From contig NZ_JADNOH010000085.1 of the NCBI RefSeq assembly GCF_015557435.1, positions 1 through 64,000 of the forward strand: a stretch of DNA of 64,000 nt, in the 5' to 3' direction. Numbering within the stretch: position 1 is the first letter of the stretch; each line of letters begins with the position of its first letter. Positions 1-64,000 of the stretch are shown here, in pieces. Both the position numbers and the translations under genes were made by a program. Source of the DNA: Collinsella aerofaciens (GTDB lineage Bacteria; Actinomycetota; Coriobacteriia; Coriobacteriales; Coriobacteriaceae). Below the pieces are notes generated by a model that was not told the DNA's origin, did no database searches, and saw only the letters and a program-made list of their open reading frames with translations.

Positions 1-6
1 AAAGAG

Positions 7-32
7 AAGAGGCGGGGCATGCCCCGCCTCTT
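7..32. terminator. Perfect palindrome, probable terminator stem
   Basis: A perfect inverted repeat with arms AAGAGGCGGGGCA/TGCCCCGCCTCTT begins just inside the window. It probably ends a gene lying to the left. There is no long T run on either side, so the direction is uncertain. Confidence 0.5.
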
Positions 33-218
33 ACACCACATCTCTGCGCGCTACCGTCGAAATGGCGATGAATGCACGATTTTGATCCAGCTGTTAGTCC
101 TTATAATGGACATATGTTGCGTAACTTAAGCAAATACTATCTTTTTATACGTTGTAAGCAAGGTAGCAGTACTCATTTTTGCCATTTTTTGGCCACGACC
201 TTTGTGACAGACGTGCTG

Positions 219-306
219 GCGGGTTCGAATCCCATGAAATAGGCCCAAACAAAAAACGGTCCCCTTTCGAGGACCGTTTCCAAATCAGTGGTGGGCGATG
301 AGGGAT
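219..306. repeat. tRNA-derived repeat unit, copy A
   Basis: This unit contains a T-arm-like motif (GGGTTCGAATCCC, 221-233), a hairpin with T tract for the minus strand (about 249-282), and a 25-bp copy (282-306) of the tRNA-Val 3' end and its flank. The same three parts recur in the same order about 186 bp downstream (406-492). It is not a complete tRNA. Confidence 0.6.
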
Positions 307-405
307 GTCCGCGTGCGGCTGGCGCCGCCCGCGCCCCGCTTCGTCGCTCCGCTCCTCGCGTGCTGCGCTGGAAAACGCTTCGCGTTTCCTCAGCTCCGCA
401 CCCTT

Positions 406-492
406 GCGGGTTCGAATCCCATGCGCTGAGCCCGAAAAAGAAAGGCCTCCAGTGATGGAGGCCTAACAAATCAGTGGTGGGCGATGAGGGAT
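406..492. repeat. tRNA-derived repeat unit, copy B (overlaps tRNA-Val 3' end)
   Basis: This is the second copy of the unit at 219-306. It has the same 18-nt T-arm-like motif at 406-423, a different terminator hairpin, and a 25-bp match at 468-492 that here forms the 3' end of the intact tRNA-Val. The segment between the copies (307-405) is unrelated and very GC-rich. Confidence 0.6.
435..464 (-). terminator. Intrinsic terminator of tRNA-Val
   Basis: Read on the minus strand, an 8-bp GC-rich stem (AGGCCTCC/GGAGGCCT) is followed by TTTCTTTTT, ten bases after the tRNA-Val CCA end. Confidence 0.8.
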
Positions 493-550
493 TCGAACCC
501 CCAGCCTTGTGCGTGTAAAGCACCTGCGCTAACCGTTGCGCCAATCGCCC
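475..550 (-). tRNA. tRNA-Val (anticodon UAC)
   Basis: The minus strand folds as a 76-nt tRNA. The acceptor stem is GGGCGAT/ATCGCCC, the D arm GCGC/GCGC, the anticodon loop TTTACAC (UAC) and the T arm GGGTTCGAATCCC. CCA is encoded. The outermost anticodon-stem pair is a G-A mismatch. A terminator follows directly. Confidence 0.93.
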
Positions 551-737
551 GTGCGGAGAGAGTATAGCAAAACAACCGCCTCATTCATCTCATATCCATT
601 AAAGGTAACCGGCACGTGTCACAGCGGAGCTGATTCAGTTGAGATTGCCTGAACATTCCGCCCCTCTTTACGCCCTCGGGTATACTCAAAAGCTACTGAT
701 TCGATTTGATGCCCAGCAACAGCAGAGGGGATAGTAT

Positions 738-2618
738 ATGTGCGGTTTTGTCGGTTTTGTCGGTGGGACGGATAACCAATCCGAGGTGCTCACCAAGATG
801 ATGGACCGCATCGTCCATCGTGGTCCCGACATGGGCGGTCAGTTTATCGACGGCCGCGTTGCCCTCGGCTTCCGCCGCCTGTCGATCCTCGACCTGACCG
901 AGGCTGGCGCCCAACCTATGGCCAACGAGGACGGTAGCGTCGTCATTGTCTTCAACGGCGAGATCTACAACTTCCAAGAACTCCGTTCCGAGCTCGAAGC
1001 CAAGGGCTACAAGTTCCATTGCGGCGCCGACACCGAGAGCCTCCTACACGGCTACGAGGAGTGGGGCGAGGCCGTTCTCGATCGCCTGCGCGGTATGTAC
1101 GCCTTCGTCATCTGGGACAAAAAGAAGAACAAGCTTTTTGGCGCCCGCGACATCTTTGGCATCAAGCCGCTTTACTACTATCCCATGGCCGATGCGGGCG
1201 ACGGCGCTCCGGGCGTGCTCTTTGGTTCTGAGATCAAGAGCTTCCTGGACTACCCGCACTTCCACAAGGCGGTCAACAAAAAGGCCCTGCGTCCGTACAT
1301 GACGCTGCAGTATTCGGCAACCGAGGAGACCTTCTTCGAGGGTGTCTACAAGCTGCCGCCGGCGCACTACTTTACCGTCGATATCCCGACCGGCAAGATG
1401 AACATCGAGCGCTACTGGGATTGCGATTACTCTGCCGTCGAGAAGCCGTTCGAAGAGTATGTCGATGAGCTGGACGAGGTCGTGCACGAGAGCGTCGAGG
1501 CCCATCGTATCGCCGACGTCAAGGTCGCGTCGTTCCTCTCCGGTGGCGTCGACTCCAGCTACATCGCCGCTTGCCTCATGCCCGACAAGACCTTCTCGGT
1601 AGGCTTCGATTACAAGAACTTCAACGAGACCAACTACGCCAAGGAGCTCTCTGACAAGCTCGGCGTCGAGAACGTCCGCAAGATGATCACCGCCGACGAG
1701 TTCTTTGGCGCGCTCGAGGACATTCAGTATCACATGGACGAGCCGCAGTCCAACCTGTCGTCCGTGCCGCTGTGGTTCCTGGCCGAGATGGCCCGCAAGG
1801 ACGTCACCGTCGTGCTTTCGGGCGAAGGCGCCGACGAGCTCTTTGGCGGCTACGCCTATTACGAGGACACGGTTCCGGTGCGCAAGTACAAAAAGATGGT
1901 GCCGCTGCCCATCCGTCGCGCGCTCGGTAACCTGGCGCTGCACATGCCGTACTTCAAGGGCCACAATTTCCTGGTCAAGGGTGCCGAGATCCCCGAGAAG
2001 TCGTTCCTAGGACAGGCCCTGGTATGGCCGGAGCGTGAGGTCGACGGCGTGCTCAAGCCCGAGTACAACACCGGCGACGGCGCCTTCGAGCTCGCCGCCC
2101 CCATCTACGCGCGCGTAAAGGGTCAGCCCGAGCTGGTCAAGAAGCAGTACCTGGACATGAACATGTGGCTCCCGGGCGACATTCTGCTCAAGGCCGACAA
2201 GATGTGCATGGCGCACTCGCTGGAGCTGCGCGTGCCCTTCCTGGACCGCAAAGTCATGGAGTTCGCCGAGCACATTCCCGACCGCTACCGCATCAACGAG
2301 AACGGCAACAAACAGGTACTCCGCCACGCTGCCAACAAGTCGCTGCCCGATGAGTGGGCCACCCGTCCCAAGGTGGGCTTCCCGGTGCCGATTGTCTACT
2401 GGCTGCGCGAGCAAAAGTGGTACGACTATGTCAAGGAGTACTTCACCGCGCCGTGGGCAAGCGAGTTCTTCGATACCGACGAGCTCATGCACCTGCTTGA
2501 TCTGCACTTTGCGGGCAAGGGCGATTTCCAGCGCAAGATCTATACGCCGCTCGTGTTCCTGGTGTGGTACAAGCGCTTCTTTATCGACGAGGACCAGCCC
2601 GCTGTTCAGGCTGCCTAG
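738..2618 (+). CDS. asnB: Asparagine synthase (glutamine-hydrolysing)
   Basis: AsnB makes asparagine from aspartate, glutamine and ATP in the cytoplasm. The class II glutaminase domain starts MCGFVGFVGG, so Cys2 becomes the N-terminal nucleophile after Met removal. The C-terminal synthetase domain has the pyrophosphatase loop SGGVDSS near residue 270. The length of 626 residues is normal for a bacterial AsnB. The start is fixed by AGAGGGG at 724-730 and by the need for Cys at position 2. It stands alone, followed by a terminator. Related amidotransferases that modify cell-wall precursors share this fold, so asparagine as product is a family inference. Confidence 0.93.
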   Translation: MCGFVGFVGGTDNQSEVLTKMMDRIVHRGPDMGGQFIDGRVALGFRRLSILDLTEAGAQPMANEDGSVVIVFNGEIYNFQELRSELEAKGYKFHCGADTESLLHGYEEWGEAVLDRLRGMYAFVIWDKKKNKLFGARDIFGIKPLYYYPMADAGDGAPGVLFGSEIKSFLDYPHFHKAVNKKALRPYMTLQYSATEETFFEGVYKLPPAHYFTVDIPTGKMNIERYWDCDYSAVEKPFEEYVDELDEVVHESVEAHRIADVKVASFLSGGVDSSYIAACLMPDKTFSVGFDYKNFNETNYAKELSDKLGVENVRKMITADEFFGALEDIQYHMDEPQSNLSSVPLWFLAEMARKDVTVVLSGEGADELFGGYAYYEDTVPVRKYKKMVPLPIRRALGNLALHMPYFKGHNFLVKGAEIPEKSFLGQALVWPEREVDGVLKPEYNTGDGAFELAAPIYARVKGQPELVKKQYLDMNMWLPGDILLKADKMCMAHSLELRVPFLDRKVMEFAEHIPDRYRINENGNKQVLRHAANKSLPDEWATRPKVGFPVPIVYWLREQKWYDYVKEYFTAPWASEFFDTDELMHLLDLHFAGKGDFQRKIYTPLVFLVWYKRFFIDEDQPAVQAA

Positions 2619-2644
2619 CCTCGGCTTACGAACGCCTGCGCGTA

Positions 2645-2668
2645 ACGGCTCCTCCGGGAGCCGTTTTT
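2645..2668 (+). terminator. Intrinsic terminator after asnB
   Basis: The stem ACGGCTCC/GGAGCCGT with a short loop is followed by TTTTTG. Confidence 0.8.
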
Positions 2669-2730
2669 GCGTGGGTGCGTTTCAGTTACTATAAAAACCG
2701 TCCCTGCCAAATGGCTGAGAAAGGCGAAAG

Positions 2731-4293
2731 ATGCACCATTCGGATTCCGCGACCGTGACCACGGTCGATACGCTTGCCAAGCTTCTCGATGTGTGCGGCG
2801 AGCTGCGCGCATCAGAGCAGGTTGACGAGCGTGCCGTGACCGGCTGCTCGTTTGATTCGCGCGCGGTCTCGGCAGGTGACGTGTTCTTTTGCAAAGGCGC
2901 TGCCTTTAAGCCCGCGTTTTTGAGCATGGCGCTCGATGCGGGCGCCGTCGCATTTGTGTGCGAAGAGTCGCTGGTCGAGTCTCTGGAGCCGCTGGCGCAG
3001 GAGAGCGGTGCTGCGATGCTGGTTGTTGATAGCGTTCGCACAGCCATGGCCCTGTTGCCGCCGGAGGTCTACGACCGTCCCGACCACGACGTCAAGATCG
3101 TGGGCATCACCGGTACCAAGGGAAAGACCACGGCCGCTTTTATGCTTCAGTCCATCATCAAGGCAGCGGGCGAGTCCTGCGGCATGATCGGCTCGGTGAG
3201 TACCGACGATGGTATCGAGTGCTACGAGAGCACCAATACCACGCCAGAGGCCCCCGAGGTCTGGCGCCATATCGCCAACTGCCGTGAGTCCGGTCGCCAG
3301 TCCATGGTCATGGAGGTCTCGAGCCAGGCGCTCAAGTACCAACGCGTCGAGAATCTGCCGTTTGACGTGGCGTGCTTCCTCAACATCGGGCGTGACCACA
3401 TCTCGCCGATCGAACACCCCACGTTTGAGGATTATTTTGAGAGCAAACTCAGGATCTTTGACCAGGCAAAGACCGCCGTGGTGAATCTGGGCACCGAAGA
3501 GGTTGACCGTGTGCTGGAGGCAGCGTCGACGGCCGAGCGCTTGGTGACCGTTGGCGTCGAGCATCCCGAGGCAAGCCTGTGGGCAAGCGATGTCCGCGTG
3601 GTCGGCTTTAACATCGAGTTTAACCTGCATGGCCTGTGTGCCGACGAGTCCGAGGCGGGGGAGAAGATCCTGCTGGGTATCGCGGGAGACTTTAACGTGG
3701 AGAACGCGCTGGTCGCTATCGCCGCTGCGCACGAGATCGGCATCGGTATCGATGCCATCAAGAAGGGCCTCTCCAAGCTTCGTGTGCCGGGCCGCATGGA
3801 GGTCGTGGAGTCGAAGGACGGCCGCGTGATCTGCGTCGTTGACTATGCGCACAACCAGCTTTCGTTCCGATCGCTTTTCTCGTCGGTTAAACGTGCGTTT
3901 CCCGCCAGCCCCGTCATTGCAGTGTTTGGCGCTGCCGGCGGCAAGGCGCAGGAGCGCCGCGAGCAGCTTCCGCGCGAGGCCGCACCATATTCCGACCTGA
4001 TGATCTTTGCCAACGAGGACCCGGCTCACGAGGACCCGATGAAGGTCTGTCGCGAGCTTGCCGAGCATGTTCCCGACGATACGCCGAACAAGATTATCCT
4101 CGATCGCGAAGCCGCTGTGCATGCGGCGTTCAAGGCGGCGCGCGAGGAGTACGTTAACCCCGATGCTCCCACCATTGTCTTGCTGCTGGCAAAGGGTGAC
4201 GAGGAGCTCATGCACGTGGGTGACGAGTTCGTGCCCATCGAGAGCGACCTTTCGTTGGCCAATCGCCTGATCGATGTTACCCAGTTTGACTAA
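2731..4293 (+). CDS. murE: UDP-MurNAc-tripeptide synthetase (MurE)
   Basis: MurE adds the third stem amino acid to UDP-MurNAc-L-Ala-D-Glu using ATP in the cytoplasm. It has the Mur ligase ATP loop GTKGKTT near residues 128-134, the central and C-terminal ligase domains, and a typical length of 520 residues. The segment that reads DNPR in diaminopimelate-adding enzymes reads NEDPAHEDP here. It lacks that arginine and resembles the DNPA type of lysine-adding enzymes. The substrate is therefore probably a monoamine diamino acid such as Lys or Orn (inference). It lies 112 bp after asnB and is followed by a HAD phosphatase and murI. Confidence 0.93.
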   Translation: MHHSDSATVTTVDTLAKLLDVCGELRASEQVDERAVTGCSFDSRAVSAGDVFFCKGAAFKPAFLSMALDAGAVAFVCEESLVESLEPLAQESGAAMLVVDSVRTAMALLPPEVYDRPDHDVKIVGITGTKGKTTAAFMLQSIIKAAGESCGMIGSVSTDDGIECYESTNTTPEAPEVWRHIANCRESGRQSMVMEVSSQALKYQRVENLPFDVACFLNIGRDHISPIEHPTFEDYFESKLRIFDQAKTAVVNLGTEEVDRVLEAASTAERLVTVGVEHPEASLWASDVRVVGFNIEFNLHGLCADESEAGEKILLGIAGDFNVENALVAIAAAHEIGIGIDAIKKGLSKLRVPGRMEVVESKDGRVICVVDYAHNQLSFRSLFSSVKRAFPASPVIAVFGAAGGKAQERREQLPREAAPYSDLMIFANEDPAHEDPMKVCRELAEHVPDDTPNKIILDREAAVHAAFKAAREEYVNPDAPTIVLLLAKGDEELMHVGDEFVPIESDLSLANRLIDVTQFD

Positions 4294-4400
4294 TGAACTA
4301 TGATGGCGGCGGCGCCCTGAGTGCGCTGTCGCCATAAGCGTGTTCCCTCAATCAAAACATGCCGTCCAAGTCCAAACCCTTCTACGTAAACGGAGTAACC

Positions 4401-5312
4401 ATGTCCCACAACACCCTGCCGACCGTTGCCGAGCTTTCGGGCGAGATGCGCGAGCGCTTGGCCAAGGTCAAGTACGTCTTTACCGACCTGGATGCCACGA
4501 TGCTCGCGCCCGGCTCGTGCGTGCTGCGCGACAATGACGGCAACCCCTCGACCAAACTCGTCGAGGCCGTCGTGGCACTCGCTCGCGCTGGTATTCAGGT
4601 GGTTCCCACCTCGGGCCGCAACCGTACCATGATCCACGAGGACGCGCGCGTGCTCGGCCTCAACTCTTACATTGGTGAGATGGGCGGCCTGGTCATGTAC
4701 GACCTCAAAGCCAACGATTGGGAGTATCTGACTGGCGACATGCCTTACGACCCCGTCTGCGGCCTTACTCCGCACCAGGTGATCGAGCAGACCGGCGTGT
4801 GCGAGAAGATCCTCGCCCGCTGGCCGCACAAGATCGAGTATCACAACGACATGTCGACCGGCTACAAGTACCGCGAGGTCACCGTCGGCATGCGCGGCGA
4901 CATCCCCGATGACGAGGCGCAGGCCATCCTCGACGAGGCCGGCTGCGGCCTGGTGTGGGCCTGTAACGGTCACCTGACGCATCTGTCCAAGCCGACGACG
5001 CTCGAGCTCGATCGCGTCGAGGACGGTCGCGCGTTCAACATCAACCCCGCGGGTCTCAACAAAGGCGTCGCCATTGCGCGCTTCTGCGAGCACCTGGGGA
5101 TCGAGCGCGAGGAGACGCTCGCGCTCGGCGACTCCGAGTCCGACTTCTACATGGCCGATCACGTGGGCACGTTCTGCCTGGTCGAGAATGGCCTGACGAG
5201 CGCCGGCGCGCCCGAGTTCCTGGCTGCTTGCGAGAACGCTTTCGTTACGCGCGGCAAAATTGTCGACGGTTGGGCGGCGACGGCAGAGTTGCTGGTCGCG
5301 GCGCGTTCGTAG
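4401..5312 (+). CDS. HAD-superfamily (Cof-type, IIB) phosphatase
   Basis: This is a soluble 303-residue HAD hydrolase. Motif I is FTDLDAT with nucleophile Asp29 and Asp31. The C-terminal motif IV is ALGDSESDFYMAD, followed by LVENG, as in Cof/SPP-like enzymes that dephosphorylate sugar phosphates or similar metabolites. Motif I has Ala where DxDGT enzymes have Gly, a tolerated change. I chose the ATG at 4401 because CGGAG precedes it by five bases; an upstream in-frame ATG at 4359 has no ribosome site. It sits between murE and murI, so a cell-wall precursor substrate is possible but unproven. Confidence 0.85.
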   Translation: MSHNTLPTVAELSGEMRERLAKVKYVFTDLDATMLAPGSCVLRDNDGNPSTKLVEAVVALARAGIQVVPTSGRNRTMIHEDARVLGLNSYIGEMGGLVMYDLKANDWEYLTGDMPYDPVCGLTPHQVIEQTGVCEKILARWPHKIEYHNDMSTGYKYREVTVGMRGDIPDDEAQAILDEAGCGLVWACNGHLTHLSKPTTLELDRVEDGRAFNINPAGLNKGVAIARFCEHLGIEREETLALGDSESDFYMADHVGTFCLVENGLTSAGAPEFLAACENAFVTRGKIVDGWAATAELLVAARS

Positions 5313-5363
5313 CGCGGCGTCGCCGCACTTGGACATGTCTTTTCGAGAGAGACTGGTGAGGTA

Positions 5364-6248
5364 ATGTCCGATATCGAGAATCCGGCAGGCGACACGCGCC
5401 CGATTGGCGTGTTCGATTCTGGTTTGGGCGGTCTGACGGTTGCGCGCGCCATCGCGACGGCGCTGCCGCATGAGTCCGTCTACTACTTCGGCGACACCAA
5501 ACGCTGCCCCTACGGCACGCGCACCGAGGATGAGGTGCGCTCGTTTGCGTTGCAGGCGGGCCGTTGGCTGTCGAAGCACGACGTCAAGATTATGGTCATC
5601 GCCTGCAACACGGCGACAGCTGCGGCCTTGCGTCTGGCCCAGCAGGTGCTCGACGTTCCCGTGATCGGCGTGATCGCGCCGGGTGCCCGTGCGGCAATCA
5701 ACAGCACCCGCACGCGTCGCGTAGGCGTGCTCGCCACCAACCTCACCATTCGCTCGGGCGCTTACACGCGCGCCATTCAGGACCTAGATGCCGGCGTCGA
5801 CGTATACGGCTGCCCCGCCTCGAGCTTTGTCGAGGTTGTCGAACACGAGCTCGCCTCGGGTGCGCATCTGCAAGAGCAGTGGCTTGAGAACGAGGACATC
5901 TTCGATACGCCTGCCGTGCGTGCGCTGGTGGGTGCCACGGTTGAGCCACTGCGCGACCACGGTATCGATACCGTGGTGCTCGGCTGTACGCATTTTCCGC
6001 TGTTGGTGGGACCTATCCGCCATGCGCTGGGGCCTGGGGTACGCGTCGTGAGTTCCGCCGAGGAGACCACGCGCGAGCTGACCGATATCCTCACGCGCCG
6101 CGAGCAGCTGGCGGGCGTCGCCGCCGAGCCGCAGCATCGTTTTGCCACGACGGCCGATAACATTGCCGAGTTTGCGGTGGCGGGCAGCTTTATCTTTGGT
6201 CAGCCGCTCAAGAGCATTGAGCATATCGATATCGATGAGCTGAAATAG
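5364..6248 (+). CDS. murI: Glutamate racemase
   Basis: MurI converts L-Glu to D-Glu for peptidoglycan. All Asp/Glu racemase signatures are present: GVFDSGLGG (Asp18, Ser19), ACNTATA with catalytic Cys81, and LGCTHFP with the second catalytic Cys208 and His210. The length of 294 residues is usual. GTGAGGT ends two bases before the ATG. It lies 51 bp after the HAD gene and 54 bp before rph, so murE to dtd may be one transcript. Confidence 0.95.
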   Translation: MSDIENPAGDTRPIGVFDSGLGGLTVARAIATALPHESVYYFGDTKRCPYGTRTEDEVRSFALQAGRWLSKHDVKIMVIACNTATAAALRLAQQVLDVPVIGVIAPGARAAINSTRTRRVGVLATNLTIRSGAYTRAIQDLDAGVDVYGCPASSFVEVVEHELASGAHLQEQWLENEDIFDTPAVRALVGATVEPLRDHGIDTVVLGCTHFPLLVGPIRHALGPGVRVVSSAEETTRELTDILTRREQLAGVAAEPQHRFATTADNIAEFAVAGSFIFGQPLKSIEHIDIDELK

Positions 6249-6302
6249 ATGTAAGGCCGCCGTCAGAGCCTTCGCCACACCTTTTGCCGAAAGGATTTTT
6301 CT

Positions 6303-7028
6303 ATGGAGTACATGCAGGTCAACCGCGCCAACGGTCGCGCCGCCAACGAGTTGCGCCCCGTTAAGCTCACCCGTGGCGTCATGAAGCACGCCCACGGCTC
6401 GTGTTTTGCCGAGTTCGGTGACACGCGCGTGTTGTGCGCCGCCACCATCGAGGAGGGTGTGCCGGGTTGGCGAAAGGGAGCTAAGGCCGGCTGGGTGACC
6501 GCGGAATACGCCATGCTGCCGGCGTCGACCGGCAAGCGCTGCAAGCGCGAGCACGCCAACCGCAAGGGTCGCTCCATGGAGATCGAGCGCCTCATTGGCC
6601 GCAGCCTGCGTACCGTCGTCAACATGAAGGCGCTCGGCGAGTACACCGTCACCGTCGACTGCGATGTGATTCAGGCCGATGGCGGCACGCGTACAGCGAG
6701 CATCACCGGCGCCTGGGTGGCGCTGCACGACGCCCTCGCCATGTGGGTCGAGGCGGGCAAGATCGAGCGCATCCCGCTTACCGGCCAGGTGGCTGCAATC
6801 TCCATGGGCGTTGTCGACGGCAATACGCTGCTTGACCTCGATTATTCCGAGGACAGCCATGCCGAAGTCGACATGAACCTCGTCGCCACCGACACCGGTG
6901 AGATGATCGAGCTCCAGGGCACTGGCGAGCAGGCGCCCTTTGACCGTAAGCGCCTCAACGCCCTGCTCGACTTGGGCGACAAAGGCATCGCCGAGCTCAT
7001 CGAGCTTCAGCGCCAAGCCATCGCCTAA
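6303..7028 (+). CDS. rph: Ribonuclease PH
   Basis: This is a phosphorolytic 3'-5' exoribonuclease that trims tRNA 3' ends and normally forms a hexamer. The 241-residue product covers a single RNase PH domain, with the family segments VTAEYAMLP, CDVIQADGGTRTASITGA and DLDYSEDSHAEVDMN. The start at 6303 has GAAAGGA upstream. The neighbouring downstream ITPase gene is a very common partner of rph in bacteria. Confidence 0.95.
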   Translation: MEYMQVNRANGRAANELRPVKLTRGVMKHAHGSCFAEFGDTRVLCAATIEEGVPGWRKGAKAGWVTAEYAMLPASTGKRCKREHANRKGRSMEIERLIGRSLRTVVNMKALGEYTVTVDCDVIQADGGTRTASITGAWVALHDALAMWVEAGKIERIPLTGQVAAISMGVVDGNTLLDLDYSEDSHAEVDMNLVATDTGEMIELQGTGEQAPFDRKRLNALLDLGDKGIAELIELQRQAIA

Positions 7029-7065
7029 CCTGCCAAAAAGGGACAGGTTTATTTGGCAGGTTTTA
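7029..7065. repeat. Hairpin repeat with GGGACAGG loop
   Basis: The arms CCTGCCAAA/TTTGGCAGG enclose a loop containing GGGACAGGTTT, and TTTTA follows. The same loop recurs at 40935, 43816 and 44880 with other arms. A copy with the same arms lies at 44936-44975 in inverse orientation. It may also terminate rph. Confidence 0.7.
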
Positions 7066-7170
7066 TCTGGGAAAACGTCGAAGTATAAGACTGCCGTTGA
7101 TTGAGAGGGGAGAGGCGGAGGCCCTCGTCGCCCTCGGCGCGGCATTGCTATAGAGACAAGGAGACCACTC

Positions 7171-7812
7171 ATGGCACTTGAGAAGATCGACATCGACACC
7201 CTCGACCCGGCGGCGACCATCGTCGTGGCAACCGGAAACGCTCATAAGCTCACCGAGATCGAGGCCATTTTGGGCAAGGTCATGCCCGAGGTGCGCTTTG
7301 TGGCGCTCGGCCAGCTGGGCGATTTTGAGGACCCCGAGGAAAACGGCACGACGTTTTTGGAGAACGCCATCATCAAGGCGCAGGCTGCGGTCGAGGAGAC
7401 GGGCCTTATGGCCATTGCCGACGATTCTGGCTTGGTCGTTGATGCCCTGGACGGCGAGCCGGGCGTGTATAGCGCGCGCTATGCGGGCGTGCATGGCGAC
7501 GATGCCGCCAACAACGCCAAGCTGCTCGTTAACCTGGAAGGCGTGGCCGACGAGGATCGCACCGCGCGCTTTATGAGCGTCGTTGCGCTCATCGACACGG
7601 ACGGTTTGGTCACCTATGCTGAGGGCGCCTGCGAGGGCGCTATCGCACACGAGGGCCGCGGCGATCACGGCTTTGGCTACGACCCGCTGTTCCTGCCGGT
7701 CGACACGCCGGGCAAGACCATGGCCGAGCTGACGGCGGACGAGAAGAACGCCATCAGTCATCGATTCCATGCGCTCGAGCACCTATCCGCCAAACTGACG
7801 GGCGAGGAGTAG
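7171..7812 (+). CDS. rdgB: XTP/dITP diphosphatase (RdgB/HAM1 family)
   Basis: RdgB hydrolyses non-canonical purine triphosphates (ITP, dITP, XTP) to monophosphates and so cleans the nucleotide pool. It has the family motifs VVATGNAHKLTEI at the N-terminus, DDSGL, FGYDPLF and SHRFHAL. The length of 213 residues is slightly long. The start is supported by AAGGAG about ten bases upstream. Its stop lies three bases before the dtd start, so the two genes are co-transcribed. Confidence 0.93.
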   Translation: MALEKIDIDTLDPAATIVVATGNAHKLTEIEAILGKVMPEVRFVALGQLGDFEDPEENGTTFLENAIIKAQAAVEETGLMAIADDSGLVVDALDGEPGVYSARYAGVHGDDAANNAKLLVNLEGVADEDRTARFMSVVALIDTDGLVTYAEGACEGAIAHEGRGDHGFGYDPLFLPVDTPGKTMAELTADEKNAISHRFHALEHLSAKLTGEE

Positions 7813-7815
7813 GCC

Positions 7816-8262
7816 GTGCGCGCGGTGGTGCAGCGCGTGCTCAACGCCGGCGTGACGGTCGACGGCAAGTGCGTGGGCAAAATTGGGCGCGGCTATCTGG
7901 TCCTGCTGGGCGTGGGCCATGGCGATACGCGTGCCGAGGCCGACAAGCTGTGGGGCAAGCTCCGCGGGCTGCGTATCAACGAGGACGAGAACGGCAAGAC
8001 CAATCTGGCGCTTGCCGATGTCGACGGCGAGATGCTCGTGGTGTCGCAGTTCACGCTGTTCGCTGACTGCCGCCACGGTCGCCGTCCGTCGTTTACCGAT
8101 GCAGGCGCGCCCGATGTTGCCAACGAGCTCTACGAGTACTTCCTGACGCTCGTTCGTCAAGATGTCGAACACGTGGCGCACGGCATCTTTGGCGCCGATA
8201 TGAAAGTCGACTTGGTCAACGACGGTCCGTTCACCATCGTTTTGGACACGGACAACCTTTAG
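7816..8262 (+). CDS. dtd: D-aminoacyl-tRNA deacylase
   Basis: Dtd removes D-amino acids (and Gly from tRNA-Ala) mischarged to tRNA. The product has 148 residues, the usual length, with active-site motifs SQFTL and GPFTIVLDT. The start is GTG at 7816. GAGGAG inside the end of rdgB serves as ribosome site, and MRAVVQRV is the standard N-terminus of the family. A hairpin follows the stop immediately. Confidence 0.94.
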   Translation: MRAVVQRVLNAGVTVDGKCVGKIGRGYLVLLGVGHGDTRAEADKLWGKLRGLRINEDENGKTNLALADVDGEMLVVSQFTLFADCRHGRRPSFTDAGAPDVANELYEYFLTLVRQDVEHVAHGIFGADMKVDLVNDGPFTIVLDTDNL

Positions 8263-8290
8263 GTTACGCGGTTTTACCAAACCGCGTAAC
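8263..8290. repeat. Hairpin repeat after dtd
   Basis: A perfect 11-bp inverted repeat, GTTACGCGGTT/AACCGCGTAAC, with a short TTACCA-type loop. The same arms recur after lysS at 12780-12806. Without a T run it is not a standard terminator. Confidence 0.7.
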
Positions 8291-8316
8291 AACTGGTCAT
8301 GCGAGGTTGTCGTCTG

Positions 8317-8348
8317 GTACGTATTTGGGATGGGGCTTTTTTAGCTAC
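8317..8348. repeat. Repeat with TTTAGCTAC arm
   Basis: This 32-bp stretch matches the hairpin at 58749-58781 in its right half (GGGGCTTTTTTAGCTAC) but has a degenerate left arm. Another partial copy lies inverted at 29703-29725. Confidence 0.55.
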
Positions 8349-8378
8349 TTGCGTATGGCGGCAGCAGGGTGCTATAGT
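8349..8378 (+). promoter_or_regulatory. Probable sigma-70-type promoter of veg-ispE
   Basis: TTGCGT at 8349-8354 and TATAGT at 8373-8378 are separated by 18 bp. A small GGGG/CCCC hairpin with TTTTT (8399-8417) lies in the leader and could attenuate transcription. Confidence 0.6.
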
Positions 8379-8445
8379 ATTAGAGTTTTGTCTATCTTAG
8401 GGGTATTATCCCCTTTTTGAATTGCACCTTCTGGAGGCCCTGTTC

Positions 8446-8742
8446 ATGGAAGAGATGGAAGTCAATCACGTCGACGACATCCACGAGAAGCTGACCGATA
8501 TGGTGGGCGATCGCGTTAAGGTGAAGGCCAACATGGGCCGCACCCGCGTCGTCGAGCGCATGGGCACCATCAAGAGCGTCCATCCGGCAGTCTTTATCGT
8601 CGAGGTCGACGAGCGCCGTGGCCGCAAGTCGCGTCAGTCCTACCAGTATATTGATGTTCTCACCGGCCAGGTCGAGCTGTTCGACCCCGAGAGCGGCGAG
8701 CACATTTTTACCCCGCTCGGCAATCAGCTCGAGGAGCACTAG
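8446..8742 (+). CDS. veg: Veg family protein
   Basis: This small 98-residue protein matches the Veg family (formerly DUF1021), known in Bacillus to stimulate biofilm formation. The recognisable segments are GDRVKVKANMGR and an IVEVDE beta strand. In Bacillus veg also lies just upstream of ispE, and here ispE starts two bases after the stop. The ATG at 8446 is chosen because CTGGAGG precedes it by eight bases; an ATG at 8422 would place that site inside the gene. Its biochemical role is unknown. Confidence 0.87.
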   Translation: MEEMEVNHVDDIHEKLTDMVGDRVKVKANMGRTRVVERMGTIKSVHPAVFIVEVDERRGRKSRQSYQYIDVLTGQVELFDPESGEHIFTPLGNQLEEH

Positions 8743-8744
8743 CG

Positions 8745-9641
8745 GTGACCGATTGGTCCCTGACCCTTTCCGCGCCGGCAAAGATCAACCTCTATCTGGG
8801 GGTTCATACCGAGCGTGACGACCGCGGCTACCATAAGGTCGATTCCCTGATGGCAGCCGTTGGTCTTGTCGATACCGTGACGGTTACGCCGGCACAGGCG
8901 CTGACCGTCCAGACGATTCCGACATCCGACTTTCCCATGCAAAAGAATACGGCGTATCGTGCTGCGCTCGCTATGGCCGAGCATTATGGTCGTGAAGCCA
9001 ACGTCTGCATCACGATCGAGAAGTGCATCCCGTTGTGTGCCGGCCTGGGCGGTCCTTCGACGGATGCCGCGGCGGTCATTGTCGCCTTGGCAGAGCTGTG
9101 GGGTATCGACCGTGCCGATCCCGCGCTGGACAACATCGCGCGCGGCATTGGCGCCGACGTTCCCTTCTTTTTGCATGCCAGCCCTGCATTTTACGTGGGT
9201 GGGGGAGACGTGCTGGCAACCGAGTACCCCGCACTTCCCGCGACACCCGTCGTGCTGGTTAAGCCGCGCGAGGCAAGCGTTTCAACAATTGAAGCCTATC
9301 GACGTTTTGACGAGACCCCAGCGTCTGCGGACAAGCCCGGAGCGATCGCATCTGCCCTTCGCTCGGGAGACGCAGAGGCGGCCTACGCGCTCGTCCACAA
9401 CAACCTGGGTGTCATTTCCGCGCAGATGGAGCCGCGGATTCAAACGGTGCTCGACTGGCTTCGTTCACAGGACGGTACCATTGCCACAAACGTGTGCGGT
9501 TCGGGTGCCTGCTCGTTTGCTCTCTGCGATAGCGCCGCCACGGCAGCCAATCTTGCGGCGACGGCTCAACAAAACGGCTGGTGGGCTTATGCAACGGAGC
9601 TCGTTTCCGACACGGTTCGCATTGAAGCGCCAAAGAAATAA
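8745..9641 (+). CDS. ispE: 4-(cytidine 5'-diphospho)-2-C-methyl-D-erythritol kinase
   Basis: IspE phosphorylates CDP-methylerythritol in the MEP isoprenoid pathway. This GHMP kinase of 298 residues has the substrate-binding start APAKINLYLGV and the ATP loop CAGLGGPSTDAA, where many relatives have GAGLGGGSSDAA. It starts with GTG at 8745, with GAGGAG in the end of veg as ribosome site. The later pathway genes ispD and ispF are in this window at 30902-32114, so three MEP steps are encoded here. Confidence 0.95.
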   Translation: MTDWSLTLSAPAKINLYLGVHTERDDRGYHKVDSLMAAVGLVDTVTVTPAQALTVQTIPTSDFPMQKNTAYRAALAMAEHYGREANVCITIEKCIPLCAGLGGPSTDAAAVIVALAELWGIDRADPALDNIARGIGADVPFFLHASPAFYVGGGDVLATEYPALPATPVVLVKPREASVSTIEAYRRFDETPASADKPGAIASALRSGDAEAAYALVHNNLGVISAQMEPRIQTVLDWLRSQDGTIATNVCGSGACSFALCDSAATAANLAATAQQNGWWAYATELVSDTVRIEAPKK

Positions 9642-9690
9642 AAATTTATCTAGCACGCGGCGAAAATCTTTGTTACTATAGTCGAGCTAA

Positions 9691-9767
9691 CGGGTTGTGG
9701 CTCAGTTTGGTAGAGCACTGCGTTCGGGACGCAGGGGTCGCTGGTTCAAATCCAGTCAACCCGACCA
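9691..9767 (+). tRNA. tRNA-Pro (anticodon CGG)
   Basis: The acceptor is CGGGTTG/CAACCCG, the anticodon stem-loop CTGCG-TTCGGGA-CGCAG (CGG) and the T arm CTGGTTCAAATCCAG. CCA is encoded. A TACTAT -10-like box lies 12 bp upstream. Confidence 0.96.
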
Positions 9768-9778
9768 GAGCATGAGGA

Positions 9779-9807
9779 GGGACCGCTTCTTGCGGTCCCT
9801 TTTTTTA
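9779..9807 (+). terminator. Intrinsic terminator after tRNA-Pro
   Basis: A perfect 8-bp stem, GGGACCGC/GCGGTCCC, is followed by eight T or near-T bases. Confidence 0.92.
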
Positions 9808-9814
9808 GCTATTG

Positions 9815-9843
9815 TTGTGATACCGCGATACCCGCGGTATACT
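9815..9843 (+). promoter_or_regulatory. Promoter of tatA with overlapping inverted repeat
   Basis: TTGTGA (9815-9820) and TATACT (9838-9843) have an ideal 17-bp spacer. The spacer and -10 carry the inverted repeat ATACCGCG/CGCGGTAT (about 9820-9840), a possible operator. Confidence 0.7.
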
Positions 9844-9879
9844 CATTCGAGCTTGTCTCGCTGTATTGTGGAGGTCTAC

Positions 9880-10155
9880 ATGTTTGGACTGAGGGCTCCT
9901 GAGCTCATCATTATTCTCGTCGTTGTCCTGATTATCTTCGGGCCCAAGAACCTGCCGAAGCTCGGCAAGTCCCTCGGCTCTACCGTCAAGAATATCCGTG
10001 AGGGTATGGAGGGCGACGATAAGGCCGAGACCAAGCAGGCCGAGGAGGTCGTGGTCGAGCAGTCCGAGGAGGACAAGGAGATCGCTGAGCTCGAGGCCAA
10101 GCTCGCTGCTGCCAAGAAGAAGCAGGCAGAGGACAGCGACGCGGACGCAGAGTAG
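9880..10155 (+). CDS. tatA: Twin-arginine translocase subunit TatA/E
   Basis: TatA forms the membrane pore of the Tat pathway for folded proteins. The 91-residue product has one N-terminal membrane helix (about residues 7-22), the hinge FGPKNLPKLGKSLG and an amphipathic helix. A highly charged, Glu/Lys-rich tail follows. GTGGAGG at 9868-9874 supports the ATG at 9880; the frame is open upstream through the tRNA but that part is not coding. No tatC lies nearby, so the rest of the system must be elsewhere. Confidence 0.92.
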   Translation: MFGLRAPELIIILVVVLIIFGPKNLPKLGKSLGSTVKNIREGMEGDDKAETKQAEEVVVEQSEEDKEIAELEAKLAAAKKKQAEDSDADAE

Positions 10156-10180
10156 TCCCATCCCTTTGGGGTGAGCACCT

Positions 10181-10213
10181 GACCGGCTTGCCCGCAGGCT
10201 AGCCGGTCTTTTT
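10181..10213 (+). terminator. Intrinsic terminator after tatA
   Basis: The stem GACCGGCT/AGCCGGTC is followed by TTTTT. Confidence 0.88.
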
Positions 10214-10261
10214 CGTTTTGTTGACAGTTGATTGTTTGATCAGAGTTGGGGAGATATCCGT

Positions 10262-10732
10262 ATGGACGCAAGCCAGATCGTACTGACCGCTGAGGGCCGC
10301 CAGAAGCTCGTCGAGGAGCTCGCTTGGCGTGAGGGCGATTACGCCAAGGAGATCGTCGAGGACATCAAGGAAGCCCGCGCGTTCGGCGACCTTTCGGAGA
10401 ACTCCGAGTACGATGCCGCTAAGGACAAGCAGGCCCAGAACGCCGCTCGTATTGCCGAGATCCAGGCCATCCTCGCCAACGCTCAGGTTGCTGCCACCAC
10501 GGGCGATCTGACCGTCTCCATCGGTTCCACCGTTTCTCTGATTGATCCCAACGGCGAGGTCATGGAAGTCACGCTCGTCGGTACCACCGAGACCAACTCG
10601 CTCGAGCACAAGATTTCCAACGAGTCTCCGGTCGGCCACGCCATCATCGGTCACGGCGAGGGCGACTCCGTCGAGGTCGTTACGCCTTCCGGCAAGACTC
10701 GCGTCTACACCATCGCCAAGATTGCACGCTAG
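10262..10732 (+). CDS. greA: Transcription elongation factor GreA
   Basis: GreA enters the RNA polymerase secondary channel and stimulates cleavage of backtracked RNA. The 156-residue product has the N-terminal coiled coil, with LTAEGRQKLVEELAW and ARAFGDLSENSEYDAAKDKQ carrying the acidic tip, and the C-terminal FKBP-like domain ending SPVGHAIIGHGEGD. The ATG at 10262 is preceded by GGGGAG with eight bases between. A TTGACA at 10221 may be part of its promoter, but I see no good -10. lysS follows after a terminator. Confidence 0.95.
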   Translation: MDASQIVLTAEGRQKLVEELAWREGDYAKEIVEDIKEARAFGDLSENSEYDAAKDKQAQNAARIAEIQAILANAQVAATTGDLTVSIGSTVSLIDPNGEVMEVTLVGTTETNSLEHKISNESPVGHAIIGHGEGDSVEVVTPSGKTRVYTIAKIAR

Positions 10733-10760
10733 ACCACGGTCCCGCGTAAAGGTATGTTTT

Positions 10761-10798
10761 CGCTCCCTGGGACCGAATCCTGGGGAGCGTTTTAGTTT
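10761..10798 (+). terminator. Intrinsic terminator after greA
   Basis: The stem CGCTCCC/GGGGAGCG is followed by TTTTAGTTT. Confidence 0.75.
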
Positions 10799-10811
10799 GA
10801 GGAGCTAACTT

Positions 10812-12776
10812 ATGGCAGAGAACCAGAACGCCGCAGATCAGGCATCGACGCTCAACGACGAGCGCGCCACCCGCCTGGCCAAGCGCGCCGCCCTGTTCGA
10901 GGCGGGCCAGAACCCCTATCCCGAGCACTCTGAGCTTGAGGACTACGTTGCCGATATCGAGGCTAAGTATGCCGAGCTTGCCGATGGCGAGGACACCGAG
11001 GACGTCGTGAAGATCGCCGGCCGTGTGGTCGCCAAGCGCGGTCAGGGCAAGATCATGTTCATCGTCGTGCGCGATGCGACTGCCGAGATTCAACTGTTCT
11101 GCCGCATCAATGACATGGACGAGGCTGCCTGGAATACGCTCAAGGCTCTCGACCTGGGCGACATCCTGGGCGTGACCGGCGTGGTTGTGCGCACCCAGCG
11201 CGGCCAGCTTTCCGTTGCCCCTAAGAGCGCGACCCTGCTTTCCAAGGCCGTTCGTCCGCTGCCCGAGAAGTTCCACGGTCTTTCCGACAAGGAGACCCGC
11301 TATCGCCAGCGCTATGTCGACCTGATCGCCAACGACGACGTTCGCGAGACCTTCCGTAAGCGTTCGCAGATTCTCTCCACCTTCCGTCGCTTTATGGAGT
11401 CCGACGGCTACATGGAGGTCGAGACCCCCATCCTGCAGACCATCCAGGGCGGCGCTACTGCCAAGCCGTTCATCACGCACTTCAACGCGCTCGATCAGGA
11501 GTGCTACCTGCGCATTGCTACCGAGCTGCACCTCAAGCGCTGCATCGTCGGCGGTTTTGAGCGCGTGTTCGAGATCGGCCGTATCTTCCGTAACGAGGGC
11601 ATGGACCTTACCCACAACCCCGAGTTCACCACGATGGAGGCCTATCGTGCCTTCTCCGACCTCGAGGGCATGAAGGCGCTCGCCCAGGGTGTCATCAAGG
11701 CGGCTAACAAGGCCATCGGCAACCCCGAGGTCATAGAGTACCAGGGCCAGACCATCGACCTTTCTGGTGAGTGGGCCAGCCGTCCCATGACCGACATCGT
11801 CTCGGATGTGCTCGGCAAACAGGTCACCATCGACACGCCGGTCGAGGAGCTTGCCGCCGCCGCGCGCGAGAAGGGCCTGGAGATTAAGCCCGAGTGGACT
11901 GCTGGCAAGATCATCGCCGAGATTTACGATGAACTGGGCGAGGACACCATCGTCAACCCGACCTTCGTGTGCGATTACCCCATCGAGGTCAGCCCGCTCG
12001 CCAAGCGTTTTGAGGACGATCCGCGTCTAACCCACCGCTTTGAGTTGGTTATCGCCGGTCACGAGTACGCCAATGCGTTCTCCGAGCTCAACGACCCGGT
12101 CGACCAGGCCGAGCGCTTTGCCGCCCAGATGGCCGAGAAGGCTGGTGGCGACGATGAGGCCATGGAGTATGACGAGGACTACGTGCGCGCCCTCGAGTAC
12201 GGTATGCCTCCCGCGGGCGGCATTGGCATTGGTATCGACCGCGTGGTCATGCTGCTCACCAACCAGGCTTCTATCCGCGACGTCCTGCTGTTCCCGCACA
12301 TGAAGCCCGAGAAGGGTTTCCAGTCCGGTGCCGCTGCCGCCAAGGCTGCCGAGGCCGGCAACGCCGCGAGCCCCTTCGTCAAGCCGCTCAAGCCCACGGT
12401 TGATTACTCCAAGATCGCCGTCGAGCCGCTGTTTGAGGAGTTCGTCGACTTTGATACCTTCTCCAAGAGCGATTTCCGCGCTGTGAAGGTCAAGGCGTGC
12501 GAGGCCGTCAAGAAGTCCAAGAAGCTGCTGAACTTTACGCTCGACGACGGCACTGGCACCGACCGCACCATCCTCTCCGGCATTCACGGTTATTATGAGC
12601 CCGAGGACCTGGTCGGCAAGACTCTGCTCGCCATCACCAACCTGCCTCCGCGCAAGATGATGGGCATTCCTAGCTGCGGCATGCTCATCAGCGCTATCCA
12701 CGAGGAGGAGGGCGAGGAGCGTCTCAACCTGATCCAGCTCGACGCCTCCATCCCCGCCGGCGCAAAGATGTACTAG
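10812..12776 (+). CDS. lysS: Lysyl-tRNA synthetase with C-terminal tRNA-binding domain
   Basis: This class II enzyme charges tRNA-Lys. The first 500 residues form a normal LysRS: an OB-fold anticodon domain, motif 2 (FRNEGMDLTHNPEF) and motif 3 (GIGIGIDRVVMLL). Residues from about 540 to 654 add an EMAPII/Trbp111-type OB fold (FDTFSKSDFRAVKV, KLLNFTLDDG, NLPPRKMMGIPSCGML), a module usually found on MetRS or as a free tRNA chaperone. A linker of about 35 residues joins the two parts. GAGGAG lies upstream of the ATG. The fusion is clear in the sequence; its benefit (tighter tRNA binding) is inference. Confidence 0.95.
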   Translation: MAENQNAADQASTLNDERATRLAKRAALFEAGQNPYPEHSELEDYVADIEAKYAELADGEDTEDVVKIAGRVVAKRGQGKIMFIVVRDATAEIQLFCRINDMDEAAWNTLKALDLGDILGVTGVVVRTQRGQLSVAPKSATLLSKAVRPLPEKFHGLSDKETRYRQRYVDLIANDDVRETFRKRSQILSTFRRFMESDGYMEVETPILQTIQGGATAKPFITHFNALDQECYLRIATELHLKRCIVGGFERVFEIGRIFRNEGMDLTHNPEFTTMEAYRAFSDLEGMKALAQGVIKAANKAIGNPEVIEYQGQTIDLSGEWASRPMTDIVSDVLGKQVTIDTPVEELAAAAREKGLEIKPEWTAGKIIAEIYDELGEDTIVNPTFVCDYPIEVSPLAKRFEDDPRLTHRFELVIAGHEYANAFSELNDPVDQAERFAAQMAEKAGGDDEAMEYDEDYVRALEYGMPPAGGIGIGIDRVVMLLTNQASIRDVLLFPHMKPEKGFQSGAAAAKAAEAGNAASPFVKPLKPTVDYSKIAVEPLFEEFVDFDTFSKSDFRAVKVKACEAVKKSKKLLNFTLDDGTGTDRTILSGIHGYYEPEDLVGKTLLAITNLPPRKMMGIPSCGMLISAIHEEEGEERLNLIQLDASIPAGAKMY

Positions 12777-12779
12777 GGG

Positions 12780-12806
12780 GTTACGCGGTTCTACGAACCG
12801 CGTAAC
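12780..12806. repeat. Hairpin repeat after lysS (1)
   Basis: The same 11-bp arms GTTACGCGGTT/AACCGCGTAAC as after dtd, with loop CTACG. GGCTCGACGCTGCG follows, a segment that recurs after the next hairpin. Confidence 0.7.
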
Positions 12807-12829
12807 GGCTCGACGCTGCGCCCTCAGGT

Positions 12830-12853
12830 TCCGCCGTTCTACCGAACGGCGGA
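12830..12853. repeat. Hairpin repeat after lysS (2)
   Basis: The arms TCCGCCGTT/AACGGCGGA enclose the loop CTACCG, nearly the loop of the preceding hairpin although the arms differ. GGTCGACGCTGCG follows, so hairpin plus tail is a diverged tandem repeat. Confidence 0.65.
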
Positions 12854-12870
12854 CCGGTCGACGCTGCGCG

Positions 12871-12964
12871 CCGCCCAGAGCGACAATTTGTCATTCAAAA
12901 AGCAAGGCATGACCAGAAGGTCTATGCCTTACCTTTTTCATGCCAACTTGTTCGCTCTGGACGG
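12871..12964. repeat. Long imperfect hairpin with CATGACC/GGTCTATG head
   Basis: A 94-bp imperfect palindrome with outer arms CCGCCCAGAGCGA/TCGCTCTGGACGG and head GCATGACC-AGAA-GGTCTATGC. The head recurs at 33647-33668 in another long hairpin with different arms. The rest of the gap to 13178 holds further short GGGGAC-containing hairpin sequence (about 13029-13075) and no gene. Confidence 0.65.
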
Positions 12965-13178
12965 CGCTCGCTGGCGTAGGCTCAACCTGCGATGCGGCAG
13001 ATGGGGAGTTCCTTTTGTGTCGGCACTTGGGGACACTCCTTGTAGTCATTGGGGACGTTCTTAAACGACTACTCAATGGCTATTGAGCACATGGCTCGCA
13101 TGGCAGCCGTCTCTTTTATGTTTCCTTTAGCCGTTGCTGCCTAGGATGGGGGTTAGTCGGTAGGAAGGGAGCGTCTAT

Positions 13179-14747
13179 ATGGACGACGCGAGCGAGCGTG
13201 CAATCGAAGAGGACATGCTCGATCAGTTCAATTACTTTGACGATGAGGATGAGGAGCTAATCGATCGTCGCGAGCCGGCATCGCTTGACTCATTTGATCT
13301 GGTCGATGAAGAGACTGATGAGGTTGAGGACGAATCAACGGAGCCCCCACAGTCTTCGCGCCTTGACTCGCTGCTTTCGAGAGCCCCCATGCACCACGGT
13401 GTTCGTGCCGGCGCACTCCATATGAAAACAGACTGGCACCAGATCGTGACGGCAGGCGATGAGCTTGCCGTCGATGCGCCGCTCACCGATAAGTCATCCA
13501 TCATCTGCCGCACCGGTATGCTTATGCTCGCGAGCGGAACGGGTGCCTGGCGTGTACGCGATACCATGAATCGCGTTGCCGCCGTACTCGGTGTCACCGT
13601 CCACGTTGACTTAAGTCTTCTGTCGTTTGAGTGCACCTGCATCGAAGATGGCCACTGCTTTAACGAGGTTGTCAGCCTGCCCACAACGGGAGTCAATACC
13701 CATCGCATTTGGATGATGGAGAGCTTCCTAAAGGAAATCGAGACGTATGGGCGCCGGTTTACCGTGCACGAATACCACGAGATGCTCAAGACCGTTGAGA
13801 GTTCAAAACCCGATTACTCTCCCTGGCAACAGGGCCTTGCGGCAGCTTGTGCTTGCGGCGCCTTCGTCTTTTTGCTCGGCGGCGGCCCTATCGAGATGGC
13901 CTGCGCATTCGTAGGCGCTGGTGTTGGCAACTTTGCTCGCTCTCATATTCTCAAGCAGGGTCTTGGCCAGTTTAGCGCGCTGACGATTGGCGTTGCGCTC
14001 GCTTGCGTTTCGTATCTGCTGGCATTGCTCGGCCTTGGCCAGGTCGTACCGGGGGCAATGTCGCACCAAGAAGGCTATATCGGCGCCATGCTCTTTGTGA
14101 TTCCCGGCTTTCCCCTCATTACGGCAGGCCTCGACATCGCTAAGCTCGATATGCGAAGCGGCATTGAGCGTCTTTCGTATGCCGTGTCGATTATTGTGAT
14201 GGCGACCCTTGTGGGCTGGATGGTTGCCGAGTGTGTGGGGCTGGCACCGGATGATTTTGCCCCGCTCGGCCTTTCGCCGCTTGCCCTTACGCTCCTGCGC
14301 GTGGTGATGAGCTTTGTTGGCGTATTCGGCTTCTCGGTGATGTTCAACAGCCCGGTAAAGATGGCCGCGGCAGCTGGGCTGATCGGCGCCGTGTCCAATA
14401 CCTTGCGCCTTACGCTCGTCGATGCGCCGACGCTGTTTCCCTTTCTGGGCCTGAGCGTAGGTATGCCTCCCGAGGCGGCAGCGTTTATCGGCGCGCTGGT
14501 ATCGGGGCTGCTCGCGAGCTTAGCCGAAATCAAGCTCACCTACCCACGTATCGCCCTCACGGTGCCATCGATTGTCATTATGGTGCCGGGCTTGTATCTG
14601 TATCGCTCGATGTATTACATGTGCACCTTCGACACGGTCAATATGCTCGGCTGGTTTGTGCGTGCAGTGCTCATTGTGGCGTTTCTGCCCGTTGGCCTGG
14701 GCGTGGCGAGAACCCTCACCGACTCTCGCTGGCGCCACACCAGCTAA
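13179..14747 (+). CDS. ThrE-family threonine/serine exporter
   Basis: This 522-residue inner-membrane protein matches the ThrE family, which exports Thr and Ser by proton antiport. An acidic N-terminal tail of about 70 residues is followed by a soluble domain with AGDELAVDAPLTDKSS and the family-typical sequence RTGMLMLASGTGAWRVRDTMNRVA. About ten membrane helices run from near residue 215 to the end. Both the N-terminal (DUF1212) and C-terminal (ThrE_2) halves are in one chain, as in Corynebacterium ThrE. AGGAAGGGA precedes the ATG. The acidic tail is longer than needed and of unknown use; the substrate is a family inference. Confidence 0.85.
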   Translation: MDDASERAIEEDMLDQFNYFDDEDEELIDRREPASLDSFDLVDEETDEVEDESTEPPQSSRLDSLLSRAPMHHGVRAGALHMKTDWHQIVTAGDELAVDAPLTDKSSIICRTGMLMLASGTGAWRVRDTMNRVAAVLGVTVHVDLSLLSFECTCIEDGHCFNEVVSLPTTGVNTHRIWMMESFLKEIETYGRRFTVHEYHEMLKTVESSKPDYSPWQQGLAAACACGAFVFLLGGGPIEMACAFVGAGVGNFARSHILKQGLGQFSALTIGVALACVSYLLALLGLGQVVPGAMSHQEGYIGAMLFVIPGFPLITAGLDIAKLDMRSGIERLSYAVSIIVMATLVGWMVAECVGLAPDDFAPLGLSPLALTLLRVVMSFVGVFGFSVMFNSPVKMAAAAGLIGAVSNTLRLTLVDAPTLFPFLGLSVGMPPEAAAFIGALVSGLLASLAEIKLTYPRIALTVPSIVIMVPGLYLYRSMYYMCTFDTVNMLGWFVRAVLIVAFLPVGLGVARTLTDSRWRHTS

Positions 14748-14781
14748 TTGGTGCAAATGAAACTGATCCGCAAAACATGAA

Positions 14782-14875
14782 CGTGGATAATCTCCCGTTT
14801 TTGGCCTGTTTACGGGCTCAAAACGGGAGATTATCCACGCTCGTGGAATGGGTGTCCGAAAATCCACGCTCGTTG
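14782..14875. repeat. Hairpin repeat, CGTGGATAATCTCCC family, copy 1
   Basis: Perfect 20-bp arms (14782-14801 and 14820-14839) enclose an 18-nt loop. They are followed by TGTCCGAAAATCCACGCTCG. A related hairpin and loose half-copies occur at 35994-36160. The remaining gap to clpC contains a TATACT box (14959-14964) and a small hairpin (about 14980-15011) in the probable clpC leader. Confidence 0.75.
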
Positions 14876-15046
14876 GGCCGATGCAGACGCACCTGGCAAT
14901 TCCTTTTTTGTAGACGTTGTCGCGCGGCTACGGGTGGGAAAGGTCCCAACGGTTAACATATACTCCATATGGGTAAAGAGACCAAAGCGCTGCCGCGGGG
15001 CGGCGCTTTGCGTTTGAAAAAACTAGCTCGTCTAAGAGGAACTAGC

Positions 15047-17689
15047 ATGTTAGACCGTTTTACCGATCGCGCGCGCAAGGTCATGTCCATGGCCAAGCAA
15101 GAAGCGCTCGATCTTCACTCAAATAAGGTGGGCACCGAGCACCTGCTGCTCGCGCTTGCCAAGGAGGACGAGGGCATTGCCGCCGAGGCACTGCGTTCGC
15201 TCGACATCTCCTATGATGACATCATGGATACTCTCAAAGAGGTCCAGACCACGGTTCCCGAGCCCAGTGATGAGACCGAGGCGGCCAAGCTCGCCTTTAC
15301 GCCGCTCGTCATTAGCGTGATGGAGCGTTCATTCCGCGTGGCGCGTGAGAACAACCAGACCTACGTGTCGACCGAGCACTTGCTGATCGGCATCGTCGAA
15401 GAGGGCAACGGCATGGCCATGGACATCCTCATGCGCCTGGGTGTGTCGTCCGCCTCCATCAAAAAGGCTATCGAGAAACTCACCGCCAAGGACCAGGACA
15501 AGAAGCGTCCGCTCGCCGGCGCCGGTGCCGGTCGTCCCGGTGCGGGCCTGCCGTTCTTTAGCGGCTCGGATGCCTCTCAGCAAAAGGGGGGTGGTACCGA
15601 TACGCTCAAGCAGTTCGCGACCAACCTCACGCAGAAGGCGTGCGACGGCGAGCTCGACCCTGTAATTGGTCGCGAAAAGGAAGTCCAGCGTATGATGGAG
15701 ATCCTTTCGCGCCGCACCAAGAACAACCCGCTCATTCTGGGCGATCCCGGCGTGGGCAAGACGGCCATCGTCGAGGGCCTAGCTCAGCAGATTGCAGCCG
15801 GCAACGTGCCCGAGAACCTCATGAACCAGAATATCTGGACGCTCGACCTGCCGGGTCTCGTGGCGGGTGCCAAGTATCGCGGCGAGTTTGAGGAGCGCCT
15901 CAAGAACGTGATCCAGGAGGCCACCGAAGCCGACGACGTCATCCTGTTTATCGACGAGATGCACACCATCATCGGTGCCGGTTCTGCCGAGGGCTCCATC
16001 GACGCGAGCTCCATGCTCAAGCCCGTGCTCGCGCGCGGTGCCTTCCAGATTATCGGCGCCACCACGGCCGAGGAATTCCGCAAGTACCTCACCAAGGACC
16101 CGGCCTTTGAGCGTCGCTTCCAGACCATCGATGTCGAGGAGCCGAGCGTCGAGGACACGGTCAAGATCCTGACCGCGCTCAAGCCGCGCTACGAGGAGCA
16201 CCACCATGTGCGGTATACGCAGGGTGCTATCGAGGCTGCCGCGAACCTTTCCAACCGCTACATCCAGGATCGCTTCCTGCCCGATAAGGCCATCGACCTC
16301 ATTGACGAGGCCGGTGCCCGCGCTCGCATCGCCGCGAATCGCGCACCCGAGCCGGTGCGTGAGGCCGAGCATCGCGTGGAGGAGCTTAAGGCCGCCGCGC
16401 AGGAGGCCACCGAGAGCGACGACATGAACAAGGCCGCCGAGATCACCGAGCAGCAGAAGGCCGCCGAGATTGAGCTCGCCGAGGCCAAGGCCGCCTGGAC
16501 CGCCGAGCTCGACGCCAGCCCGCTCACCATCGATGTGAGTCAGATCGCCGATATCGTGTCCGTGACTTCGGGCGTGCCGGTGTCCTCGCTTACCGAGAGC
16601 GAGAGCCGTCGCCTGCTGCAGGCCGAAAGCGTGCTCAAGACGCGCATCATCGGTCAGGATGAGGCTGTCGAGGCAGTTGCCAAGGCCGTGCGCCGCAGCC
16701 GCTCACCCCTCAAGGACCCGCGTCGCCCCGGCGGCAGCTTTATCTTCCTGGGTCCCACCGGCACGGGCAAGACCGAGCTCGCCAAGACGCTCGCCGAGTA
16801 CCTCTTTGGCAGCAAGGATGCACTCATCAGCTTCGACATGTCCGAGTTCGGTAGCGAGTTCGAGGTCTCCAAGCTCATCGGTAGCCCTCCGGGTTACGTC
16901 GGCCACGACGAGGGTGGCCAGCTCACTAAAGCCGTTCGTCGCCACCCGTATTCGGTCGTGCTGTTCGACGAGATTGAGAAGGCGCACCCCGATATCTTCA
17001 ACATCTTGCTGCAGGTGCTGGAGGAGGGCCGCCTGACCGATAGCCAGGGCAAGACGGTCGACTTCCGCAACACCGTGATCATCATGACGTCCAACGTGGG
17101 CGCCCGCGAGATTGCGCAGGATGCGAGCGTGGGCTTTGGTACCACCGGCGAGCAGGGCCTCACCTCGAGTGAGATCCGCGGCCGCGCGATGGGCGAGCTC
17201 AAGCGCCTGTTCCGCCCCGAGCTGCTCAACCGTATCGACGACATCGTGGTGTTCCAGAAGCTCTCGGGCGAGAACCTGACCAAGATCGCGCACCTGCTGG
17301 TGGACGACCTGCGTCAGCGTTTGATTGCCAACGGCATGAACATCAAGCTCACCGATGCGGCCTATGACAAGATCGTGGCCGAGGGCACCGACCTCACCAA
17401 CGGTGCGCGTCCGCTGCGCCGTGCTATTCAAAAGCTCATCGAGGACCCGCTGTCCGAGGAGCTTCTGGCCGGCGAGTGGGGCGAGGGCGATACCGTCCTG
17501 TGCGACGTGGCCGATGGCAAGTTTGTCTTTAGCCATGGCACGGGCGAGATCCCGGCACCGCGTCCGGCGGGCACGCTCGGTGGCGATACCGCCCCGGCGG
17601 CACCGCACACCGGCAACGCCGCGCCCGTGAGCGGCGGCGTGACCTCGGGCCCCGGCGGCATGATGCAAGCCGGTTCCGGCGCGCTGTAG
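15047..17689 (+). CDS. clpC: AAA+ protease unfoldase ClpC
   Basis: ClpC unfolds proteins and feeds them to ClpP. The 880-residue product has two N-terminal Clp repeats ([17 protein letters not shown] and a second from about residue 80). AAA1 carries Walker [12 protein letters not shown] near residue 231 and the [12 protein letters not shown] Walker B. A short coiled middle domain marks ClpC rather than ClpB, and AAA2 has [14 protein letters not shown] near residue 568. The last 40 residues are a Pro/Gly/Ala-rich tail. The ATG at 15047 is preceded by AGAGGA; an upstream ATG at 14969 would run through a leader hairpin. I see no CtsR or CIRCE box. Confidence 0.95.
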
Positions 17690-17715
17690 GGATTGAATAT
17701 AACCTTGCATGATAG

Positions 17716-17747
17716 GGGGCGTTTCCGATGGAGGTGCGCCCCTTTTC
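17716..17747 (+). terminator. Intrinsic terminator after clpC
   Basis: The stem GGGGCG/CGCCCC is followed by TTTTCTTG. Confidence 0.75.
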
Positions 17748-17817
17748 TTGTAGAGAAGAGTTTCCGGTAACGATAAAATAATTGAAAGAGTTCTGCTGGA
17801 TGGCAAAAGGAGTTACT

Positions 17818-18387
17818 ATGGCGAATAGCGCTCAAAGAATTGAGATGTCGTTCGATAACATGAGAAAAATCGGAATGGTTCTTTGTGCCGTGCTGGTACT
17901 TATAGCCATCGCTACCATCGCCGTCTTTGGTTCGGCATTTGTTGTTGCATGCCAAAGTATTTTGAACGGCGCAGTGGTAATCGAGGGGGTCGTTGAGCTT
18001 GGTAAGGGCGGCAGCATCGCGCTCCCAAACTTGGCGCTATGGGCGGTTTTGCTCCTGGCAGGGGAGTTTACATTGTCAAGCATTAGCTTCGATGTCGCCC
18101 GTCGTCAATCGCCTTTTACTATCCGACATGCACGGATGATTGCCGTTATTGCCTGCCTATTTGCAATCAATGCCGTGATGGGCTCTCTACAGATTGGCAG
18201 CGATTTAAAAATAATGATGGGCAATTGTATGTTGAGCTGTCGTATGAATTCCGCTCTCCTTCAGATTGGTGACTCAGGCATCACTTTGGATGTGGGATCC
18301 ATCATTGCAATGATGGTCGCTTTCGCTTTGTCGATCTTCTGGCGCTATGGGGCGCTTTTGCAGTCCCAGTCCGATGATTTGGTCTAG
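17818..18387 (+). CDS. DUF2975 membrane protein
   Basis: This 189-residue protein has four predicted membrane segments (about residues 15-40, 58-80, 103-123, 156-175). It ends with the typical DUF2975 tail, here ALSIFWRYGALLQSQSDD, and has SPFT between helices 2 and 3. AAAAGGAG lies just before the ATG at 17818. DUF2975 genes are nearly always paired with a small Cro/C1-type regulator, as here ten bases downstream. The function is unknown; a membrane signal controlling the paired regulator is a reasonable guess. Base composition is lower in GC than in clpC and marks the beginning of the accessory segment. Confidence 0.82.
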   Translation: MANSAQRIEMSFDNMRKIGMVLCAVLVLIAIATIAVFGSAFVVACQSILNGAVVIEGVVELGKGGSIALPNLALWAVLLLAGEFTLSSISFDVARRQSPFTIRHARMIAVIACLFAINAVMGSLQIGSDLKIMMGNCMLSCRMNSALLQIGDSGITLDVGSIIAMMVAFALSIFWRYGALLQSQSDDLV

Positions 18388-18397
18388 GTGATTGACC

Positions 18398-18724
18398 ATG
18401 GATTATCTCATTATTGAGGTTGAGACGATTTTGCTTAAGACCGGGAAAACAAATGCCGATCTAATAAGAGCGACTGGGCATACGCCAGCTAACATTTCTA
18501 AAATCCGTAATGCAAAAATCAAAGCCATACGCTTGAAGACATTGCTTGATATCTGTGTTGAGTTGGATTGTCAGCCGGGAGATTTGATCCGTCGCGTGAG
18601 TGAAATAGAACTTGAGGAACTTACCATCGCGCGTGCGCGGAATAAGATTTTGCAAAGACGCAATCCCGACCCCTCCGAGATATTGCCCACAGAGGTTTAC
18701 GTAGTAGATCTTTCTAAGGAATAA
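18398..18724 (+). CDS. Cro/C1-type (XRE) regulator paired with DUF2975
   Basis: This 108-residue DNA-binding protein has an XRE helix-turn-helix over about residues 8-68 (LLKTGKTNADLIRATGHTPA, then ISKIRN and LLDICVELDCQPGDLI). The acidic tail is about 35 residues long. AGGTG at 18386-18390, overlapping the end of the DUF2975 gene, is the ribosome site for the ATG at 18398. A strong terminator follows, so these two genes form their own operon upstream of the RiPP genes. Whether it controls the RiPP promoter is unknown. Confidence 0.8.
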   Translation: MDYLIIEVETILLKTGKTNADLIRATGHTPANISKIRNAKIKAIRLKTLLDICVELDCQPGDLIRRVSEIELEELTIARARNKILQRRNPDPSEILPTEVYVVDLSKE

Positions 18725-18767
18725 CAAAACAGAATAAGAAGACAAGAATACAAACACGTATACATGC

Positions 18768-18806
18768 AAGGCTCCTACTGAAACGATCGATAGGAGCCTT
18801 AATTTA
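18768..18806 (+). terminator. Intrinsic terminator after the XRE gene
   Basis: The 10-bp stem AAGGCTCCTA/TAGGAGCCTT has a 13-nt loop and is followed by AATTTATTT. It separates the DUF2975/XRE operon from the RiPP locus. Confidence 0.88.
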
Positions 18807-18820
18807 TTTGAAAATAGTTC

Positions 18821-18851
18821 TTGAAATCATTAGATTATCGATATACGATAA
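18821..18851 (+). promoter_or_regulatory. Promoter and possible operator of the RiPP locus
   Basis: TTGAAA (18821-18826) and TACGAT (18844-18849) have a 17-bp spacer. The inverted repeat TTATCG-ATATA-CGATAA (18835-18851) covers the -10 box and looks like a repressor site. Confidence 0.7.
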
Positions 18852-18891
18852 CAGCGTATTAAAACAGAAGATAAATCGAAAGGAGGTAATT

Positions 18892-19002
18892 ATGAACTGG
18901 GTAATCGATCCGTGTAGCAACGTGCAGGGTGGCGGTGGTGGCTGCCGCAATTACCACCCGTGTTCGCGCTGTAGCTGTTTTGGCGTATATGTTCATTTCT
19001 AG
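18892..19002 (+). CDS. Cys-rich RiPP precursor peptide (candidate)
   Basis: This 36-residue peptide has a near-ideal ribosome site AAAGGAGGT seven bases before the ATG. It starts MNWVIDPC, runs through a stretch of five glycines (residues 13-17) and ends with Cys24-x2-Cys27-x-Cys29-FGVYVHF. The five cysteines are at 8, 18, 24, 27 and 29. There is no signal peptide, no GG-type cleavage site followed by a longer core, and no typical long leader. The radical SAM/SPASM maturase and exporters downstream make it the probable substrate. It would be missed by most gene finders because of its length. I do not recognise the family with certainty; known Cys-rich rSAM peptide families such as Clo7bot and CLI_3235 should be compared. 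Confidence 0.75.
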   Translation: MNWVIDPCSNVQGGGGGCRNYHPCSRCSCFGVYVHF

Positions 19003-19042
19003 CAACGCGAACGTTAATGCTGGTTAAGACAGCAGAGGGTAA

Positions 19043-19089
19043 GCAGCGTGGTCGATAACTGCCATCCGTCGGCCGCGCTGCCTTTTTTA
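19043..19089 (+). terminator. Terminator/attenuator between precursor and transporter genes
   Basis: The stem GCAGCGTGGTCG/CGGCCGCGCTGC (imperfect) is followed by CTTTTTT. It lies between the precursor and the rest of the operon with no new promoter visible. Partial read-through would give far more precursor mRNA than enzyme mRNA. Confidence 0.75.
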
Positions 19090-19105
19090 ATGAGGTTCAT
19101 GAGAC

Positions 19106-19834
19106 ATGGGTAATGCGATTTCAATCAAGGATCTATCAAAGCGCTACGGCAAAAACTGGGCGTTGTCTGATGTTTCATTTGATATAGATGAGGGCGAAGT
19201 GTGCGCTCTCGTTGGGGAGAACGGCGCAGGGAAGAGTACATTGATCGATATTCTTCTTGGCTTGCTTAAAGCAACGAAAGGCTCAATCAGTTTTTTCGGC
19301 GAGTCTGGGAGAACGGGTCTGGCAAGAGCGCGCAGAAACATCGGATTCGTCCCTGACGGCTGTGGGGCATTCTTGAACTTAACCGGGCGAGAAAACTTGA
19401 CCTCACGCTGTATCGAGTGGGGGCTGCCAAAAAGTGAAGTCAATCGAGTGCTCGCTGCCGTTGGTCTAGAAAATGCAGCGGATGCATCGGTAAAACAATA
19501 CTCTCTCGGCATGAAGCGGCGTCTGGATATCGGAACGGCTCTACTGGGCAACCCGCAATTGCTCATCATGGATGAACCGATAAACGGGCTCGATCCAGTG
19601 GGCGTGATCGAGGTACGTGATCTTCTGCTGTCGTTAAAGGACAGGAGGGATAAAACGGTGCTCATTTCAAGCCACAACCTAGATGAACTGGAGAAAGTCG
19701 CGACATCCTTCGCTTTTCTCCATCAAGGCCGACTTCTCGTTAAGGAAGAGAATTCCTATAAAGACAGAAGTCTGGAAAAGCGGTTTTTGGATTTGATCGG
19801 GGAGGCAGATAATGCAACTTCTGCGACTGATTAG
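19106..19834 (+). CDS. ABC transporter ATPase (BcrA/LanF-like)
   Basis: This 242-residue ATPase has Walker A GENGAGKST, signature YSLGMKRRLDI, Walker B LLIMDEPINGLDP and the switch His in LISSHNLDELE. The type is the small soluble ATPase that works with separate ABC-2 permeases, as in bacitracin and lantibiotic self-immunity. Two such permeases follow, the first overlapping by 23 bp. It probably drives export of the mature peptide or protects the producer (inference from context). Confidence 0.88.
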   Translation: MGNAISIKDLSKRYGKNWALSDVSFDIDEGEVCALVGENGAGKSTLIDILLGLLKATKGSISFFGESGRTGLARARRNIGFVPDGCGAFLNLTGRENLTSRCIEWGLPKSEVNRVLAAVGLENAADASVKQYSLGMKRRLDIGTALLGNPQLLIMDEPINGLDPVGVIEVRDLLLSLKDRRDKTVLISSHNLDELEKVATSFAFLHQGRLLVKEENSYKDRSLEKRFLDLIGEADNATSATD

Positions 19835-20615
19835 ATGCGAAGCCCGTCGGTTGCTCAGAAATCCAGCCTATTTCGTGTTGTTGATCTGGGGGATTTGGAT
19901 TGTTAAAGATGTCTGTAATCCAAATATGTATGGGACCTATGGAACATCTGATTTAGGGGGAGTCGGCAAACAGATCGGTTTCTTTGCGAACATCCTCGAC
20001 AAGACTGACCCGGCTGGTTCGGCGGTTCGGACGGCACTATTCATGACCTACGAGTGGTTTTTCGTTCTGGTCGGATGCATTGTTATTTCCTGTGCGATGG
20101 ATTATCAAAGCAGGTCTTCTGAAGTGACGTATGCAAAGGGTACGGGTATAGCAAAGGCCGTTGTCGCAAAGTGGCTTGTTCTGACGATTGCAACTTCAAT
20201 AGCGTTCAACCTGTTTTCGGGATTTACTCTCTTCAAATCTCCGCTTGGCTGCTATGTGGATGGGCGGGTGTTTCTTGATAGATACCTGCCCGTGTTGCTT
20301 TTGATTGATGTTATTTTGGCTGCATTAGTAGCTCAGTCGATGGCAGTTTTCTATTTACTTAGAAATGCACCGCTTAGCATTATGTTGGTGTTGGTCGGGA
20401 CGCTGCTCGCCTCCGATGAATATACGCTGGTGGTCTTTTCCAATCACGCATCGACGCAAATTCCCTGGTGGCTCTCAGTCGGACCATACTTACGCCATCT
20501 TGGAAATCTGTGCTTTCAAGGCCTAGCCATTAATCAGATCATTCTTTTCTCTGTTATTTGCACCGTTGTTTCGTTGCAGCTCGGGGTCATGGGAATCAAA
20601 GCGAGGAGGGGGTAG
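19812..20615 (+). CDS. ABC-2 permease 1 of the RiPP locus
   Basis: This 267-residue membrane protein has about six helices. It begins with the cytoplasmic segment MQLLRLIRCEARRLLRNPAY, typical of ABC-2 permeases, and has YGTSDLGG after the first helix. The start overlaps the ATPase gene by 23 bp, with GGGGAGG just before it. The next permease starts two bases after its stop. It shows weak similarity in layout to the second permease, as expected for LanE/LanG-like pairs. Confidence 0.8.
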   Translation: MQLLRLIRCEARRLLRNPAYFVLLIWGIWIVKDVCNPNMYGTYGTSDLGGVGKQIGFFANILDKTDPAGSAVRTALFMTYEWFFVLVGCIVISCAMDYQSRSSEVTYAKGTGIAKAVVAKWLVLTIATSIAFNLFSGFTLFKSPLGCYVDGRVFLDRYLPVLLLIDVILAALVAQSMAVFYLLRNAPLSIMLVLVGTLLASDEYTLVVFSNHASTQIPWWLSVGPYLRHLGNLCFQGLAINQIILFSVICTVVSLQLGVMGIKARRG

Positions 20616-20617
20616 AA

Positions 20618-21427
20618 ATGCGCTGCGAAGATATGATTAAGGCTGAAGCCTATCGAGTTATGAAGAGCAAAGCGCCTCTTCTGCTGATTGCGGCAGGTTT
20701 CGTGCTCGCATTGCTTTATTCTGTGTCTTATGAACCATGGAGAGCCTACGGAACGAGCGATTGGCTTGGCGACGGTGTTATGGGCTTCTTTCCAAACCCA
20801 CAATATGGTTTTGGGGGAATTCCGGGAGACCTCGTTAAAGATGGAGCTCGCTACCTTTCCGCTGTGGCACCGCTTGCCCATTCTCTGTTCTTTCCTATTG
20901 TTGCTGTTCTCGTCATCGGCTATGCGTTTCGAACTCCGATAACGGGATCTCAATGGCTTGTTTCCTATGCAAGGGGAATGAAAACAGTACAGTTGTTGGT
21001 TGCAAGGACTCTTGTCTCGATTGTCACGCTTGTCGGTGGTTTTGTTCTCTTTTCGATACTCGTTGGTGCGGTCCAAAGCGCGAGTGGCATAGGAATGACG
21101 ATGGATATGATCGGAGAGTTTCTTCTTCGGCTGTCTCTTGCTGCCTTGATTTGCACAACGTTATGCCTGCTGCTCGTCCTGGCCATCTCGCTCTTTGGAA
21201 ATGGCGCGTTTGTTCTATCGTTCATCATCCTGCTGCTTTATTTGGGGTATGGGAATCCAAATATGCCACTGCACTTGACATGGCTGGCGACCCTTGCGTC
21301 CCCGCGACCAATTCAATTCATCGTGCCGGGGACGTTGCTATTTGTAGCGCTGGCAACAGTCGTTCCCATTGTCATCCTCGGACTTTGTTGGGCTATCAAG
21401 GGTGCTATCAGAAAACGGAGCATATAA
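20618..21427 (+). CDS. ABC-2 permease 2 of the RiPP locus
   Basis: This 269-residue membrane protein has about six helices, again with a basic amphipathic start (MIKAEAYRVMKSKAPLLL) and the motif YGTSDWLG after helix 1. GAGGAGGGGG directly before the ATG at 20618 decides the start, although the frame is open further upstream. Its stop codon abuts the radical SAM start. Together with the preceding ATPase and permease it forms one transporter, probably for immunity or export. Confidence 0.8.
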   Translation: MRCEDMIKAEAYRVMKSKAPLLLIAAGFVLALLYSVSYEPWRAYGTSDWLGDGVMGFFPNPQYGFGGIPGDLVKDGARYLSAVAPLAHSLFFPIVAVLVIGYAFRTPITGSQWLVSYARGMKTVQLLVARTLVSIVTLVGGFVLFSILVGAVQSASGIGMTMDMIGEFLLRLSLAALICTTLCLLLVLAISLFGNGAFVLSFIILLLYLGYGNPNMPLHLTWLATLASPRPIQFIVPGTLLFVALATVVPIVILGLCWAIKGAIRKRSI

Positions 21428-22714
21428 ATGAAAGAGTCTGAATTTAACGTTATTGAAGAGAATGATGTGAACGGTATCACTATCTACAATACCCAGTCTG
21501 GTGGCGTTCTCGACCTTGACGCTGCGCACACGAATGAGCTGAATTTATATCGCAAGGGTGCTGCCGCCTTGGATGGTGATTTCGAAGAGGCCCTTAAGAT
21601 GGGTGGCATGTTGGTAGATGACGATGTTGACGAGCGGCGAATGTTGATGCTTGAGAGTTTGTCGGCAAGGTTTGCAAATGACTATTTAGGACTGACGATT
21701 GCTCCAACGCTGGCATGCAATTTTAGGTGTCCCTATTGCTATGAAAAGGGCTGCTCGCACCCCACTATGTCAGAAGAGACAATGACGGATATCGCAGAAT
21801 TCGTGCGTTCCGGCTATCCCGGGATCAACGATCTTCACGTTGACTGGTATGGAGGCGAACCCCTACTCTGTGTGGACATGATCGAGCGACTGACAAAAGA
21901 ACTGAGAGGGGCGATTAGGCCAGGCGCTACTTATTCTGCCGGAATGGTAACGAACGGATATCTCCTGACGCGAGAAATTGCTCAGAAGCTTGCTGATTGT
22001 CAGGTCGGTTCGGTTCAAATCACTATCGATGGCTCAAAGAGGGATCATGATTCGCGGAGGGTCCCGGCCGACGGTCGTCCGACATATGATGCCATTATCG
22101 ACAATATAATCTCATGTGCCGATGTTCTTCAGATTACCATTCGCGTGAATGTCGATGAGTCCAATAGCAAAGAGGTCGATGCGTTGATTGACGAGCTTGA
22201 CGCTAAAGGGCTTCGCGGTAAAGTCGCGATTTATCTTGCTGCGGTCGACAATGTTAACGATACTTGCGCAAATGACATTCATTGTTTTTCTCAGCGTGGG
22301 TTCTCTCAAGTTGAAACGTTCTTTATGGATAAAGCTAGCGAGCGCGGATTCAACGTTATTCCGTTTACGCCGTATGAACCAGGTGTCTGCTGTGCGGTTT
22401 CCCTTAATTCGTTTGTCATCGATCCGCTTGGTAGACTTTTTAAATGTTGGGATGAGGTTGGCAAGGGCGAGTGCGCCGTTGGAAATGTTCGAGAAGGTGT
22501 GAAAGCTAATTCGAACTATTTGAAATGGATGGAGTATTTACCAAACGACCCGGTATGTGGCGAGTGTGTAATGTTTCCGGCTTGTATGGGCGGATGTCCC
22601 CACGCCGCGATGGAGGGTCAGAGAAAATGCGCGAGCGTTAAATTCAATGCAAGGCAGAGAATGCGGTTGGCTTGTAATTATCAGTATTCGCATGAGGCAA
22701 ATCACGATGTTTAG
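21428..22714 (+). CDS. Radical SAM/SPASM peptide maturase
   Basis: This 428-residue enzyme carries the radical SAM cluster motif Cys97-x3-Cys101-x2-Cys104 (CNFRCPYC), the WYGGEPLL glycine motif and a complete C-terminal SPASM region. The SPASM region reads C-x12-G-x4-C, a gap, C-x2-C-x5-C-x3-C (CGECVMFPACMGGC), then C. SPASM enzymes bind extra 4Fe-4S clusters and install thioether, C-C or similar crosslinks in ribosomal peptides. The N-terminal 80 residues (including YNTQSGGVLDLD) could hold the peptide-binding part. It starts immediately after the permease stop, with CGGAG upstream. The substrate is most likely the Cys-rich peptide at 18892. Confidence 0.92.
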   Translation: MKESEFNVIEENDVNGITIYNTQSGGVLDLDAAHTNELNLYRKGAAALDGDFEEALKMGGMLVDDDVDERRMLMLESLSARFANDYLGLTIAPTLACNFRCPYCYEKGCSHPTMSEETMTDIAEFVRSGYPGINDLHVDWYGGEPLLCVDMIERLTKELRGAIRPGATYSAGMVTNGYLLTREIAQKLADCQVGSVQITIDGSKRDHDSRRVPADGRPTYDAIIDNIISCADVLQITIRVNVDESNSKEVDALIDELDAKGLRGKVAIYLAAVDNVNDTCANDIHCFSQRGFSQVETFFMDKASERGFNVIPFTPYEPGVCCAVSLNSFVIDPLGRLFKCWDEVGKGECAVGNVREGVKANSNYLKWMEYLPNDPVCGECVMFPACMGGCPHAAMEGQRKCASVKFNARQRMRLACNYQYSHEANHDV

Positions 22715-24338
22715 ATTTTGGAAGATATATCTCCTCCATAAGCCAAGGCTTTATGTCTATCTGCTTCTCGATGTCTTGTCTCAACTGTGCAGCCTTGCTG
22801 AACCATATTTGTTGGGACTGACTGTAAATGTGCTGGCGGCAAAAAATGTCCTCGGAATTAGTTTGCGGACGCTAGTCTTATGTATTTTCGCGATTGGCGT
22901 GGTCGCCATTGTGGGGTCGGTGTTGGCCTATTGGACTTCCCTAATCTATGTCGACCTTCAAGCGCATGCGGGATATCAACTTAACGCTGACACACTTGAA
23001 CACGTCAAGCGTTTGCCCCGGAAGTTTTTCATCGGATTTGATGCGGGCTATTATAATCAGCAAATCAATCACGATTCAAACGATCTCATAATATTCGGAA
23101 TAACATCGGCGTCAAATATCATTGGCGGTGTTGCAACGATTGTTTGTTCCTTGATTATGTTGATGAATATAAACATTGCGATGGCGATTGCCTGTCTAGC
23201 CTGCATCGTTACGGGGGCAGTAGTTTATCGATTGTTTAGCGGGCTGCTGTTCAATCGAGGCTTTGAGTTTCAAGAAAAGACCGCTGCTTTCTATGGGACT
23301 CTCCAGAGCCAGCTGGAGAGCGTCTCCTTTCTTCGTCGCCATTCATTATTCGATTTCTATTCCTTGAGGCTGCAGAAGGCTTTCGATGGTCTTTATCCAG
23401 CTATATTGGCTAACCAAAAAGCCGGATCACGGTTCGAACTTGCGAATCAGTTGATTTTTTCCTTTGCGCAGTTCTGTTTGCTCGCGATTGGAGGCTGTGA
23501 GATTGTCGCAGGCAAAATGCCGGTTGGTTTTCTGCTGACGGCATTGAGCTATTATTCGAGCGCCAATTCTGCTCTGGTGAACTTGCTTTCTTGGGGCAAA
23601 AGCTACCAGGCGAGCAAGGTGAGCGCCCAACGCCTTAAGCGCCTTTGGGCAATGGATGAAGAGGTGAACGGTTCTGTCCGCATTGGCTCTCCTGTTTCAC
23701 TTGTGTGCAAGGGCCTGTCGATTTGTCGCCCTGATACCGATCGAATCATAGATTATCCAGAGCTCATCTCGCTTAATCGAGGGGTCTTATACGGCGTGTC
23801 GGGCGCAAACGGAAGCGGGAAAAGCACGCTTCTCGATGGCATAGCTGGTCTATATCCCGATGATTGCGTTGGGACTATTGCTTATGACGAGGTTGATTTG
23901 AGTCAGATTGATTCTATAAATCTACGCTCGTATGTCGTTGGTATTGCCGAGCAAGAACCTGATATCGTTAACGGAACACTCAGAGAGAATCTGACGCTAC
24001 TCGCGGGCGATAATTGTCCAATTCTTGAAGTCGGGCGACTTGTAGACCAGTTTGGTCTGACCAAACTGGTCTCAACACTTCCCAATGGTCTTGATGGGGT
24101 GCTGGACGAGCAAAACCATAATATATCGGGTGGTGAGAAGCAGAAGATTGCGATTATTCGTGTTTTGCTTAAGGACTCACCCGTCATGTTATTCGATGAA
24201 CCGACGTCGGCTCTTGACGGAGCGAGTAGGTCAGCGTTCATTGATATTCTGCAACAGAAGAAAGAGGATCATATAGTGGTTGTTGTCTCGCATGATCCCG
24301 AGTTGCTTGAGGCTTGCGACGAAGTGATTGAGCTGTAG
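22707..24338 (+). CDS. ABC exporter (fused membrane and ATPase domains)
   Basis: This 543-residue half-transporter has six membrane helices in the first 300 residues. Its ATPase has Walker A SGANGSGKST, signature ISGGEKQKIAI and Walker B VMLFDEPTSALD. There is no N-terminal C39 peptidase domain, so it exports but does not cut a leader. The ATG at 22707 overlaps the maturase stop and is preceded by GAGG with nine bases between. An alternative ATG lies at 22692. Base composition is AT-rich (sampled lines 35-53% GC). It is the last gene of the RiPP operon. Confidence 0.85.
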   Translation: MFRFWKIYLLHKPRLYVYLLLDVLSQLCSLAEPYLLGLTVNVLAAKNVLGISLRTLVLCIFAIGVVAIVGSVLAYWTSLIYVDLQAHAGYQLNADTLEHVKRLPRKFFIGFDAGYYNQQINHDSNDLIIFGITSASNIIGGVATIVCSLIMLMNINIAMAIACLACIVTGAVVYRLFSGLLFNRGFEFQEKTAAFYGTLQSQLESVSFLRRHSLFDFYSLRLQKAFDGLYPAILANQKAGSRFELANQLIFSFAQFCLLAIGGCEIVAGKMPVGFLLTALSYYSSANSALVNLLSWGKSYQASKVSAQRLKRLWAMDEEVNGSVRIGSPVSLVCKGLSICRPDTDRIIDYPELISLNRGVLYGVSGANGSGKSTLLDGIAGLYPDDCVGTIAYDEVDLSQIDSINLRSYVVGIAEQEPDIVNGTLRENLTLLAGDNCPILEVGRLVDQFGLTKLVSTLPNGLDGVLDEQNHNISGGEKQKIAIIRVLLKDSPVMLFDEPTSALDGASRSAFIDILQQKKEDHIVVVVSHDPELLEACDEVIEL

Positions 24339-24463
24339 ACGCCGGAAGGTTAGCCCATTTGAGTCTTAATTTCTGCCATGGTGGAAAGCTGTTCGAGGTT
24401 GGTGCTTACCGGAAAATGTAAGCCACTACACCTCCCGGTAAGGCATTGCTGCGCTCTTATGGA

Positions 24464-24494
24464 TGCTATACTAAGTCCAGGATGATGTATAGCA
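24464..24494. promoter_or_regulatory. Inverted repeat at the toxin-antitoxin promoter
   Basis: The 8-bp arms TGCTATAC (24464-24471) and GTATAGCA (24487-24494) flank 15 bp, and the left arm overlaps a TATACT -10 box (24467-24472). This suggests autoregulation by the antitoxin. A second inverted repeat, CTTACCGG/CCGGTAAG, lies upstream (about 24407-24443). Confidence 0.6.
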
Positions 24495-24510
24495 ACCTGA
24501 AGGATGAGGC

Positions 24511-24870
24511 ATGGAAGCCGAATTGCTCGATAAAAAATCTATTCAGATGAACGTGCGCATAGATCGCCAGCTCAAAGAAGCCGGAGATGCCGTTCTGGCG
24601 CATATTGGCATGACGCCGTCAAAAGCCGTTCGGACACTTTGGGAGTATCTGGTCGTTAACGGACGCATGCCCTCGAAGGGAGACGCGGCGGCTCCGGTTT
24701 CTGACGGAGTGGAGCCCCGGCGCATGGAATCAAGGGCCGCGCAAGGCAGCCATATCGTTCGCGATTCGTGCCTCAAATACGGCATCCCCATCCCTGAGTT
24801 CTCGGGAGACTATGACGACCTCTATGAGGAGGCCATGGCGGAGCGCTATCCCGAGTGGGTGGAACTATGA
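24511..24870 (+). CDS. RelB/DinJ-type antitoxin
   Basis: This 119-residue protein has an N-terminal ribbon-helix-helix motif of the RelB/DinJ type (QMNVRIDRQLKEAGDAVLAH and GMTPSKAVRTLWEYLV). A C-terminal region of about 60 residues would neutralise the toxin. AAGGATGAGG precedes the ATG. Its TGA overlaps the toxin ATG (ATGA). RelB/DinJ antitoxins usually pair with RelE/YafQ toxins; pairing with a PIN toxin as here is a less common combination. Autoregulation through the inverted repeat upstream is likely. Confidence 0.85.
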   Translation: MEAELLDKKSIQMNVRIDRQLKEAGDAVLAHIGMTPSKAVRTLWEYLVVNGRMPSKGDAAAPVSDGVEPRRMESRAAQGSHIVRDSCLKYGIPIPEFSGDYDDLYEEAMAERYPEWVEL

Positions 24871-25388
24871 GCACAGAAGGCGTCCTCAAGCTGTTAATCG
24901 ATACCAACGTATGGATGGATTACTTTTCTGGCAGGTCCGACCGTACGGCAAATGTCGTCCATCTGATCGAGATTGCCGACGCCTCGGAGCGGATTGCCCT
25001 GTTTGCCTCGTCGCTTTCGGTCAAAGACGTTTCATATCTTGTCTCGGCGGCAATCAAGCAGGAGTGCCGAAGAAAGACTGGCTCACTGAGTGATAACGCC
25101 ATTGCGGCGGCAGATGAAACGGCCTGGGCATGCGTTCGACAGATGCGCGAGCTAGCCCTCATCGCCCCGGTCGGTGCAGACGAGGTCTTCGACTCCTTTG
25201 TGTTCAAGTATCATCACAACGATTTCGAGGACGACCTGATGCTGGGCGTCGCCAATCGTATCGATGCCGATTACGTGGTGACCGAGGATAAAAATCTCAT
25301 TAAACATACCAATGGTGTATGCATTAACGTCGAAAAGGCGTTGAGGTTGGTTGGAGAGGTCAACAGCTCATCCGCCCTGTCCATCTAG
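24867..25388 (+). CDS. PIN-domain ribonuclease toxin
   Basis: This 173-residue protein is a PIN domain, a metal-dependent RNase fold. The first acidic residue is Asp12 in LLIDTNVWMDYF. Further acidic residues lie in the DEVFDS and NDFEDDLMLGVAN segments, and ADYVVTEDKNL gives the last. It overlaps the antitoxin stop by four bases, so both are made together. Cleavage of tRNA or mRNA is the usual effect of such toxins; the exact target cannot be seen. Confidence 0.87.
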   Translation: MSTEGVLKLLIDTNVWMDYFSGRSDRTANVVHLIEIADASERIALFASSLSVKDVSYLVSAAIKQECRRKTGSLSDNAIAAADETAWACVRQMRELALIAPVGADEVFDSFVFKYHHNDFEDDLMLGVANRIDADYVVTEDKNLIKHTNGVCINVEKALRLVGEVNSSSALSI

Positions 25389-25536
25389 CCTGCTCCATCT
25401 TGATAAAGTGACGTTTCCTCACCGTTAGCCGATGATGCGAGGGCGCTCGGCGTTTTCGACTGGTTTATGCACGCTAAGTCTGGGAATATACAAGTCGCAT
25501 GTCTTACTGTCTAACCAGTTGCGCCAAGGAGGCACC

Positions 25537-26994
25537 ATGGATTACAAGATCACCGGCTACGAGCCCGCCCAGCTGTTCCATTTCTTTGAGGAGGTCAGCG
25601 CGATCCCCCGTGGGTCTGGCAACGAGAAGGGCATCAGCGATTTCCTGGTTGCGTTTGCCAAGGAGCGCGGCCTCGATGTGTACCAGGACGAGGTCTACAA
25701 CGTCATCATTCGCAAGCCTGCATCTGCCGGTGCCGAGAATGCCCCGACCGTGATGCTGCAGGGCCACATCGATATGGTGTGCGACAAGTTGGGTTCCGTC
25801 GAGCACGACTTTACGACCGATGGTATCGACCTGGTCGTCAAGGACGGTGTCCTTACCGCCAACGGCACCACGCTGGGTGCCGACAACGGTATCGCCGTCG
25901 CTCTGATGCTCACTGTTCTCGATGACGATTCGATCGTTCACCCCGCCCTCGAGTGCGTATTCACCACCGACGAGGAGACTGGCCTGGTCGGCGCCGAGAC
26001 GCTCGACAAGTCCCAGATTAGCGCCCGCACCATGATCAACCTCGACTCCGAGGAAGAGGGCGTTGCCACCGTCAGCTGCGCCGGCGGCGTCGTCGTTACC
26101 TACACCTGCCCGATCGCGCGCGAGCGCAAGACCGGCAGCGCTCTCACGCTCGACATCTCCGGCCTGCTGGGTGGTCACTCCGGCTCCGACATCAACCTGG
26201 AGCGCGGCAACGGCAACCTCATCATGGCCCGTATCATCGACCGCCTGATGGTCGCCGGCGAGCCCGCCATCGTCAGCTTTAACGGCGGCACTAAGGACAA
26301 CGCCATCAACCGTGAGTGCAAGGCCGAGCTGGTTTACGCCGACCACGCTGCCGCCGAGGCCGCGGCCCAGATTGCAAAGGGCATCATCGCCGACGTCACT
26401 GCCGAGCTCGAGGTCTTCGACCCCGGCTTTACCTGCACCGTCGAGATTGCCGACGACGCCGAGGTCGAGGCCATGGACCAGAAGTCCGCGCTTGCCCTCA
26501 TCCGCGCCCTGCGTCTTGCCCCTAACGGCGTGATTCGCCGCAACGTCGCCACCGACGGCTCCGTCGAGGTTTCCTCCAACATCGGTGTGGTTGCCACCTC
26601 TGACGACCAGGTCAAGATCATGCTGTCCCCGCGCTCCTCGATCACCTCGCTGCAGAACGAGTTCAAGGACCGCCTGCAGACGCTGGCCGATGTCTTGGGC
26701 TTCGACGCTAAGTTTGAGTTCGAGTATCCCGGCTGGAGCTATGCCGAGCATTCGCCGGTCCGCGACGTCTTTGTCGAGAGCTATCGCGAGCTCTTTGGCT
26801 CCGAGCTGCGCATCGAGTCCATTCACGCCGGCCTTGAGTGCGGCCTGTTTGCCGAGGCCCTGCACGGCCTGGACGCCATCGCCGTGGGCCCGACGCTCTC
26901 CGATGTCCACACCCCGGACGAGAGCATGGAGCTCGCTTCTGCCGAGCGCTTCTACGAGCTGCTCATCGACGTCCTCAAGCGCCTCGCTGCGTAA
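25537..26994 (+). CDS. pepD: Beta-Ala-His/Xaa-His dipeptidase (PepD, M20)
   Basis: This 485-residue cytosolic aminoacyl-histidine dipeptidase belongs to the M20 zinc peptidases. The metal and catalytic motifs are visible: GHIDMVCDK, TLGADNGIAVA and DEETGLVGAE. The central lid domain has LLGGHSGSDINLERGN and the C-terminus has ECGLFAEA. AAGGAGG at 25526-25532 sets the ATG at 25537; an upstream in-frame ATG at 25432 has no such site. It is a single-gene unit with a strong terminator. Confidence 0.93.
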   Translation: MDYKITGYEPAQLFHFFEEVSAIPRGSGNEKGISDFLVAFAKERGLDVYQDEVYNVIIRKPASAGAENAPTVMLQGHIDMVCDKLGSVEHDFTTDGIDLVVKDGVLTANGTTLGADNGIAVALMLTVLDDDSIVHPALECVFTTDEETGLVGAETLDKSQISARTMINLDSEEEGVATVSCAGGVVVTYTCPIARERKTGSALTLDISGLLGGHSGSDINLERGNGNLIMARIIDRLMVAGEPAIVSFNGGTKDNAINRECKAELVYADHAAAEAAAQIAKGIIADVTAELEVFDPGFTCTVEIADDAEVEAMDQKSALALIRALRLAPNGVIRRNVATDGSVEVSSNIGVVATSDDQVKIMLSPRSSITSLQNEFKDRLQTLADVLGFDAKFEFEYPGWSYAEHSPVRDVFVESYRELFGSELRIESIHAGLECGLFAEALHGLDAIAVGPTLSDVHTPDESMELASAERFYELLIDVLKRLAA

Positions 26995-27049
26995 AGATTG
27001 CGTTAGCAGCAGTCCGAGCCACGTGCTAGCGGATTGCAAATGACATTAC

Positions 27050-27097
27050 GAGAGGGGACACCCGGTCTTTTGCGACAGGTGCCCCCTCTCTTCTTTT
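27050..27097 (+). terminator. Intrinsic terminator after pepD
   Basis: The arms GAGAGGGG-CACC/GGTG-CCCCTCTC are followed by TTCTTTT. It lies between convergent pepD and hipA and may serve both. Confidence 0.85.
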
Positions 27098-27121
27098 GGG
27101 AAATGGGAAATTGATTGGCGT

Positions 27122-28426
27122 CTAGCCCATATCCGCCTTGATGAGGTCGAGGGTGCGCTGGCAGTTTTCGCGGACGGGGCCGAGCATATGCTCGCGCAGG
27201 TCCGCCATGCCGGGCAGGTCGGCGTATTCGTCCATGACCTCTTCCATGCAAACGGGTACCTCGTAGGCGAGGTCCATCATGGTCGCAAAGCAAAACTTCT
27301 CGGATAGACCGGCATCGGTGAGCGCCGCCTCCAGCGCGGGGTCGCCCATACCGTGGTATCGGCGGATAGCGCCTGGACCGATGCGCCCCACACGATTTTC
27401 GCCGCCAACGCTCATGGCAAGGCGCGCCCGGCGGCGCATGCGCTCATACGCCAAACCCGACGCGACATCGTACATTCGAGCCATCATGGCTGCGCCGTCG
27501 TTTCCAAGGAGCAGGGAATAGTTTTTCGCATGCGCATCAGGTGCACCGATAACGGCGTTGAAGAACAGTATCTGCGTAAACAGATACAGGTTAAGTTGAT
27601 GGTGGCTCGTATTTACGAGGAGCTCTTGAATGTCGCGGGTGGTCGGGCCGCCGTCTGCCGTGTACTTTTGGGCGGGCATCACCCCAAGTGCCTGACAGAG
27701 GTCTTCTTGATGTAGGCGCCTGATCGTTCCGTCTTCGACTTTCACGCGGTCATAGCGTTCAACAATGAGGGCAGGTTCGTCCTCAAACATACGATATTCG
27801 ACGTTTTCCGTTGCGATGCCGGCGCGCTGGGCGCTTTTCATGCAGACAAACTCATTCAGAGCCTCGAGTTTAAATCCGATAACGCCATTTTTGAAAATAT
27901 GCGTCGTGGGCGAGGAGCCCATGCATTCGCACCAGCGGCCGTTTATGAACGCGAGCGCGAATTTGCCCTGGTTGCCTCCAAGCGACCAACTTTCATCTAG
28001 ACCCATCCACGATGCATCGCGGTCATCTCTGATCGACTTGAGACGGAGAGCAATTTCGTGGTCGTCTATAGGGCGGTATTCGCCAGCGCGATGCAGGACG
28101 GCATCGGCATCTTCTTCGGCACAAAACTGCACTCCGCCCGGACAGTCGAGTCCGATATGGCTGAGCAACGCAACGGGATTGTTGGGCCTAACGTCGAATT
28201 CGGCGGCAATCGCTTTTCGCTGGTCCTCGCTGTCGGGTAGAAGGCCAAACAGGTACGGATTCATGACCTGTTGTCCGTATGTGCGATTCGATACGGGTAT
28301 GTTGGTCGATAGCGCTGGTCCGTCATAGTCATGATCGTAGGTAAAACTGATAAGACCGTTCTCATCTTGCGTGAGCGTTCCCGCAGGTACGTCGCAAATA
28401 ATGGTCCGAAGTGATGTTCTGGCCAT
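27122..28426 (-). CDS. hipA: HipA-type serine/threonine kinase toxin
   Basis: HipA toxins phosphorylate targets such as GltX and cause growth arrest and persistence. The 434-residue product has the N-terminal couple-hipA domain (NPYLFGLLPDSEDQRKA), the SLGGNQGKFAL glycine loop, the catalytic segment IGAPDAHAKNYSLLL and the metal-binding MYDVASGLAYE. The start lies three bases after the hipB stop. All the kinase motifs appear intact, so it is probably active. The target is not predictable. Confidence 0.9.
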   Translation of the reverse strand: MARTSLRTIICDVPAGTLTQDENGLISFTYDHDYDGPALSTNIPVSNRTYGQQVMNPYLFGLLPDSEDQRKAIAAEFDVRPNNPVALLSHIGLDCPGGVQFCAEEDADAVLHRAGEYRPIDDHEIALRLKSIRDDRDASWMGLDESWSLGGNQGKFALAFINGRWCECMGSSPTTHIFKNGVIGFKLEALNEFVCMKSAQRAGIATENVEYRMFEDEPALIVERYDRVKVEDGTIRRLHQEDLCQALGVMPAQKYTADGGPTTRDIQELLVNTSHHQLNLYLFTQILFFNAVIGAPDAHAKNYSLLLGNDGAAMMARMYDVASGLAYERMRRRARLAMSVGGENRVGRIGPGAIRRYHGMGDPALEAALTDAGLSEKFCFATMMDLAYEVPVCMEEVMDEYADLPGMADLREHMLGPVRENCQRTLDLIKADMG

Positions 28427-28429
28427 TGG

Positions 28430-28900
28430 CTATTTCCCTTCGGGCTTGGTTTGGTTAGATACGTTTGCGGCAATCGAGACTCCGAGATTGGACATGGCGA
28501 AATCGGCGAAGACCTCGTCGTAGAGTGCGGATGTAAAGGGAGCATCTGCAAGAGCCGGAATGGGGGTACTACGACGGTTGCGATGATGAGGACGTTGAGT
28601 GTGATGGCGCCTGGGGATGCTGCGAGGCAGCGGATTGGCATGCGGGGCGTCGACTGGCCGCTCGTTTTTCGCTTCGCCGATATCCCCTTGAGCGGCGAGT
28701 GCCAGTCCAAGAGCATTGAAAATCGTCAGCAACTTGTCGAGTCGAATGCCGGTGGCGTCTCCTAGCTCGAGCGATGCGAGCAGGCGCTCCGAAACACTGG
28801 CCGTTTTAGCGAGGGCGGCACGGGTGAGACCCTGAGCCTCGCGTGCCTGGCGCACGTAGATGCCAGCTTGGCGCGGTGTGGTGATGGGAAGGGTGTCCAC
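28430..28900 (-). CDS. hipB: HipB-type antitoxin with C-terminal extension
   Basis: This 156-residue antitoxin has an XRE helix-turn-helix (residues about 12-65: IYVRQAREAQGLTRAALAKT, then SVSERLLASLELG). Classic HipB is about 88 residues long. The last 70 residues here are an extra region rich in His, Arg and Pro, ending in FADFAMSNLGVSIAAN. Antitoxins of this size occur in HipBA of other phyla. It is immediately upstream of hipA and downstream of a near-perfect 16-bp inverted repeat, its likely operator. Confidence 0.85.
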   Translation of the reverse strand: MDTLPITTPRQAGIYVRQAREAQGLTRAALAKTASVSERLLASLELGDATGIRLDKLLTIFNALGLALAAQGDIGEAKNERPVDAPHANPLPRSIPRRHHTQRPHHRNRRSTPIPALADAPFTSALYDEVFADFAMSNLGVSIAANVSNQTKPEGK

Positions 28901-28914
28901 GGCGATCTCCTAAC

Positions 28915-28957
28915 GTGCAGACTTTTGCATATTAGTATGACATGCAAAAGTCTGCAC
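28915..28957 (-). promoter_or_regulatory. hipBA operator
   Basis: A perfect 16-bp inverted repeat, GTGCAGACTTTTGCAT and ATGCAAAAGTCTGCAC, with an 11-bp spacer lies 14 bp upstream of the hipB start. The spacer region reads TCATACTAAT on the minus strand, a likely -10 area. Confidence 0.8.
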
Positions 28958-28993
28958 GAAAAGGCCTCATGCAAAACTCTGCATAAGGCCTTG
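28957..28993 (-). terminator. Terminator of mntP containing a hip half-site
   Basis: On the minus strand the stem AAGGCCT-ATGC/GCAT-AGGCCTT is followed by TTCG. Its loop region contains ATGCAAAACTCTGCA (28970-28984 on plus), one mismatch from a hipBA operator arm. Confidence 0.6.
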
Positions 28994-29028
28994 TGCTGGC
29001 GTTGAGTTTTGAGCGATTGTGCTTGGCG

Positions 29029-29613
29029 TTATAGCGCCAAAATCCCCAGATGCTCAAGCAAGATCTTAAGCCCGATGAGGATGAGCACGACGCCACCCAC
29101 GATGGTGGCGGGTTTTTCGTAGCGCGCGCCAAAGGTGTGGCCGATCGCTACGCCGGCGACGGAGAAGATAAACGTTGTGACGCCGATAAGCGATACGGCG
29201 GGAACGATGTCAACCGAGAGCGCCGCAAACGAGATGCCTACGGCTAGGGCGTCGATTGAGGTGGCGATGGCGAGGATCAGGTATTCTACCAGGTCAATCT
29301 TTTCGGCATCCTTGTCGTCGCCTTCGTTCTCATCTTCGTCTTCGGAAAAGGCTTCCCACAGCATTTTGCCGCCGATAAAGGCCAAAAGGATAAAGGCGAT
29401 CCAATGGTCGATGGGTCCGATGATGCCCATGAATTGACTGCCGAGCGCCCATCCGATTACGGGCATGCCGGCCTGAAAGCCGCCAAAGAACAGGCCGAGC
29501 ACTACGGCGACTTTAAGGTTGATTTTCTTCATGCCAAGGCCCTTGCAGATGGAAACGGCAAAGGCGTCCATCGAAAGGCCAACGGCGAGCAACACGAGCT
29601 CTGCGAGTCCCAT
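29029..29613 (-). CDS. mntP: Manganese efflux pump MntP
   Basis: MntP exports Mn2+ across the cytoplasmic membrane. The 194-residue product has six helices in two homologous halves, each with the conserved acidic motif: GLSMDAFAVSICKG in helix 1 and ATSIDALAVGISFA in helix 4. An acidic cytoplasmic loop (EDEDENEGDDKDAEK) separates the halves. The N-terminus MGLAELVLLAVGLSMDAF is canonical. The leader contains GGGAGTAG about 40 bases upstream, reminiscent of the manganese riboswitch, but I could not fold a full one. Confidence 0.92.
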   Translation of the reverse strand: MGLAELVLLAVGLSMDAFAVSICKGLGMKKINLKVAVVLGLFFGGFQAGMPVIGWALGSQFMGIIGPIDHWIAFILLAFIGGKMLWEAFSEDEDENEGDDKDAEKIDLVEYLILAIATSIDALAVGISFAALSVDIVPAVSLIGVTTFIFSVAGVAIGHTFGARYEKPATIVGGVVLILIGLKILLEHLGILAL

Positions 29614-29834
29614 AGTCTGGCTTCCTCTCTGCGGGCGAGCCCGATTACGCGACTACTCCCTCATTAATATGAGACCCGATGCTACCACATGAGCAGTCAA
29701 GAGAGCCTCGTCCCAAATGAGCTACCTAAGCTGTGTTCGCTCATTCTGTAAGCATCGGATTTCGCAAGCAACGCAGGGACAAACCGTGAGAAACTATTTA
29801 GCGTTTATGGAGCGTATACGATGGGAGCGATGCC

Positions 29835-30902
29835 TTGGATAAGAACGAGCTGCAAAAGCGTATGGAACAGGCCATCCGCCTGACGGCACCTGGTCAGCCG
29901 ATCCGCACCGCCCTCGACATGATCATCGCCGGTCACCTGGGCGCCCTTATCTGCGTCGGCGACACCGAAAACGTGCTCGCTGCCGGTAACGACGGCTTCC
30001 CGCTCAACATTTCGTTCACCTCGAACCGTCTGTTCGAGCTCTCCAAGATGGACGGTGCCATCGTCATCGACGGCGACCTCACCCAGATCCTGCGCGCCAA
30101 CTTCCACCTCAATCCCGATCCCTCGCTTGCCACGAGCGAGACGGGCATGCGTCACCGCACCGCCGCTCGCATGTCGGTGCTCACCGATGCCATCGTGATC
30201 TCGGTCTCGGCCCGTCGTGCCGTCGTTAACGTGTACGTTCACGGCAAGAGCTACGAGATTCAGCCTGTCACCACCATCATGAGCTCGGTCAACCAGCTCG
30301 TCGCTACGCTCCAGACTACCCGTCAGTCGCTCGATCGCTCCTTGCTGCGCCTGACGGCCCTTGAGCTCGACGACTACGTTACGCTCGCCGACATTACCGG
30401 TATTTTCTCGAGCTTCGAGATCATGCAGCAGGCAAAGACCGAGCTTAAGGATTGCATTGTCAAGCTGGGCAACCAGGGCAAGCTCGTGCAGATGCAGCTC
30501 GAGCAGCTCGCGGGCTCCAGCATGGATACCGAATACGACCTGATGATCCGCGACTACGCGAGCGATTCCTCCGAGGCAAACGCCGAGAAGATTCGCGCCG
30601 AGCTCGCTCGCATGACGCCCAAGGACCTGTCCGACCCGCAGCACGTGGCGGCGGTTCTGGGTTATGACGACCTGGACGAGGATTCCGTCATGACGCCGCT
30701 GGGCCTGCGCACGCTTTCGCGCGTGTCCGTCGTGCGCGACGGCGTGGCCGAGAAGATCGTCGACGAGTACGGCTCGTTGCAGGAGCTCATGGACGACATC
30801 AGCGAGGATCCGGAGCGCCTGGGCGACTTTGGCGTCAACAACCCTGCCATTCTTGCGGACTCGCTGTACCGCATGAAGGGCACCAAACAGGGGAACGCAT
30901 AA
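29835..30902 (+). CDS. disA: Diadenylate cyclase DisA
   Basis: DisA makes c-di-AMP and scans DNA for branched structures. The 355-residue product has the DAC domain with D73-G74-A75 and R106-H107-R108-T109 intact, a helical spine, and a C-terminal helix-hairpin-helix DNA-binding domain (about residues 295-355). The start is TTG at 29835: GGGAG lies seven bases before it and the sequence from there is the normal DisA N-terminus. It heads the ispD-ispF-cysS-rlmB-yacP operon and overlaps ispD by one base. Confidence 0.93.
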   Translation: MDKNELQKRMEQAIRLTAPGQPIRTALDMIIAGHLGALICVGDTENVLAAGNDGFPLNISFTSNRLFELSKMDGAIVIDGDLTQILRANFHLNPDPSLATSETGMRHRTAARMSVLTDAIVISVSARRAVVNVYVHGKSYEIQPVTTIMSSVNQLVATLQTTRQSLDRSLLRLTALELDDYVTLADITGIFSSFEIMQQAKTELKDCIVKLGNQGKLVQMQLEQLAGSSMDTEYDLMIRDYASDSSEANAEKIRAELARMTPKDLSDPQHVAAVLGYDDLDEDSVMTPLGLRTLSRVSVVRDGVAEKIVDEYGSLQELMDDISEDPERLGDFGVNNPAILADSLYRMKGTKQGNA

Positions 30903-31630
30903 TGGCGCCCGTATGCGCCGTGGTCGTTGCCGGCGGCAGCGGCCAGCGCTTTGGAAATCCCGGCGGCAAGCAGCTCGTTAACGTGGCGGGCCGTCCGCTC
31001 ATGAGCTGGTCTATCCGCGCGTTCGATCGTAGCGACAAGGTCGGCCACATCGTGGTGGTGTGTCCTGCCGAGCGCCGTGCCGAGATGCGCCGCCTGGCCA
31101 TCGATCCGTTTGACTATGACACGCCCATCAGCTTTGCCGATGCCGGCGATGCCCGTCAGGATTCCACCCGTGCCGGCGTGCATGCGGTTCCGGCGGGTTT
31201 CGAATATGTCGCCATCCACGACGGCGCCCGTCCGCTTATCACGACCGAGGCCATCGATCATGCGATCGACGTGCTTGTGGGCGACCGCTCGCTCGACGGT
31301 GTCGTGTGCGGTCAGCCCGCGATCGACACGCTCAAAATCGTCGACGGCGATAATATCGTCGAGACGCCGCCGCGCGAGCTCTATTGGGCTGCGCAGACGC
31401 CGCAGATCTTTAGCGTTGACGCCATGAAGCGCGCCCACACCGCAGCTATCGCCGAGGGCTTTATCGGTACCGACGATTCATCGCTGGTCGAGCGCATGGG
31501 CGGGCGCGTCCGCTGTGTCCAGAGCCCGCGCGACAACCTTAAGGTGACGGTGCCCGAGGACCTGCGTCCTGTAACCGCGATTCTGCTCGGTCGCATGGCC
31601 GAGGGAGAGGACCTTCCCCATGTTCAGTAA
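30902..31630 (+). CDS. ispD: 2-C-methyl-D-erythritol 4-phosphate cytidylyltransferase
   Basis: IspD makes CDP-methylerythritol from MEP and CTP. The 242-residue product begins with the nucleotide-binding loop VVAGGSGQRFG and has DGARPLI and the C-terminal NLKVTVPEDL signature. The ATG overlaps the disA stop (TAATG). It overlaps ispF by 11 bp at its 3' end, so disA, ispD and ispF are translationally coupled. Confidence 0.95.
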   Translation: MAPVCAVVVAGGSGQRFGNPGGKQLVNVAGRPLMSWSIRAFDRSDKVGHIVVVCPAERRAEMRRLAIDPFDYDTPISFADAGDARQDSTRAGVHAVPAGFEYVAIHDGARPLITTEAIDHAIDVLVGDRSLDGVVCGQPAIDTLKIVDGDNIVETPPRELYWAAQTPQIFSVDAMKRAHTAAIAEGFIGTDDSSLVERMGGRVRCVQSPRDNLKVTVPEDLRPVTAILLGRMAEGEDLPHVQ

Positions 31631-32114
31631 CCTGCGCATTGGCCACGGCTACGACGTCCACCGTTTGGTGGAGGGGCGTCGATGTATCATCGGCGGGGTC
31701 GACATTCCCTACGAGCGCGGCCTGCTGGGCCACTCGGATGCCGATGTGCTCGCGCACGCCTTGGCCGACGCCATTCTGGGCGCCTGCCGCGGGGGAGACA
31801 TCGGCAAGCTATTCCCCGACACCGATCCCGCCTACGAGGGTGCTGATTCGATGGTGCTGCTCGCTCGCGTGATGGACTATGCGCGCGAGCTGGGCTTTGA
31901 GTTTGTCGATGCCGATTGCACCATTGCCTGTCAGCAACCCAAGATCACTCCGCACCGCGATGCCATGCGCGCCAACCTTGCCCATGCCCTGGGCGTCGAC
32001 GTGGAAAACGTGGGCGTCGCCGCCACCACGACCGAAAAGCTCGGTTGGGAAGGCCAAGGCGAGGGAATTGGCGCCTGGGCCGTCTGCCTGCTACAGAAAA
32101 CCGTTAAGGAGTAA
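31620..32114 (+). CDS. ispF: 2-C-methyl-D-erythritol 2,4-cyclodiphosphate synthase
   Basis: IspF cyclises CDP-ME 2-phosphate to MEcPP, a zinc-dependent trimeric enzyme of the MEP pathway. The 164-residue product has the metal-binding Asp12-x-His14 (GHGYDVHRL), LGHSDADVLAHA and the C-terminal TTTEKLGWEGQGEGI. It overlaps ispD and is followed by cysS after three bases. ispD and ispF are separate genes here, not fused. Confidence 0.95.
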   Translation: MFSNLRIGHGYDVHRLVEGRRCIIGGVDIPYERGLLGHSDADVLAHALADAILGACRGGDIGKLFPDTDPAYEGADSMVLLARVMDYARELGFEFVDADCTIACQQPKITPHRDAMRANLAHALGVDVENVGVAATTTEKLGWEGQGEGIGAWAVCLLQKTVKE

Positions 32115-32117
32115 CGA

Positions 32118-33584
32118 ATGCGTATCTACAACAGCGCTACCCATAAAAAGGAAGAGTTCCAGCCCATCGAGTCCGGCAAGGTTCGCATGTACGTGTGCGG
32201 CCCCACGGTCTACGACAACATCCATATCGGCAACGCCCGCACGTTCATCAGCTTTGACGTGATTCGCCGCTGGCTCATCGCGAGCGGTTACGAGGTCACG
32301 TTCGCCCAGAACCTCACCGATGTCGACGACAAGATCATCAAGCGTGCCAACGAGCAGGGCCGTACGGCCGCCGAGGTCGCGACGGAGTTCTCCGACAAGT
32401 TCATCGGCGTCATGCGCGCCGCCAACGTGCTCGATCCCGATGTGCGCCCCCGCGCCACCAAGGAGATCGGCCCCATGATCGCTATGATCAAGACGCTTAT
32501 CGAGCAGGGCCACGCTTACGCAGCCGATAACGGCGATGTGTACTTTGCCGTGCGCAGCGATCCCAACTATGGTCAGGTCTCGGGCCGCAACATCGACGAC
32601 CTTATGGTTGGCGCGCGCATCGAGGAGAACGAGGACAAGAACGACCCGCTCGACTTTGCCCTGTGGAAGGCCGCTAAGCCCGGCGAACCCAGCTGGCCGA
32701 GCCCCTGGGGCGAAGGCCGTCCCGGTTGGCACACCGAGTGCGCCGCCATGGTGCATCGCTACCTGGGCACCCCGATCGACATCCACGGCGGCGGCTCCGA
32801 CCTTGCCTTCCCGCATCACGAGAACGAGTGCGCCCAGGCCACCTGCGCCTGGCACCAGGGTTTCTCCAACACCTGGATGCACACGGGCATGCTGCTGGTC
32901 GACGGCGAGAAGATGTCCAAGTCGCTCGGAAACTTCTTTACGCTGGCCGAGGTGCTCGAACAGCACTCTGCCGCGGCCCTGCGCCTGCTGATGCTGCAGA
33001 CGAGCTATCGCTCGCCGCTTGACTTCTCCTGGGAGCGTCTGGATGGTGCCGAGAACTCGCTCACACGCATTGCCGGTACGGTCGAGAACCTGCGCTGGGC
33101 CGCGAACCATGCGACGGCCGATGCCGATGAGGCAGCATCCGAGGCGTTTGCCGCTAAGGTCGCCGAGGCCCGTGCCGCCTTTAAGGAGTGCATGGACGAC
33201 GACTTTAACACCGCCGGTGCCATGGGTGCTGTCTTTGGCTTTGTGACCGAGTGCAACCAGTACCTGGAGCAGGCGGGCGATGCTGCCGACAAGGCCGCTG
33301 CGCTTGCTGCCGCCGATACGCTGGTCGAGCTGCTCGATACGTTTGGCGTTGAGCTCCCCGAGCCCAAGGTCGAGCTGCCGCTGGGCCTGCTGGGCGTTGC
33401 CGCCGGCCTGGTCGCCTACACGGGCGACGACGTGGACGAGGCCGCTGCCAAGATTCTCGAGGCCCGCGCCGAGGCCCGCGCCGCCAAGAACTGGGATCTG
33501 GCCGACGCCATCCGCGACCAGCTCAAGGACCTCGGGCTGACGATCGAGGATACTGCCGCGGGCACCCGTATTAAGACTCTCTAA
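32118..33584 (+). CDS. cysS: Cysteinyl-tRNA synthetase
   Basis: This class I enzyme charges tRNA-Cys. The 488-residue product has zinc-binding Cys27 in YVCGPTVYD, the HIGH motif as HIGN (residues 36-39), GWHTECAAM and GGSDLAFPHHENE for zinc, and KMSKS near residues 265-269. The C-terminal DALR-like helical domain is normal. AAGGAG precedes the ATG. The order cysS then rlmB and yacP matches Bacillus, apart from mrnC, which is missing here. Confidence 0.96.
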   Translation: MRIYNSATHKKEEFQPIESGKVRMYVCGPTVYDNIHIGNARTFISFDVIRRWLIASGYEVTFAQNLTDVDDKIIKRANEQGRTAAEVATEFSDKFIGVMRAANVLDPDVRPRATKEIGPMIAMIKTLIEQGHAYAADNGDVYFAVRSDPNYGQVSGRNIDDLMVGARIEENEDKNDPLDFALWKAAKPGEPSWPSPWGEGRPGWHTECAAMVHRYLGTPIDIHGGGSDLAFPHHENECAQATCAWHQGFSNTWMHTGMLLVDGEKMSKSLGNFFTLAEVLEQHSAAALRLLMLQTSYRSPLDFSWERLDGAENSLTRIAGTVENLRWAANHATADADEAASEAFAAKVAEARAAFKECMDDDFNTAGAMGAVFGFVTECNQYLEQAGDAADKAAALAAADTLVELLDTFGVELPEPKVELPLGLLGVAAGLVAYTGDDVDEAAAKILEARAEARAAKNWDLADAIRDQLKDLGLTIEDTAAGTRIKTL

Positions 33585-33606
33585 TCCCTGCGGGTTTCCC
33601 AAGCAC

Positions 33607-33709
33607 CCGACCGCCCGAGTCACGGCACCTTGCCTTTCAATCGTCGGTCATGACCTCAAGGTCTATGCCCTCCTCTTTCAAGGTAATCTGCCGCACCTCG
33701 GGCGGTCGG
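33607..33709. repeat. Long imperfect hairpin with CATGACC/GGTCTATG head
   Basis: The outer 13-bp arms CCGACCGCCCGAG/CTCGGGCGGTCGG are perfect. The head TCATGACC-TCAA-GGTCTATGCC matches that of the hairpin at 12871-12964, whose outer arms differ. TCTATTTGTTTCG follows, so it may also act as a terminator between cysS and rlmB. Confidence 0.7.
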
Positions 33710-33751
33710 TCTATTTGTTTCGTTTGATAGTCGTATTTAGGAGGTCGCTTT

Positions 33752-34672
33752 ATGGCCGACAATCGCAAGCGTGCACCGCGTGGAGGCAAGCAGGCTGCTT
33801 CTGGCTCGCGCCCGATTCGCCGCAATGACCGCGCTGCCGCTTCCAAGGGCCAGCGCGAGCGCTCCCAAGCCCAGGCTGCGCGTCCGCAGCGCGATCGCAA
33901 CCGCGACGCTGTCCAGGCTCCCAAGGGCGAGTTTATCGAAGGTCGTCGTGCTGCCGCCGAGGCCCTGCGCACCGGCTTTCCCGTCAAGTGCGCGCTCATC
34001 GCCGAGGGCGGGGAGCGCGATGCTGCTTTGTCTCGTCTGGTCGATGACCTCAACGCCGCGGGTGTCCGCATTAAGTATGTGCCGCGCGCGCAGCTCGATG
34101 CGCTGTCGAGCCATGGCGCTCACCAGGGCATTGCGCTCGAGGTGGGTAATTTCCCCTATGCTGATGTCGCCGATATCCTCAATCGCGCGGGTGACGGACC
34201 GGCGCTCGTCGTCGTGCTCGACCATGTGACCGACGATGGCAACTTTGGTGCGATCGTGCGCTCCGCCGAGGTCGTGGGCGCGGCGGGCGTCATCATTGCA
34301 AACAAGCGCGCCGCCGGTGTGACCGTGGGCAGCTACAAAACCTCTGCTGGTGCCGTCATGCACCTGCCCATCGCGCAGGTTCCCAATATCGCCCGAGCGC
34401 TTGACGACCTCAAGGCCGCCGGCTTTTGGGTGGGCGGTGCTTCCGAGCACGCCGAGGGCAGCTGCTGGGATGCTCCCTTTGAGGGCCGCGTTGCGCTCGT
34501 CATGGGCTCCGAGGGCGACGGCATCTCGCGCCTGGTGCTCGAGAAATGCGACTTTTTGACCAAGCTTCCCCAGCGCGGCATGACCGAGAGTCTCAATGTG
34601 GCCCAGGCGACCACCGCGCTGTGCTTTGAGTGGCTGCGCCGCAATGCCGGCGAGCTCATGGGGGAGGAGTAG
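33752..34672 (+). CDS. rlmB: 23S rRNA 2'-O-methyltransferase RlmB/TrmH family
   Basis: This SPOUT enzyme probably methylates G2251 of 23S rRNA. The 306-residue product has a basic, disordered N-terminal tail of about 60 residues, a substrate-binding domain (EFIEGRRAAAEALRTG) and the knotted catalytic domain. Its three motifs are DDGNFGAIVRSAEVVGAAG, VMGSEGDGISRLV and SLNVAQATTALCF. AGGAGG precedes the ATG. yacP follows after three bases. The exact methylation site is a family inference; TrmH-type tRNA methylation is the alternative. Confidence 0.9.
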   Translation: MADNRKRAPRGGKQAASGSRPIRRNDRAAASKGQRERSQAQAARPQRDRNRDAVQAPKGEFIEGRRAAAEALRTGFPVKCALIAEGGERDAALSRLVDDLNAAGVRIKYVPRAQLDALSSHGAHQGIALEVGNFPYADVADILNRAGDGPALVVVLDHVTDDGNFGAIVRSAEVVGAAGVIIANKRAAGVTVGSYKTSAGAVMHLPIAQVPNIARALDDLKAAGFWVGGASEHAEGSCWDAPFEGRVALVMGSEGDGISRLVLEKCDFLTKLPQRGMTESLNVAQATTALCFEWLRRNAGELMGEE

Positions 34673-34675
34673 CGC

Positions 34676-35353
34676 ATGTCCAAGAAGAACCGCGCCAAGT
34701 CCAAGGCCAAGCGCTTTGGCGAGGGCTCGGCCAAGCCAATTGTTTCGGCCGCGACCTATGGCGTGGGCGGCAATGCGTTTGCGCAGGCTATCGCCGATCC
34801 GGTCTCGACGGTGCACTCCAATAAGCCCGAGCTGCTGGTGGTCGACGGCTACAACGTGATTCACTGCACGCCGCGCTACGAAAAGCTCGTGTACGACCAT
34901 TCCGACGATCCGTATTCCAGCGACGTCCACGATATGGCTCGTACTGCGCTCATCAACGACGTCGCCGCCTTTGCCCAGGGCCGCTACGAGGCCGTGATCG
35001 TGTTCGACGGCGCGGGCAATATCTCCAGCGAGCGCCCCAACCTGCCGGCCCGTGGCGTGCGTATCGAGTTTTCGCCGACGGGTGTCTCCGCCGATACCGT
35101 GGTGCAGAAGCTCTGCATCGAGGCGCGCGAGGAAGGCCGCGCGTGCTCCGTGGTGTCGAGCGACGGCACGATCCAGGCCGTTGTCATGGGTAAGGGCGTT
35201 ACGCGCATCTCGAGCCGCATGCTGGTGGACGAGATCAAGCAGATCGATAACGACGTTCACGAGGCAGAGGAAGCTCCGCAGATCAAGATGACTCTGGGCA
35301 GCCGCCTGAGTCCCGATGCCCTGGCCAAGCTTAAGGCCCTGCGCGGACGGTAG
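34676..35353 (+). CDS. yacP: NYN-domain endoribonuclease (YacP/Rae1 family)
   Basis: This 225-residue PIN-like NYN protein begins its domain at LLVVDGYNVIHC (about residue 56). The acidic residues of the VIVFDGAG segment and the VSSDGTIQAVVMGKG segment are present. In Bacillus the orthologue Rae1 cleaves mRNA in the ribosomal A site and its gene also follows cysS and rlmB. The first 50 residues are a basic extension not usual for the family. It is the last gene of the disA operon. Confidence 0.88.
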   Translation: MSKKNRAKSKAKRFGEGSAKPIVSAATYGVGGNAFAQAIADPVSTVHSNKPELLVVDGYNVIHCTPRYEKLVYDHSDDPYSSDVHDMARTALINDVAAFAQGRYEAVIVFDGAGNISSERPNLPARGVRIEFSPTGVSADTVVQKLCIEAREEGRACSVVSSDGTIQAVVMGKGVTRISSRMLVDEIKQIDNDVHEAEEAPQIKMTLGSRLSPDALAKLKALRGR

Positions 35354-35390
35354 GGGATTATCCATAGAGACCCGTTCCCCAATTGGCCGG

Positions 35391-35432
35391 CCCGTTGATT
35401 TGTAATCAATGGACTGTGGGTTGCCGTCGCCA
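35391..35432 (+). pseudogene. Possible tRNA-Thr relic
   Basis: TTGATTTGTAATCAATGG here matches the anticodon arm of the intact tRNA-Thr(UGU) (CTGATTTGTAATCAGTGG) about 205 bp downstream, and GTGGGTTGCC resembles its continuation. No acceptor or D arm remains. Confidence 0.4.
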
Positions 35433-35494
35433 AAACGAATAGTTTTTGGTTTTGGCGAACAGATAAAACTATTCGTTCTGACGAATAGTTTTGA
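35433..35494. repeat. AACGAATAGTTTT inverted and direct repeats
   Basis: ACGAATAGTTTT occurs twice directly (35436 and 35481) and once inverted between them (AAAACTATTCGT, 35467). The first and middle copies can form a 12-bp hairpin. The function is unknown. Confidence 0.5.
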
Positions 35495-35517
35495 GATGTG
35501 GTCGGTCGAAAGGTCTG

Positions 35518-35546
35518 TTGCGCCCCGTCCGTAATTCCTTTATTCT
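35518..35546 (+). promoter_or_regulatory. Promoter of tRNA-Thr(UGU)
   Basis: TTGCGC (35518-35523) and TATTCT (35541-35546) are spaced by 17 bp, ending 30 bp before the tRNA. Confidence 0.6.
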
Positions 35547-35576
35547 TAACTGGCTTCGCGCGAAAGCGCCAAGTGT

Positions 35577-35651
35577 GCCAGTGTGGCGCAACGGTAGCGC
35601 AACTGATTTGTAATCAGTGGGTTGCAGGTTCGATTCCTGTCACTGGCTCCA
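35577..35651 (+). tRNA. tRNA-Thr (anticodon UGU)
   Basis: The acceptor is GCCAGTG/CACTGGC, the anticodon stem-loop CTGAT-TTGTA-ATCAG region gives UGU, and the T arm is CAGGTTCGATTCCTG. CCA is encoded. Confidence 0.95.
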
Positions 35652-35745
35652 TGAGAGTTTCGGGCTCTGTCTCTATATGGGACTGGGCCCGTTTCTATTT
35701 ATGTTGACATGTCAGCGGGTTTGACTTCCACCAGGCTTCAGGTTT

Positions 35746-35802
35746 GTCTTGATCTGTAACAGGGGCGGGCTGAAAACCCTCCTTATAGTTACAGATCGAG
35801 AC
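35746..35802 (+). repeat. 57-nt hairpin array, unit 1
   Basis: The 15-nt arms GTCTTGATCTGTAAC and GTTACAGATCGAGAC pair fully with one T-G wobble. The loop contains GGGCGGGCTGAAAACCCTCC, which can form its own inner pairing. Units 2 and 3 follow after 23 and 24 nt. Confidence 0.8.
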
Positions 35803-35825
35803 AATGCCAAGGGATGGTCGATAAC

Positions 35826-35882
35826 ATCTCGATCTATAACACGAAGAGGCTGAAAGCCGTTCTTGCTGTTATAGATTTAGAT
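35826..35882 (+). repeat. 57-nt hairpin array, unit 2
   Basis: Arms ATCTCGATCTATAAC and GTTATAGATTTAGAT. Relative to units 1 and 3 a G-C pair has become A-T by changes on both sides (CTGTAAC/GTTACAG to CTATAAC/GTTATAG). One G-T wobble and one mismatch remain. Confidence 0.8.
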
Positions 35883-35906
35883 AAACAGACAAGCCGCCAG
35901 GGAAAC

Positions 35907-35963
35907 ATCTCGATCTGTAACAGATAGAGGAGGAATAACCCTCTTACTGTTACAGATCGAGAC
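35907..35963 (+). repeat. 57-nt hairpin array, unit 3
   Basis: Arms ATCTCGATCTGTAAC and GTTACAGATCGAGAC pair in 14 of 15 positions, with loop GATAGAGGAGGAATAACCCTC. Length is again exactly 57 nt. The wobble pairs in units 1 and 2 are T-G or G-T as read on plus, which favours a plus-strand transcript. Confidence 0.8.
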
Positions 35964-35993
35964 AGAAGCCAGGGCGAGGTTGGTCATCGTCAT

Positions 35994-36160
35994 CGAGCGA
36001 GGATTTTCGGACACACGAGCGAGGATTTTCGGACACACGAGAGTGGAAAATCTCCCGCCTGGAGAATGAGCGTGGATAATCTGCCACTTTGGGCCCAGTG
36101 GCACGTCAAAAGTGGGAGATTATCCACGCTCGATTTCAAACGGGAGAAAATCCACGCTCG
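35994..36160. repeat. Hairpin repeat, CGTGGATAATCT family, copy 2 plus half-copies
   Basis: GAGCGAGGATTTTCGGACAC occurs twice in direct repeat (35995 and 36020 areas). The hairpin with arms GAGCGTGGATAATCTGCCAC/GTGGGAGATTATCCACGCTC (36068-36132) follows, then a half-copy CGGGAGAAAATCCACGCTCG. It is related to 14782-14875. From 36161 to 36365 I see no gene. Confidence 0.7.
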
Positions 36161-36365
36161 GTCGAGCCAGGGAAGCCCGATCTCGACCTATATGATAGGT
36201 GCAAATGGGTCGTTATCGAAGTAATATTCTGCAGGCTTACTCCACTACGCCAAAGTGTTCCCTCGGGAAATGTCACCAGTGCAGCAAAATCCACCATCCT
36301 TCATATCCAAACTCAACAAAACCGCAGGTCAAAGGTATATAGATACGCCCGGTACCGTGTATCTA

Positions 36366-36405
36366 GAGGTTTTCGTTGACAGGCCCCAAGGTTGCATCGT
36401 ATTAT
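36366..36405 (+). promoter_or_regulatory. Promoter of the tRNA-Tyr/Thr/Met-tuf unit
   Basis: TTGACA (36376-36381) and TATTAT (36400-36405) have an 18-bp spacer. The 17 bases GAGGTTTTCGTTGACAG (36366-36382) are identical to those at the rpmG promoter (38196-38212). Confidence 0.8.
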
Positions 36406-36467
36406 CTTTTTCGTTCGCGGGGGCGGCGGTCCAAAAGACCAAAGAAACTGCGGATACTTGAACGATT

Positions 36468-36549
36468 GGGAGTTTGCCCGAGTGGTTAATGGGGACGGGC
36501 TGTAAACCCGTTGGCTCTGCCTACATAGGTTCGAATCCTATAGCTCCCA
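36468..36549 (+). tRNA. tRNA-Tyr (anticodon GUA)
   Basis: A class II tRNA with a long variable arm, acceptor GGGAGTT/AGCTCCC, anticodon loop CTGTAAA (GUA) and T arm TAGGTTCGAATCCTA. The encoded 3' end is ACCC, so CCA must be added by the nucleotidyltransferase. Confidence 0.94.
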
Positions 36550-36559
36550 CCCGTCAAGT

Positions 36560-36635
36560 GCCTGTATAGCTCAGTCGGTAGAGCACTTCGTTGGTAACGA
36601 AGAGGTCACCAGTTCAAGTCTGGTTGCAGGCTCCA
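36560..36635 (+). tRNA. tRNA-Thr (anticodon GGU)
   Basis: The acceptor is GCCTGTA/TGCAGGC, the anticodon stem-loop CTTCG-TTGGTAA-CGAAG (GGU) and the T arm CCAGTTCAAGTCTGG. CCA is encoded. It lies ten bases after tRNA-Tyr. Confidence 0.96.
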
Positions 36636-36638
36636 TCC

Positions 36639-36715
36639 GGCGGTGTAGCTCAGTTGGTTAGAGCACACGGTTCATACCCGTGGCGTCACTGGTTCGAATC
36701 CAGTCACCGCTACCA
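36639..36715 (+). tRNA. tRNA-Met (elongator, anticodon CAU)
   Basis: The acceptor is GGCGGTG/CACCGCT with a G-U first pair. The anticodon stem-loop is CACGG-TTCATAC-CCGTG (CAU), the T arm CTGGTTCGAATCCAG, and CCA is encoded. The anticodon stem lacks the three G-C pairs of an initiator tRNA. Confidence 0.94.
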
Positions 36716-36811
36716 TAGGTAACACGGTGGCTTCTCAATAGTATGTTGAGAGGCCACTATGGTATAAAGGCAAAGTCCCGTCCGGGGACGACCTGTTAAG
36801 AGGAGGGCTTT

Positions 36812-38002
36812 ATGGCCAAAGAGAAGTTTGAGCGCACTAAGCCGCATGTTAACATCGGCACCATTGGTCACGTCGACCACGGCAAGACCACGCTGACCGC
36901 TGCCATCACCAAGGTTCTCTCCGAGACCGAGGGCTGCAAGGCTGACTTCACTGCGTTCGAGAACATCGACAAGGCTCCCGAGGAGCGCGAGCGCGGCATT
37001 ACGATCTCCGTCTCCCACGTTGAGTACGAGACCGCTGCCCGTCACTACGCTCACGTTGACTGCCCGGGCCACGCTGACTACGTCAAGAACATGATCTCCG
37101 GTGCTGCTCAGATGGACGGCGCTATCCTGGTCATCGCCGCTACCGACGGCCCCATGGCTCAGACCCGCGAGCACATCCTGCTCGCCCGTCAGGTCGGCGT
37201 TCCCTACATCGTCGTCTTCCTGAACAAGTGCGATATGGTTGACGATGACGAGCTCATCGACCTCGTCGAGATGGAGACCCGTGAGCTCCTCTCCGAGTAC
37301 GATTTCCCCGGCGACGACATCCCCGTCATCCGTGGCTCCGCTCTGGGCGCTCTCGAGGGCGACGCCAAGTGGATGGACGCTATCCGCGAGCTCATGAAGG
37401 CCGTCGACGAGTACATCCCGACGCCTGCTCGTAACAACGACCTCCCGTTCCTGATGGCCGTTGAGGACGTTATGACCATCTCCGGCCGTGGTACCGTTGC
37501 TACCGGTCGTGTCGAGCGCGGTGAGCTCAAGCTCAACGAGCCCGTCGAGATCGTCGGCATCAAGGATACCCAGAACACCGTCGTTACCGGTATCGAGATG
37601 TTCCGTAAGTCCATGGACTTCTGCGAGGCTGGCGACAACGTCGGTCTGCTGCTCCGCGGCATCAAGCGCGAGGACATCGAGCGCGGCCAGGTTCTCTGCA
37701 AGCCCGGTTCGGTTACCCCGCACACCAAGTTCACCGGCGAGATCTACGTTCTGACCAAGGAGGAGGGCGGCCGTCACACCCCGTTCTTCGATGGTTATCG
37801 TCCTCAGTTCTACTTCCGTACCACCGACGTTACCGGTACGGTCAAGCTTCCCGAGGGCACCGAGATGGCTATGCCTGGTGACCACATCACCATCGAGGGC
37901 GACCTCATCCACCCGATCGCCATGGAGGAGGGCCTGCGCTTCGCTATCCGCGAGGGTGGCCACACCGTCGGTTCGGGCATCGTCTCCACGATCATTGAGT
38001 AA
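36812..38002 (+). CDS. tuf: Elongation factor Tu
   Basis: EF-Tu delivers aminoacyl-tRNA to the ribosome. The 396-residue product has G1 GHVDHGKT (residues 19-26), [16 protein letters not shown] and the three standard domains. AGAGGAGG precedes the ATG. It follows three tRNA genes with a hairpin (about 36727-36758) between, an arrangement like the thrU-tyrU-glyT-thrT-tufB unit of E. coli. It is probably co-transcribed with the tRNAs. Codon use is strongly biased, as expected for high expression. Confidence 0.97.
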
Positions 38003-38029
38003 ATTAGCTCTCTGATATAGCTGACTTAG

Positions 38030-38065
38030 AGAACCCGGCACTTATATGGGTGCCGGGTTCTTTTC
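38030..38065 (+). terminator. Intrinsic terminator after tuf
   Basis: The perfect stem AGAACCCGGCAC/GTGCCGGGTTCT is followed by TTTCTGC. Between it and the rpmG promoter (about 130 bp) I see nothing. Confidence 0.92.
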
Positions 38066-38195
38066 TGCAATGGATATCGAGCCATTGCTAGTGCCGAGAG
38101 GATCAGTTCGGTCCAGGTCGCACCGTCGATTAGCTCTCGCTGGCTTCATTGATGTGTTCCAAATATGAATGGATCCACCGAGAACCAATTGACTC

Positions 38196-38233
38196 GAGGT
38201 TTTCGTTGACAGCACTTACGTAGAGCTGATAAA
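38196..38233 (+). promoter_or_regulatory. Promoter of the rpmG-tRNA-Trp-secE unit
   Basis: TTGACA (38206-38211) with GATAAA (38228-38233) at 16 bp. It shares the 17-base block GAGGTTTTCGTTGACAG with the tRNA-tuf promoter. Confidence 0.7.
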
Positions 38234-38280
38234 GTAACAACTCGTGCCCGTACGGGGCGGAAATGAAAGGTTCAGGATAC

Positions 38281-38430
38281 ATGCGTACTCTAGTTACTCT
38301 TGCGTGCACTGAGTGCAAGCGCCGCAACTATACGACCACCAAGAACAAGGCGAACATGCCTGATCGTATGGAGATCAAGAAGTATTGCCCCTGGTGCCGT
38401 CACCACACGCTGCACAAAGAGACTCGCTAG
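38281..38430 (+). CDS. rpmG: 50S ribosomal protein L33
   Basis: This 49-residue ribosomal protein starts [20 protein letters not shown]. It has four zinc-type cysteines in two pairs, C-x2-C (CTEC) and C-x2-C (CPWC), so this is the zinc-containing C+ form. GAAAGG lies upstream. It precedes tRNA-Trp, secE and nusG, the usual bacterial order. Confidence 0.94.
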
Positions 38431-38443
38431 TCTCTAGTCACAT

Positions 38444-38519
38444 ACGCCAGTAGTTCAATTGGTAGAGCATCGGTCTCCAAAACCGAGTGTTGAGGGTTCG
38501 AGTCCTTCCTGGCGTGCCA
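38444..38519 (+). tRNA. tRNA-Trp (anticodon CCA)
   Basis: The acceptor is ACGCCAG/CTGGCGT, the anticodon loop CTCCAAA (CCA) and the T arm GAGGGTTCGAGTCCTTC. The 3' CCA is encoded. Confidence 0.96.
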
Positions 38520-38528
38520 GTCATTATT

Positions 38529-38560
38529 CCGTAAGCTCCCAATTGGGGGCTTACGGTTTA
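38529..38560 (+). terminator. Terminator after tRNA-Trp
   Basis: The stem CCGTAAGC-CCC/GGG-GCTTACGG is followed by TTTA. The T run is short, so read-through to secE is likely. Confidence 0.7.
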
Positions 38561-38595
38561 CTCATGTATAAGCGCATTGCGCGGAGGTAACCCAA

Positions 38596-38934
38596 ATGGC
38601 CAACAAGAAGAACAAGAAGAAGGCTCAGCAGAAGGCGCCTGCCAACAACGCTGCCGCCAACTCCAAGGTTGAGGCCAAGAAGGCCGTTGCCAAGAAGAAC
38701 GAGAAGGCTGCGAAGTCCAAGAAGAATGAGAAGCCTGGTTTCTTCGCCCGCACCAAGAAGTATTTCGCTTCGGTCAAGTCCGAGATGAAGCGTGTCACGT
38801 GGCCCGACAAGAAGGAGCTCGTGAACTACTCGGTTGTCGTTTGCGCTTCTCTGATCGTCGTCGGCGTCGTCATCGCTCTGCTCGATGCTGGCTTTGGCGA
38901 GGCTCTTGCTCTGTTCTCTGGATTGAGGGGCTAA
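38596..38934 (+). CDS. secE: Preprotein translocase subunit SecE
   Basis: SecE is a small essential part of the SecYEG channel. The 112-residue product has a Lys/Ala-rich N-terminal tail of about 50 residues. The conserved amphipathic part follows (KYFASVKSEMKRVTWPDKKE), then one membrane helix (about residues 76-98). GGAGGT precedes the ATG. nusG starts three bases after the stop. The basic tail is a common actinobacterial addition. Confidence 0.94.
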   Translation: MANKKNKKKAQQKAPANNAAANSKVEAKKAVAKKNEKAAKSKKNEKPGFFARTKKYFASVKSEMKRVTWPDKKELVNYSVVVCASLIVVGVVIALLDAGFGEALALFSGLRG

Positions 38935-38937
38935 ACC

Positions 38938-39474
38938 ATGTCTAAGCGTTGGTACGTCGTTCACACTTACTCCGGATACGAGAACCGCGTTAAGTCCGAT
39001 CTCGAGCATCGTATCGAGACCATGGGCATGCAGGACCGTATCTTTGATATCGAGATTCCTATGGAGCGCGTCACCGAGATTAAAGAGGGTGGCAAGCGCG
39101 AGACCAAGGATTCCAAGATCTTCCCGGGCTATGTCCTGGTCCGCATGGAGATGGATGACGATGCCTGGACGTGCGTTCGCAACACGCCCGGCGTCACCGG
39201 TTTCCTGGGCGGCAACGGCAAGCCCGCTCCGCTTTCCCGTGACGAGTACAACAAGATGACTCGTCGTCCCGGTAAGGGCGATTCGCCCAAGCGCACCTCG
39301 GTTGATATCCAGGTCGGCACGTCCGTCCGCGTCACCGATGGCCCGCTTACCGACTTTGATGGCAAGGTCTCCGAGGTTAACACCGAGGCTGGCAAGCTCA
39401 AGGTCACGCTGATGATCTTTGGCCGCGAGACGCCGGTCGAGCTCGACTTTAACCAGGTCGCTGTCATCGCTTAA
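38938..39474 (+). CDS. nusG: Transcription termination/antitermination factor NusG
   Basis: NusG binds RNA polymerase and couples it to Rho or the ribosome. The 178-residue product has the NGN domain (KRWYVVHTYSGYENRVKSDL, FPGYVLVRM, RNTPGVTGFLG) and a C-terminal KOW domain (VRVTDGPLTDFDGKVSEVN). Length and order secE-nusG-rplK-rplA are canonical. Confidence 0.96.
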   Translation: MSKRWYVVHTYSGYENRVKSDLEHRIETMGMQDRIFDIEIPMERVTEIKEGGKRETKDSKIFPGYVLVRMEMDDDAWTCVRNTPGVTGFLGGNGKPAPLSRDEYNKMTRRPGKGDSPKRTSVDIQVGTSVRVTDGPLTDFDGKVSEVNTEAGKLKVTLMIFGRETPVELDFNQVAVIA

Positions 39475-39594
39475 GTTTTCGTCCGTTCGCGCGAGCGTGC
39501 TTCTTCTGTGACTGCTCATCTCAGGAGTGCTTCTAACACGTGCGTGCTTACGATATAGCAAGTACTTCACACTCGTGATTCGAAAGGAATGACC

Positions 39595-40023
39595 ATGGCT
39601 GAGAAGAAGGTTGCCAACGTCATTAAGCTCCAGATTCCTGCTGGTGCCGCTAACCCCGCTCCTCCCGTCGGCCCCGCCCTGGGCGCTGCTGGCGTGAACA
39701 TCATGCAGTTCTGCCAGGCCTTTAACGCCGAGACGCAGGACAAGAAGGGCGACATCATCCCCGTTGAGATTTCTGTCTACGAGGATAAGTCCTTCTCCTT
39801 CATCACCAAGACCCCGCCGGCGGCTCACCTCATCAAGAAGGAGCTGAACCTCAAGTCTGGTTCTGCTAAGCCCCAGGCCGACAAGGTTGGTCAGCTCTCC
39901 CAGGAGCAGCTCACCAAGATTGCCGAGATCAAGATGCCGGACCTCAATGCCAACGACATTGACGCCGCCAAGAAGATCATCGCCGGTACCGCCCGTTCCA
40001 TGGGCGTCACCATCGCTGAGTAG
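39595..40023 (+). CDS. rplK: 50S ribosomal protein L11
   Basis: L11 binds the GTPase-associated region of 23S rRNA. The 142-residue product has the signature [19 protein letters not shown] and the C-terminal RNA-binding domain ending [10 protein letters not shown]. The start at 39595 (MAEKKV) is chosen over ATG 39589 by family alignment and by AAAGGA at the right distance. A GC-rich hairpin (about 40042-40067) lies before rplA. Confidence 0.96.
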
Positions 40024-40140
40024 CGATTTCTTTAGGTAATGACGGGTGCCCCGACCGAGGCGCCCGTTATATGTGTGCAATAGGGCACACGAAACGATGT
40101 GGGAGGGCATAAGCCCGTTTAACCACAGGAGGTAATGCAC

Positions 40141-40848
40141 ATGGCTAAGCATGGTAAGAGCTATAACGCCGCTGCCGAGAAGATCGACCGCGCCACGCTC
40201 TACACCCCCCTTCAGGCTGCCAAGCTCATCAAGGAGCTCGACACCGCCAAGTTCGACGAGACCGTCGAGGCCCACTTCCGTCTGGGCATCGATACTCGTA
40301 AGGCTGACCAGAACATCCGTGGTTCTATCTCCCTGCCCCACGGCACCGGCAAGACCGTTCGTGTTGCCGTCTTCGCCGAGGGCGAGAAGGCCCGCGAGGC
40401 CGAGGCTGCCGGCGCCGACATCATCGGTTCCGACGAGCTCGTCGCCCAGATTCAGAAGGGCGAGATCAACTTCGACGCCGCTATCGCTACGCCGAACATG
40501 ATGGCCAAGGTTGGCCGCATCGGTAAGATCCTTGGTCCCCGTGGCCTCATGCCGAACCCCAAGCTCGGCACCGTGACCATGGACGTCGCCAAGATGGTCT
40601 CCGAGCTCAAGGCCGGCCGCGTTGAGTACCGCGCCGACCGCTACGGCATCTGCCACGTGCCCCTGGGCAAGAAGTCCTTCTCTGAGCAGCAGCTCGTTGA
40701 GAACTACGCTGCCCTGTACACCGAGATCCTGCGCGTCAAGCCCTCTTCTGCTAAGGGCAAGTACGTCAAGTCCATCTCCGTGTCTTCCACCATGGGCCCT
40801 GGCGTCAAGGTCGATCCCGCTGTCCAGCGTGACTTCCTGGCTGAGTAA
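40141..40848 (+). CDS. rplA: 50S ribosomal protein L1
   Basis: L1 forms the ribosomal stalk that moves deacylated tRNA and represses its own operon. The 235-residue product has [35 protein letters not shown] and the C-terminal [17 protein letters not shown] at 40127-40132 fits the ATG at 40141 better than ATG 40135. A strong terminator follows, so rplJ and rplL are not in this operon. Confidence 0.96.
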
Positions 40849-40884
40849 CTGTTAGTTACTGACTGAGCAAAGCAAGCATTGCTA

Positions 40885-40923
40885 AAGAAGCCCGGTTCTG
40901 CCTCGTGCAGGGCCGGGTTTCTT
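40885..40923 (+). terminator. Intrinsic terminator after rplA
   Basis: The stem AAGAAGCCCGG/CCGGGTTTCTT has an inner GCC/GGC pairing. The T-rich 3' arm gives the usual release signal. Confidence 0.85.
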
Positions 40924-40934
40924 GCTATCGCGCC

Positions 40935-40980
40935 ACCAAAACCAACACGAAGGGGACAGGCACCTTTGTGGTGGTTTTGG
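40935..40980. repeat. Hairpin repeat with GGGACAGGCACC loop (right of rplA)
   Basis: The arms CCAAAACCAACACGAA/TTTGTGGTGGTTTTGG (imperfect) enclose GGGGACAGGCACC. An inverted copy with the same arms lies at 43816-43855, so the two bracket the metallophosphoesterase/ParB-BMP pair. The remaining stretch to 41136 contains no gene. Confidence 0.7.
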
Positions 40981-41136
40981 CACTTTGGCGTCAATGTTAT
41001 GGCATCGCAGCGAGCCGGTTCCAAGTGCCCCAGGTCGCCCCGAAAGAGGAGCGACGCGTACTTTGGTACGCGAGCGACGGCTTGAGTGGCGAGATGGGGT
41101 GCTTGGGGCCGGCGCAGCGTCAAGCCTTAAAGGTGG

Positions 41137-41847
41137 TTACCAGGGTGTTCTGGCGGTAGAGGACTCGATGGCCTCGTGGCGCTTGAGCTCGCGGCGCATG
41201 GTTTGCGAATTGAGCCAGGCTGCCTGCCAGCCACGGATAGGGTAGTACGCTTCGTCAAGTTCAAACTGCGTATAGCCGCAGGCGTTGATGATTGTTGCCC
41301 CGCATGCATGTCGACGCTCACGCTGAAAATCGTGGCCATAGCATTGGTGCACATGCCCGTGCACCATATAGTCGGCCCCCCAGGACTCGAGCGCCGTGTT
41401 AAAGCATTCGAATCCTCGATGTGGCAGATCATCCAGATCGCCCACGCCGGCGGCGGGTGCATGGGTGAGCAAGATGTCGCAGCCGCCGACCATCCTCACT
41501 TTGCGGGACAGCTTGCGCATGCGCTTGGCCATTTCGTGCTCGGTGTACATGTTGGCACCGTCTCGGTAGCGCATGGAGCCGCCAAGCCCCGCGATGCGGA
41601 CGCCGCGGTACACGTAGACGGCATCTTCGACACAGATGCAGCCGCCCGGTGCATGACGTACGTAGCGGTCATCGTGGTTGCCTCGCACGTAGATGAGCGG
41701 TTTGTTGATGACGGTGACCAAAAACTCAAGATAGTCCGGGTCCAGATCGCCAGCGGACAAAATCAAGTCAACACCCTCAAAGCGTTCCTTGCGAAAGCAT
41801 TCCCAAAGGCATCGCTCTTCGGTATCGGCTACGGCAAGGATCTTCAT
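41137..41847 (-). CDS. Calcineurin-like metallophosphoesterase
   Basis: This 236-residue enzyme has the dinuclear-metal motifs: AVADTEERC at the N-terminus (D but no classical DxH), SAGDLDPDYLE, RGNHDD, LLTHAPA and HGHVHQ. The family includes phosphodiesterases and nucleotide phosphatases; the substrate cannot be told. The start codon overlaps the stop of the preceding ParB-BMP gene, so the two proteins are made together and probably act in one process. Its C-terminal 40 residues are outside the core fold. Confidence 0.85.
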   Translation of the reverse strand: MKILAVADTEERCLWECFRKERFEGVDLILSAGDLDPDYLEFLVTVINKPLIYVRGNHDDRYVRHAPGGCICVEDAVYVYRGVRIAGLGGSMRYRDGANMYTEHEMAKRMRKLSRKVRMVGGCDILLTHAPAAGVGDLDDLPHRGFECFNTALESWGADYMVHGHVHQCYGHDFQRERRHACGATIINACGYTQFELDEAYYPIRGWQAAWLNSQTMRRELKRHEAIESSTARTPW

Positions 41848-43760
41848 AGGGCGTGGACTTTCGGCTCATCGTTGGGCTGCGGAATGGCACCTACCACGTT
41901 GTCGGCCAGCCAGTCCATCTCGACGATTTGCGTGCTCGGCAGCGGGGGAAAGCCCTCGATCTGCACCACGCCGTCTTGGCTATGGAGCTCGCCGCCAAAT
42001 GGATTGATGGAGCCCTCGACGATGCCATTGCGGAGGAGCTGAACAAGCTTGCGCGTCTGATAGGGCAGGCCCGGAGCGTAGCGAATGTCGATTACGCCCG
42101 AGCTCATACCATACCAGTAGTTGACGGCGCGAACCTGGCTATCGTCACTGGTCTCATCCCAGGTGCCATGCAGCAGGCTTCGCACGATAAGCTCGTAGTA
42201 TCGGCCCCAGTTCCATACCGGCATGGCAATGCCGACGACCTTGCCATCGACCAGGCGGTGGAGTCCGTAGGCCGTGGGGTCTTCGAGTGACTTTGACATG
42301 TCGGCGCCGGTCATGACGCTCACGCCTTCGCGGCACATGGCCTCGGCAAGACCGCCGGCGGGCACATCGCCCCAGGTGAGGATTACCTGCGCGCGAGGGT
42401 CGAGCAGCGAGGCGCCAATCGCAAAGGCGTTGATCTCGCTGAGTGCGCCTGAGGCGAAGACCGACGCGTGGTAACCGATGCGGTGGTTGTCCGCCATGCT
42501 GGCGGCAAGGGCGCCCAGCAGAAATTTTGCCTCGTACATCTTTCCAAAATACGAGCGCACGCTTTGGTGGGGAAGGCCGATAGAGCAGTTGAGGAACCGA
42601 ACCCGGGGATACTCAACGGCAGCCCTGAGCGTGTATTCCATCAGGCGGTGCGAGGTCGAGAAGATGACGTTTGCTCCATGTTTGACAGCCGTTTCCGCGG
42701 CGGCGTAGAACGCGTCCGGATTGTGGCAGTCCTCGAACGCCTCGGTGCGCACGATACCGCCAAAGTGCTCATCGAGATACTGACGCCCTTGGTCGTGCAG
42801 GCTGTCCCAGCTCGACGTCGCACAGGGGAACTCATGGATAAAGGCGATGCGCAGGGGGTTGGCCGCCGAATAGACGGTCTTGCCCATAAAGAAGTTGAGC
42901 ACACCGGAAGTGGACTTGGCGGGCGTCTCCTCCTCATCGACGCTCGGCGCTTCGACAAGATCGACCTTGTCCTCATTACTTTTGCCGGCAATGACCAGCT
43001 CGCGCCAGATCTTGCACAGGCGGTTTACGACGATGTCCGTCGGCGTGTCCAGCAGGCGGTCCTGGTTGTACACGTTGAGATAGACGAGCATGGCGTCGGC
43101 GGGCGTAATGTCCAGGTGGTCGCCGCCGGCGCGTAAGTAGGCGCGCTTAAAGAGCAGGAAGGTGTGGCGCAGGTAGTCGACCTTTTTCTGTGGCCACTTT
43201 TCGACAAGGTCCTGGCCGAGCATCTTGGCGAGCGTTCTATAGCTTCCCTCGCGCGAGAACTCAATCTCGTATAGGGGGCAGACGCGCCAAAACGCGCAGA
43301 ACTCGCCGTACAGGCGACTTTCGACGGAATCCCATGTGCCGGGGTAGAGGCGGGTGACCTTGGCCGAAACCGTCGGGGCGTCCAGGAATTTGAGGACGCT
43401 GACGCGCTTGTTGCCCTCCTGGACGTAGAACCGATGCATGAACTCGGTGACGATGATGGGGTCGCGATAGCCCTCGGTCACCTGGATGTCATAGAGGTTG
43501 GACCACTTGCGGGCGAACTCGGTGCTAAATGGCAACAGGGGCATAAAGTTGCACGAAAAGGCTGACTGACGGCCCTTGGTAACCGTGCCGACGACCATTT
43601 CGAGCGGAATGTCCCTTAGGCCGACGCTCTCTCGCTGACCTAAGGGGAGCTGGGCAACGAGGCTATCGAGGTCCGTAAGGTACGGGTGCTCGCTTTGGCT
43701 GATGGCGCGACGGCGTCCCTGCTCGCCGCGCTTGCGTGCTTGACGATAGGCCTCTTCCAT
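41844..43760 (-). CDS. Cytoplasmic ParB-like plus BMP/PnrA-type fusion protein
   Basis: This 638-residue protein has no signal peptide or lipobox. The N-terminal half contains a ParB/sulfiredoxin-like segment (VTEGYRDPIIVTEFMHRFYV and QEGNKRVSVLKFL, about residues 90-130) and a helical region. From about residue 302 (PLRIAFIHEFP) it matches the BMP/PnrA family, normally a secreted lipoprotein that binds nucleosides. The joined architecture points to an intracellular sensor rather than a transporter part. It is transcribed ahead of, and overlaps, the metallophosphoesterase. The function is unknown; nucleoside sensing is inference. Confidence 0.75.
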   Translation of the reverse strand: MEEAYRQARKRGEQGRRRAISQSEHPYLTDLDSLVAQLPLGQRESVGLRDIPLEMVVGTVTKGRQSAFSCNFMPLLPFSTEFARKWSNLYDIQVTEGYRDPIIVTEFMHRFYVQEGNKRVSVLKFLDAPTVSAKVTRLYPGTWDSVESRLYGEFCAFWRVCPLYEIEFSREGSYRTLAKMLGQDLVEKWPQKKVDYLRHTFLLFKRAYLRAGGDHLDITPADAMLVYLNVYNQDRLLDTPTDIVVNRLCKIWRELVIAGKSNEDKVDLVEAPSVDEEETPAKSTSGVLNFFMGKTVYSAANPLRIAFIHEFPCATSSWDSLHDQGRQYLDEHFGGIVRTEAFEDCHNPDAFYAAAETAVKHGANVIFSTSHRLMEYTLRAAVEYPRVRFLNCSIGLPHQSVRSYFGKMYEAKFLLGALAASMADNHRIGYHASVFASGALSEINAFAIGASLLDPRAQVILTWGDVPAGGLAEAMCREGVSVMTGADMSKSLEDPTAYGLHRLVDGKVVGIAMPVWNWGRYYELIVRSLLHGTWDETSDDSQVRAVNYWYGMSSGVIDIRYAPGLPYQTRKLVQLLRNGIVEGSINPFGGELHSQDGVVQIEGFPPLPSTQIVEMDWLADNVVGAIPQPNDEPKVHAL

Positions 43761-43815
43761 GGTGTCTACTCCCTTAGTCGTTTAAACAACGATATAAACC
43801 ATGGTACCACGATGC

Positions 43816-43855
43816 GAAACCACCACAAAGGTGCCTGTCCCCATTGTGGTAGTTC
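43816..43855. repeat. Hairpin repeat with GGGACAGGCACC loop, inverted copy
   Basis: The arms AAACCACCACAAA/ATTGTGGTAGTTC (imperfect) enclose GGTGCCTGTCCCC. It is the inverse of the repeat at 40935-40980. It lies between the 3' end of mscS and the start of the ParB-BMP gene. Confidence 0.7.
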
Positions 43856-43870
43856 ACCTTTATGGAGGTG

Positions 43871-44638
43871 TTAGGCGATGATGGGGGCGATGGCGCGGAT
43901 GCAGGCGTCGGCTGCCGTGAAAGTGGTGCTGTCGTCGCTGACGATAAAGATGATCTTGCCCTTGATGCCAAAGTCGCCGATTTCGCTAAAGAGCACGTAG
44001 GGCTCCTTGTCAAAGCCCGAGATGGGAAGCACGGCGGCCTTGGTGGCGTCGGTGAGCTCATCTGCCAACGCGTCCAGTGAAGCCCACTTGGACGTGTCCT
44101 TGACCGCGACGGGGACGGCTACGCGCCCAAAGGGCATCAAATGCACGAGCGTGTTCTTGGAGATGTTGGAGTTGGGGACGATGATGGTCTGCCCGCAGGC
44201 GTCCTCGATGGTCGTATGGCGCCAGGTGATGTCTTGGACCACGCCCGACACGCCGCCGACCTCGATATTGTCGCCGGGCTTGATGATGCCCATAAAGGTC
44301 ACCTGCATGCCGCCGATAAGGTTTGACAGCGTGTCCTGAAAGCCGAGCGAGATGGCGATGCCGCCGACGCCAAGAGCGGCAACGAGGGCGTTTGCGTTAA
44401 TGCCAAAGCAGTTGTCGAGGATAAAACTACCGCCGATCATCCAGATGACGGCGCGCGCGATGTTGATGAAGATGCTTGATGAAGGGAGTGGGTTATCGTC
44501 GCGGTTGAGCAGGTGGTACAGGGTCTTGGACGCGACCTTGGCGGCAACGGCGGTGCCGATGGCCAAGATACCTGCCCAGATGATGTTGTGGACCCATCGT
44601 TGTGCAAAGAAATGAAGAATTGGCTCAAACAATTCCAT
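43871..44638 (-). CDS. mscS: Small-conductance mechanosensitive channel (MscS family)
   Basis: MscS opens under membrane tension and releases solutes at osmotic downshock. The 255-residue product has three membrane helices. The third is the Gly/Ala-rich pore helix ALVAALGVGGIAISLGFQDT, and the beta domain has GDNIEVGGVSGVVQDI and the family signature IVPNSNISKN. The start MELFEP at 44638 follows AGGAGG by nine bases on the minus strand. An upstream in-frame ATG at 44656 would overlap that site. Confidence 0.92.
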   Translation of the reverse strand: MELFEPILHFFAQRWVHNIIWAGILAIGTAVAAKVASKTLYHLLNRDDNPLPSSSIFINIARAVIWMIGGSFILDNCFGINANALVAALGVGGIAISLGFQDTLSNLIGGMQVTFMGIIKPGDNIEVGGVSGVVQDITWRHTTIEDACGQTIIVPNSNISKNTLVHLMPFGRVAVPVAVKDTSKWASLDALADELTDATKAAVLPISGFDKEPYVLFSEIGDFGIKGKIIFIVSDDSTTFTAADACIRAIAPIIA

Positions 44639-44816
44639 GTAGGGAAACCTCCTCATGATCGTTCAACCATGATACCCAACAAGAAGCCCGTCCGATCACA
44701 TCGGACGAGCCGATAACTTGAGAAGGGGTGGCCGCAGCGGCGTAGGCTGGGGCACCGGTGAGCGCACCGGCGAGAAGTGCGGCGGTCAAAGCGAGACGTG
44801 GAAGAGATCTTCTCAT
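44625..44816 (-). CDS. Possible small secreted peptide
   Basis: This 63-codon frame starts with a convincing signal peptide: Arg-Arg, a hydrophobic run LALTAALLAGALTGAPAYA and an Ala-x-Ala cleavage site. AAGGAAA lies at the right distance. The mature part would be only about 38 residues, and a hairpin that looks like a terminator (CGTCCGAT/ATCGGACG, 44689-44707) lies inside it. The frame ends 14 bases into mscS. It may be a real small exported peptide or the remains of a larger secreted protein. Confidence 0.4.
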   Translation of the reverse strand: MRRSLPRLALTAALLAGALTGAPAYAAAATPSQVIGSSDVIGRASCWVSWLNDHEEVSLHGIV

Positions 44817-44879
44817 GGCAGTTTCCTTAGTTCTTAACCAGTGGTCCCTGCTGACGCTGGATTATCGACATAATATGCG

Positions 44880-44919
44880 AAAACCGCCGCAAGGGCGCCT
44901 GTCCCTTTGCGGCGGTTTT
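44880..44919. repeat. Hairpin repeat with GCCTGTCCC loop
   Basis: Perfect 13-bp arms AAAACCGCCGCAA/TTGCGGCGGTTTT enclose GGGCGCCTGTCCCT. It is the same loop family as 7029 and 40935, with new arms. Confidence 0.75.
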
Positions 44920-44935
44920 GACGTTTGCGCAGATA

Positions 44936-44975
44936 AAACCTGCCAAAATAAACCTTTCCCTCTTTGGCAGGTTTT
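44936..44975. repeat. Hairpin repeat with CCTGCCAAA arms
   Basis: Perfect 13-bp arms AAAACCTGCCAAA/TTTGGCAGGTTTT. It is the inverse of the copy at 7029-7065 and overlaps the stop codon of the ABC ATPase gene. On the minus strand it may terminate that operon. Confidence 0.75.
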
Positions 44976-45768
44976 AGCTCAGCAGCATGCGGTCGTTGGC
45001 GAGCTCGCCGCCCGAGACCTCCTCGAACTTCTGCAACAGGTCGGCGACGGTGAGCGACTTCTTCTCGTCGCCTGCCACGTCGTAGATTACGTGGCCTTCG
45101 TGCATCATGATCAGACGGTTGCCCAGACGAATGGCGTCGTTCATGTTGTGCGTGACCATGAGCGTGGTCAGGTGGTTCTCGTCGACGATCTCCTCGGTCA
45201 GGTTGAGCACCTTCGAAGCCGTCTTGGGGTCGAGGGCCGCGGTGTGCTCGTCGAGCAGCAGCAGGCGCGGCTTGGTGAGTGTGGCCATCAGCAGGGTGAG
45301 TGCCTGGCGCTGGCCGCCCGAGAGCAGGCCGACCTTGGCGTTGAGGCGCGTGTCCAGACCGAGGTCCAAGCGCTTGAGCAGCTCAACGTACTCGTCCTTT
45401 TCGGCCTTGGTGACGCCCCACGAAAGACCGCGACGCTGGCCGCGGCGCTTGGCGAGGGCCAGGTTCTCGGCAATTTGCATGTCCGCTGCGGTGCCGCGCA
45501 TGGGATCCTGGAACACTCGGCCCAGGTACTTGGCGCGCTGCGACTCGCTCAGACGCGAGATATCGTTGCCGTCGAGCTCAATAACGCCCGAATCGAGCGG
45601 ATACACGCCGGCAATCATGTTGAGCAGCGTGGACTTGCCGGCGCCGTTGCCGCCGATCACGGTCACAAAGTCGCCGTCGTTAAGGGTGAGGTCGACGCCG
45701 GTGAGTGCGCGCTTCTCGGTGACGGTGCCCTTGTTAAAGGTCTTTTTGACGTGCGAGAGCTTAAGCAT
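44974..45768 (-). CDS. ABC transporter ATPase of a TrpX/DUF534-type uptake system
   Basis: This 264-residue ATPase has Walker A GGNGAGKST, the Q-loop FQDPMRGT, signature LLSGGQRQALTLL, Walker B LLLLDEHTAALDP and switch His in VTHNMNDA. The Walker B Glu is followed by His rather than Pro, as in this transporter group. The start at 45768 (MLKLSHVKK) overlaps the permease by 8 bp; ATG 45777 is the alternative. It works with the permease and binding lipoprotein encoded just upstream. Confidence 0.9.
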   Translation of the reverse strand: MLKLSHVKKTFNKGTVTEKRALTGVDLTLNDGDFVTVIGGNGAGKSTLLNMIAGVYPLDSGVIELDGNDISRLSESQRAKYLGRVFQDPMRGTAADMQIAENLALAKRRGQRRGLSWGVTKAEKDEYVELLKRLDLGLDTRLNAKVGLLSGGQRQALTLLMATLTKPRLLLLDEHTAALDPKTASKVLNLTEEIVDENHLTTLMVTHNMNDAIRLGNRLIMMHEGHVIYDVAGDEKKSLTVADLLQKFEEVSGGELANDRMLLS

Positions 45769-46684
45769 CTGCCTCATCCCCCTTCGTGTAGGAGCTGCGG
45801 AGCTTATAGCGCTCCCAAACCACGGGCACGCACAGGGCCACGGCAACAATCACGGCGGAGAGCAGCTTCATGTCGTTGGCATCCATGCCCAGCTGCAGCA
45901 CGATGGCGCGAATGAGGAAGTACACCACGGAGCCAAAGACGGCAGAGGCAAGACGGACGCTAAACTGCGTCAGACCGCCGGGCAGCAGGCGGCCGAGCAC
46001 CTCGCCGATAACAATGGCGGCAAGACCGATAACGATGGCGCCGGTGCCCATACCGATATCGGCATACTTCTGGCTCTGGCAGATGAGCGCACCCGAAAGG
46101 CCGATAAGGGCGTTGGAGAGCACGAGGGCGATCATCTTGGTGGAGTTGGTGTTGACGCCCAGGGCGCGGATCATGTACTCGTTGTTGCCGGTGGCGCGCA
46201 GCGCCGAACCGATCTCGGTGCCAAAGAACCAGTACAGGATGGCGACGATGGCCACGGCCAGCACAATGCCCAGGATGATGGCAACGGTGGACTGCGGCAG
46301 GCCCGTCATGTGGCTGACAGACGAGAAGATGGTGCCCTTGGCAAGGATGGGCGTGTTGGACTTACCCATGATGCGCAGGTTGATGGACCACAGGCTGATC
46401 TGCGTAAGGATTCCGGCGAGGATTGCGGGAATCTCAAAGACGGTGGTCAAGATGCCCGTGACGGCGCCGGCGATGGCGCCGGCGCACATGCCAGCCAGTA
46501 CGGCGAGCAAGGGGTCGACGTTATTGTTGACGATGAGCACGGCGCAAACGCAGCCGCCGAGGGCAAAGCTGCCGTCGCAGGTCATATCGGGGATGTCGAG
46601 CAGGCGGAACGTGATAAACACGCCGAGCACCATAATGCCCCAGAGGACGCCCTGCGAAATGGCGCCCTGCAATGCAATGAGCAT
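45761..46684 (-). CDS. ABC transporter permease (BPD_transp_2, TrpX-associated type)
   Basis: This 307-residue membrane protein has about eight to nine helices and the N-terminus MLIALQGAISQGVLWGIMVL. The DMTCDGSFALGG and ALRATGNNEYMIRALG segments are typical of permeases paired with DUF534-type binding proteins. It is separated from the binding-protein gene by 204 bp holding a hairpin and overlaps the ATPase gene. AGGAGG precedes the start. The substrate is unknown; members have been linked to tryptophan or other aromatic amino acids. Confidence 0.88.
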   Translation of the reverse strand: MLIALQGAISQGVLWGIMVLGVFITFRLLDIPDMTCDGSFALGGCVCAVLIVNNNVDPLLAVLAGMCAGAIAGAVTGILTTVFEIPAILAGILTQISLWSINLRIMGKSNTPILAKGTIFSSVSHMTGLPQSTVAIILGIVLAVAIVAILYWFFGTEIGSALRATGNNEYMIRALGVNTNSTKMIALVLSNALIGLSGALICQSQKYADIGMGTGAIVIGLAAIVIGEVLGRLLPGGLTQFSVRLASAVFGSVVYFLIRAIVLQLGMDANDMKLLSAVIVAVALCVPVVWERYKLRSSYTKGDEADA

Positions 46685-46788
46685 GCTTCATACCTCCTAG
46701 GATAGGGTGGACACGTGATTTTCCATAATAGCGGTAACACTGCATAAAAGAGCTGCGGACGGATGTTTTGTCTCATCCGAAACAAGCA

Positions 46789-46817
46789 GGGCGAACGCCG
46801 GTCTATAGCGTTCGCCC
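46789..46817 (-). terminator. Read-through hairpin between binding protein and permease genes
   Basis: A perfect 10-bp stem, GGGCGAACGC/GCGTTCGCCC, without a T run. It probably stabilises the binding-protein mRNA and lowers expression of the membrane genes. Confidence 0.6.
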
Positions 46818-46888
46818 CTGTGGCTCAGATATTGAATAACGCGGCTATGGCACGAGCGCGGGCTCTAGATGCATTGCCACGCATGACG

Positions 46889-47869
46889 CTACGCGTCCAG
46901 AGCGGAAAGGTCGATACCCAGAGCCTCGGCCATCTCGTCGTTCTTGACGACGACCAGGTCCTTGCTCGAGAGATGCTTGATCGGCATATCCTCGGGCTTG
47001 GCCTCGCCCTTCAGGATCTTGACGGCCATCTCGCCTGCGGCGTAGCCCAGGTCCTCGTAGTTGATGGAGAGGGTGAACACGCCGCCGGCCTTGCACATGC
47101 CCTCCTCGCCGGTCACGAAGGGGAGCTTGTTCTCCTTGCAAATCTGGCCGACCTGCGAAGCACCCGCGGCGATGGTGTTGTCGGTGGGGGAGTACAGCGC
47201 GTCGACCTTGCCCACGGCAGACTCGACGACGGACTGGATCTCGTTGGAGCTCGAGACGGTAAAGTCGGTGTAGTCGAGGCCCAGCTTGTCGAGTTCCTTC
47301 TTGGCGGCCTTGATCTGGACGTCGGAGTTGGACTCGGCGGTGCAGTAGAGCAGGCCGACCTTCTTAACGTCGGGCAGGACCTTCTGCATCATCTCGAGCT
47401 GCTCGGCGACCGGGGTGAGGTCGGAAGCGCCCGTGACGTTGGTGCCGGGCTTGTCGTTGTCCTGGACCAGGCCGGAAGCGGCGTAGTCGGTGATGGCGCA
47501 GCCAACGATGGGGATATCGGCGGTGGCGCCGGCGGCAGCCTGCGCGGCGGGCGTAGCGATGGCATAGATCAGGTTGACGCCGTCGCCTACGAACTTGTCG
47601 GCAATGGACTTACACGTGGACTGGTCGTTCTGGGCGTTCTTCTGGTCGATCTTGACCTTGAGACCGCTCTTCTTGATGGCCTTGACGAAGCCGTCGTTGG
47701 CGGCATCGAGCGCGGAGTGCTCGGTGAGCTGCAGAACGCCGATGGTGTAGTCGGAACCGGCGGCAGCGGAGCCGGAACCAGAGTTGCCGCCGCATCCGGC
47801 GAGCGGAGCGAGCGCGAGCAGGCCAGCGGAGACAAGAAGGCTCCTGCGGCTGATGGTGATGTCCTTCAT
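46889..47869 (-). CDS. ABC substrate-binding lipoprotein (TrpX/DUF534 family)
   Basis: This 326-residue exported lipoprotein has twin Arg near the start (SRRSLLVSAG), a hydrophobic stretch and a lipobox with the lipidated Cys at LAGCGG (about residue 26), then a Gly/Ser linker. The mature part has the family segments IGVLQLTEHSALD, IYAIATPAAQAA and GLLYCTAESNSD. It captures the ligand outside the cell and hands it to the downstream permease. A good promoter precedes it and no amino-acid-specific leader was recognised. Confidence 0.9.
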   Translation of the reverse strand: MKDITISRRSLLVSAGLLALAPLAGCGGNSGSGSAAAGSDYTIGVLQLTEHSALDAANDGFVKAIKKSGLKVKIDQKNAQNDQSTCKSIADKFVGDGVNLIYAIATPAAQAAAGATADIPIVGCAITDYAASGLVQDNDKPGTNVTGASDLTPVAEQLEMMQKVLPDVKKVGLLYCTAESNSDVQIKAAKKELDKLGLDYTDFTVSSSNEIQSVVESAVGKVDALYSPTDNTIAAGASQVGQICKENKLPFVTGEEGMCKAGGVFTLSINYEDLGYAAGEMAVKILKGEAKPEDMPIKHLSSKDLVVVKNDEMAEALGIDLSALDA

Positions 47870-47932
47870 ATCATTACCCCCAGTATAAAAATGGCTGGAA
47901 ACACTGCACTAGGAAAAAGTGCAAGTGGGACT

Positions 47933-47960
47933 ATAGTAACGCCGATGCCCATTTTTACAA
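47933..47960 (-). promoter_or_regulatory. Promoter of the TrpX-type ABC operon
   Basis: On the minus strand TTGTAA (47955-47960) and TACTAT (47933-47938) are separated by 16 bp, about 64 bp before the start codon. Confidence 0.65.
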
Positions 47961-48028
47961 CATCCTGGCGCGTTTTTTAATACTGAACCGGATGGGCGGT
48001 GCTGAGGAACGACGGACGGTAACGGGGC

Positions 48029-48817
48029 TTACGCTGCGGGCGCGGGGCTGTCTTCTTCGTCTAGCGCGGCAAAGAGTTTCTTGCCGTCGAGCAAACGCGT
48101 GCTGACGTTTCTCATGCGGCTGACCTCAACGGTGCGCAGGGTGTCGTCGGCGCCTCGGGCGTCGTAGACCGTTCCCAGCAGATACGAGACGCCATCGCGC
48201 TGCCTGATGGCAAAGGGCCGGACCGTCATCCGCACCACCTCGATTTCGCCCCGGGTCAGGACATTTGTGATATCAAAGCTGACAGTTGTTCCATGGTCGA
48301 TGGCCTGTTCGACGAGCTCGCACGTGTCGATACGCTTGGCGTGCGGATGCGTTGCCTTGACGGGCGCGTCGTTGGCGGCCGGTGCCGGTTCGGGCATATC
48401 GAGATAATCGCGAACATCGGCGCTCGCCATGGCGACCAGGTGCTGTGCCATGCTCTTTCGAATGGCTATGGGCGTCGATCGGTTGCGCATGACCATGCCG
48501 TGGAGCCGTATGATCTCTTCGTCAGCAAGCGGGCGGGTGAGGAGCCGATAGCCCACGCCGCGTTTATAGTCGATTTCGTATCCGGCGTGACGAAGTGCGG
48601 ATATCGAGGTATAGATGCTGCGGCGTGCTGCCGAGATGGGCATGCGGGCGGGGTCGTCGGGATGGGCGAGGAGCTCGACCAGCTCGTCGGAAAGCAGCGC
48701 CTTGTCCTCGCCGGTGTTCTCGCTCAAGAGCTGCAGGATGCGTACGGCGCGATAGGCTGCCATCGAGGCGGAGCCCCTGGTCGTGGTCTCGTAGTTTTCA
48801 ACAACGGCTTCGGTCAT
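48029..48817 (-). CDS. WYL-domain transcriptional regulator
   Basis: This 262-residue regulator has an N-terminal winged helix-turn-helix (ILQLLSENT to IYTSISALRHAGYEIDYKRGVGYRL, about residues 25-95). A C-terminal WYL domain (about 165-250) has VRPFAIRQRDGVSYLLGTVY; WYL domains sense ligands such as nucleic acids or nucleotides. The ATG at 48817 follows AAGGA by about eleven bases; a GTG at 48826 lies too close. It lies 160 bp upstream of the ABC operon and might control it, but this is only position. Confidence 0.85.
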   Translation of the reverse strand: MTEAVVENYETTTRGSASMAAYRAVRILQLLSENTGEDKALLSDELVELLAHPDDPARMPISAARRSIYTSISALRHAGYEIDYKRGVGYRLLTRPLADEEIIRLHGMVMRNRSTPIAIRKSMAQHLVAMASADVRDYLDMPEPAPAANDAPVKATHPHAKRIDTCELVEQAIDHGTTVSFDITNVLTRGEIEVVRMTVRPFAIRQRDGVSYLLGTVYDARGADDTLRTVEVSRMRNVSTRLLDGKKLFAALDEEDSPAPAA

Positions 48818-48991
48818 AGCGCCCACGTCCTTTCCTTTTTTGGTGATGGCAGATCAGAGCCTAGGGCGCGGAGCCTGGCCAAGGACGCGTGACGCCTTGG
48901 ACGGTCGATGGTTGCCGGCAAACGGCGGGTCGAGTTTTCAACAACCCTGCCTAACTGACCAAAACCTTGCCAAAAGCTTGACGGATGCTGT

Positions 48992-49024
48992 TGAAAAAGC
49001 GCCCCTCGGCTTGCCGAGAGGCGC
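48992..49024 (-). terminator. Intrinsic terminator after asnS
   Basis: On the minus strand the perfect stem AGCGCCTCTCGG/CCGAGGGGCGCT (one G-T pair) is followed by TTTTTC. Confidence 0.9.
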
Positions 49025-49065
49025 TGGCGTGATGCACTGGAACGCGTTTGTTGGCGCTATGGCGA

Positions 49066-50469
49066 TTAGAAGTCGGCGTTACCCACGGTACGAGGGTGCG
49101 GCAGGACGTCGCGGATATTGCCCACGCCGGTGAGGTACATCACCAAGCGCTCGAAGCCCAGACCGTAGCCGGCGTGCTTGCAGGAACCGTAGCGGCGCAG
49201 GTCAAGGTAGTACTTGTACTGCTCGGGATTCATACCCAGGTCTTTGATGCGGGCCTCGAGCAGATCCAGGCGCTCCTCGCGCTGGGAGCCGCCGATAATC
49301 TCGCCGATACCGGGAACCAGGCAGTCGGCGGCGGCGACGGTCTTGCCGTCCTCGTTCAGGCGCATGTAGAAGGCCTTGATCTCGGCCGGGTAGTCGGTTA
49401 CGAAGGTCGGGCGCTTAAAGTGCTCCTCGGTCAGGAAACGCTCGTGCTCGGTCTGCAGGTCGATGCCCCAGCTGACGGGGTAGTCGAACTTGTGGCCCGC
49501 AGCAACTGCCTGCTCCAGGATCTCGACGGCCTCGGTATAGGTGACGCGGGCAAAGTCGGAGTTAGCGACATGGTCCAGGCGCTCGAGCAGGCCCTTGTCC
49601 ACAAACTTGTTGAGCATATTGAGCTCGTCGGGGCAGGTGGCCATAACGTCCTTAAGGACGTACTTGAGCATAGCCTCGGCGTTATCCATGTAGTCGTTGA
49701 GGTCGGCGAAGGCCATCTCGGGCTCAATCATCCAAAACTCGGCGGCGTGGCGCGTGGTGTTGGAGTTCTCGGCGCGGAAGGTGGGACCAAAGGTGTACAC
49801 ATCTCCAAAGGCCGTGGCGAAGTTCTCGGCGTTGAGCTGACCGGACACGGTAAGGCTCGCGTGCTTGCCAAAGAAGTCCTGACTCCAGTCGACCTCGCCG
49901 GCTTCGGTCAGGGGCGGGTTTTTGGGGTCGAGCGTGGTCACGCGGAACATCTCGCCGGCGCCCTCGCAGTCACTCGTGGTGATGATGGGGGTGTTGACGT
50001 AGACAAAGCCCTGCTCCTGGAAGAAGCGGTGGATAGCGGCAGCTGCGACAGAGCGGATGCGGAACACGGCGCGGAACAGGTTGGTGCGCGGACGCAGGTG
50101 CTGCTGGGTGCGCAGGAACTCGACGGTTGCGCGCTTCTTCTGCAGCGGGTAATCCGGGGCGCTGACGCCCTCGACCTCGATGGAGGTGGCAGAAAGCTCG
50201 AAGGGCTGGGGCGCATCGGGGGTCAGTTTGACGGTGCCGGTGCAGATGAGGGCGGCCGAGACGTTTTGATGGGCGATCTCGTCGTAGTTGTCGAGCGCCT
50301 CGCGGTTCATGACGACCTGCAGGTCGCGGAAGCAGCTGCCGTCGTTGAGTGTAACGAAGCCAAAGTTCTTCATGTCGCGGACGGACTTGACCCAGCCGGC
50401 AACGGTGACGGTCTGGCCACCGAGCGACTCGGCATCGGCATAGAGCTGCGCGATTTTGGTGCGGTTCAC
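49066..50469 (-). CDS. asnS: Asparaginyl-tRNA synthetase
   Basis: This class II enzyme charges tRNA-Asn. The 467-residue product has the N-terminal OB fold ([20 protein letters not shown]), the motif 2 region ([25 protein letters not shown]) and motif 3 ([16 protein letters not shown]). I chose GTG at 50469 (VNRTKIAQL), which fits the family N-terminus and follows GGGAGGA by three bases. ATG 50481 or 50517 would add residues with no family support. Confidence 0.95.
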
Positions 50470-50604
50470 GTATCCTCCCATAACGGTTGTACGGATTATT
50501 TCCAAACAGTTAACCATTCTAACCCGCGAGCGGGGCGTAGCAAAACGTCAGGTGTGATGTATGGGCGTGACGTGGGCACCGCGCAAGCGTCGATTTTGCG
50601 GTGC

Positions 50605-52539
50605 CTAGTGCCCGCAGATGGCTTGGCGCATGAGGGCAGCGTAGGTGTCGATTCCCGCCTGGGTGAGGTGTGTGCCGTCGTCGACGAGGTATTCGCTGTG
50701 GCCCTCTGAGGCGCCGTTCCAGTCGATGACGCCGGCGTTGTCGTTTTGGGCACAGACGTCACGAATCGTCTGGTTATTGCGGTCCTGTAGCTCGAGCGGT
50801 ACGCGCACGGTCACAAAGTAGATGGGCTTGCCGCCCACGGCATTAATCACGTCCTGTACCTGCTGGGGGTCGCGGATGAGGCCGTTGGTGCCAAGCGCGC
50901 AGATGACCACGCTTGGATCGTAGTTGGCACTGTCCTGTGCATAGACGTCCTGGAAGGTGTAGAACTGGCGGCTCACCACGCCGTCGATGTAGGCGTTGGG
51001 AAGCGCTGCCTGAATGCCAGATTGGGCACCTGCGGTGACCGAGTCGCCGATCATGAGCACGCGGGCGTCGCAGGTCCCGGTCGCCTCGTCGTAGGTAAAG
51101 CTCTTCCAGTCAAGGTTCTTGGGGACCTTTTCGGCGATAGGTCCCTCTTTGGGTTTTTGCTTGGTTGCGTCATCGGATGCGGTGTCGCTGGGCTGGGAAT
51201 CTTTACCGGATGCAGGCTCGGCGCCCTTGTCGTTGGCTCCGTTGTCCTGGGACGAGGTCGCGTTCTGGGCAAGCTCGGGACGGAGCTGCTCGGCGCGGGC
51301 GGTGGCGATGCCTGCCCAGTCAAGCGGCGCGAAGGCAAGTGCGGCGACGCATGCGGCGCCAAGCGCGGGGAGCACCATGGCGGGCGCGAGGACGTGTTTT
51401 CTTGCCGTGCTGTCCTGTTGGGTCGGCTTGTGGGACCAAGGGCGTTCGACGAGGCGATAGAAAACCTCGGCTACCGCAAGAATCAGTACAAGCTGTAATA
51501 CCTGCTCCCACCAGGCGATGCGGGTAGTGCGGGTTGCGGGGTTCATAAGAAGCAGTAGGGGATAGTGCACCAGATAAACCGAGAACGAGCGCTGGCCCAG
51601 CCAGACGAGCGGCTTGACCGACAACAGACGACGCACGATGCACTCCGTATTCTGCACGCAGATGATGAGGAGTCCGGTGGCGAGGGCAAACAGCAAAAAG
51701 CCGCCGCGGTAGAGCCAGGCGCTCTCTCCGGTCAGCATGAGTGCGCCGGCTATAACGGCAACGAGCCACGCGATAGAAATCGCGTTGACCTTTGAGATGC
51801 CCTTGTTGGCGCCGGGGGTATGGATGTCACCGCTCAGCATCTCGCGCAGACGCGGCGCGGCGATGGCGGCTAAGGCTCCGCATAGAAGCTCGGCGGCACG
51901 GGCGTCGGTTCCGTAGTAGACGCGCGATGTGTCGGCGGTGGGATTAAACATGAGGACCATGGCTGCCGTCGACGCAAGCGCGAATGCGATCGTGATGCCG
52001 ATGGCGGTGTTGCGCGACCTGGTTTTGCTGCACAGTGCCATAAGGATGACCGGCCATACCAGATAGAACTGCATAGTGACAGCGCAGAACCACAGGTGCG
52101 TGAGCGGCGAGGGGAGTCCCGCGGCGGCGAAATACGAGACGTTGCGGAAGATGTAGAACCAGTTGCTCAAAAAGAGTGCCGATGGCAGGGCGTCCTGCTG
52201 CACCTTAGGGAGTAGGCTCGGGGCCGCGATGTAGGTGGCGACGGCGGTAAGCGCGATGGTCACGACGATCGGCGGCATCATGCGCGCAATGCGGCGGCAG
52301 ATATAGCGCGGGTACGAGACTCCGTCGCGTGCCGTGGCTCGCATAATGCTTTTGGTGGCGAGATAGCCACTCAGCGTAAAGAAGAGTGTAACGCCCAAAA
52401 AACCGCCGGTCAGGCGGCTGGGGCGAAGGTGATATAGGACGACGCCGGCGATGGCGAGGGCGCGGAGCCCGTCGAGCGCGACGATGCGTTGGTTGCGTTG
52501 AGGCGCGGCATGTGCGGCGCCCGTGGGTGTGTTTTGCAT
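50605..52539 (-). CDS. OatA-like membrane acyltransferase with C-terminal SGNH domain
   Basis: This 644-residue protein has an acyltransferase-3 membrane domain (IVALDGLRALAIAGVVLYHL, GGFLGVTLFFTLSGYL, RRIARMMPP; about ten helices to residue 390) and a Ser/Asp/Lys-rich linker. The extracellular SGNH hydrolase-like domain has block I MIGDSVTAGA, ALGTNG and a catalytic DGTHLTQAG near the end. This is the layout of OatA, which O-acetylates peptidoglycan MurNAc and gives lysozyme resistance. GGAGGAAG precedes the ATG. The target glycan is a family inference. Confidence 0.9.
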   Translation of the reverse strand: MQNTPTGAAHAAPQRNQRIVALDGLRALAIAGVVLYHLRPSRLTGGFLGVTLFFTLSGYLATKSIMRATARDGVSYPRYICRRIARMMPPIVVTIALTAVATYIAAPSLLPKVQQDALPSALFLSNWFYIFRNVSYFAAAGLPSPLTHLWFCAVTMQFYLVWPVILMALCSKTRSRNTAIGITIAFALASTAAMVLMFNPTADTSRVYYGTDARAAELLCGALAAIAAPRLREMLSGDIHTPGANKGISKVNAISIAWLVAVIAGALMLTGESAWLYRGGFLLFALATGLLIICVQNTECIVRRLLSVKPLVWLGQRSFSVYLVHYPLLLLMNPATRTTRIAWWEQVLQLVLILAVAEVFYRLVERPWSHKPTQQDSTARKHVLAPAMVLPALGAACVAALAFAPLDWAGIATARAEQLRPELAQNATSSQDNGANDKGAEPASGKDSQPSDTASDDATKQKPKEGPIAEKVPKNLDWKSFTYDEATGTCDARVLMIGDSVTAGAQSGIQAALPNAYIDGVVSRQFYTFQDVYAQDSANYDPSVVICALGTNGLIRDPQQVQDVINAVGGKPIYFVTVRVPLELQDRNNQTIRDVCAQNDNAGVIDWNGASEGHSEYLVDDGTHLTQAGIDTYAALMRQAICGH

Positions 52540-52642
52540 CGATCTTCCTCCAATGTCGACCTAGCAGTCTAGCGCTCTGCGCGGACAAAGGAAGGGGGTT
52601 CGTGCGGTTGAACAACATGCCGCGGGGCGATGCCTCGCTACG

Positions 52643-52731
52643 CAAAAGCCGCACCTGCGTTGATGCTCAGCTGCCTATATAGAAACGTTTCAGAACCTCT
52701 ACATAGGCAAAAACAACAGCACAGATGCGGC
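52643..52731 (-). terminator. Nested hairpin terminator after crr
   Basis: On the minus strand the outer arms GCCGCATCTG/CAGGTGCGGC are followed by TTTTGCG. The inner arms TGCCTATGTAGA/TCTATATAGGCA carry GAAACGTTTC near the loop. Confidence 0.65.
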
Positions 52732-52773
52732 AAAGATGCGCGGGTGGTTGAGCCTTTATGCGATGATGCTCGG

Positions 52774-53337
52774 CTACTTGGTCTTGGCCACCAGCAGCGG
52801 GTCGCCGAGCTTGACGAGCGGATTGCCGCCGATAAGCGTGCCAGACTCGCCGACGTGGTCGATGCTCTTGAGGCGGTCGAGCTCAGAGACGATGACGGTC
52901 ACGATGTCCTCGTGACCAGCGGCCTTAATGGCCTCGCGGTCGAAGCTGATGAGCGGCTGGCCGGCCTTGACCGTGTCACCCATCTCGACAAAGCGGGCAA
53001 AACCCTTGCCGTTCATTTCCACGGTGCCCAGGCCAACATGGATGAACACACGAAGACCGTCCTCGGTGATCATGCCGATGGAGTGGTTGGTGACGGTGGT
53101 GGCGCCGATACGGCCGTTGGCAGGGGCGTAAATGGTGCCGGTAATGGGCTCGATGCCATAGCCCTGGCCGAGCATGCCCGAGGCGATGGTCTCGTCGGGA
53201 ACCTCACTCAGATTGACGAGCACGCCGTTGACGGGAGCGTAGATGACGCCTTCGCGGGTGGCGAAGCTTGCTGCGGGCGGAACGGACGCCTCGCCCGACG
53301 AAGTGAACGTGGACTTGAGCGAATCGAGCAGACCCAT
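52774..53337 (-). CDS. crr: PTS glucose-type EIIA component
   Basis: EIIA-Glc passes phosphate from HPr to a sugar EIIB and often regulates metabolism. The 187-residue product has the two active-site histidines: His85 in TVTNHSIGM and phospho-acceptor His100 in VFIHVGLGTVEM. A short N-terminal helix (MGLLDSLKS) would bind the membrane or partner. GGAGG seven bases before the ATG sets the start at 53337. It stands alone without EIIBC, so it must serve separate permeases. Confidence 0.93.
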   Translation of the reverse strand: MGLLDSLKSTFTSSGEASVPPAASFATREGVIYAPVNGVLVNLSEVPDETIASGMLGQGYGIEPITGTIYAPANGRIGATTVTNHSIGMITEDGLRVFIHVGLGTVEMNGKGFARFVEMGDTVKAGQPLISFDREAIKAAGHEDIVTVIVSELDRLKSIDHVGESGTLIGGNPLVKLGDPLLVAKTK

Positions 53338-53387
53338 AGATGCCTCCAACGTATCAGGCGCGCATGTTGCACGCGTGTGGTTTGCCG

Positions 53388-53397
53388 GAAACGTTTC
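53388..53397. promoter_or_regulatory. GAAACGTTTC palindrome upstream of crr
   Basis: A perfect 10-bp palindrome typical of LacI/CcpA-family operators, 50 bp before crr. An identical one lies at 52682-52691 in the terminator behind the gene. Confidence 0.45.
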
Positions 53398-53583
53398 GTA
53401 CGTGTTTCCCAGCACGGTCAGCGCTCCTATTTTACGCTGCCTAACGATACCTCTGAACAGCGATTTTGTGATATATCAGTTGAAGGCCAACTTATTGCGG
53501 GGGTGTTTCTGCGCCGCGGGCTCAAGTGGGGTACGCTAGGGTGCGAAAAACGAGTGCGCACGAATCGCACGGAGGGAGCACCT

Positions 53584-54483
53584 ATGATTATTGAGAACCA
53601 TGCGCTGTGGGGCGAGGAGCCGACCGAGGATTATCCGGCGACGTTTACGTATCTGGGTGCCGAGCCGCTGCCCGACAAGCCCAATGGCCGCCGCCCCGCG
53701 GTGATCATCTGCGGCGGAGGTGGGTTTACGCATATCGCTCCGCACGAGCAGGACCCGGTGGCGTTTGCATTTTTGGACCGCGGCTACCAGGCCTTTGTGC
53801 TCAACTATGTGACGAGCGCCACGGGCGACGTGAGCTTTCCGCACCCGCAGGCGGACCTCGCCAAGATGGTCGCTACCGTGCGCGCCAACGCCGACGAGTG
53901 GCATGTCGATCCCAAGCGCGTGTGCATCGTGGGCTTCTCGGCGGGCGGCATGATCTGCGCCTCGTTGGCAACGCAGTGGAAGACCGGACCCTTCGCGGGT
54001 CTTGCCGGGGCTCGTCCGGAGGATATTCGTCCCGACGCCGTGGTGCTGGGCTATCCGTTGCTCGACCTTGCCTATGTGCGCGATATGCAGACGCGCGACC
54101 CGCGCATCGACCTGCGCGTGCCCAAGACGGGTGGCAAGACGGGGCGCGATTTGCTCAACGACTATCTGTCGATGGTGACGGGCGGCGAGGCGACCGATGA
54201 GCACCTGACCGACATTTGCCCTACCACGCATGTTTCGCGCCAGATGCCGCCGACCTTTGTGTGGGGCGTGTCCGACGACAAGACAGCGCCGATCGCACAG
54301 GTCTATCCGTTTGCGCAGCGCATGGCCGAGGAGGGCGTCGCTTGCGAGATGCACGTCTTTGACCAGGGCGGTCACGGCCTTTCGCTCGGCAACGCCAACA
54401 CCGCGGTCGACAACGAGGACAAGCAGGTGGCAGTCCGTCCTTGGATCCGCCTGGCCTTCCGTTTCCTGGAGCGCCATATGTAA
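53584..54483 (+). CDS. Alpha/beta hydrolase (esterase/acetyl-xylan esterase type)
   Basis: This 299-residue cytosolic hydrolase has the oxyanion loop CGGGGFTHIAPHEQ, nucleophile Ser119 in GFSAGG, the acid in WGVSDDKTAP and the catalytic His in DQGGHGLSL. This makes a full triad of the BD-FAE/carboxylesterase type that deacetylates sugars or cuts short esters. There is no signal peptide. GGAGGG precedes the ATG at 53584; the frame is open far upstream but overlaps crr there. The natural substrate is unknown. Confidence 0.88.
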   Translation: MIIENHALWGEEPTEDYPATFTYLGAEPLPDKPNGRRPAVIICGGGGFTHIAPHEQDPVAFAFLDRGYQAFVLNYVTSATGDVSFPHPQADLAKMVATVRANADEWHVDPKRVCIVGFSAGGMICASLATQWKTGPFAGLAGARPEDIRPDAVVLGYPLLDLAYVRDMQTRDPRIDLRVPKTGGKTGRDLLNDYLSMVTGGEATDEHLTDICPTTHVSRQMPPTFVWGVSDDKTAPIAQVYPFAQRMAEEGVACEMHVFDQGGHGLSLGNANTAVDNEDKQVAVRPWIRLAFRFLERHM

Positions 54484-54530
54484 AAGTAGACTACTTGCCC
54501 GTTTCAAAAAGTCTGCTTAGAGGAGGAGCC

Positions 54531-54851
54531 ATGCTTGAGGGTACGTATGTGGTTTTGGCCCAGACGCCGGTGGGGAGCAAGCGCGGCGAGGTGACGTTTT
54601 CACATGGGGTGAACGGCGCGCTCAGGGCAGTACTAAACGTCAGGGGTCTCAATATCGCTCTCTCGGGTGCCCGCGCTGAGTGCGATTTCTTTGAGCTCTC
54701 GGGTACTATCTCCCACGTCCTGATGGGCAAGGCGCCCTTTACATGCACGGGGTCGGTTGAGGGTGATCGACTCACTGCTACCGCGCGGTCGGGTTCCATT
54801 TCGATCTCGCTGAGCGGTATGCGCAAAGAGCTTTCGGGGCGCACCGCATAA
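54531..54851 (+). CDS. Small beta-rich conserved hypothetical protein
   Basis: This 106-residue protein starts MLEGTYVVLAQTPVGSKRGEV and consists mainly of short alternating beta strands (CDFFELSGTISH, FTCTGSVEGDRLTATARSGS). There are no membrane segments. AGGAGG lies four bases before the ATG. It is 47 bp after the esterase gene, with a small hairpin between them (AAGTAGAC/GTCTGCTT). I do not recognise the family; the strand pattern resembles small lipocalin-like or NTF2-unrelated barrels, but no function can be given. Confidence 0.65.
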   Translation: MLEGTYVVLAQTPVGSKRGEVTFSHGVNGALRAVLNVRGLNIALSGARAECDFFELSGTISHVLMGKAPFTCTGSVEGDRLTATARSGSISISLSGMRKELSGRTA

Positions 54852-54972
54852 AGTTTGCGCAGGTAAACATCGGTATTTGACTTTATAAAATAGTTCAGAG
54901 CGCTATCATTTGTCGTTACGAGTTGGTTAGCCCCGGTAAACGGTTAACCGCGTCTAACGAAAGGATGAGCGC

Positions 54973-57333
54973 GTGAAGCTCGATACACTCGAGATTGGAA
55001 AGGACGCCGTTGTCGCATCGGTGGCATCGGACGATCAGGCACTCCGACAGCATATTTTGGACATGGGCCTAACGCCGGGCACCGAAGTCACCATGATGAA
55101 GTACGCCCCCATGGGCGACCCGCTCGAGATCCGCCTGCGTGGCTACGAGTTGACACTGCGCAAGGACGATGCCGCTCGCATCGAGCTTGTGGGTATTCAC
55201 GACACCGATACGGGTCCGCGCGCTAACGCCGCAATCGGCACGACGGAGCATCCGGCCCTGGGCGAGGGGACGTATTCGCCCCGTGCGGCAAAGACGGCCG
55301 TGCCCGAGGGCGCGCCGCTGCACTTTGCCCTCGCCGGCAACCAAAACTGCGGCAAGACCACGTTATTCAACCAGCTGACGGGCTCCAACCAGCATGTCGG
55401 TAACTTTCCCGGCGTGACGGTCGACCGCAAGGACGGCACTATCCGTAACCACCCCGAGGCGAGCGTTACCGACTTGCCCGGTATTTACTCGTTGTCGCCG
55501 TACACGGGCGAAGAAATCGTCAGCCGCCAATTCATCTTGGACGAAGACCCCGACGCCATCATCGACATCATCGACGCCACCAACATCGAGCGTAACCTGT
55601 ACCTGACGCTGCAGCTTATGGAGCTCGATCGTCCCATGGTCATCGCGCTCAACATGATGGACGAGGTGACGGCCAACGGCGGCGCCGTGGACGTCAACCT
55701 GCTCGAGAGCCTGTTGGGAGTGCCGGTCGTCCCCATTAGCGCTGCCCGCAACGAGGGTATCGGCGAGCTGGTGGACCATGCCTTGCATGTGGCGCGTTTC
55801 CGCGAGCGTCCCGGCCGCCTGGACTTCTGCGCACCTGATGGCCCAGACGGCGGCGCACTGCATCGCTGCATCCACGGCATCGCCAACCTTATCGAGGACC
55901 ATGCCGCGACGGCGCACATTCCCGTGCGTTTTGCGGCGACCAAGCTGGTTGAGGGCGACGAGCTGGTGACCGAGGCGCTTCACCTGGATCGCAACGAGCT
56001 CGATGCCATCGAGCACATCATTACCCAGATGGAGGGCGAGGCCGGCACCGACCGCCTGTCCGCGCTGGCCGATATGCGCTTTAGCTTTATCGGCGACGTG
56101 TGTGGGCGTTGCGTCGTCAAGCCGCACGAGAGCCGCGAGCATGTGCGCTCCGTCAAGATCGACCGCATCCTGACAGGTCGTTACACAGCCATTCCGGCGT
56201 TCCTGGTGATCATGGGCCTCGTCTTTTGGCTGACGTTTGGCGTGATCGGCGCGGCGTTGCAGGGACTCATGGAGGACGGCATCGCTGCCGTCATCGCCTC
56301 GGCCGATGCGGGCCTCAAGGCGTTCGGCACCAACGACGTGGTGCGCTCGCTGGCTGTCGACGGCGTGCTTACGGGTGTGGGCAGCGTGCTGACCTTCCTA
56401 CCGATTATCGTCGTGCTCTTCTTGTTCCTCTCCATTCTGGAAGACTCGGGCTACATGGCGCGCGTCGCCTTTGTCATGGACAAAGTCCTGCGTCGCTTTG
56501 GCCTGTCGGGCCGCAGCTTCGTGCCTATGCTCGTCGGTTTTGGCTGCACCGTGCCGGCTATCATGTCGACCCGTACGCTCCCATCCGAGCACGACCGCAA
56601 GATGACGGTTATGCTCACGCCGTTCATGAGCTGTTCGGCCAAGTTGCCGGTCTACGGTCTGCTGTGCGGGGCGTTTTTCCCGCAGGCGACAGTTCCCGCC
56701 ATGGTCTCGCTCTATCTGATTGGCATTGCGGTCGGTTGCATCGCGGCTTTGGTACTCAACCGTACGGCATTTAAGGGCGACCCGGTGCCGTTTATCATGG
56801 AGCTTCCCAATTACCGCCTGCCGAGCGTCAAGACGACGGTGATGCTGGCATGGGATAAGGCCAAGGACTTTATTACCAAAGCCTTTACCATTATCTTTGC
56901 CGCGACCGTGGTCATCTGGTTCCTTCAGACGTTCGATATCCGCTTTAATGTGGTCGCCGATCAGTCGCAAAGCCTGCTTGCGGGCCTCGGCAGCATCATC
57001 GCGCCGGCGCTGACGCCGCTTGGGTTTGGCGACTGGCGTGCATCCACGGCGCTCGTCACCGGACTTATCGCCAAGGAGAGCGTCATCTCGACCCTCACGG
57101 TACTTTTGGGCGCGACCTCGCCCGCGGCGCTGTCGACCATGTTTTCGCCGTTTACTGCCTATGTGTTCCTGGTCTTTACGTTGCTGTACCCGCCGTGCGT
57201 GGCTGCGATCGGCGCCGTCAAGAGCGAGCTGGGCGCGCGCTACGCCGTTGCCGTGTTCGCGTTTCAAGTGACGGTCGCCTGGATCGTGGCGTTTGTCGTG
57301 CATTCGGCGGGCATATTGCTGGGGTTGGCTTAG
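54973..57333 (+). CDS. feoB: FeoA-FeoB fusion, ferrous iron transporter
   Basis: This 786-residue inner-membrane Fe2+ importer carries an N-terminal FeoA SH3-like domain (about residues 1-75). A linker follows, then the FeoB G domain with G1 GNQNCGKTT near residue 122, G3 DLPGIYSLSPY and G4 NMMD. After a helical GDI region come about eight membrane helices with the Gate motifs (FVPMLVGFGCTVPAIMSTRTL, FMSCSAKLPVY). A separate feoA is not needed. The leader has GGTTAGCC and a GGTTAACC half (about 54924-54949), loosely like a DtxR-family site. GAAAGGATGAG precedes the start GTG/ATG region. Confidence 0.93.
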   Translation: MKLDTLEIGKDAVVASVASDDQALRQHILDMGLTPGTEVTMMKYAPMGDPLEIRLRGYELTLRKDDAARIELVGIHDTDTGPRANAAIGTTEHPALGEGTYSPRAAKTAVPEGAPLHFALAGNQNCGKTTLFNQLTGSNQHVGNFPGVTVDRKDGTIRNHPEASVTDLPGIYSLSPYTGEEIVSRQFILDEDPDAIIDIIDATNIERNLYLTLQLMELDRPMVIALNMMDEVTANGGAVDVNLLESLLGVPVVPISAARNEGIGELVDHALHVARFRERPGRLDFCAPDGPDGGALHRCIHGIANLIEDHAATAHIPVRFAATKLVEGDELVTEALHLDRNELDAIEHIITQMEGEAGTDRLSALADMRFSFIGDVCGRCVVKPHESREHVRSVKIDRILTGRYTAIPAFLVIMGLVFWLTFGVIGAALQGLMEDGIAAVIASADAGLKAFGTNDVVRSLAVDGVLTGVGSVLTFLPIIVVLFLFLSILEDSGYMARVAFVMDKVLRRFGLSGRSFVPMLVGFGCTVPAIMSTRTLPSEHDRKMTVMLTPFMSCSAKLPVYGLLCGAFFPQATVPAMVSLYLIGIAVGCIAALVLNRTAFKGDPVPFIMELPNYRLPSVKTTVMLAWDKAKDFITKAFTIIFAATVVIWFLQTFDIRFNVVADQSQSLLAGLGSIIAPALTPLGFGDWRASTALVTGLIAKESVISTLTVLLGATSPAALSTMFSPFTAYVFLVFTLLYPPCVAAIGAVKSELGARYAVAVFAFQVTVAWIVAFVVHSAGILLGLA

Positions 57334-57374
57334 TTATTTATTGACGGCGCAACCTCTGTGTATCGAATTGTTTT

Positions 57375-57412
57375 CGGCCCCGCATCTGTTGCTGACGGAT
57401 GCGGGGCCGTTG
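57375..57412 (+). terminator. Intrinsic terminator after feoB
   Basis: The long stem CGGCCCCGCATC/GATGCGGGGCCG is followed by TTGCT. The T run is weak. Confidence 0.75.
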
Positions 57413-57454
57413 CTATATAATCGCCTCCGCTCAAAATGATTGGAGACGTTATAT

Positions 57455-58651
57455 ATGAGTCAGGCAAGGCAAGACGGCATCACGCTCAGGCAGTGGCTCC
57501 CGCTCGTCGGGCTCACCTGCTGTGCGTTCGTGTTCAACACGTCGGAGTTTATGCCCATCGGCCTTTTGACTGATATCGCCGCGTCGTTCTCGCTCACCGA
57601 GGCCCAGGCGGGCATCATGATCTCGGTCTATGCCTGGGGCGTCATGCTGCTGTCGTTGCCGCTCATGGTGTTCGCTTCGCGCTTCGAGTTCAAGCGGATG
57701 CTGCTGGGCGTGCTCGCCGTGTTCTCGCTCGGCCAGTTTCTGTCCGCTGTGGCGCCGACTTATCCCATCCTGGTCTGCGCGCGCCTGGTGGTCGCTTGCG
57801 CACATGCCGTGTTCTGGTCGGTCGCCTCGATTATGGCGTCGCGCCTGGTTGACACACGCCACGGGGCGCTCGCCATCAGCATGATCGCCACGGGCTCTTC
57901 CATCGCACAGATCTTCGGCCTGCCGCTCGGCCGCGCCATTGGCCTGGCCGTGGGCTGGCGTATGACGTTTGCCGTGGTCGGAGCGCTGTCTGCTGTCGCG
58001 GTCGTCTACCAGGCCACGGTGTTCCCCACCATGCCAGCGGGCGAGCGTTTTACGCTCAAGCAGCTGCCCGACCTGCTCAAGAACCCGTTCCTCATCGCGC
58101 TCTATGTGGTCACGGTCTTTATGGCGACCGGCTATTACGCGGGCTATAGCTATATCGAGCCTTTCCTGGCTCAGGTCGCGCATGTCGACGCAAGCGCCAT
58201 CACCATGACGCTGACGGCGTTTGGCTGCTCTGGTCTGCTCGGAAGCTGGCTGTTCGGTCGGCTGTTCGATGGGCACCGGTTCCCGTTTCTCGCGATTACG
58301 CTCTCCGGCGTGCCGGTGGCCCTGCTGCTCATGGGCCCGGCCGCGTCGTCGCTCGTGGCAGTGCTTGCCGTCTGCGCGCTATGGGGCTGCTGCGCCACGG
58401 CCTTTAATGTGGCGTTTCAGGCCGAGCTCATCAAGCACACGCCGGCGGACTCGTCGGCCGTCGCCATGTCGATCTTCTCGGGCCTGTTCAATCTGGGCAT
58501 TGGCACGGGTACCGCGATCGGCGGAGCCGTGGTTTCGGGCCCCGGTATCGCCTTGATCGGCTACGCGGGCGGTGCGATCGCTGCCGTGGGCGTCATCCTC
58601 GCTATCACGGTGATGTTCCCGGCCATTCGTCGCGCAAAGCCTGTCGCCTAA
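57455..58651 (+). CDS. MFS exporter, SotB-like
   Basis: This 398-residue transporter has twelve membrane helices. It has the SotB/YdeA start FVFNTSEFMPIGLLTDIAASF, which in relatives exports sugars such as arabinose or IPTG, and the helix-5 region ATGSSIAQIFGLPLGRAIG typical of drug/sugar antiporters. TGGAGA lies eight bases before the ATG at 57455. The substrate is not determined; arabinose or other small molecules are possible. Confidence 0.88.
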   Translation: MSQARQDGITLRQWLPLVGLTCCAFVFNTSEFMPIGLLTDIAASFSLTEAQAGIMISVYAWGVMLLSLPLMVFASRFEFKRMLLGVLAVFSLGQFLSAVAPTYPILVCARLVVACAHAVFWSVASIMASRLVDTRHGALAISMIATGSSIAQIFGLPLGRAIGLAVGWRMTFAVVGALSAVAVVYQATVFPTMPAGERFTLKQLPDLLKNPFLIALYVVTVFMATGYYAGYSYIEPFLAQVAHVDASAITMTLTAFGCSGLLGSWLFGRLFDGHRFPFLAITLSGVPVALLLMGPAASSLVAVLAVCALWGCCATAFNVAFQAELIKHTPADSSAVAMSIFSGLFNLGIGTGTAIGGAVVSGPGIALIGYAGGAIAAVGVILAITVMFPAIRRAKPVA

Positions 58652-58667
58652 CCACGTCCCCTCATCA

Positions 58668-58732
58668 GTTGCGGTGAAATACGGACTGCTGGGCCCAATA
58701 AACCCGGCAAACAGTCCGCATTTCACCGCAAC
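58668..58732. repeat. Long hairpin with GTTGCGGTGAAAT arms
   Basis: The arms GTTGCGGTGAAATACGGACTG-type (21 bp, one mismatch) lie at 58668-58688 and 58712-58732 around a 23-nt loop. No T run follows, so it is not a normal terminator. Confidence 0.7.
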
Positions 58733-58748
58733 TTAGAAAGGGACTGGG

Positions 58749-58781
58749 GTAGCTAATTTGGGACGGGGCTTTTTTAGCTAC
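58749..58781. repeat. Hairpin repeat with GTAGCTAA arms
   Basis: GTAGCTAA/TTAGCTAC arms enclose TTTGGGACGGGGCTTT. It is related to 8317-8348 and to the inverted half-copy at 29703-29725. Confidence 0.65.
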
Positions 58782-58805
58782 CTCGCTGAGCATACGTAAA
58801 AGAGG

Positions 58806-58845
58806 CCGAGGCCGCTCCGGTGTGTGCTGGAGTGGCCTCGGTTTT
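58806..58845. terminator. Bidirectional terminator
   Basis: The stem CCGAGGCC-CTCC/GGAG-GGCCTCGG is followed by TTTTGTG on plus and CCTCTTTT on minus. It probably ends the toxin-immunity operon on the minus strand. Confidence 0.75.
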
Positions 58846-58864
58846 GTGTCTGCGTATGATCGAC

Positions 58865-59233
58865 CTAGAGCTCGTCTTGGGGGACGACAGCCGTAAGTTG
58901 CTCGTTCTCAAATACCGCAGCAAGTCCGTGTTCGGGGTCAAAGCGATAGTTGCACATGAGCGCTGCTTTGCGAGCATCATCGCTCCGAAGTACCACGATA
59001 CTGGTCGGAATAACGTATCTAAAGATGTTTGTAATGGGGCCCTCGATCTGATCGCCGTCTCTTTCGAGACAATAATCTTCGATCGCTTCCTTGCTGTCCT
59101 CAACGGTATCCCAGCTTGCAAGCAGGGCGCCCTTTGCTTCCTTTTGAATGTCGAGGACGCCTTGGTCCGAGTCACACTCGTAATAGACGGGGAGCGAGAA
59201 ATCCCTGCCCCACAGATTCATGCCGTTAGTCAT
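58865..59233 (-). CDS. Presumed immunity protein for the nuclease toxin
   Basis: This acidic 122-residue soluble protein is rich in Asp and Glu (CDSDQGVLDIQKEAKGALLA, ...EDSKEAIEDYCLERDGDQIEG). Small acidic proteins directly after a toxin gene are the usual form of immunity proteins. The ATG at 59233 overlaps the toxin stop, and ATG 59221 is the alternative start. No membrane segment or signal is present. The assignment rests on position and composition, since I cannot name the family. Confidence 0.65.
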   Translation of the reverse strand: MTNGMNLWGRDFSLPVYYECDSDQGVLDIQKEAKGALLASWDTVEDSKEAIEDYCLERDGDQIEGPITNIFRYVIPTSIVVLRSDDARKAALMCNYRFDPEHGLAAVFENEQLTAVVPQDEL

Positions 59234-59915
59234 CGAAGCCGCCAATCTGATTCAGTATGTTTTTGATTTCGCTTACGCCGCCGAGATGGCTGCACACCTT
59301 GTGAACTTCGGTCGGAACAAGAGAGCACGTCTTCATATCATTGTGTTCGTGCCAGGTGTACTCATTTGCCTCGCGCCATTTCTTGACATCCTGGTGCGTC
59401 CAATCATCTTTGCCATCGCGTTGCTCAAGGTTCCAAGCTTTTGCGCATTCAGTGTCTGCCTTTTCATAGTTGCCGACAATGCGTTCGCCGTTCTCGCCCA
59501 TCTGCGAAAGCCTATGCTGGCTCATGCCTTGTATGGTTACTTTCGCTTCAGAGATAGGGTTGAAGTCAGGAATTCCATCCTTGTAATTGATGCCCTCAAG
59601 ACCTTTGTTTCGAAGAATCTCGCGGACCCTATCGGCTGTGGGAATAAACATCGATTCCCCTCGGTCACCCGACCATTTTCCGTTTGGATTCTCGATGCTC
59701 GGTGTACGGTCCAGCCTCTCCTTATAGCTCGAAGGATAATCGCACGATTCCACCGAGGGTCTAATCAATTTGTCGGGATCGATGGATTCGTTACGGCCGG
59801 CATTTTTAACCTCTGCCTTGGTTTCCTTTGATTCGGGGCCAATGAGTTTATCAGGATTGAACCCAAGTTTATCGCCTAGCTTGGCCACGCCGCCTTTCAT
59901 TTGCTTGAACTCCAT
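59226..59915 (-). CDS. HNH/EndoVII-superfamily (WHH-type) nuclease toxin
   Basis: The C-terminal 150 residues of this 229-residue protein match the polymorphic-toxin DNase type found at the ends of LXG/YeeF-like toxins. They show WSGDRGESMFIP (81-92), GINYKDGIPDFNP (108-120), then Trp188-His189-Glu190-His191, LVP (199-201), His205 and His210-LGG. The first 75 residues are short and disordered-looking, with PDKLI at 21-25 and again at 47-51, and lack a known trafficking domain or signal peptide. Its start overlaps the HerA ATPase stop (TAATG). Nuclease activity is a family inference. Confidence 0.8.
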   Translation of the reverse strand: MEFKQMKGGVAKLGDKLGFNPDKLIGPESKETKAEVKNAGRNESIDPDKLIRPSVESCDYPSSYKERLDRTPSIENPNGKWSGDRGESMFIPTADRVREILRNKGLEGINYKDGIPDFNPISEAKVTIQGMSQHRLSQMGENGERIVGNYEKADTECAKAWNLEQRDGKDDWTHQDVKKWREANEYTWHEHNDMKTCSLVPTEVHKVCSHLGGVSEIKNILNQIGGFDD

Positions 59916-62900
59916 TAGCTCACCTCGCTATTCTCGTTCCAGTTGTGCCAATCGGAATATGCTTGGGTATCTTGCATTTGCAGACACAAGACATCGGTCA
60001 TGATGCCCTGGATGATGACCTGCCTGGTGCGGCTGTCGATATCGCGGTCGATTGAGGACCTGAGTGCCGCGTCCGCCGCCATTGTCCATTGTTCGGCTTC
60101 ATCGCTGCACTCGCGTTCGTCCTCGACCGCTTTGGCAACGTTGGGAAACAGTGTGCTCATTATGGGTCCCAGCTTGGTCATGCGCGGTTCGGCGGGTGGG
60201 TTTTGAACGGTGCGCAGGATCTTGACCTTTGTAGACGCGTCGATATGGAGGCGATCGAGCCGTTCGCGAATGCTGTGCAGCTCCGTCTTGGTTCCGATGC
60301 TGATTCCGTAGGCCAGCATGCGCGCTACGGCAAGGGCATCATCGCTCTGGTTGCTTGCGACATCGTCGATGGGGCGGCTGTATGCAAAGTGCTCGCCATC
60401 CTCTGCTTTGGCGATCTTGCAGAGCACCGGCTCAACCCAATCGTTTTGGTAAATGGCCGCAACGCCTTTAGGCAGGCGTGCCAGTTCGACGATCTGTTGG
60501 TCGTTGAGGTTGGCGGCGCGACCGGCGAGCTCGCGGTCCGAAAGATCGGGCAGGCGATGGATGATCTTGGTATTTGTGTTGCGAATGGCTGCCATATCGA
60601 GAAGTCCGGGCGCCTGGTCGGCGATGATGAAGCCTTCGCCGTATGTACGCATCTCGGCGATGGCATTTGAGATCATCTCGACGCTCTTGCCTGTCAGGTC
60701 GCCGCTTTCCGAGCCTTGGCTGCTCGACGATCGCTTAAGCAGGTTGTGCGCCTCTTCAAGCACGGTCAGATGGCGAAGTGGCTGGTTCATGCCCTTTTTC
60801 TCGGCCATGCGATGTTCTTGAAGTTTGAGTACAAGAAGACCCATGAGTAGGGATTTTGTTTCGGCGGAGCCAATGCGCGATAGGTCGATGACTGTGTTGG
60901 CGTCAAAAAGCACGGTGGCGTCGACTTCGTTCGACGAAAGCATCATGCCGTTGAGCCCGTTGGTGAGTGAATTGAGACGTGTGAGCAGCGAACCCTTGTA
61001 GGCGCCCTTATTTTCGGCGTCGTACTCGCTGGAATCGAGAATCTCGCGGACGTTGCGGGCAACATCTGCAAAGCAAGGAAAGAGATCGGCTCCATATGGG
61101 TTATCAGAAGCGGCAAGGTCCCATCCACAGTCTTCGTATGACCTGGCGACGGCGTCTTTAAGGACGGCGGGCATGGCGGCGTACATGGGCCAGCAGACAT
61201 TAAAGATCTCAACGAGTCGGTCGAGGTGTTCCAGCACATGGATGCCGGACGGGAAGCTAAAAGGATTGATACGCAGGAGCGGCGTGAATTCTGGATTGGT
61301 TCCAAAGACGTTTACGTCTTCGCGGGCTCCATACACGTCCTTGTATTCGCCCTTGGCAGGTTCAATGACAAGGAAGTTGACTCGCTGATCGAGCGCTTGG
61401 TCGAGGATGCGACAGACGGTATTGGTCTTTCCTGCGCCGGTGCTGCCCGTAACAAAGGTGTGCGAGGCAAGTGAGTCCTTTGACAGGAACGTTTCGATGC
61501 GTTCCTCGCGATGCATATGGAAAACCTTGCCTATGCAAAGGCCCTGCTGAGGCTGCGTACCATCGAACGTAGAGACGTTGCGCCCAAAAGAAGCGCATTC
61601 GATAACGGGCAACCCTGGGACGGACTTCTTGGGAAAGTTGAGCGAATAGGCCAGCTCCTTGCCCGAAAGGGCAGTCGTTGCATCGACCGTTGCCGGATAG
61701 ACCGAAAAGCTCGGATGTTGATCGAGCAGGGCGGGGGAGAGGGCAAAAGCAGGATGGCGCAAATCGCGAAGGTAGGAGCAGATTGCCGTGGCGTCGGCGC
61801 TTTGCTCTCCAAGGTCTCCGCGCCAGAGGTTTACTGCAGCCTGAGACATATAGGATTCTTTGCCCTGGGTGAGGGCGAGATAGGTGTGGGCAACGTTATT
61901 CGCGACGTTGTGGTCTTCTGCTAGCACGTAGGCGCAAAAGTCCCACATGCCGAGTGCCGAGGCAAGGTCGTAGCGCTTCATTTGCAACTCAAGTATTTCG
62001 AGCGCGTGTTGGATGGAGTAATTCTTGAACGTCTGCGTGATGCCTTCGTCGGCGCCGATGGTAGCGGTGACCGTGCTTGAGCGTGCGAACGATCCGCCAA
62101 AGTTGGCACCTAGATTTACTGCCTGCGAAACACCGGAAGTCACGGAAGCTCCCTTAGAGACAGCCTTGCCAACACCGCTGGTGACGGCTTTGCCGAGCGT
62201 GTTGGATATGGCCTTGCCGGTAGATGAGCTTGTACCTGTTGCCGTGGACGTGGAGTGCGACGAACCCTCCGTGTGACTTGCGGATACGCCTAAGTCAACG
62301 CCTCCGCTCGAGGACTCATTCCTGCCGTCGGTGACCGTATCCGTGATGCTTTCGGTCGATGTGGACGAGTCGGTTACGCTCTCGTTGCTCGATTCCGAGG
62401 TCGACTCGTTTGTCGAGTCCGTTTCGTTGTAGTTTTGAGCAACAGCCTGATTATTTCCCACCTGTCTGCCGGCGCTCACACCTGCATTGATGCCAATCGT
62501 CGCGGACGATCCGATGGAGTCGTTCTGGTGATGGGTGTAGTTGGTCGTCCATGAGGCATAAGGCGTTAGCAGTGAGTGGAGTTCGGCGAGGCGGAGTTTG
62601 CGCGATTCGATATCATGGATCGGGGTTGCGAGCAGCACGATAGTGTAGTCTTCGCTCGGCCTACCGGGCACAATGCCGTCGAGAACCTTCTCAATAGTTT
62701 GCGTGACGAACTTCTCGTTCTTTTCGGCTGGAATATTCGAAACGGCGGCAACCGAAGACGGGCGTCGATTGTCTAGACACGGAATGGGACCGCGGTTGGC
62801 GGGCCCCACTTCGGAACCGGGGAAGTTGCCCCTCAAGGCATCCGACATGCGCCGGGAAAAATTATCGGCGTCGATGTTGTCGCGAGCATTGTCGCTATTG

Positions 62901-63346
62901 ACGACTGCGAGAAATACCTCGGTGCTTGCGCTGGTTCGATTAAAGATCAGCGCAATGTTGCATTCTTCGTCAGAAAGAACGTCGTATACATTTACAAGCT
63001 TCTCGAGACTGTCCTCGTTGGGATCGACGATCCACTTCGTGATATTCATGAAGCGGATGTTGTTGTCGGCGTTAAAGCCCATGGGGTATTCAATGGAGGG
63101 GTCAATCGGCGCGTAAACATTTCGCAGCTGCGGCAGATAGGCGTTGTGAAGCTCAACGGCGGCAGTTGCCAAGAGCCGATTGGTGAGCTCGACAGCTTGC
63201 TCGTCTGCCGGATTCGGCTTTTCTGACAAGTATGCTGTTCGCTTTTGGTCGACCTCATCGAGCTGGGAGCTGCTGAGTACCGAGACGGTTGCGACCGCGT
63301 TGCCGGCTTTATCGGCAGCGCGCATAATCGCGTTTTTGATGCCCAT
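59915..63346 (-). CDS. HerA/DUF87-type ATPase with Ser/Thr/Gly-rich insert
   Basis: This 1143-residue protein has an N-terminal region of unknown fold (about 1-285). A low-complexity region follows (about 290-430), rich first in Ser, Thr, Glu and Asn and then in Ser, Gly, Ala and Thr. The next part is helical, and then comes a HerA/FtsK-like ATPase core with Walker A GSTGAGKT (634-641), Walker B LTVLEEAHN (about 858-866) and the sensor region IADQAPGLLDMAAIRNTNTK. There is no clear membrane helix. GGAAGGA precedes the ATG. Such ATPases pump DNA or protein. Coupling to a toxin gene suggests toxin export or delivery (inference); DNA processing in defence is the alternative. Confidence 0.82.
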   Translation of the reverse strand: MGIKNAIMRAADKAGNAVATVSVLSSSQLDEVDQKRTAYLSEKPNPADEQAVELTNRLLATAAVELHNAYLPQLRNVYAPIDPSIEYPMGFNADNNIRFMNITKWIVDPNEDSLEKLVNVYDVLSDEECNIALIFNRTSASTEVFLAVVNSDNARDNIDADNFSRRMSDALRGNFPGSEVGPANRGPIPCLDNRRPSSVAAVSNIPAEKNEKFVTQTIEKVLDGIVPGRPSEDYTIVLLATPIHDIESRKLRLAELHSLLTPYASWTTNYTHHQNDSIGSSATIGINAGVSAGRQVGNNQAVAQNYNETDSTNESTSESSNESVTDSSTSTESITDTVTDGRNESSSGGVDLGVSASHTEGSSHSTSTATGTSSSTGKAISNTLGKAVTSGVGKAVSKGASVTSGVSQAVNLGANFGGSFARSSTVTATIGADEGITQTFKNYSIQHALEILELQMKRYDLASALGMWDFCAYVLAEDHNVANNVAHTYLALTQGKESYMSQAAVNLWRGDLGEQSADATAICSYLRDLRHPAFALSPALLDQHPSFSVYPATVDATTALSGKELAYSLNFPKKSVPGLPVIECASFGRNVSTFDGTQPQQGLCIGKVFHMHREERIETFLSKDSLASHTFVTGSTGAGKTNTVCRILDQALDQRVNFLVIEPAKGEYKDVYGAREDVNVFGTNPEFTPLLRINPFSFPSGIHVLEHLDRLVEIFNVCWPMYAAMPAVLKDAVARSYEDCGWDLAASDNPYGADLFPCFADVARNVREILDSSEYDAENKGAYKGSLLTRLNSLTNGLNGMMLSSNEVDATVLFDANTVIDLSRIGSAETKSLLMGLLVLKLQEHRMAEKKGMNQPLRHLTVLEEAHNLLKRSSSSQGSESGDLTGKSVEMISNAIAEMRTYGEGFIIADQAPGLLDMAAIRNTNTKIIHRLPDLSDRELAGRAANLNDQQIVELARLPKGVAAIYQNDWVEPVLCKIAKAEDGEHFAYSRPIDDVASNQSDDALAVARMLAYGISIGTKTELHSIRERLDRLHIDASTKVKILRTVQNPPAEPRMTKLGPIMSTLFPNVAKAVEDERECSDEAEQWTMAADAALRSSIDRDIDSRTRQVIIQGIMTDVLCLQMQDTQAYSDWHNWNENSEVS

Positions 63347-63355
63347 ACGATCAGC

Positions 63356-64000
63356 CTATTCCTTCCAATTAATGACGCGCGCAATGTATTCTTTTCGATT
63401 GTTGAGTGTCTCGAGTTTTGCCTCGAGAGCGTTGATCTCCGCGGTTTGCCTGTTGATGTCTTCGACATGGTCATGGAGCACCGGGTTGTAGTCGGTGATA
63501 TTGCTCGTAATTTGGCCAAGCAGCTCGTTGAGCCATTCGGTAAAGCCGTAGGTATGCTCGCGCTCTATTTCGGCGCGTGCTTCGCAGAAACACCGTGAGA
63601 TTTCGCGGTTGAATTTATCTTCGACTTTCCTAAGCAAAAGCTTGTCGGATTTAAAGATGACACGGTCCATGAGCTTCAGTTCGGTAAAGTCTGCCTTGCT
63701 GAAAATGGGGCCCTTTGTCTTATCGAGCGCGAGGCCACGATATTTAAGAATGATATCGCCGACCTCTTGGCGCTTTTCTTCGGAAAGAGGATTGTCACTG
63801 CTGGTAGCGATGCGATAGAGGGCATCGCGGCTATGCTCCGCACAATCCTTCCAATAGCTTTGCGACAGCTCATCGATGGTCTGAGCTATTTGCTCGGTAC
63901 ATTCGTCATAGTGATTGATGACCTCGTTAAAGAGTTGGTCAGCGGCATCTTTGTCGGCTGTTCTTTCGGCAGCCTTTGCATCGGATCTTTTGTGAAATGC
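63356..64000 (-). CDS. Coiled-coil/helical protein, 5' part outside the window
   Basis: The minus-strand frame is open from the window edge to a stop at 63356, giving the last 214 residues of a longer protein. The sequence is almost wholly helical and charged (DAKAAERTADKDAADQLFNE at the start of what is visible). It ends in a coiled coil (DHVEDINRQTAEINALEAKL) and a short hydrophobic tail IARVINWKE. It could be the stalk of a dynamin-like or similar GTPase, but no catalytic motif lies in the visible part. The HerA gene starts nine bases after its stop, so it belongs to the same operon. Confidence 0.7.
   Translation of the reverse strand, partial: AFHKRSDAKAAERTADKDAADQLFNEVINHYDECTEQIAQTIDELSQSYWKDCAEHSRDALYRIATSSDNPLSEEKRQEVGDIILKYRGLALDKTKGPIFSKADFTELKLMDRVIFKSDKLLLRKVEDKFNREISRCFCEARAEIEREHTYGFTEWLNELLGQITSNITDYNPVLHDHVEDINRQTAEINALEAKLETLNNRKEYIARVINWKE

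Follow-up and report, generated by a model that had tools for sequence, protein, structure and literature searches.

A five-cysteine peptide encoded beside a radical SAM/SPASM maturase in Collinsella aerofaciens is probably the precursor of a leader-guided, modified bacteriocin

Introduction

Ranthipeptides carry thioethers from Cys to a β or γ carbon, and sactipeptides carry thioethers from Cys to an α carbon. PapB (freyrasin) and other ranthipeptide enzymes are radical SAM (rSAM)/SPASM proteins with an RRE domain, whereby Cys thioethers are formed in a leader-guided and core-tolerant manner; in PapB the Cys partners are carbons of Asp or Glu (PMC9413430), and chemistry of this type has no need of Cys pairs. 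In lasso peptide and LPP systems, the RRE reads a [Y/W]xxP motif, and the choice of Trp or Tyr decides the binding pathway (PMC13381572).

The locus described here lies in a 64,000-nucleotide stretch of C. aerofaciens DNA (GCF_015557435.1, contig NZ_JADNOH010000085.1; hereafter the window). As with PapB and the ranthipeptides, it encodes an rSAM/SPASM maturase with a predicted RRE, but this enzyme reaches only 132.8 of the 340 bits of the PapB model, and the peptide core contains no Cys-x3-Asp/Glu. The best NCBIfam match of the maturase is TIGR04463 (283.5 bits over residues 6–412; cut-off 525), a family that also has short Cys-rich precursors; the window maturase, however, belongs to a separate supported clade whose precursors have Trp, not Tyr/Phe, at position 3. 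Clo7bot belongs to the sister group, but the window maturase scores 261 bits against its model TIGR04334 (cut-off 600), and the precursor has no match at E 1 to the Clo7bot peptide model TIGR04333 (cut-off 31 bits). As the maturase falls below every curated family cut-off, a bond type cannot be transferred to it. We propose, with a probability of about 0.7 for the reading as a whole, that the ORF at 18892 encodes the precursor of an rSAM-modified RiPP, most likely a thioether-bridged bacteriocin, made by the pathway set out below. The kind is known; what is new is probably an uncatalogued Trp-leader clade of RRE-fused rSAM/SPASM maturases with Cys-rich precursors, probably bacteriocins.

Results

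The precursor gene and its operon

The precursor ORF is real, and encodes the 36-residue peptide MNWVIDPCSNVQGGGGGCRNYHPCSRCSCFGVYVHF between an ATG at 18892 and a TAG stop at 19000–19002 of the forward strand. The preliminary description of its letters was correct on re-reading: seven residues precede the first Cys (Cys8), five Gly form residues 13–17, the end motif is C24-x2-C27-x-C29, and there are five Cys in total. Directly 5′ of the ATG, AAAGGAGGT provides a strong Shine-Dalgarno sequence. Of the Cys-containing short ORFs with a Shine-Dalgarno sequence in the window (17 forward, 6 reverse), the precursor alone matched the leader pattern given below, and the DNA pattern for a Shine-Dalgarno sequence, ATG and MxWxxxP was found once in the whole genome, with 0 control matches. 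Searches with the precursor sequence alone, plasmids included, gave nothing convincing outside its own genome because it is too short as a query; none of the NCBIfam models matched it.

The operon is co-directional, in the order membrane protein, HTH regulator, precursor, ABC ATPase, two permeases, rSAM/SPASM maturase and ABC exporter (Table 1). Its G+C content of 47.8%, compared with about 60% on both flanks, suggests horizontal arrival. Membrane-protein homologues with 31–37% identity occupy the equivalent position in other clusters of Collinsella, and the HTH regulator is 68–75% identical in homologous clusters. The hairpins on both sides of the precursor, the second with CTTTTTT, were revealed by RNA folding; a consensus terminator scanner with a loop limit of 8 gave no terminator. 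With this arrangement the precursor is probably on its own transcript with limited read-through, and the second hairpin is expected to be a terminator or attenuator favouring the precursor transcript over the downstream genes. A pair of short ORFs 3′ of the operon (24511–25388), RelB/DinJ-type antitoxin-like followed by toxin-like, was recognized by eye.

Table 1. Positions in the window of the operon genes and of signals around the precursor
Feature	Position	Strand	Remarks
Membrane protein, 201 aa, about 5 TM segments by hydropathy	17782..18387	+	true start likely a downstream ATG
Cro/C1-type HTH regulator (HTH_26)	18392..18724	+	PF13443, 2.9e-15; start probably ATG 18398
Hairpin, terminator-like stem GGCTCCTA...TAGGAGCC	18768..18800	+	regulator-precursor gap; folding -17.7 kcal/mol, z -5.1
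Promoter-like hexamers TTGAAA-17-TACGAT	18821..18849	+	weak consensus match only; 3 sites against 1.2 expected
Precursor peptide, predicted leader 1-17 and core 18-36	18892..19002	+	ORF and homologue alignment
Strong hairpin followed by CTTTTTT	19043..19087	+	directly 3′ of precursor; folding -26.5 kcal/mol, z -3.4
ABC ATPase, LanFEG-like module, putative self-immunity	19106..19834	+	best match TIGR03740, 192.8 bits, cut-off 309.75
ABC-2-type permease 1	19812..20615	+	domain match
ABC permease 2	20618..21427	+	start ATG 20618; open frame from TTG 20558
rSAM/SPASM peptide maturase, 428 aa	21428..22714	+	RRE-like domain 1-85; rSAM CxxxCxxC 97-104
ABC exporter, TM and ATPase fused, without C39 peptidase domain	22707..24338	+	likely start ATG 22707; frame open from ATG 22647

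Homologous precursors share a short N-terminal leader

Homologue mining was started from the maturase and covered related clusters in the genus, the order and then 80 GTDB loci from several phyla. A scan of genome contigs with the single maturase gave no relatives, but a search with a maturase alignment did; a search of IMG/VR gave weak relatives only. The pattern M-x-[WYFIV]-[IVL]-x-x-P at the extreme N-terminus was present in 61 of the 176 short ORFs with Cys and a Shine-Dalgarno sequence on the forward strand and in 0 of 61 on the reverse strand, with at least one matching short ORF at 39 of 81 maturase loci. Some precursors, such as MKWINKASEDKSTRICWVYNDKGCGSKKATCVIRY from Blautia, were matched by a looser pattern only. 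When 58 distinct precursors adjoining related maturases were aligned, the N-terminus was conserved and the remainder variable, as in RRE-dependent RiPPs; the conservation of P7 is partly circular, having been built into the search pattern, with positions 3 and 4 less constrained (residue 3 was allowed five letters). The proposal that MNWVIDP acts as the recognition part agrees well with this alignment. The accompanying statement that the peptide lacks a classical leader does not: the conserved N-terminus and variable rest, together with a first Cys at 13–24 in the homologues, indicate a short leader, about 17 residues long.

Within the window's clade, 22 of 25 precursors have Trp as residue 3; among the remaining 42, Tyr or Phe takes this place in 32. 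The maturase tree splits the Trp group from the Tyr/Phe group with support of 99/95. The sister Tyr/Phe clade includes true Clo7bot, represented by the maturase of Paraclostridium benzoelyticum locus L139, which served as positive control for TIGR04334 (731.7 bits); its precursors begin MKFIK-x-P, and thus MKFI-x-x-P, and have their first Cys at 16. At the same locus (L139:239-1722), a single maturase is preceded by a series of six pattern-matching Clo7bot-type precursors, whose leaders are nearly identical and whose cores have diversified. The split between W-x3-P and [Y/F]-x3-P looks like the logic of the lasso/LPP systems with one residue more between the anchors. TbiB1, PbaB1 and LppB resemble the window in their RRE fold and in a leader motif made of an aromatic residue and Pro; the window differs in the W-x3-P spacing at the extreme N-terminus and in the fusion of the RRE to the rSAM enzyme.

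A longer leader, starting from the in-frame TTG at 18808 (28 codons upstream), was considered and rejected, because this codon is not conserved and its Shine-Dalgarno-like sequence belongs to the hairpin at 18768–18800. Pfam analysis bore out the earlier observation that neither ABC protein carries a C39 domain. For 46 homologous exporters, the frequency-ranked list of 25 families does not include C39 either, which is therefore present in at most one of them; the sole C39-like frame of the genome (349 aa) is on another contig and unlinked. The locus therefore does not have the C39-bearing exporter of a double-glycine leader bacteriocin. The 86 proteins encoded co-directionally next to the precursor at such loci included no recurrent peptidase family, Rce1-like proteins occurring in two. 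Two observations named beforehand as telling against the preliminary description, a conserved longer leader from an upstream start and an always-linked protease gene, were thus not made.

The lack of a C39 domain and of a recurrently linked protease would fit a product that is exported uncleaved as the whole 36-residue peptide, in which the truly encoded Cys8 would be a working residue (as a free thiol, by binding metal or by linking to a second molecule). We consider this unlikely, as it is the N-terminus that is conserved, in leader-like fashion, against a variable remainder, and residues 1–12 contain no Cys in any homologue, so that Cys8 is no family feature. RiPP pathways commonly rely on proteases encoded elsewhere, and lack of a protease at the locus does not show lack of cleavage; the leader is probably removed by such an enzyme.

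The core region and its cysteines

In 57 homologues the first Cys is found at positions 13–24 (mean 17.3, sd 2.5). Relative to this distribution Cys18 of the window has a z of 0.3 and Cys8 a z of -3.7, which places the start of the core at Cys18 and Cys8 in the leader, probably as a stray linker Cys rather than a core bridge residue. Residues 1–17 are accordingly best read as a leader composed of the motif M1-x-W3-V4-x-x-P7 and the linker CSNVQGGGGG (8–17), and residues 18–36 as the core, C18-x3-HPC24-SR-C27-x-C29-FGVYVHF. It had been noted earlier that no GG or other cut site is visible; the GGGGG directly before Cys18 was overlooked, but there is indeed no linked C39 peptidase to use it. For this reason GGGGG was rejected as a double-Gly cut site. 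Gly before the core Cys is seen also in Collinsella G002, Dorea and Paenibacillus, but is missing in 30 of 58 precursors.

The segment C18-RNYHPC24-SR resembles CHVMSPCKR, CNVMHPCKR and CHVSHPCKR of three 28-aa precursors with two Cys; MEWIIKPVEDEDVLGRCHVMSPCKRGLD is a 28-aa relative. The first of these motifs comes from Olsenella, whose maturase is the nearest tree neighbour of the window maturase (100/95). Only four of 67 precursors, the window's and the three 28-aa peptides, fit C-x3-[HS]-P-C-[KS]-R, and shuffling the window core 200,000 times gave this pattern by chance 16 times. Post hoc, a C-terminal C-x-[IV]-[RKHN]-[FYWL] ending was observed in 12 of 25 precursors of the window's clade versus 5 of 42 others.

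As 28 of 58 precursors have an odd number of Cys, oddness is uninformative, and the argument from disulfide parity was dismissed. The earlier conclusion that at least one Cys must stay free, bind metal or crosslink elsewhere is likewise not supported, Cys-to-carbon thioethers needing no Cys pairs. The peptide is nevertheless Cys-rich and probably exported, and rSAM chemistry is here inferred, all of which would suit an ordinary disulfide-rich bacteriocin with an rSAM gene nearby by chance. Such a coincidence is very improbable given the odd Cys number of half of the precursors, the co-occurrence of the leader motif with this maturase family across phyla, and the way in which residue 3 follows the maturase tree.

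The maturase and its predicted leader-binding domain

The window maturase has a complete rSAM CxxxCxxC motif (97–104) and, at 321, 340, 377, 380, 386, 390 and 401, SPASM cysteines invariant among relatives. An AlphaFold2 model based on a 54-row alignment had a mean pLDDT of 92.6, and matched anSME over the catalytic part (Z 28.8), CteB over residues 4–419 (Z 27.5) and TigE over residues 1–420 (Z 24.3). Motif, SPASM cysteines and predicted fold place the protein in the rSAM/SPASM RiPP maturase superfamily. The thioether maturase CteB of the SCIFF system (5WGG, 5WHY) is the closest solved fold over the RRE and catalytic domains together, but identity is about 20%, the score against TIGR03974 is 71 bits (cut-off 425), and the window precursor, with five Cys, is not a six-Cys-in-45 peptide.

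Residues 1–86 predicted alone gave a βββ-ααα domain with a pLDDT of 94.3. Its best PDB matches were TbiB1–leader complexes (a lasso peptide RRE) and TigE, with probabilities of 0.99–1.0 and modest Foldseek E-values (7.6e-3 at best, range about 0.008–0.08). The first ~85 residues are thus predicted to fold like leader-binding, PqqD-like RRE domains, consistent with an RRE-dependent RiPP. RRE positions 8, 10, 35 and 61 are largely aromatic in the Tyr/Phe clade and less so in the Trp clade; these positions may accommodate the larger Trp, a difference that phylogeny alone could explain.

The ABC module and stepwise decay of the locus in Collinsella

The ABC module resembles LanFEG self-immunity transporters in the best match of its ATPase and in having one ATPase and two permeases adjoining the precursor; it differs in a score below the TIGR03740 cut-off (Table 1) and in a cluster with an rSAM maturase, not lanthionine synthases. 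A LanFEG-like function is proposed because of this architecture and of orphan loci. A full relative of the cluster is present at one site in C. aerofaciens 1001136B (G002) and MCC370 (G009), whereas other Collinsella have only the membrane protein, HTH regulator, ATPase and permeases at that site (8 loci). Flanks of orphan and full loci are ~89–96% identical, and the loss of maturase and exporter is marked by one shared junction. All that remains of the precursor in seven genomes is a Shine-Dalgarno sequence and ATGAGC, which continue in frame into the ATPase gene. The second copy in the window genome (contig C46) has a different junction, ATGAG, in which the start of the precursor runs straight into that of the ATPase; it may have arisen independently or by further deletion from the first junction. 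In G054 (L153) the precursor is intact, with maturase and exporter lost at the shared junction, an intermediate from which the order of loss follows: maturase and exporter first, precursor second, protection kept. The immunity-only remnants with precursor start-codon scars are L146:4285-7676 (contig C46), L147, L148, L150 and L152–L156, L153 being the intermediate.

Between orphans, the ATPase is intact with a dN/dS of about 0.07–0.2 and the permeases are intact with 0.2–0.3. By these comparisons, the regulator and ABC module are left under purifying selection after stepwise decay, and the orphan modules point to immunity retained by former producers, hence to a bacteriocin with separable immunity. 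The module could in principle have a role other than immunity, and orphan modules could serve regulation. A peptide that binds metal or acts as a signal, served by the ABC module as importer or sensor, would make sense of the dense C-x2-C-x-C end and of an HTH regulator and membrane protein in the conserved module. It is nonetheless improbable, as Cys spacing varies freely among homologues, and the module both resembles lantibiotic self-protection transporters and persists by itself where maturase and exporter have been lost, as expected of immunity.

At locus L017, about 11300–12050 (Collinsella 4_8_47FAA), a masked run of N lies in the ATPase gene region, and a long inverted repeat follows the second precursor (RNA fold -69 kcal/mol).

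Proposed pathway and its relevance

For the thioether-bridged bacteriocin favoured here, the M-x-W-[IV]-x-x-P tag would dock as an extended strand in the N-terminal RRE domain, as fold and motif suggest, and the short variable linker CSNVQGGGGG would give the core, beginning at Cys18, access to the rSAM/SPASM active site. There, going by the enzyme family, Cys thiols would be joined to carbons of other residues. The modified peptide would leave through the C39-less exporter, its leader probably cut off by a protease whose gene lies outside the cluster, and the ATPase with its two permeases would protect the producer, persisting alone in non-producers. Docking, chemistry, leader removal and killing activity are the parts of this pathway that we infer.

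An odd 36-residue ORF thereby becomes a member of an uncatalogued precursor group without an NCBIfam model. Its docking code, W-x3-P versus Y/F-x3-P, is readable and testable by a one-residue swap, and the 28-aa two-Cys relatives offer a minimal substrate for the maturase chemistry. The three states of a single site in Collinsella (producer, intermediate, immunity-only) form a natural record of bacteriocin locus decay with protection kept. More tentatively, the Trp-leader clade (the window, Collinsella, Olsenella, Blautia, Dorea, Peptostreptococcus and others) might be a separate RiPP subclass with a bond pattern not yet described, C-x3-HPC-x-R its minimal two-Cys substrate, and the immunity modules stand-alone resistance loci in gut Collinsella.

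Other radical SAM loci

A different, strikingly conserved precursor-like ORF of 61 aa, whose end is PCGTICQPYSAQPGTPCGCKCMMYCAGK or close to it, was seen directly 3′ of another rSAM/SPASM gene in several Coriobacteriales genera (L055:6625-6810, L059:5871-6056, L052:6820-7005); it has no NCBIfam family. At L085, L093, L101, L126, L129, L131 (Zixibacteria) and L133, a related maturase is followed by a second, divergent rSAM gene, and many precursors at these loci share a P-L/M-Y-[GS]-[IV] end motif.
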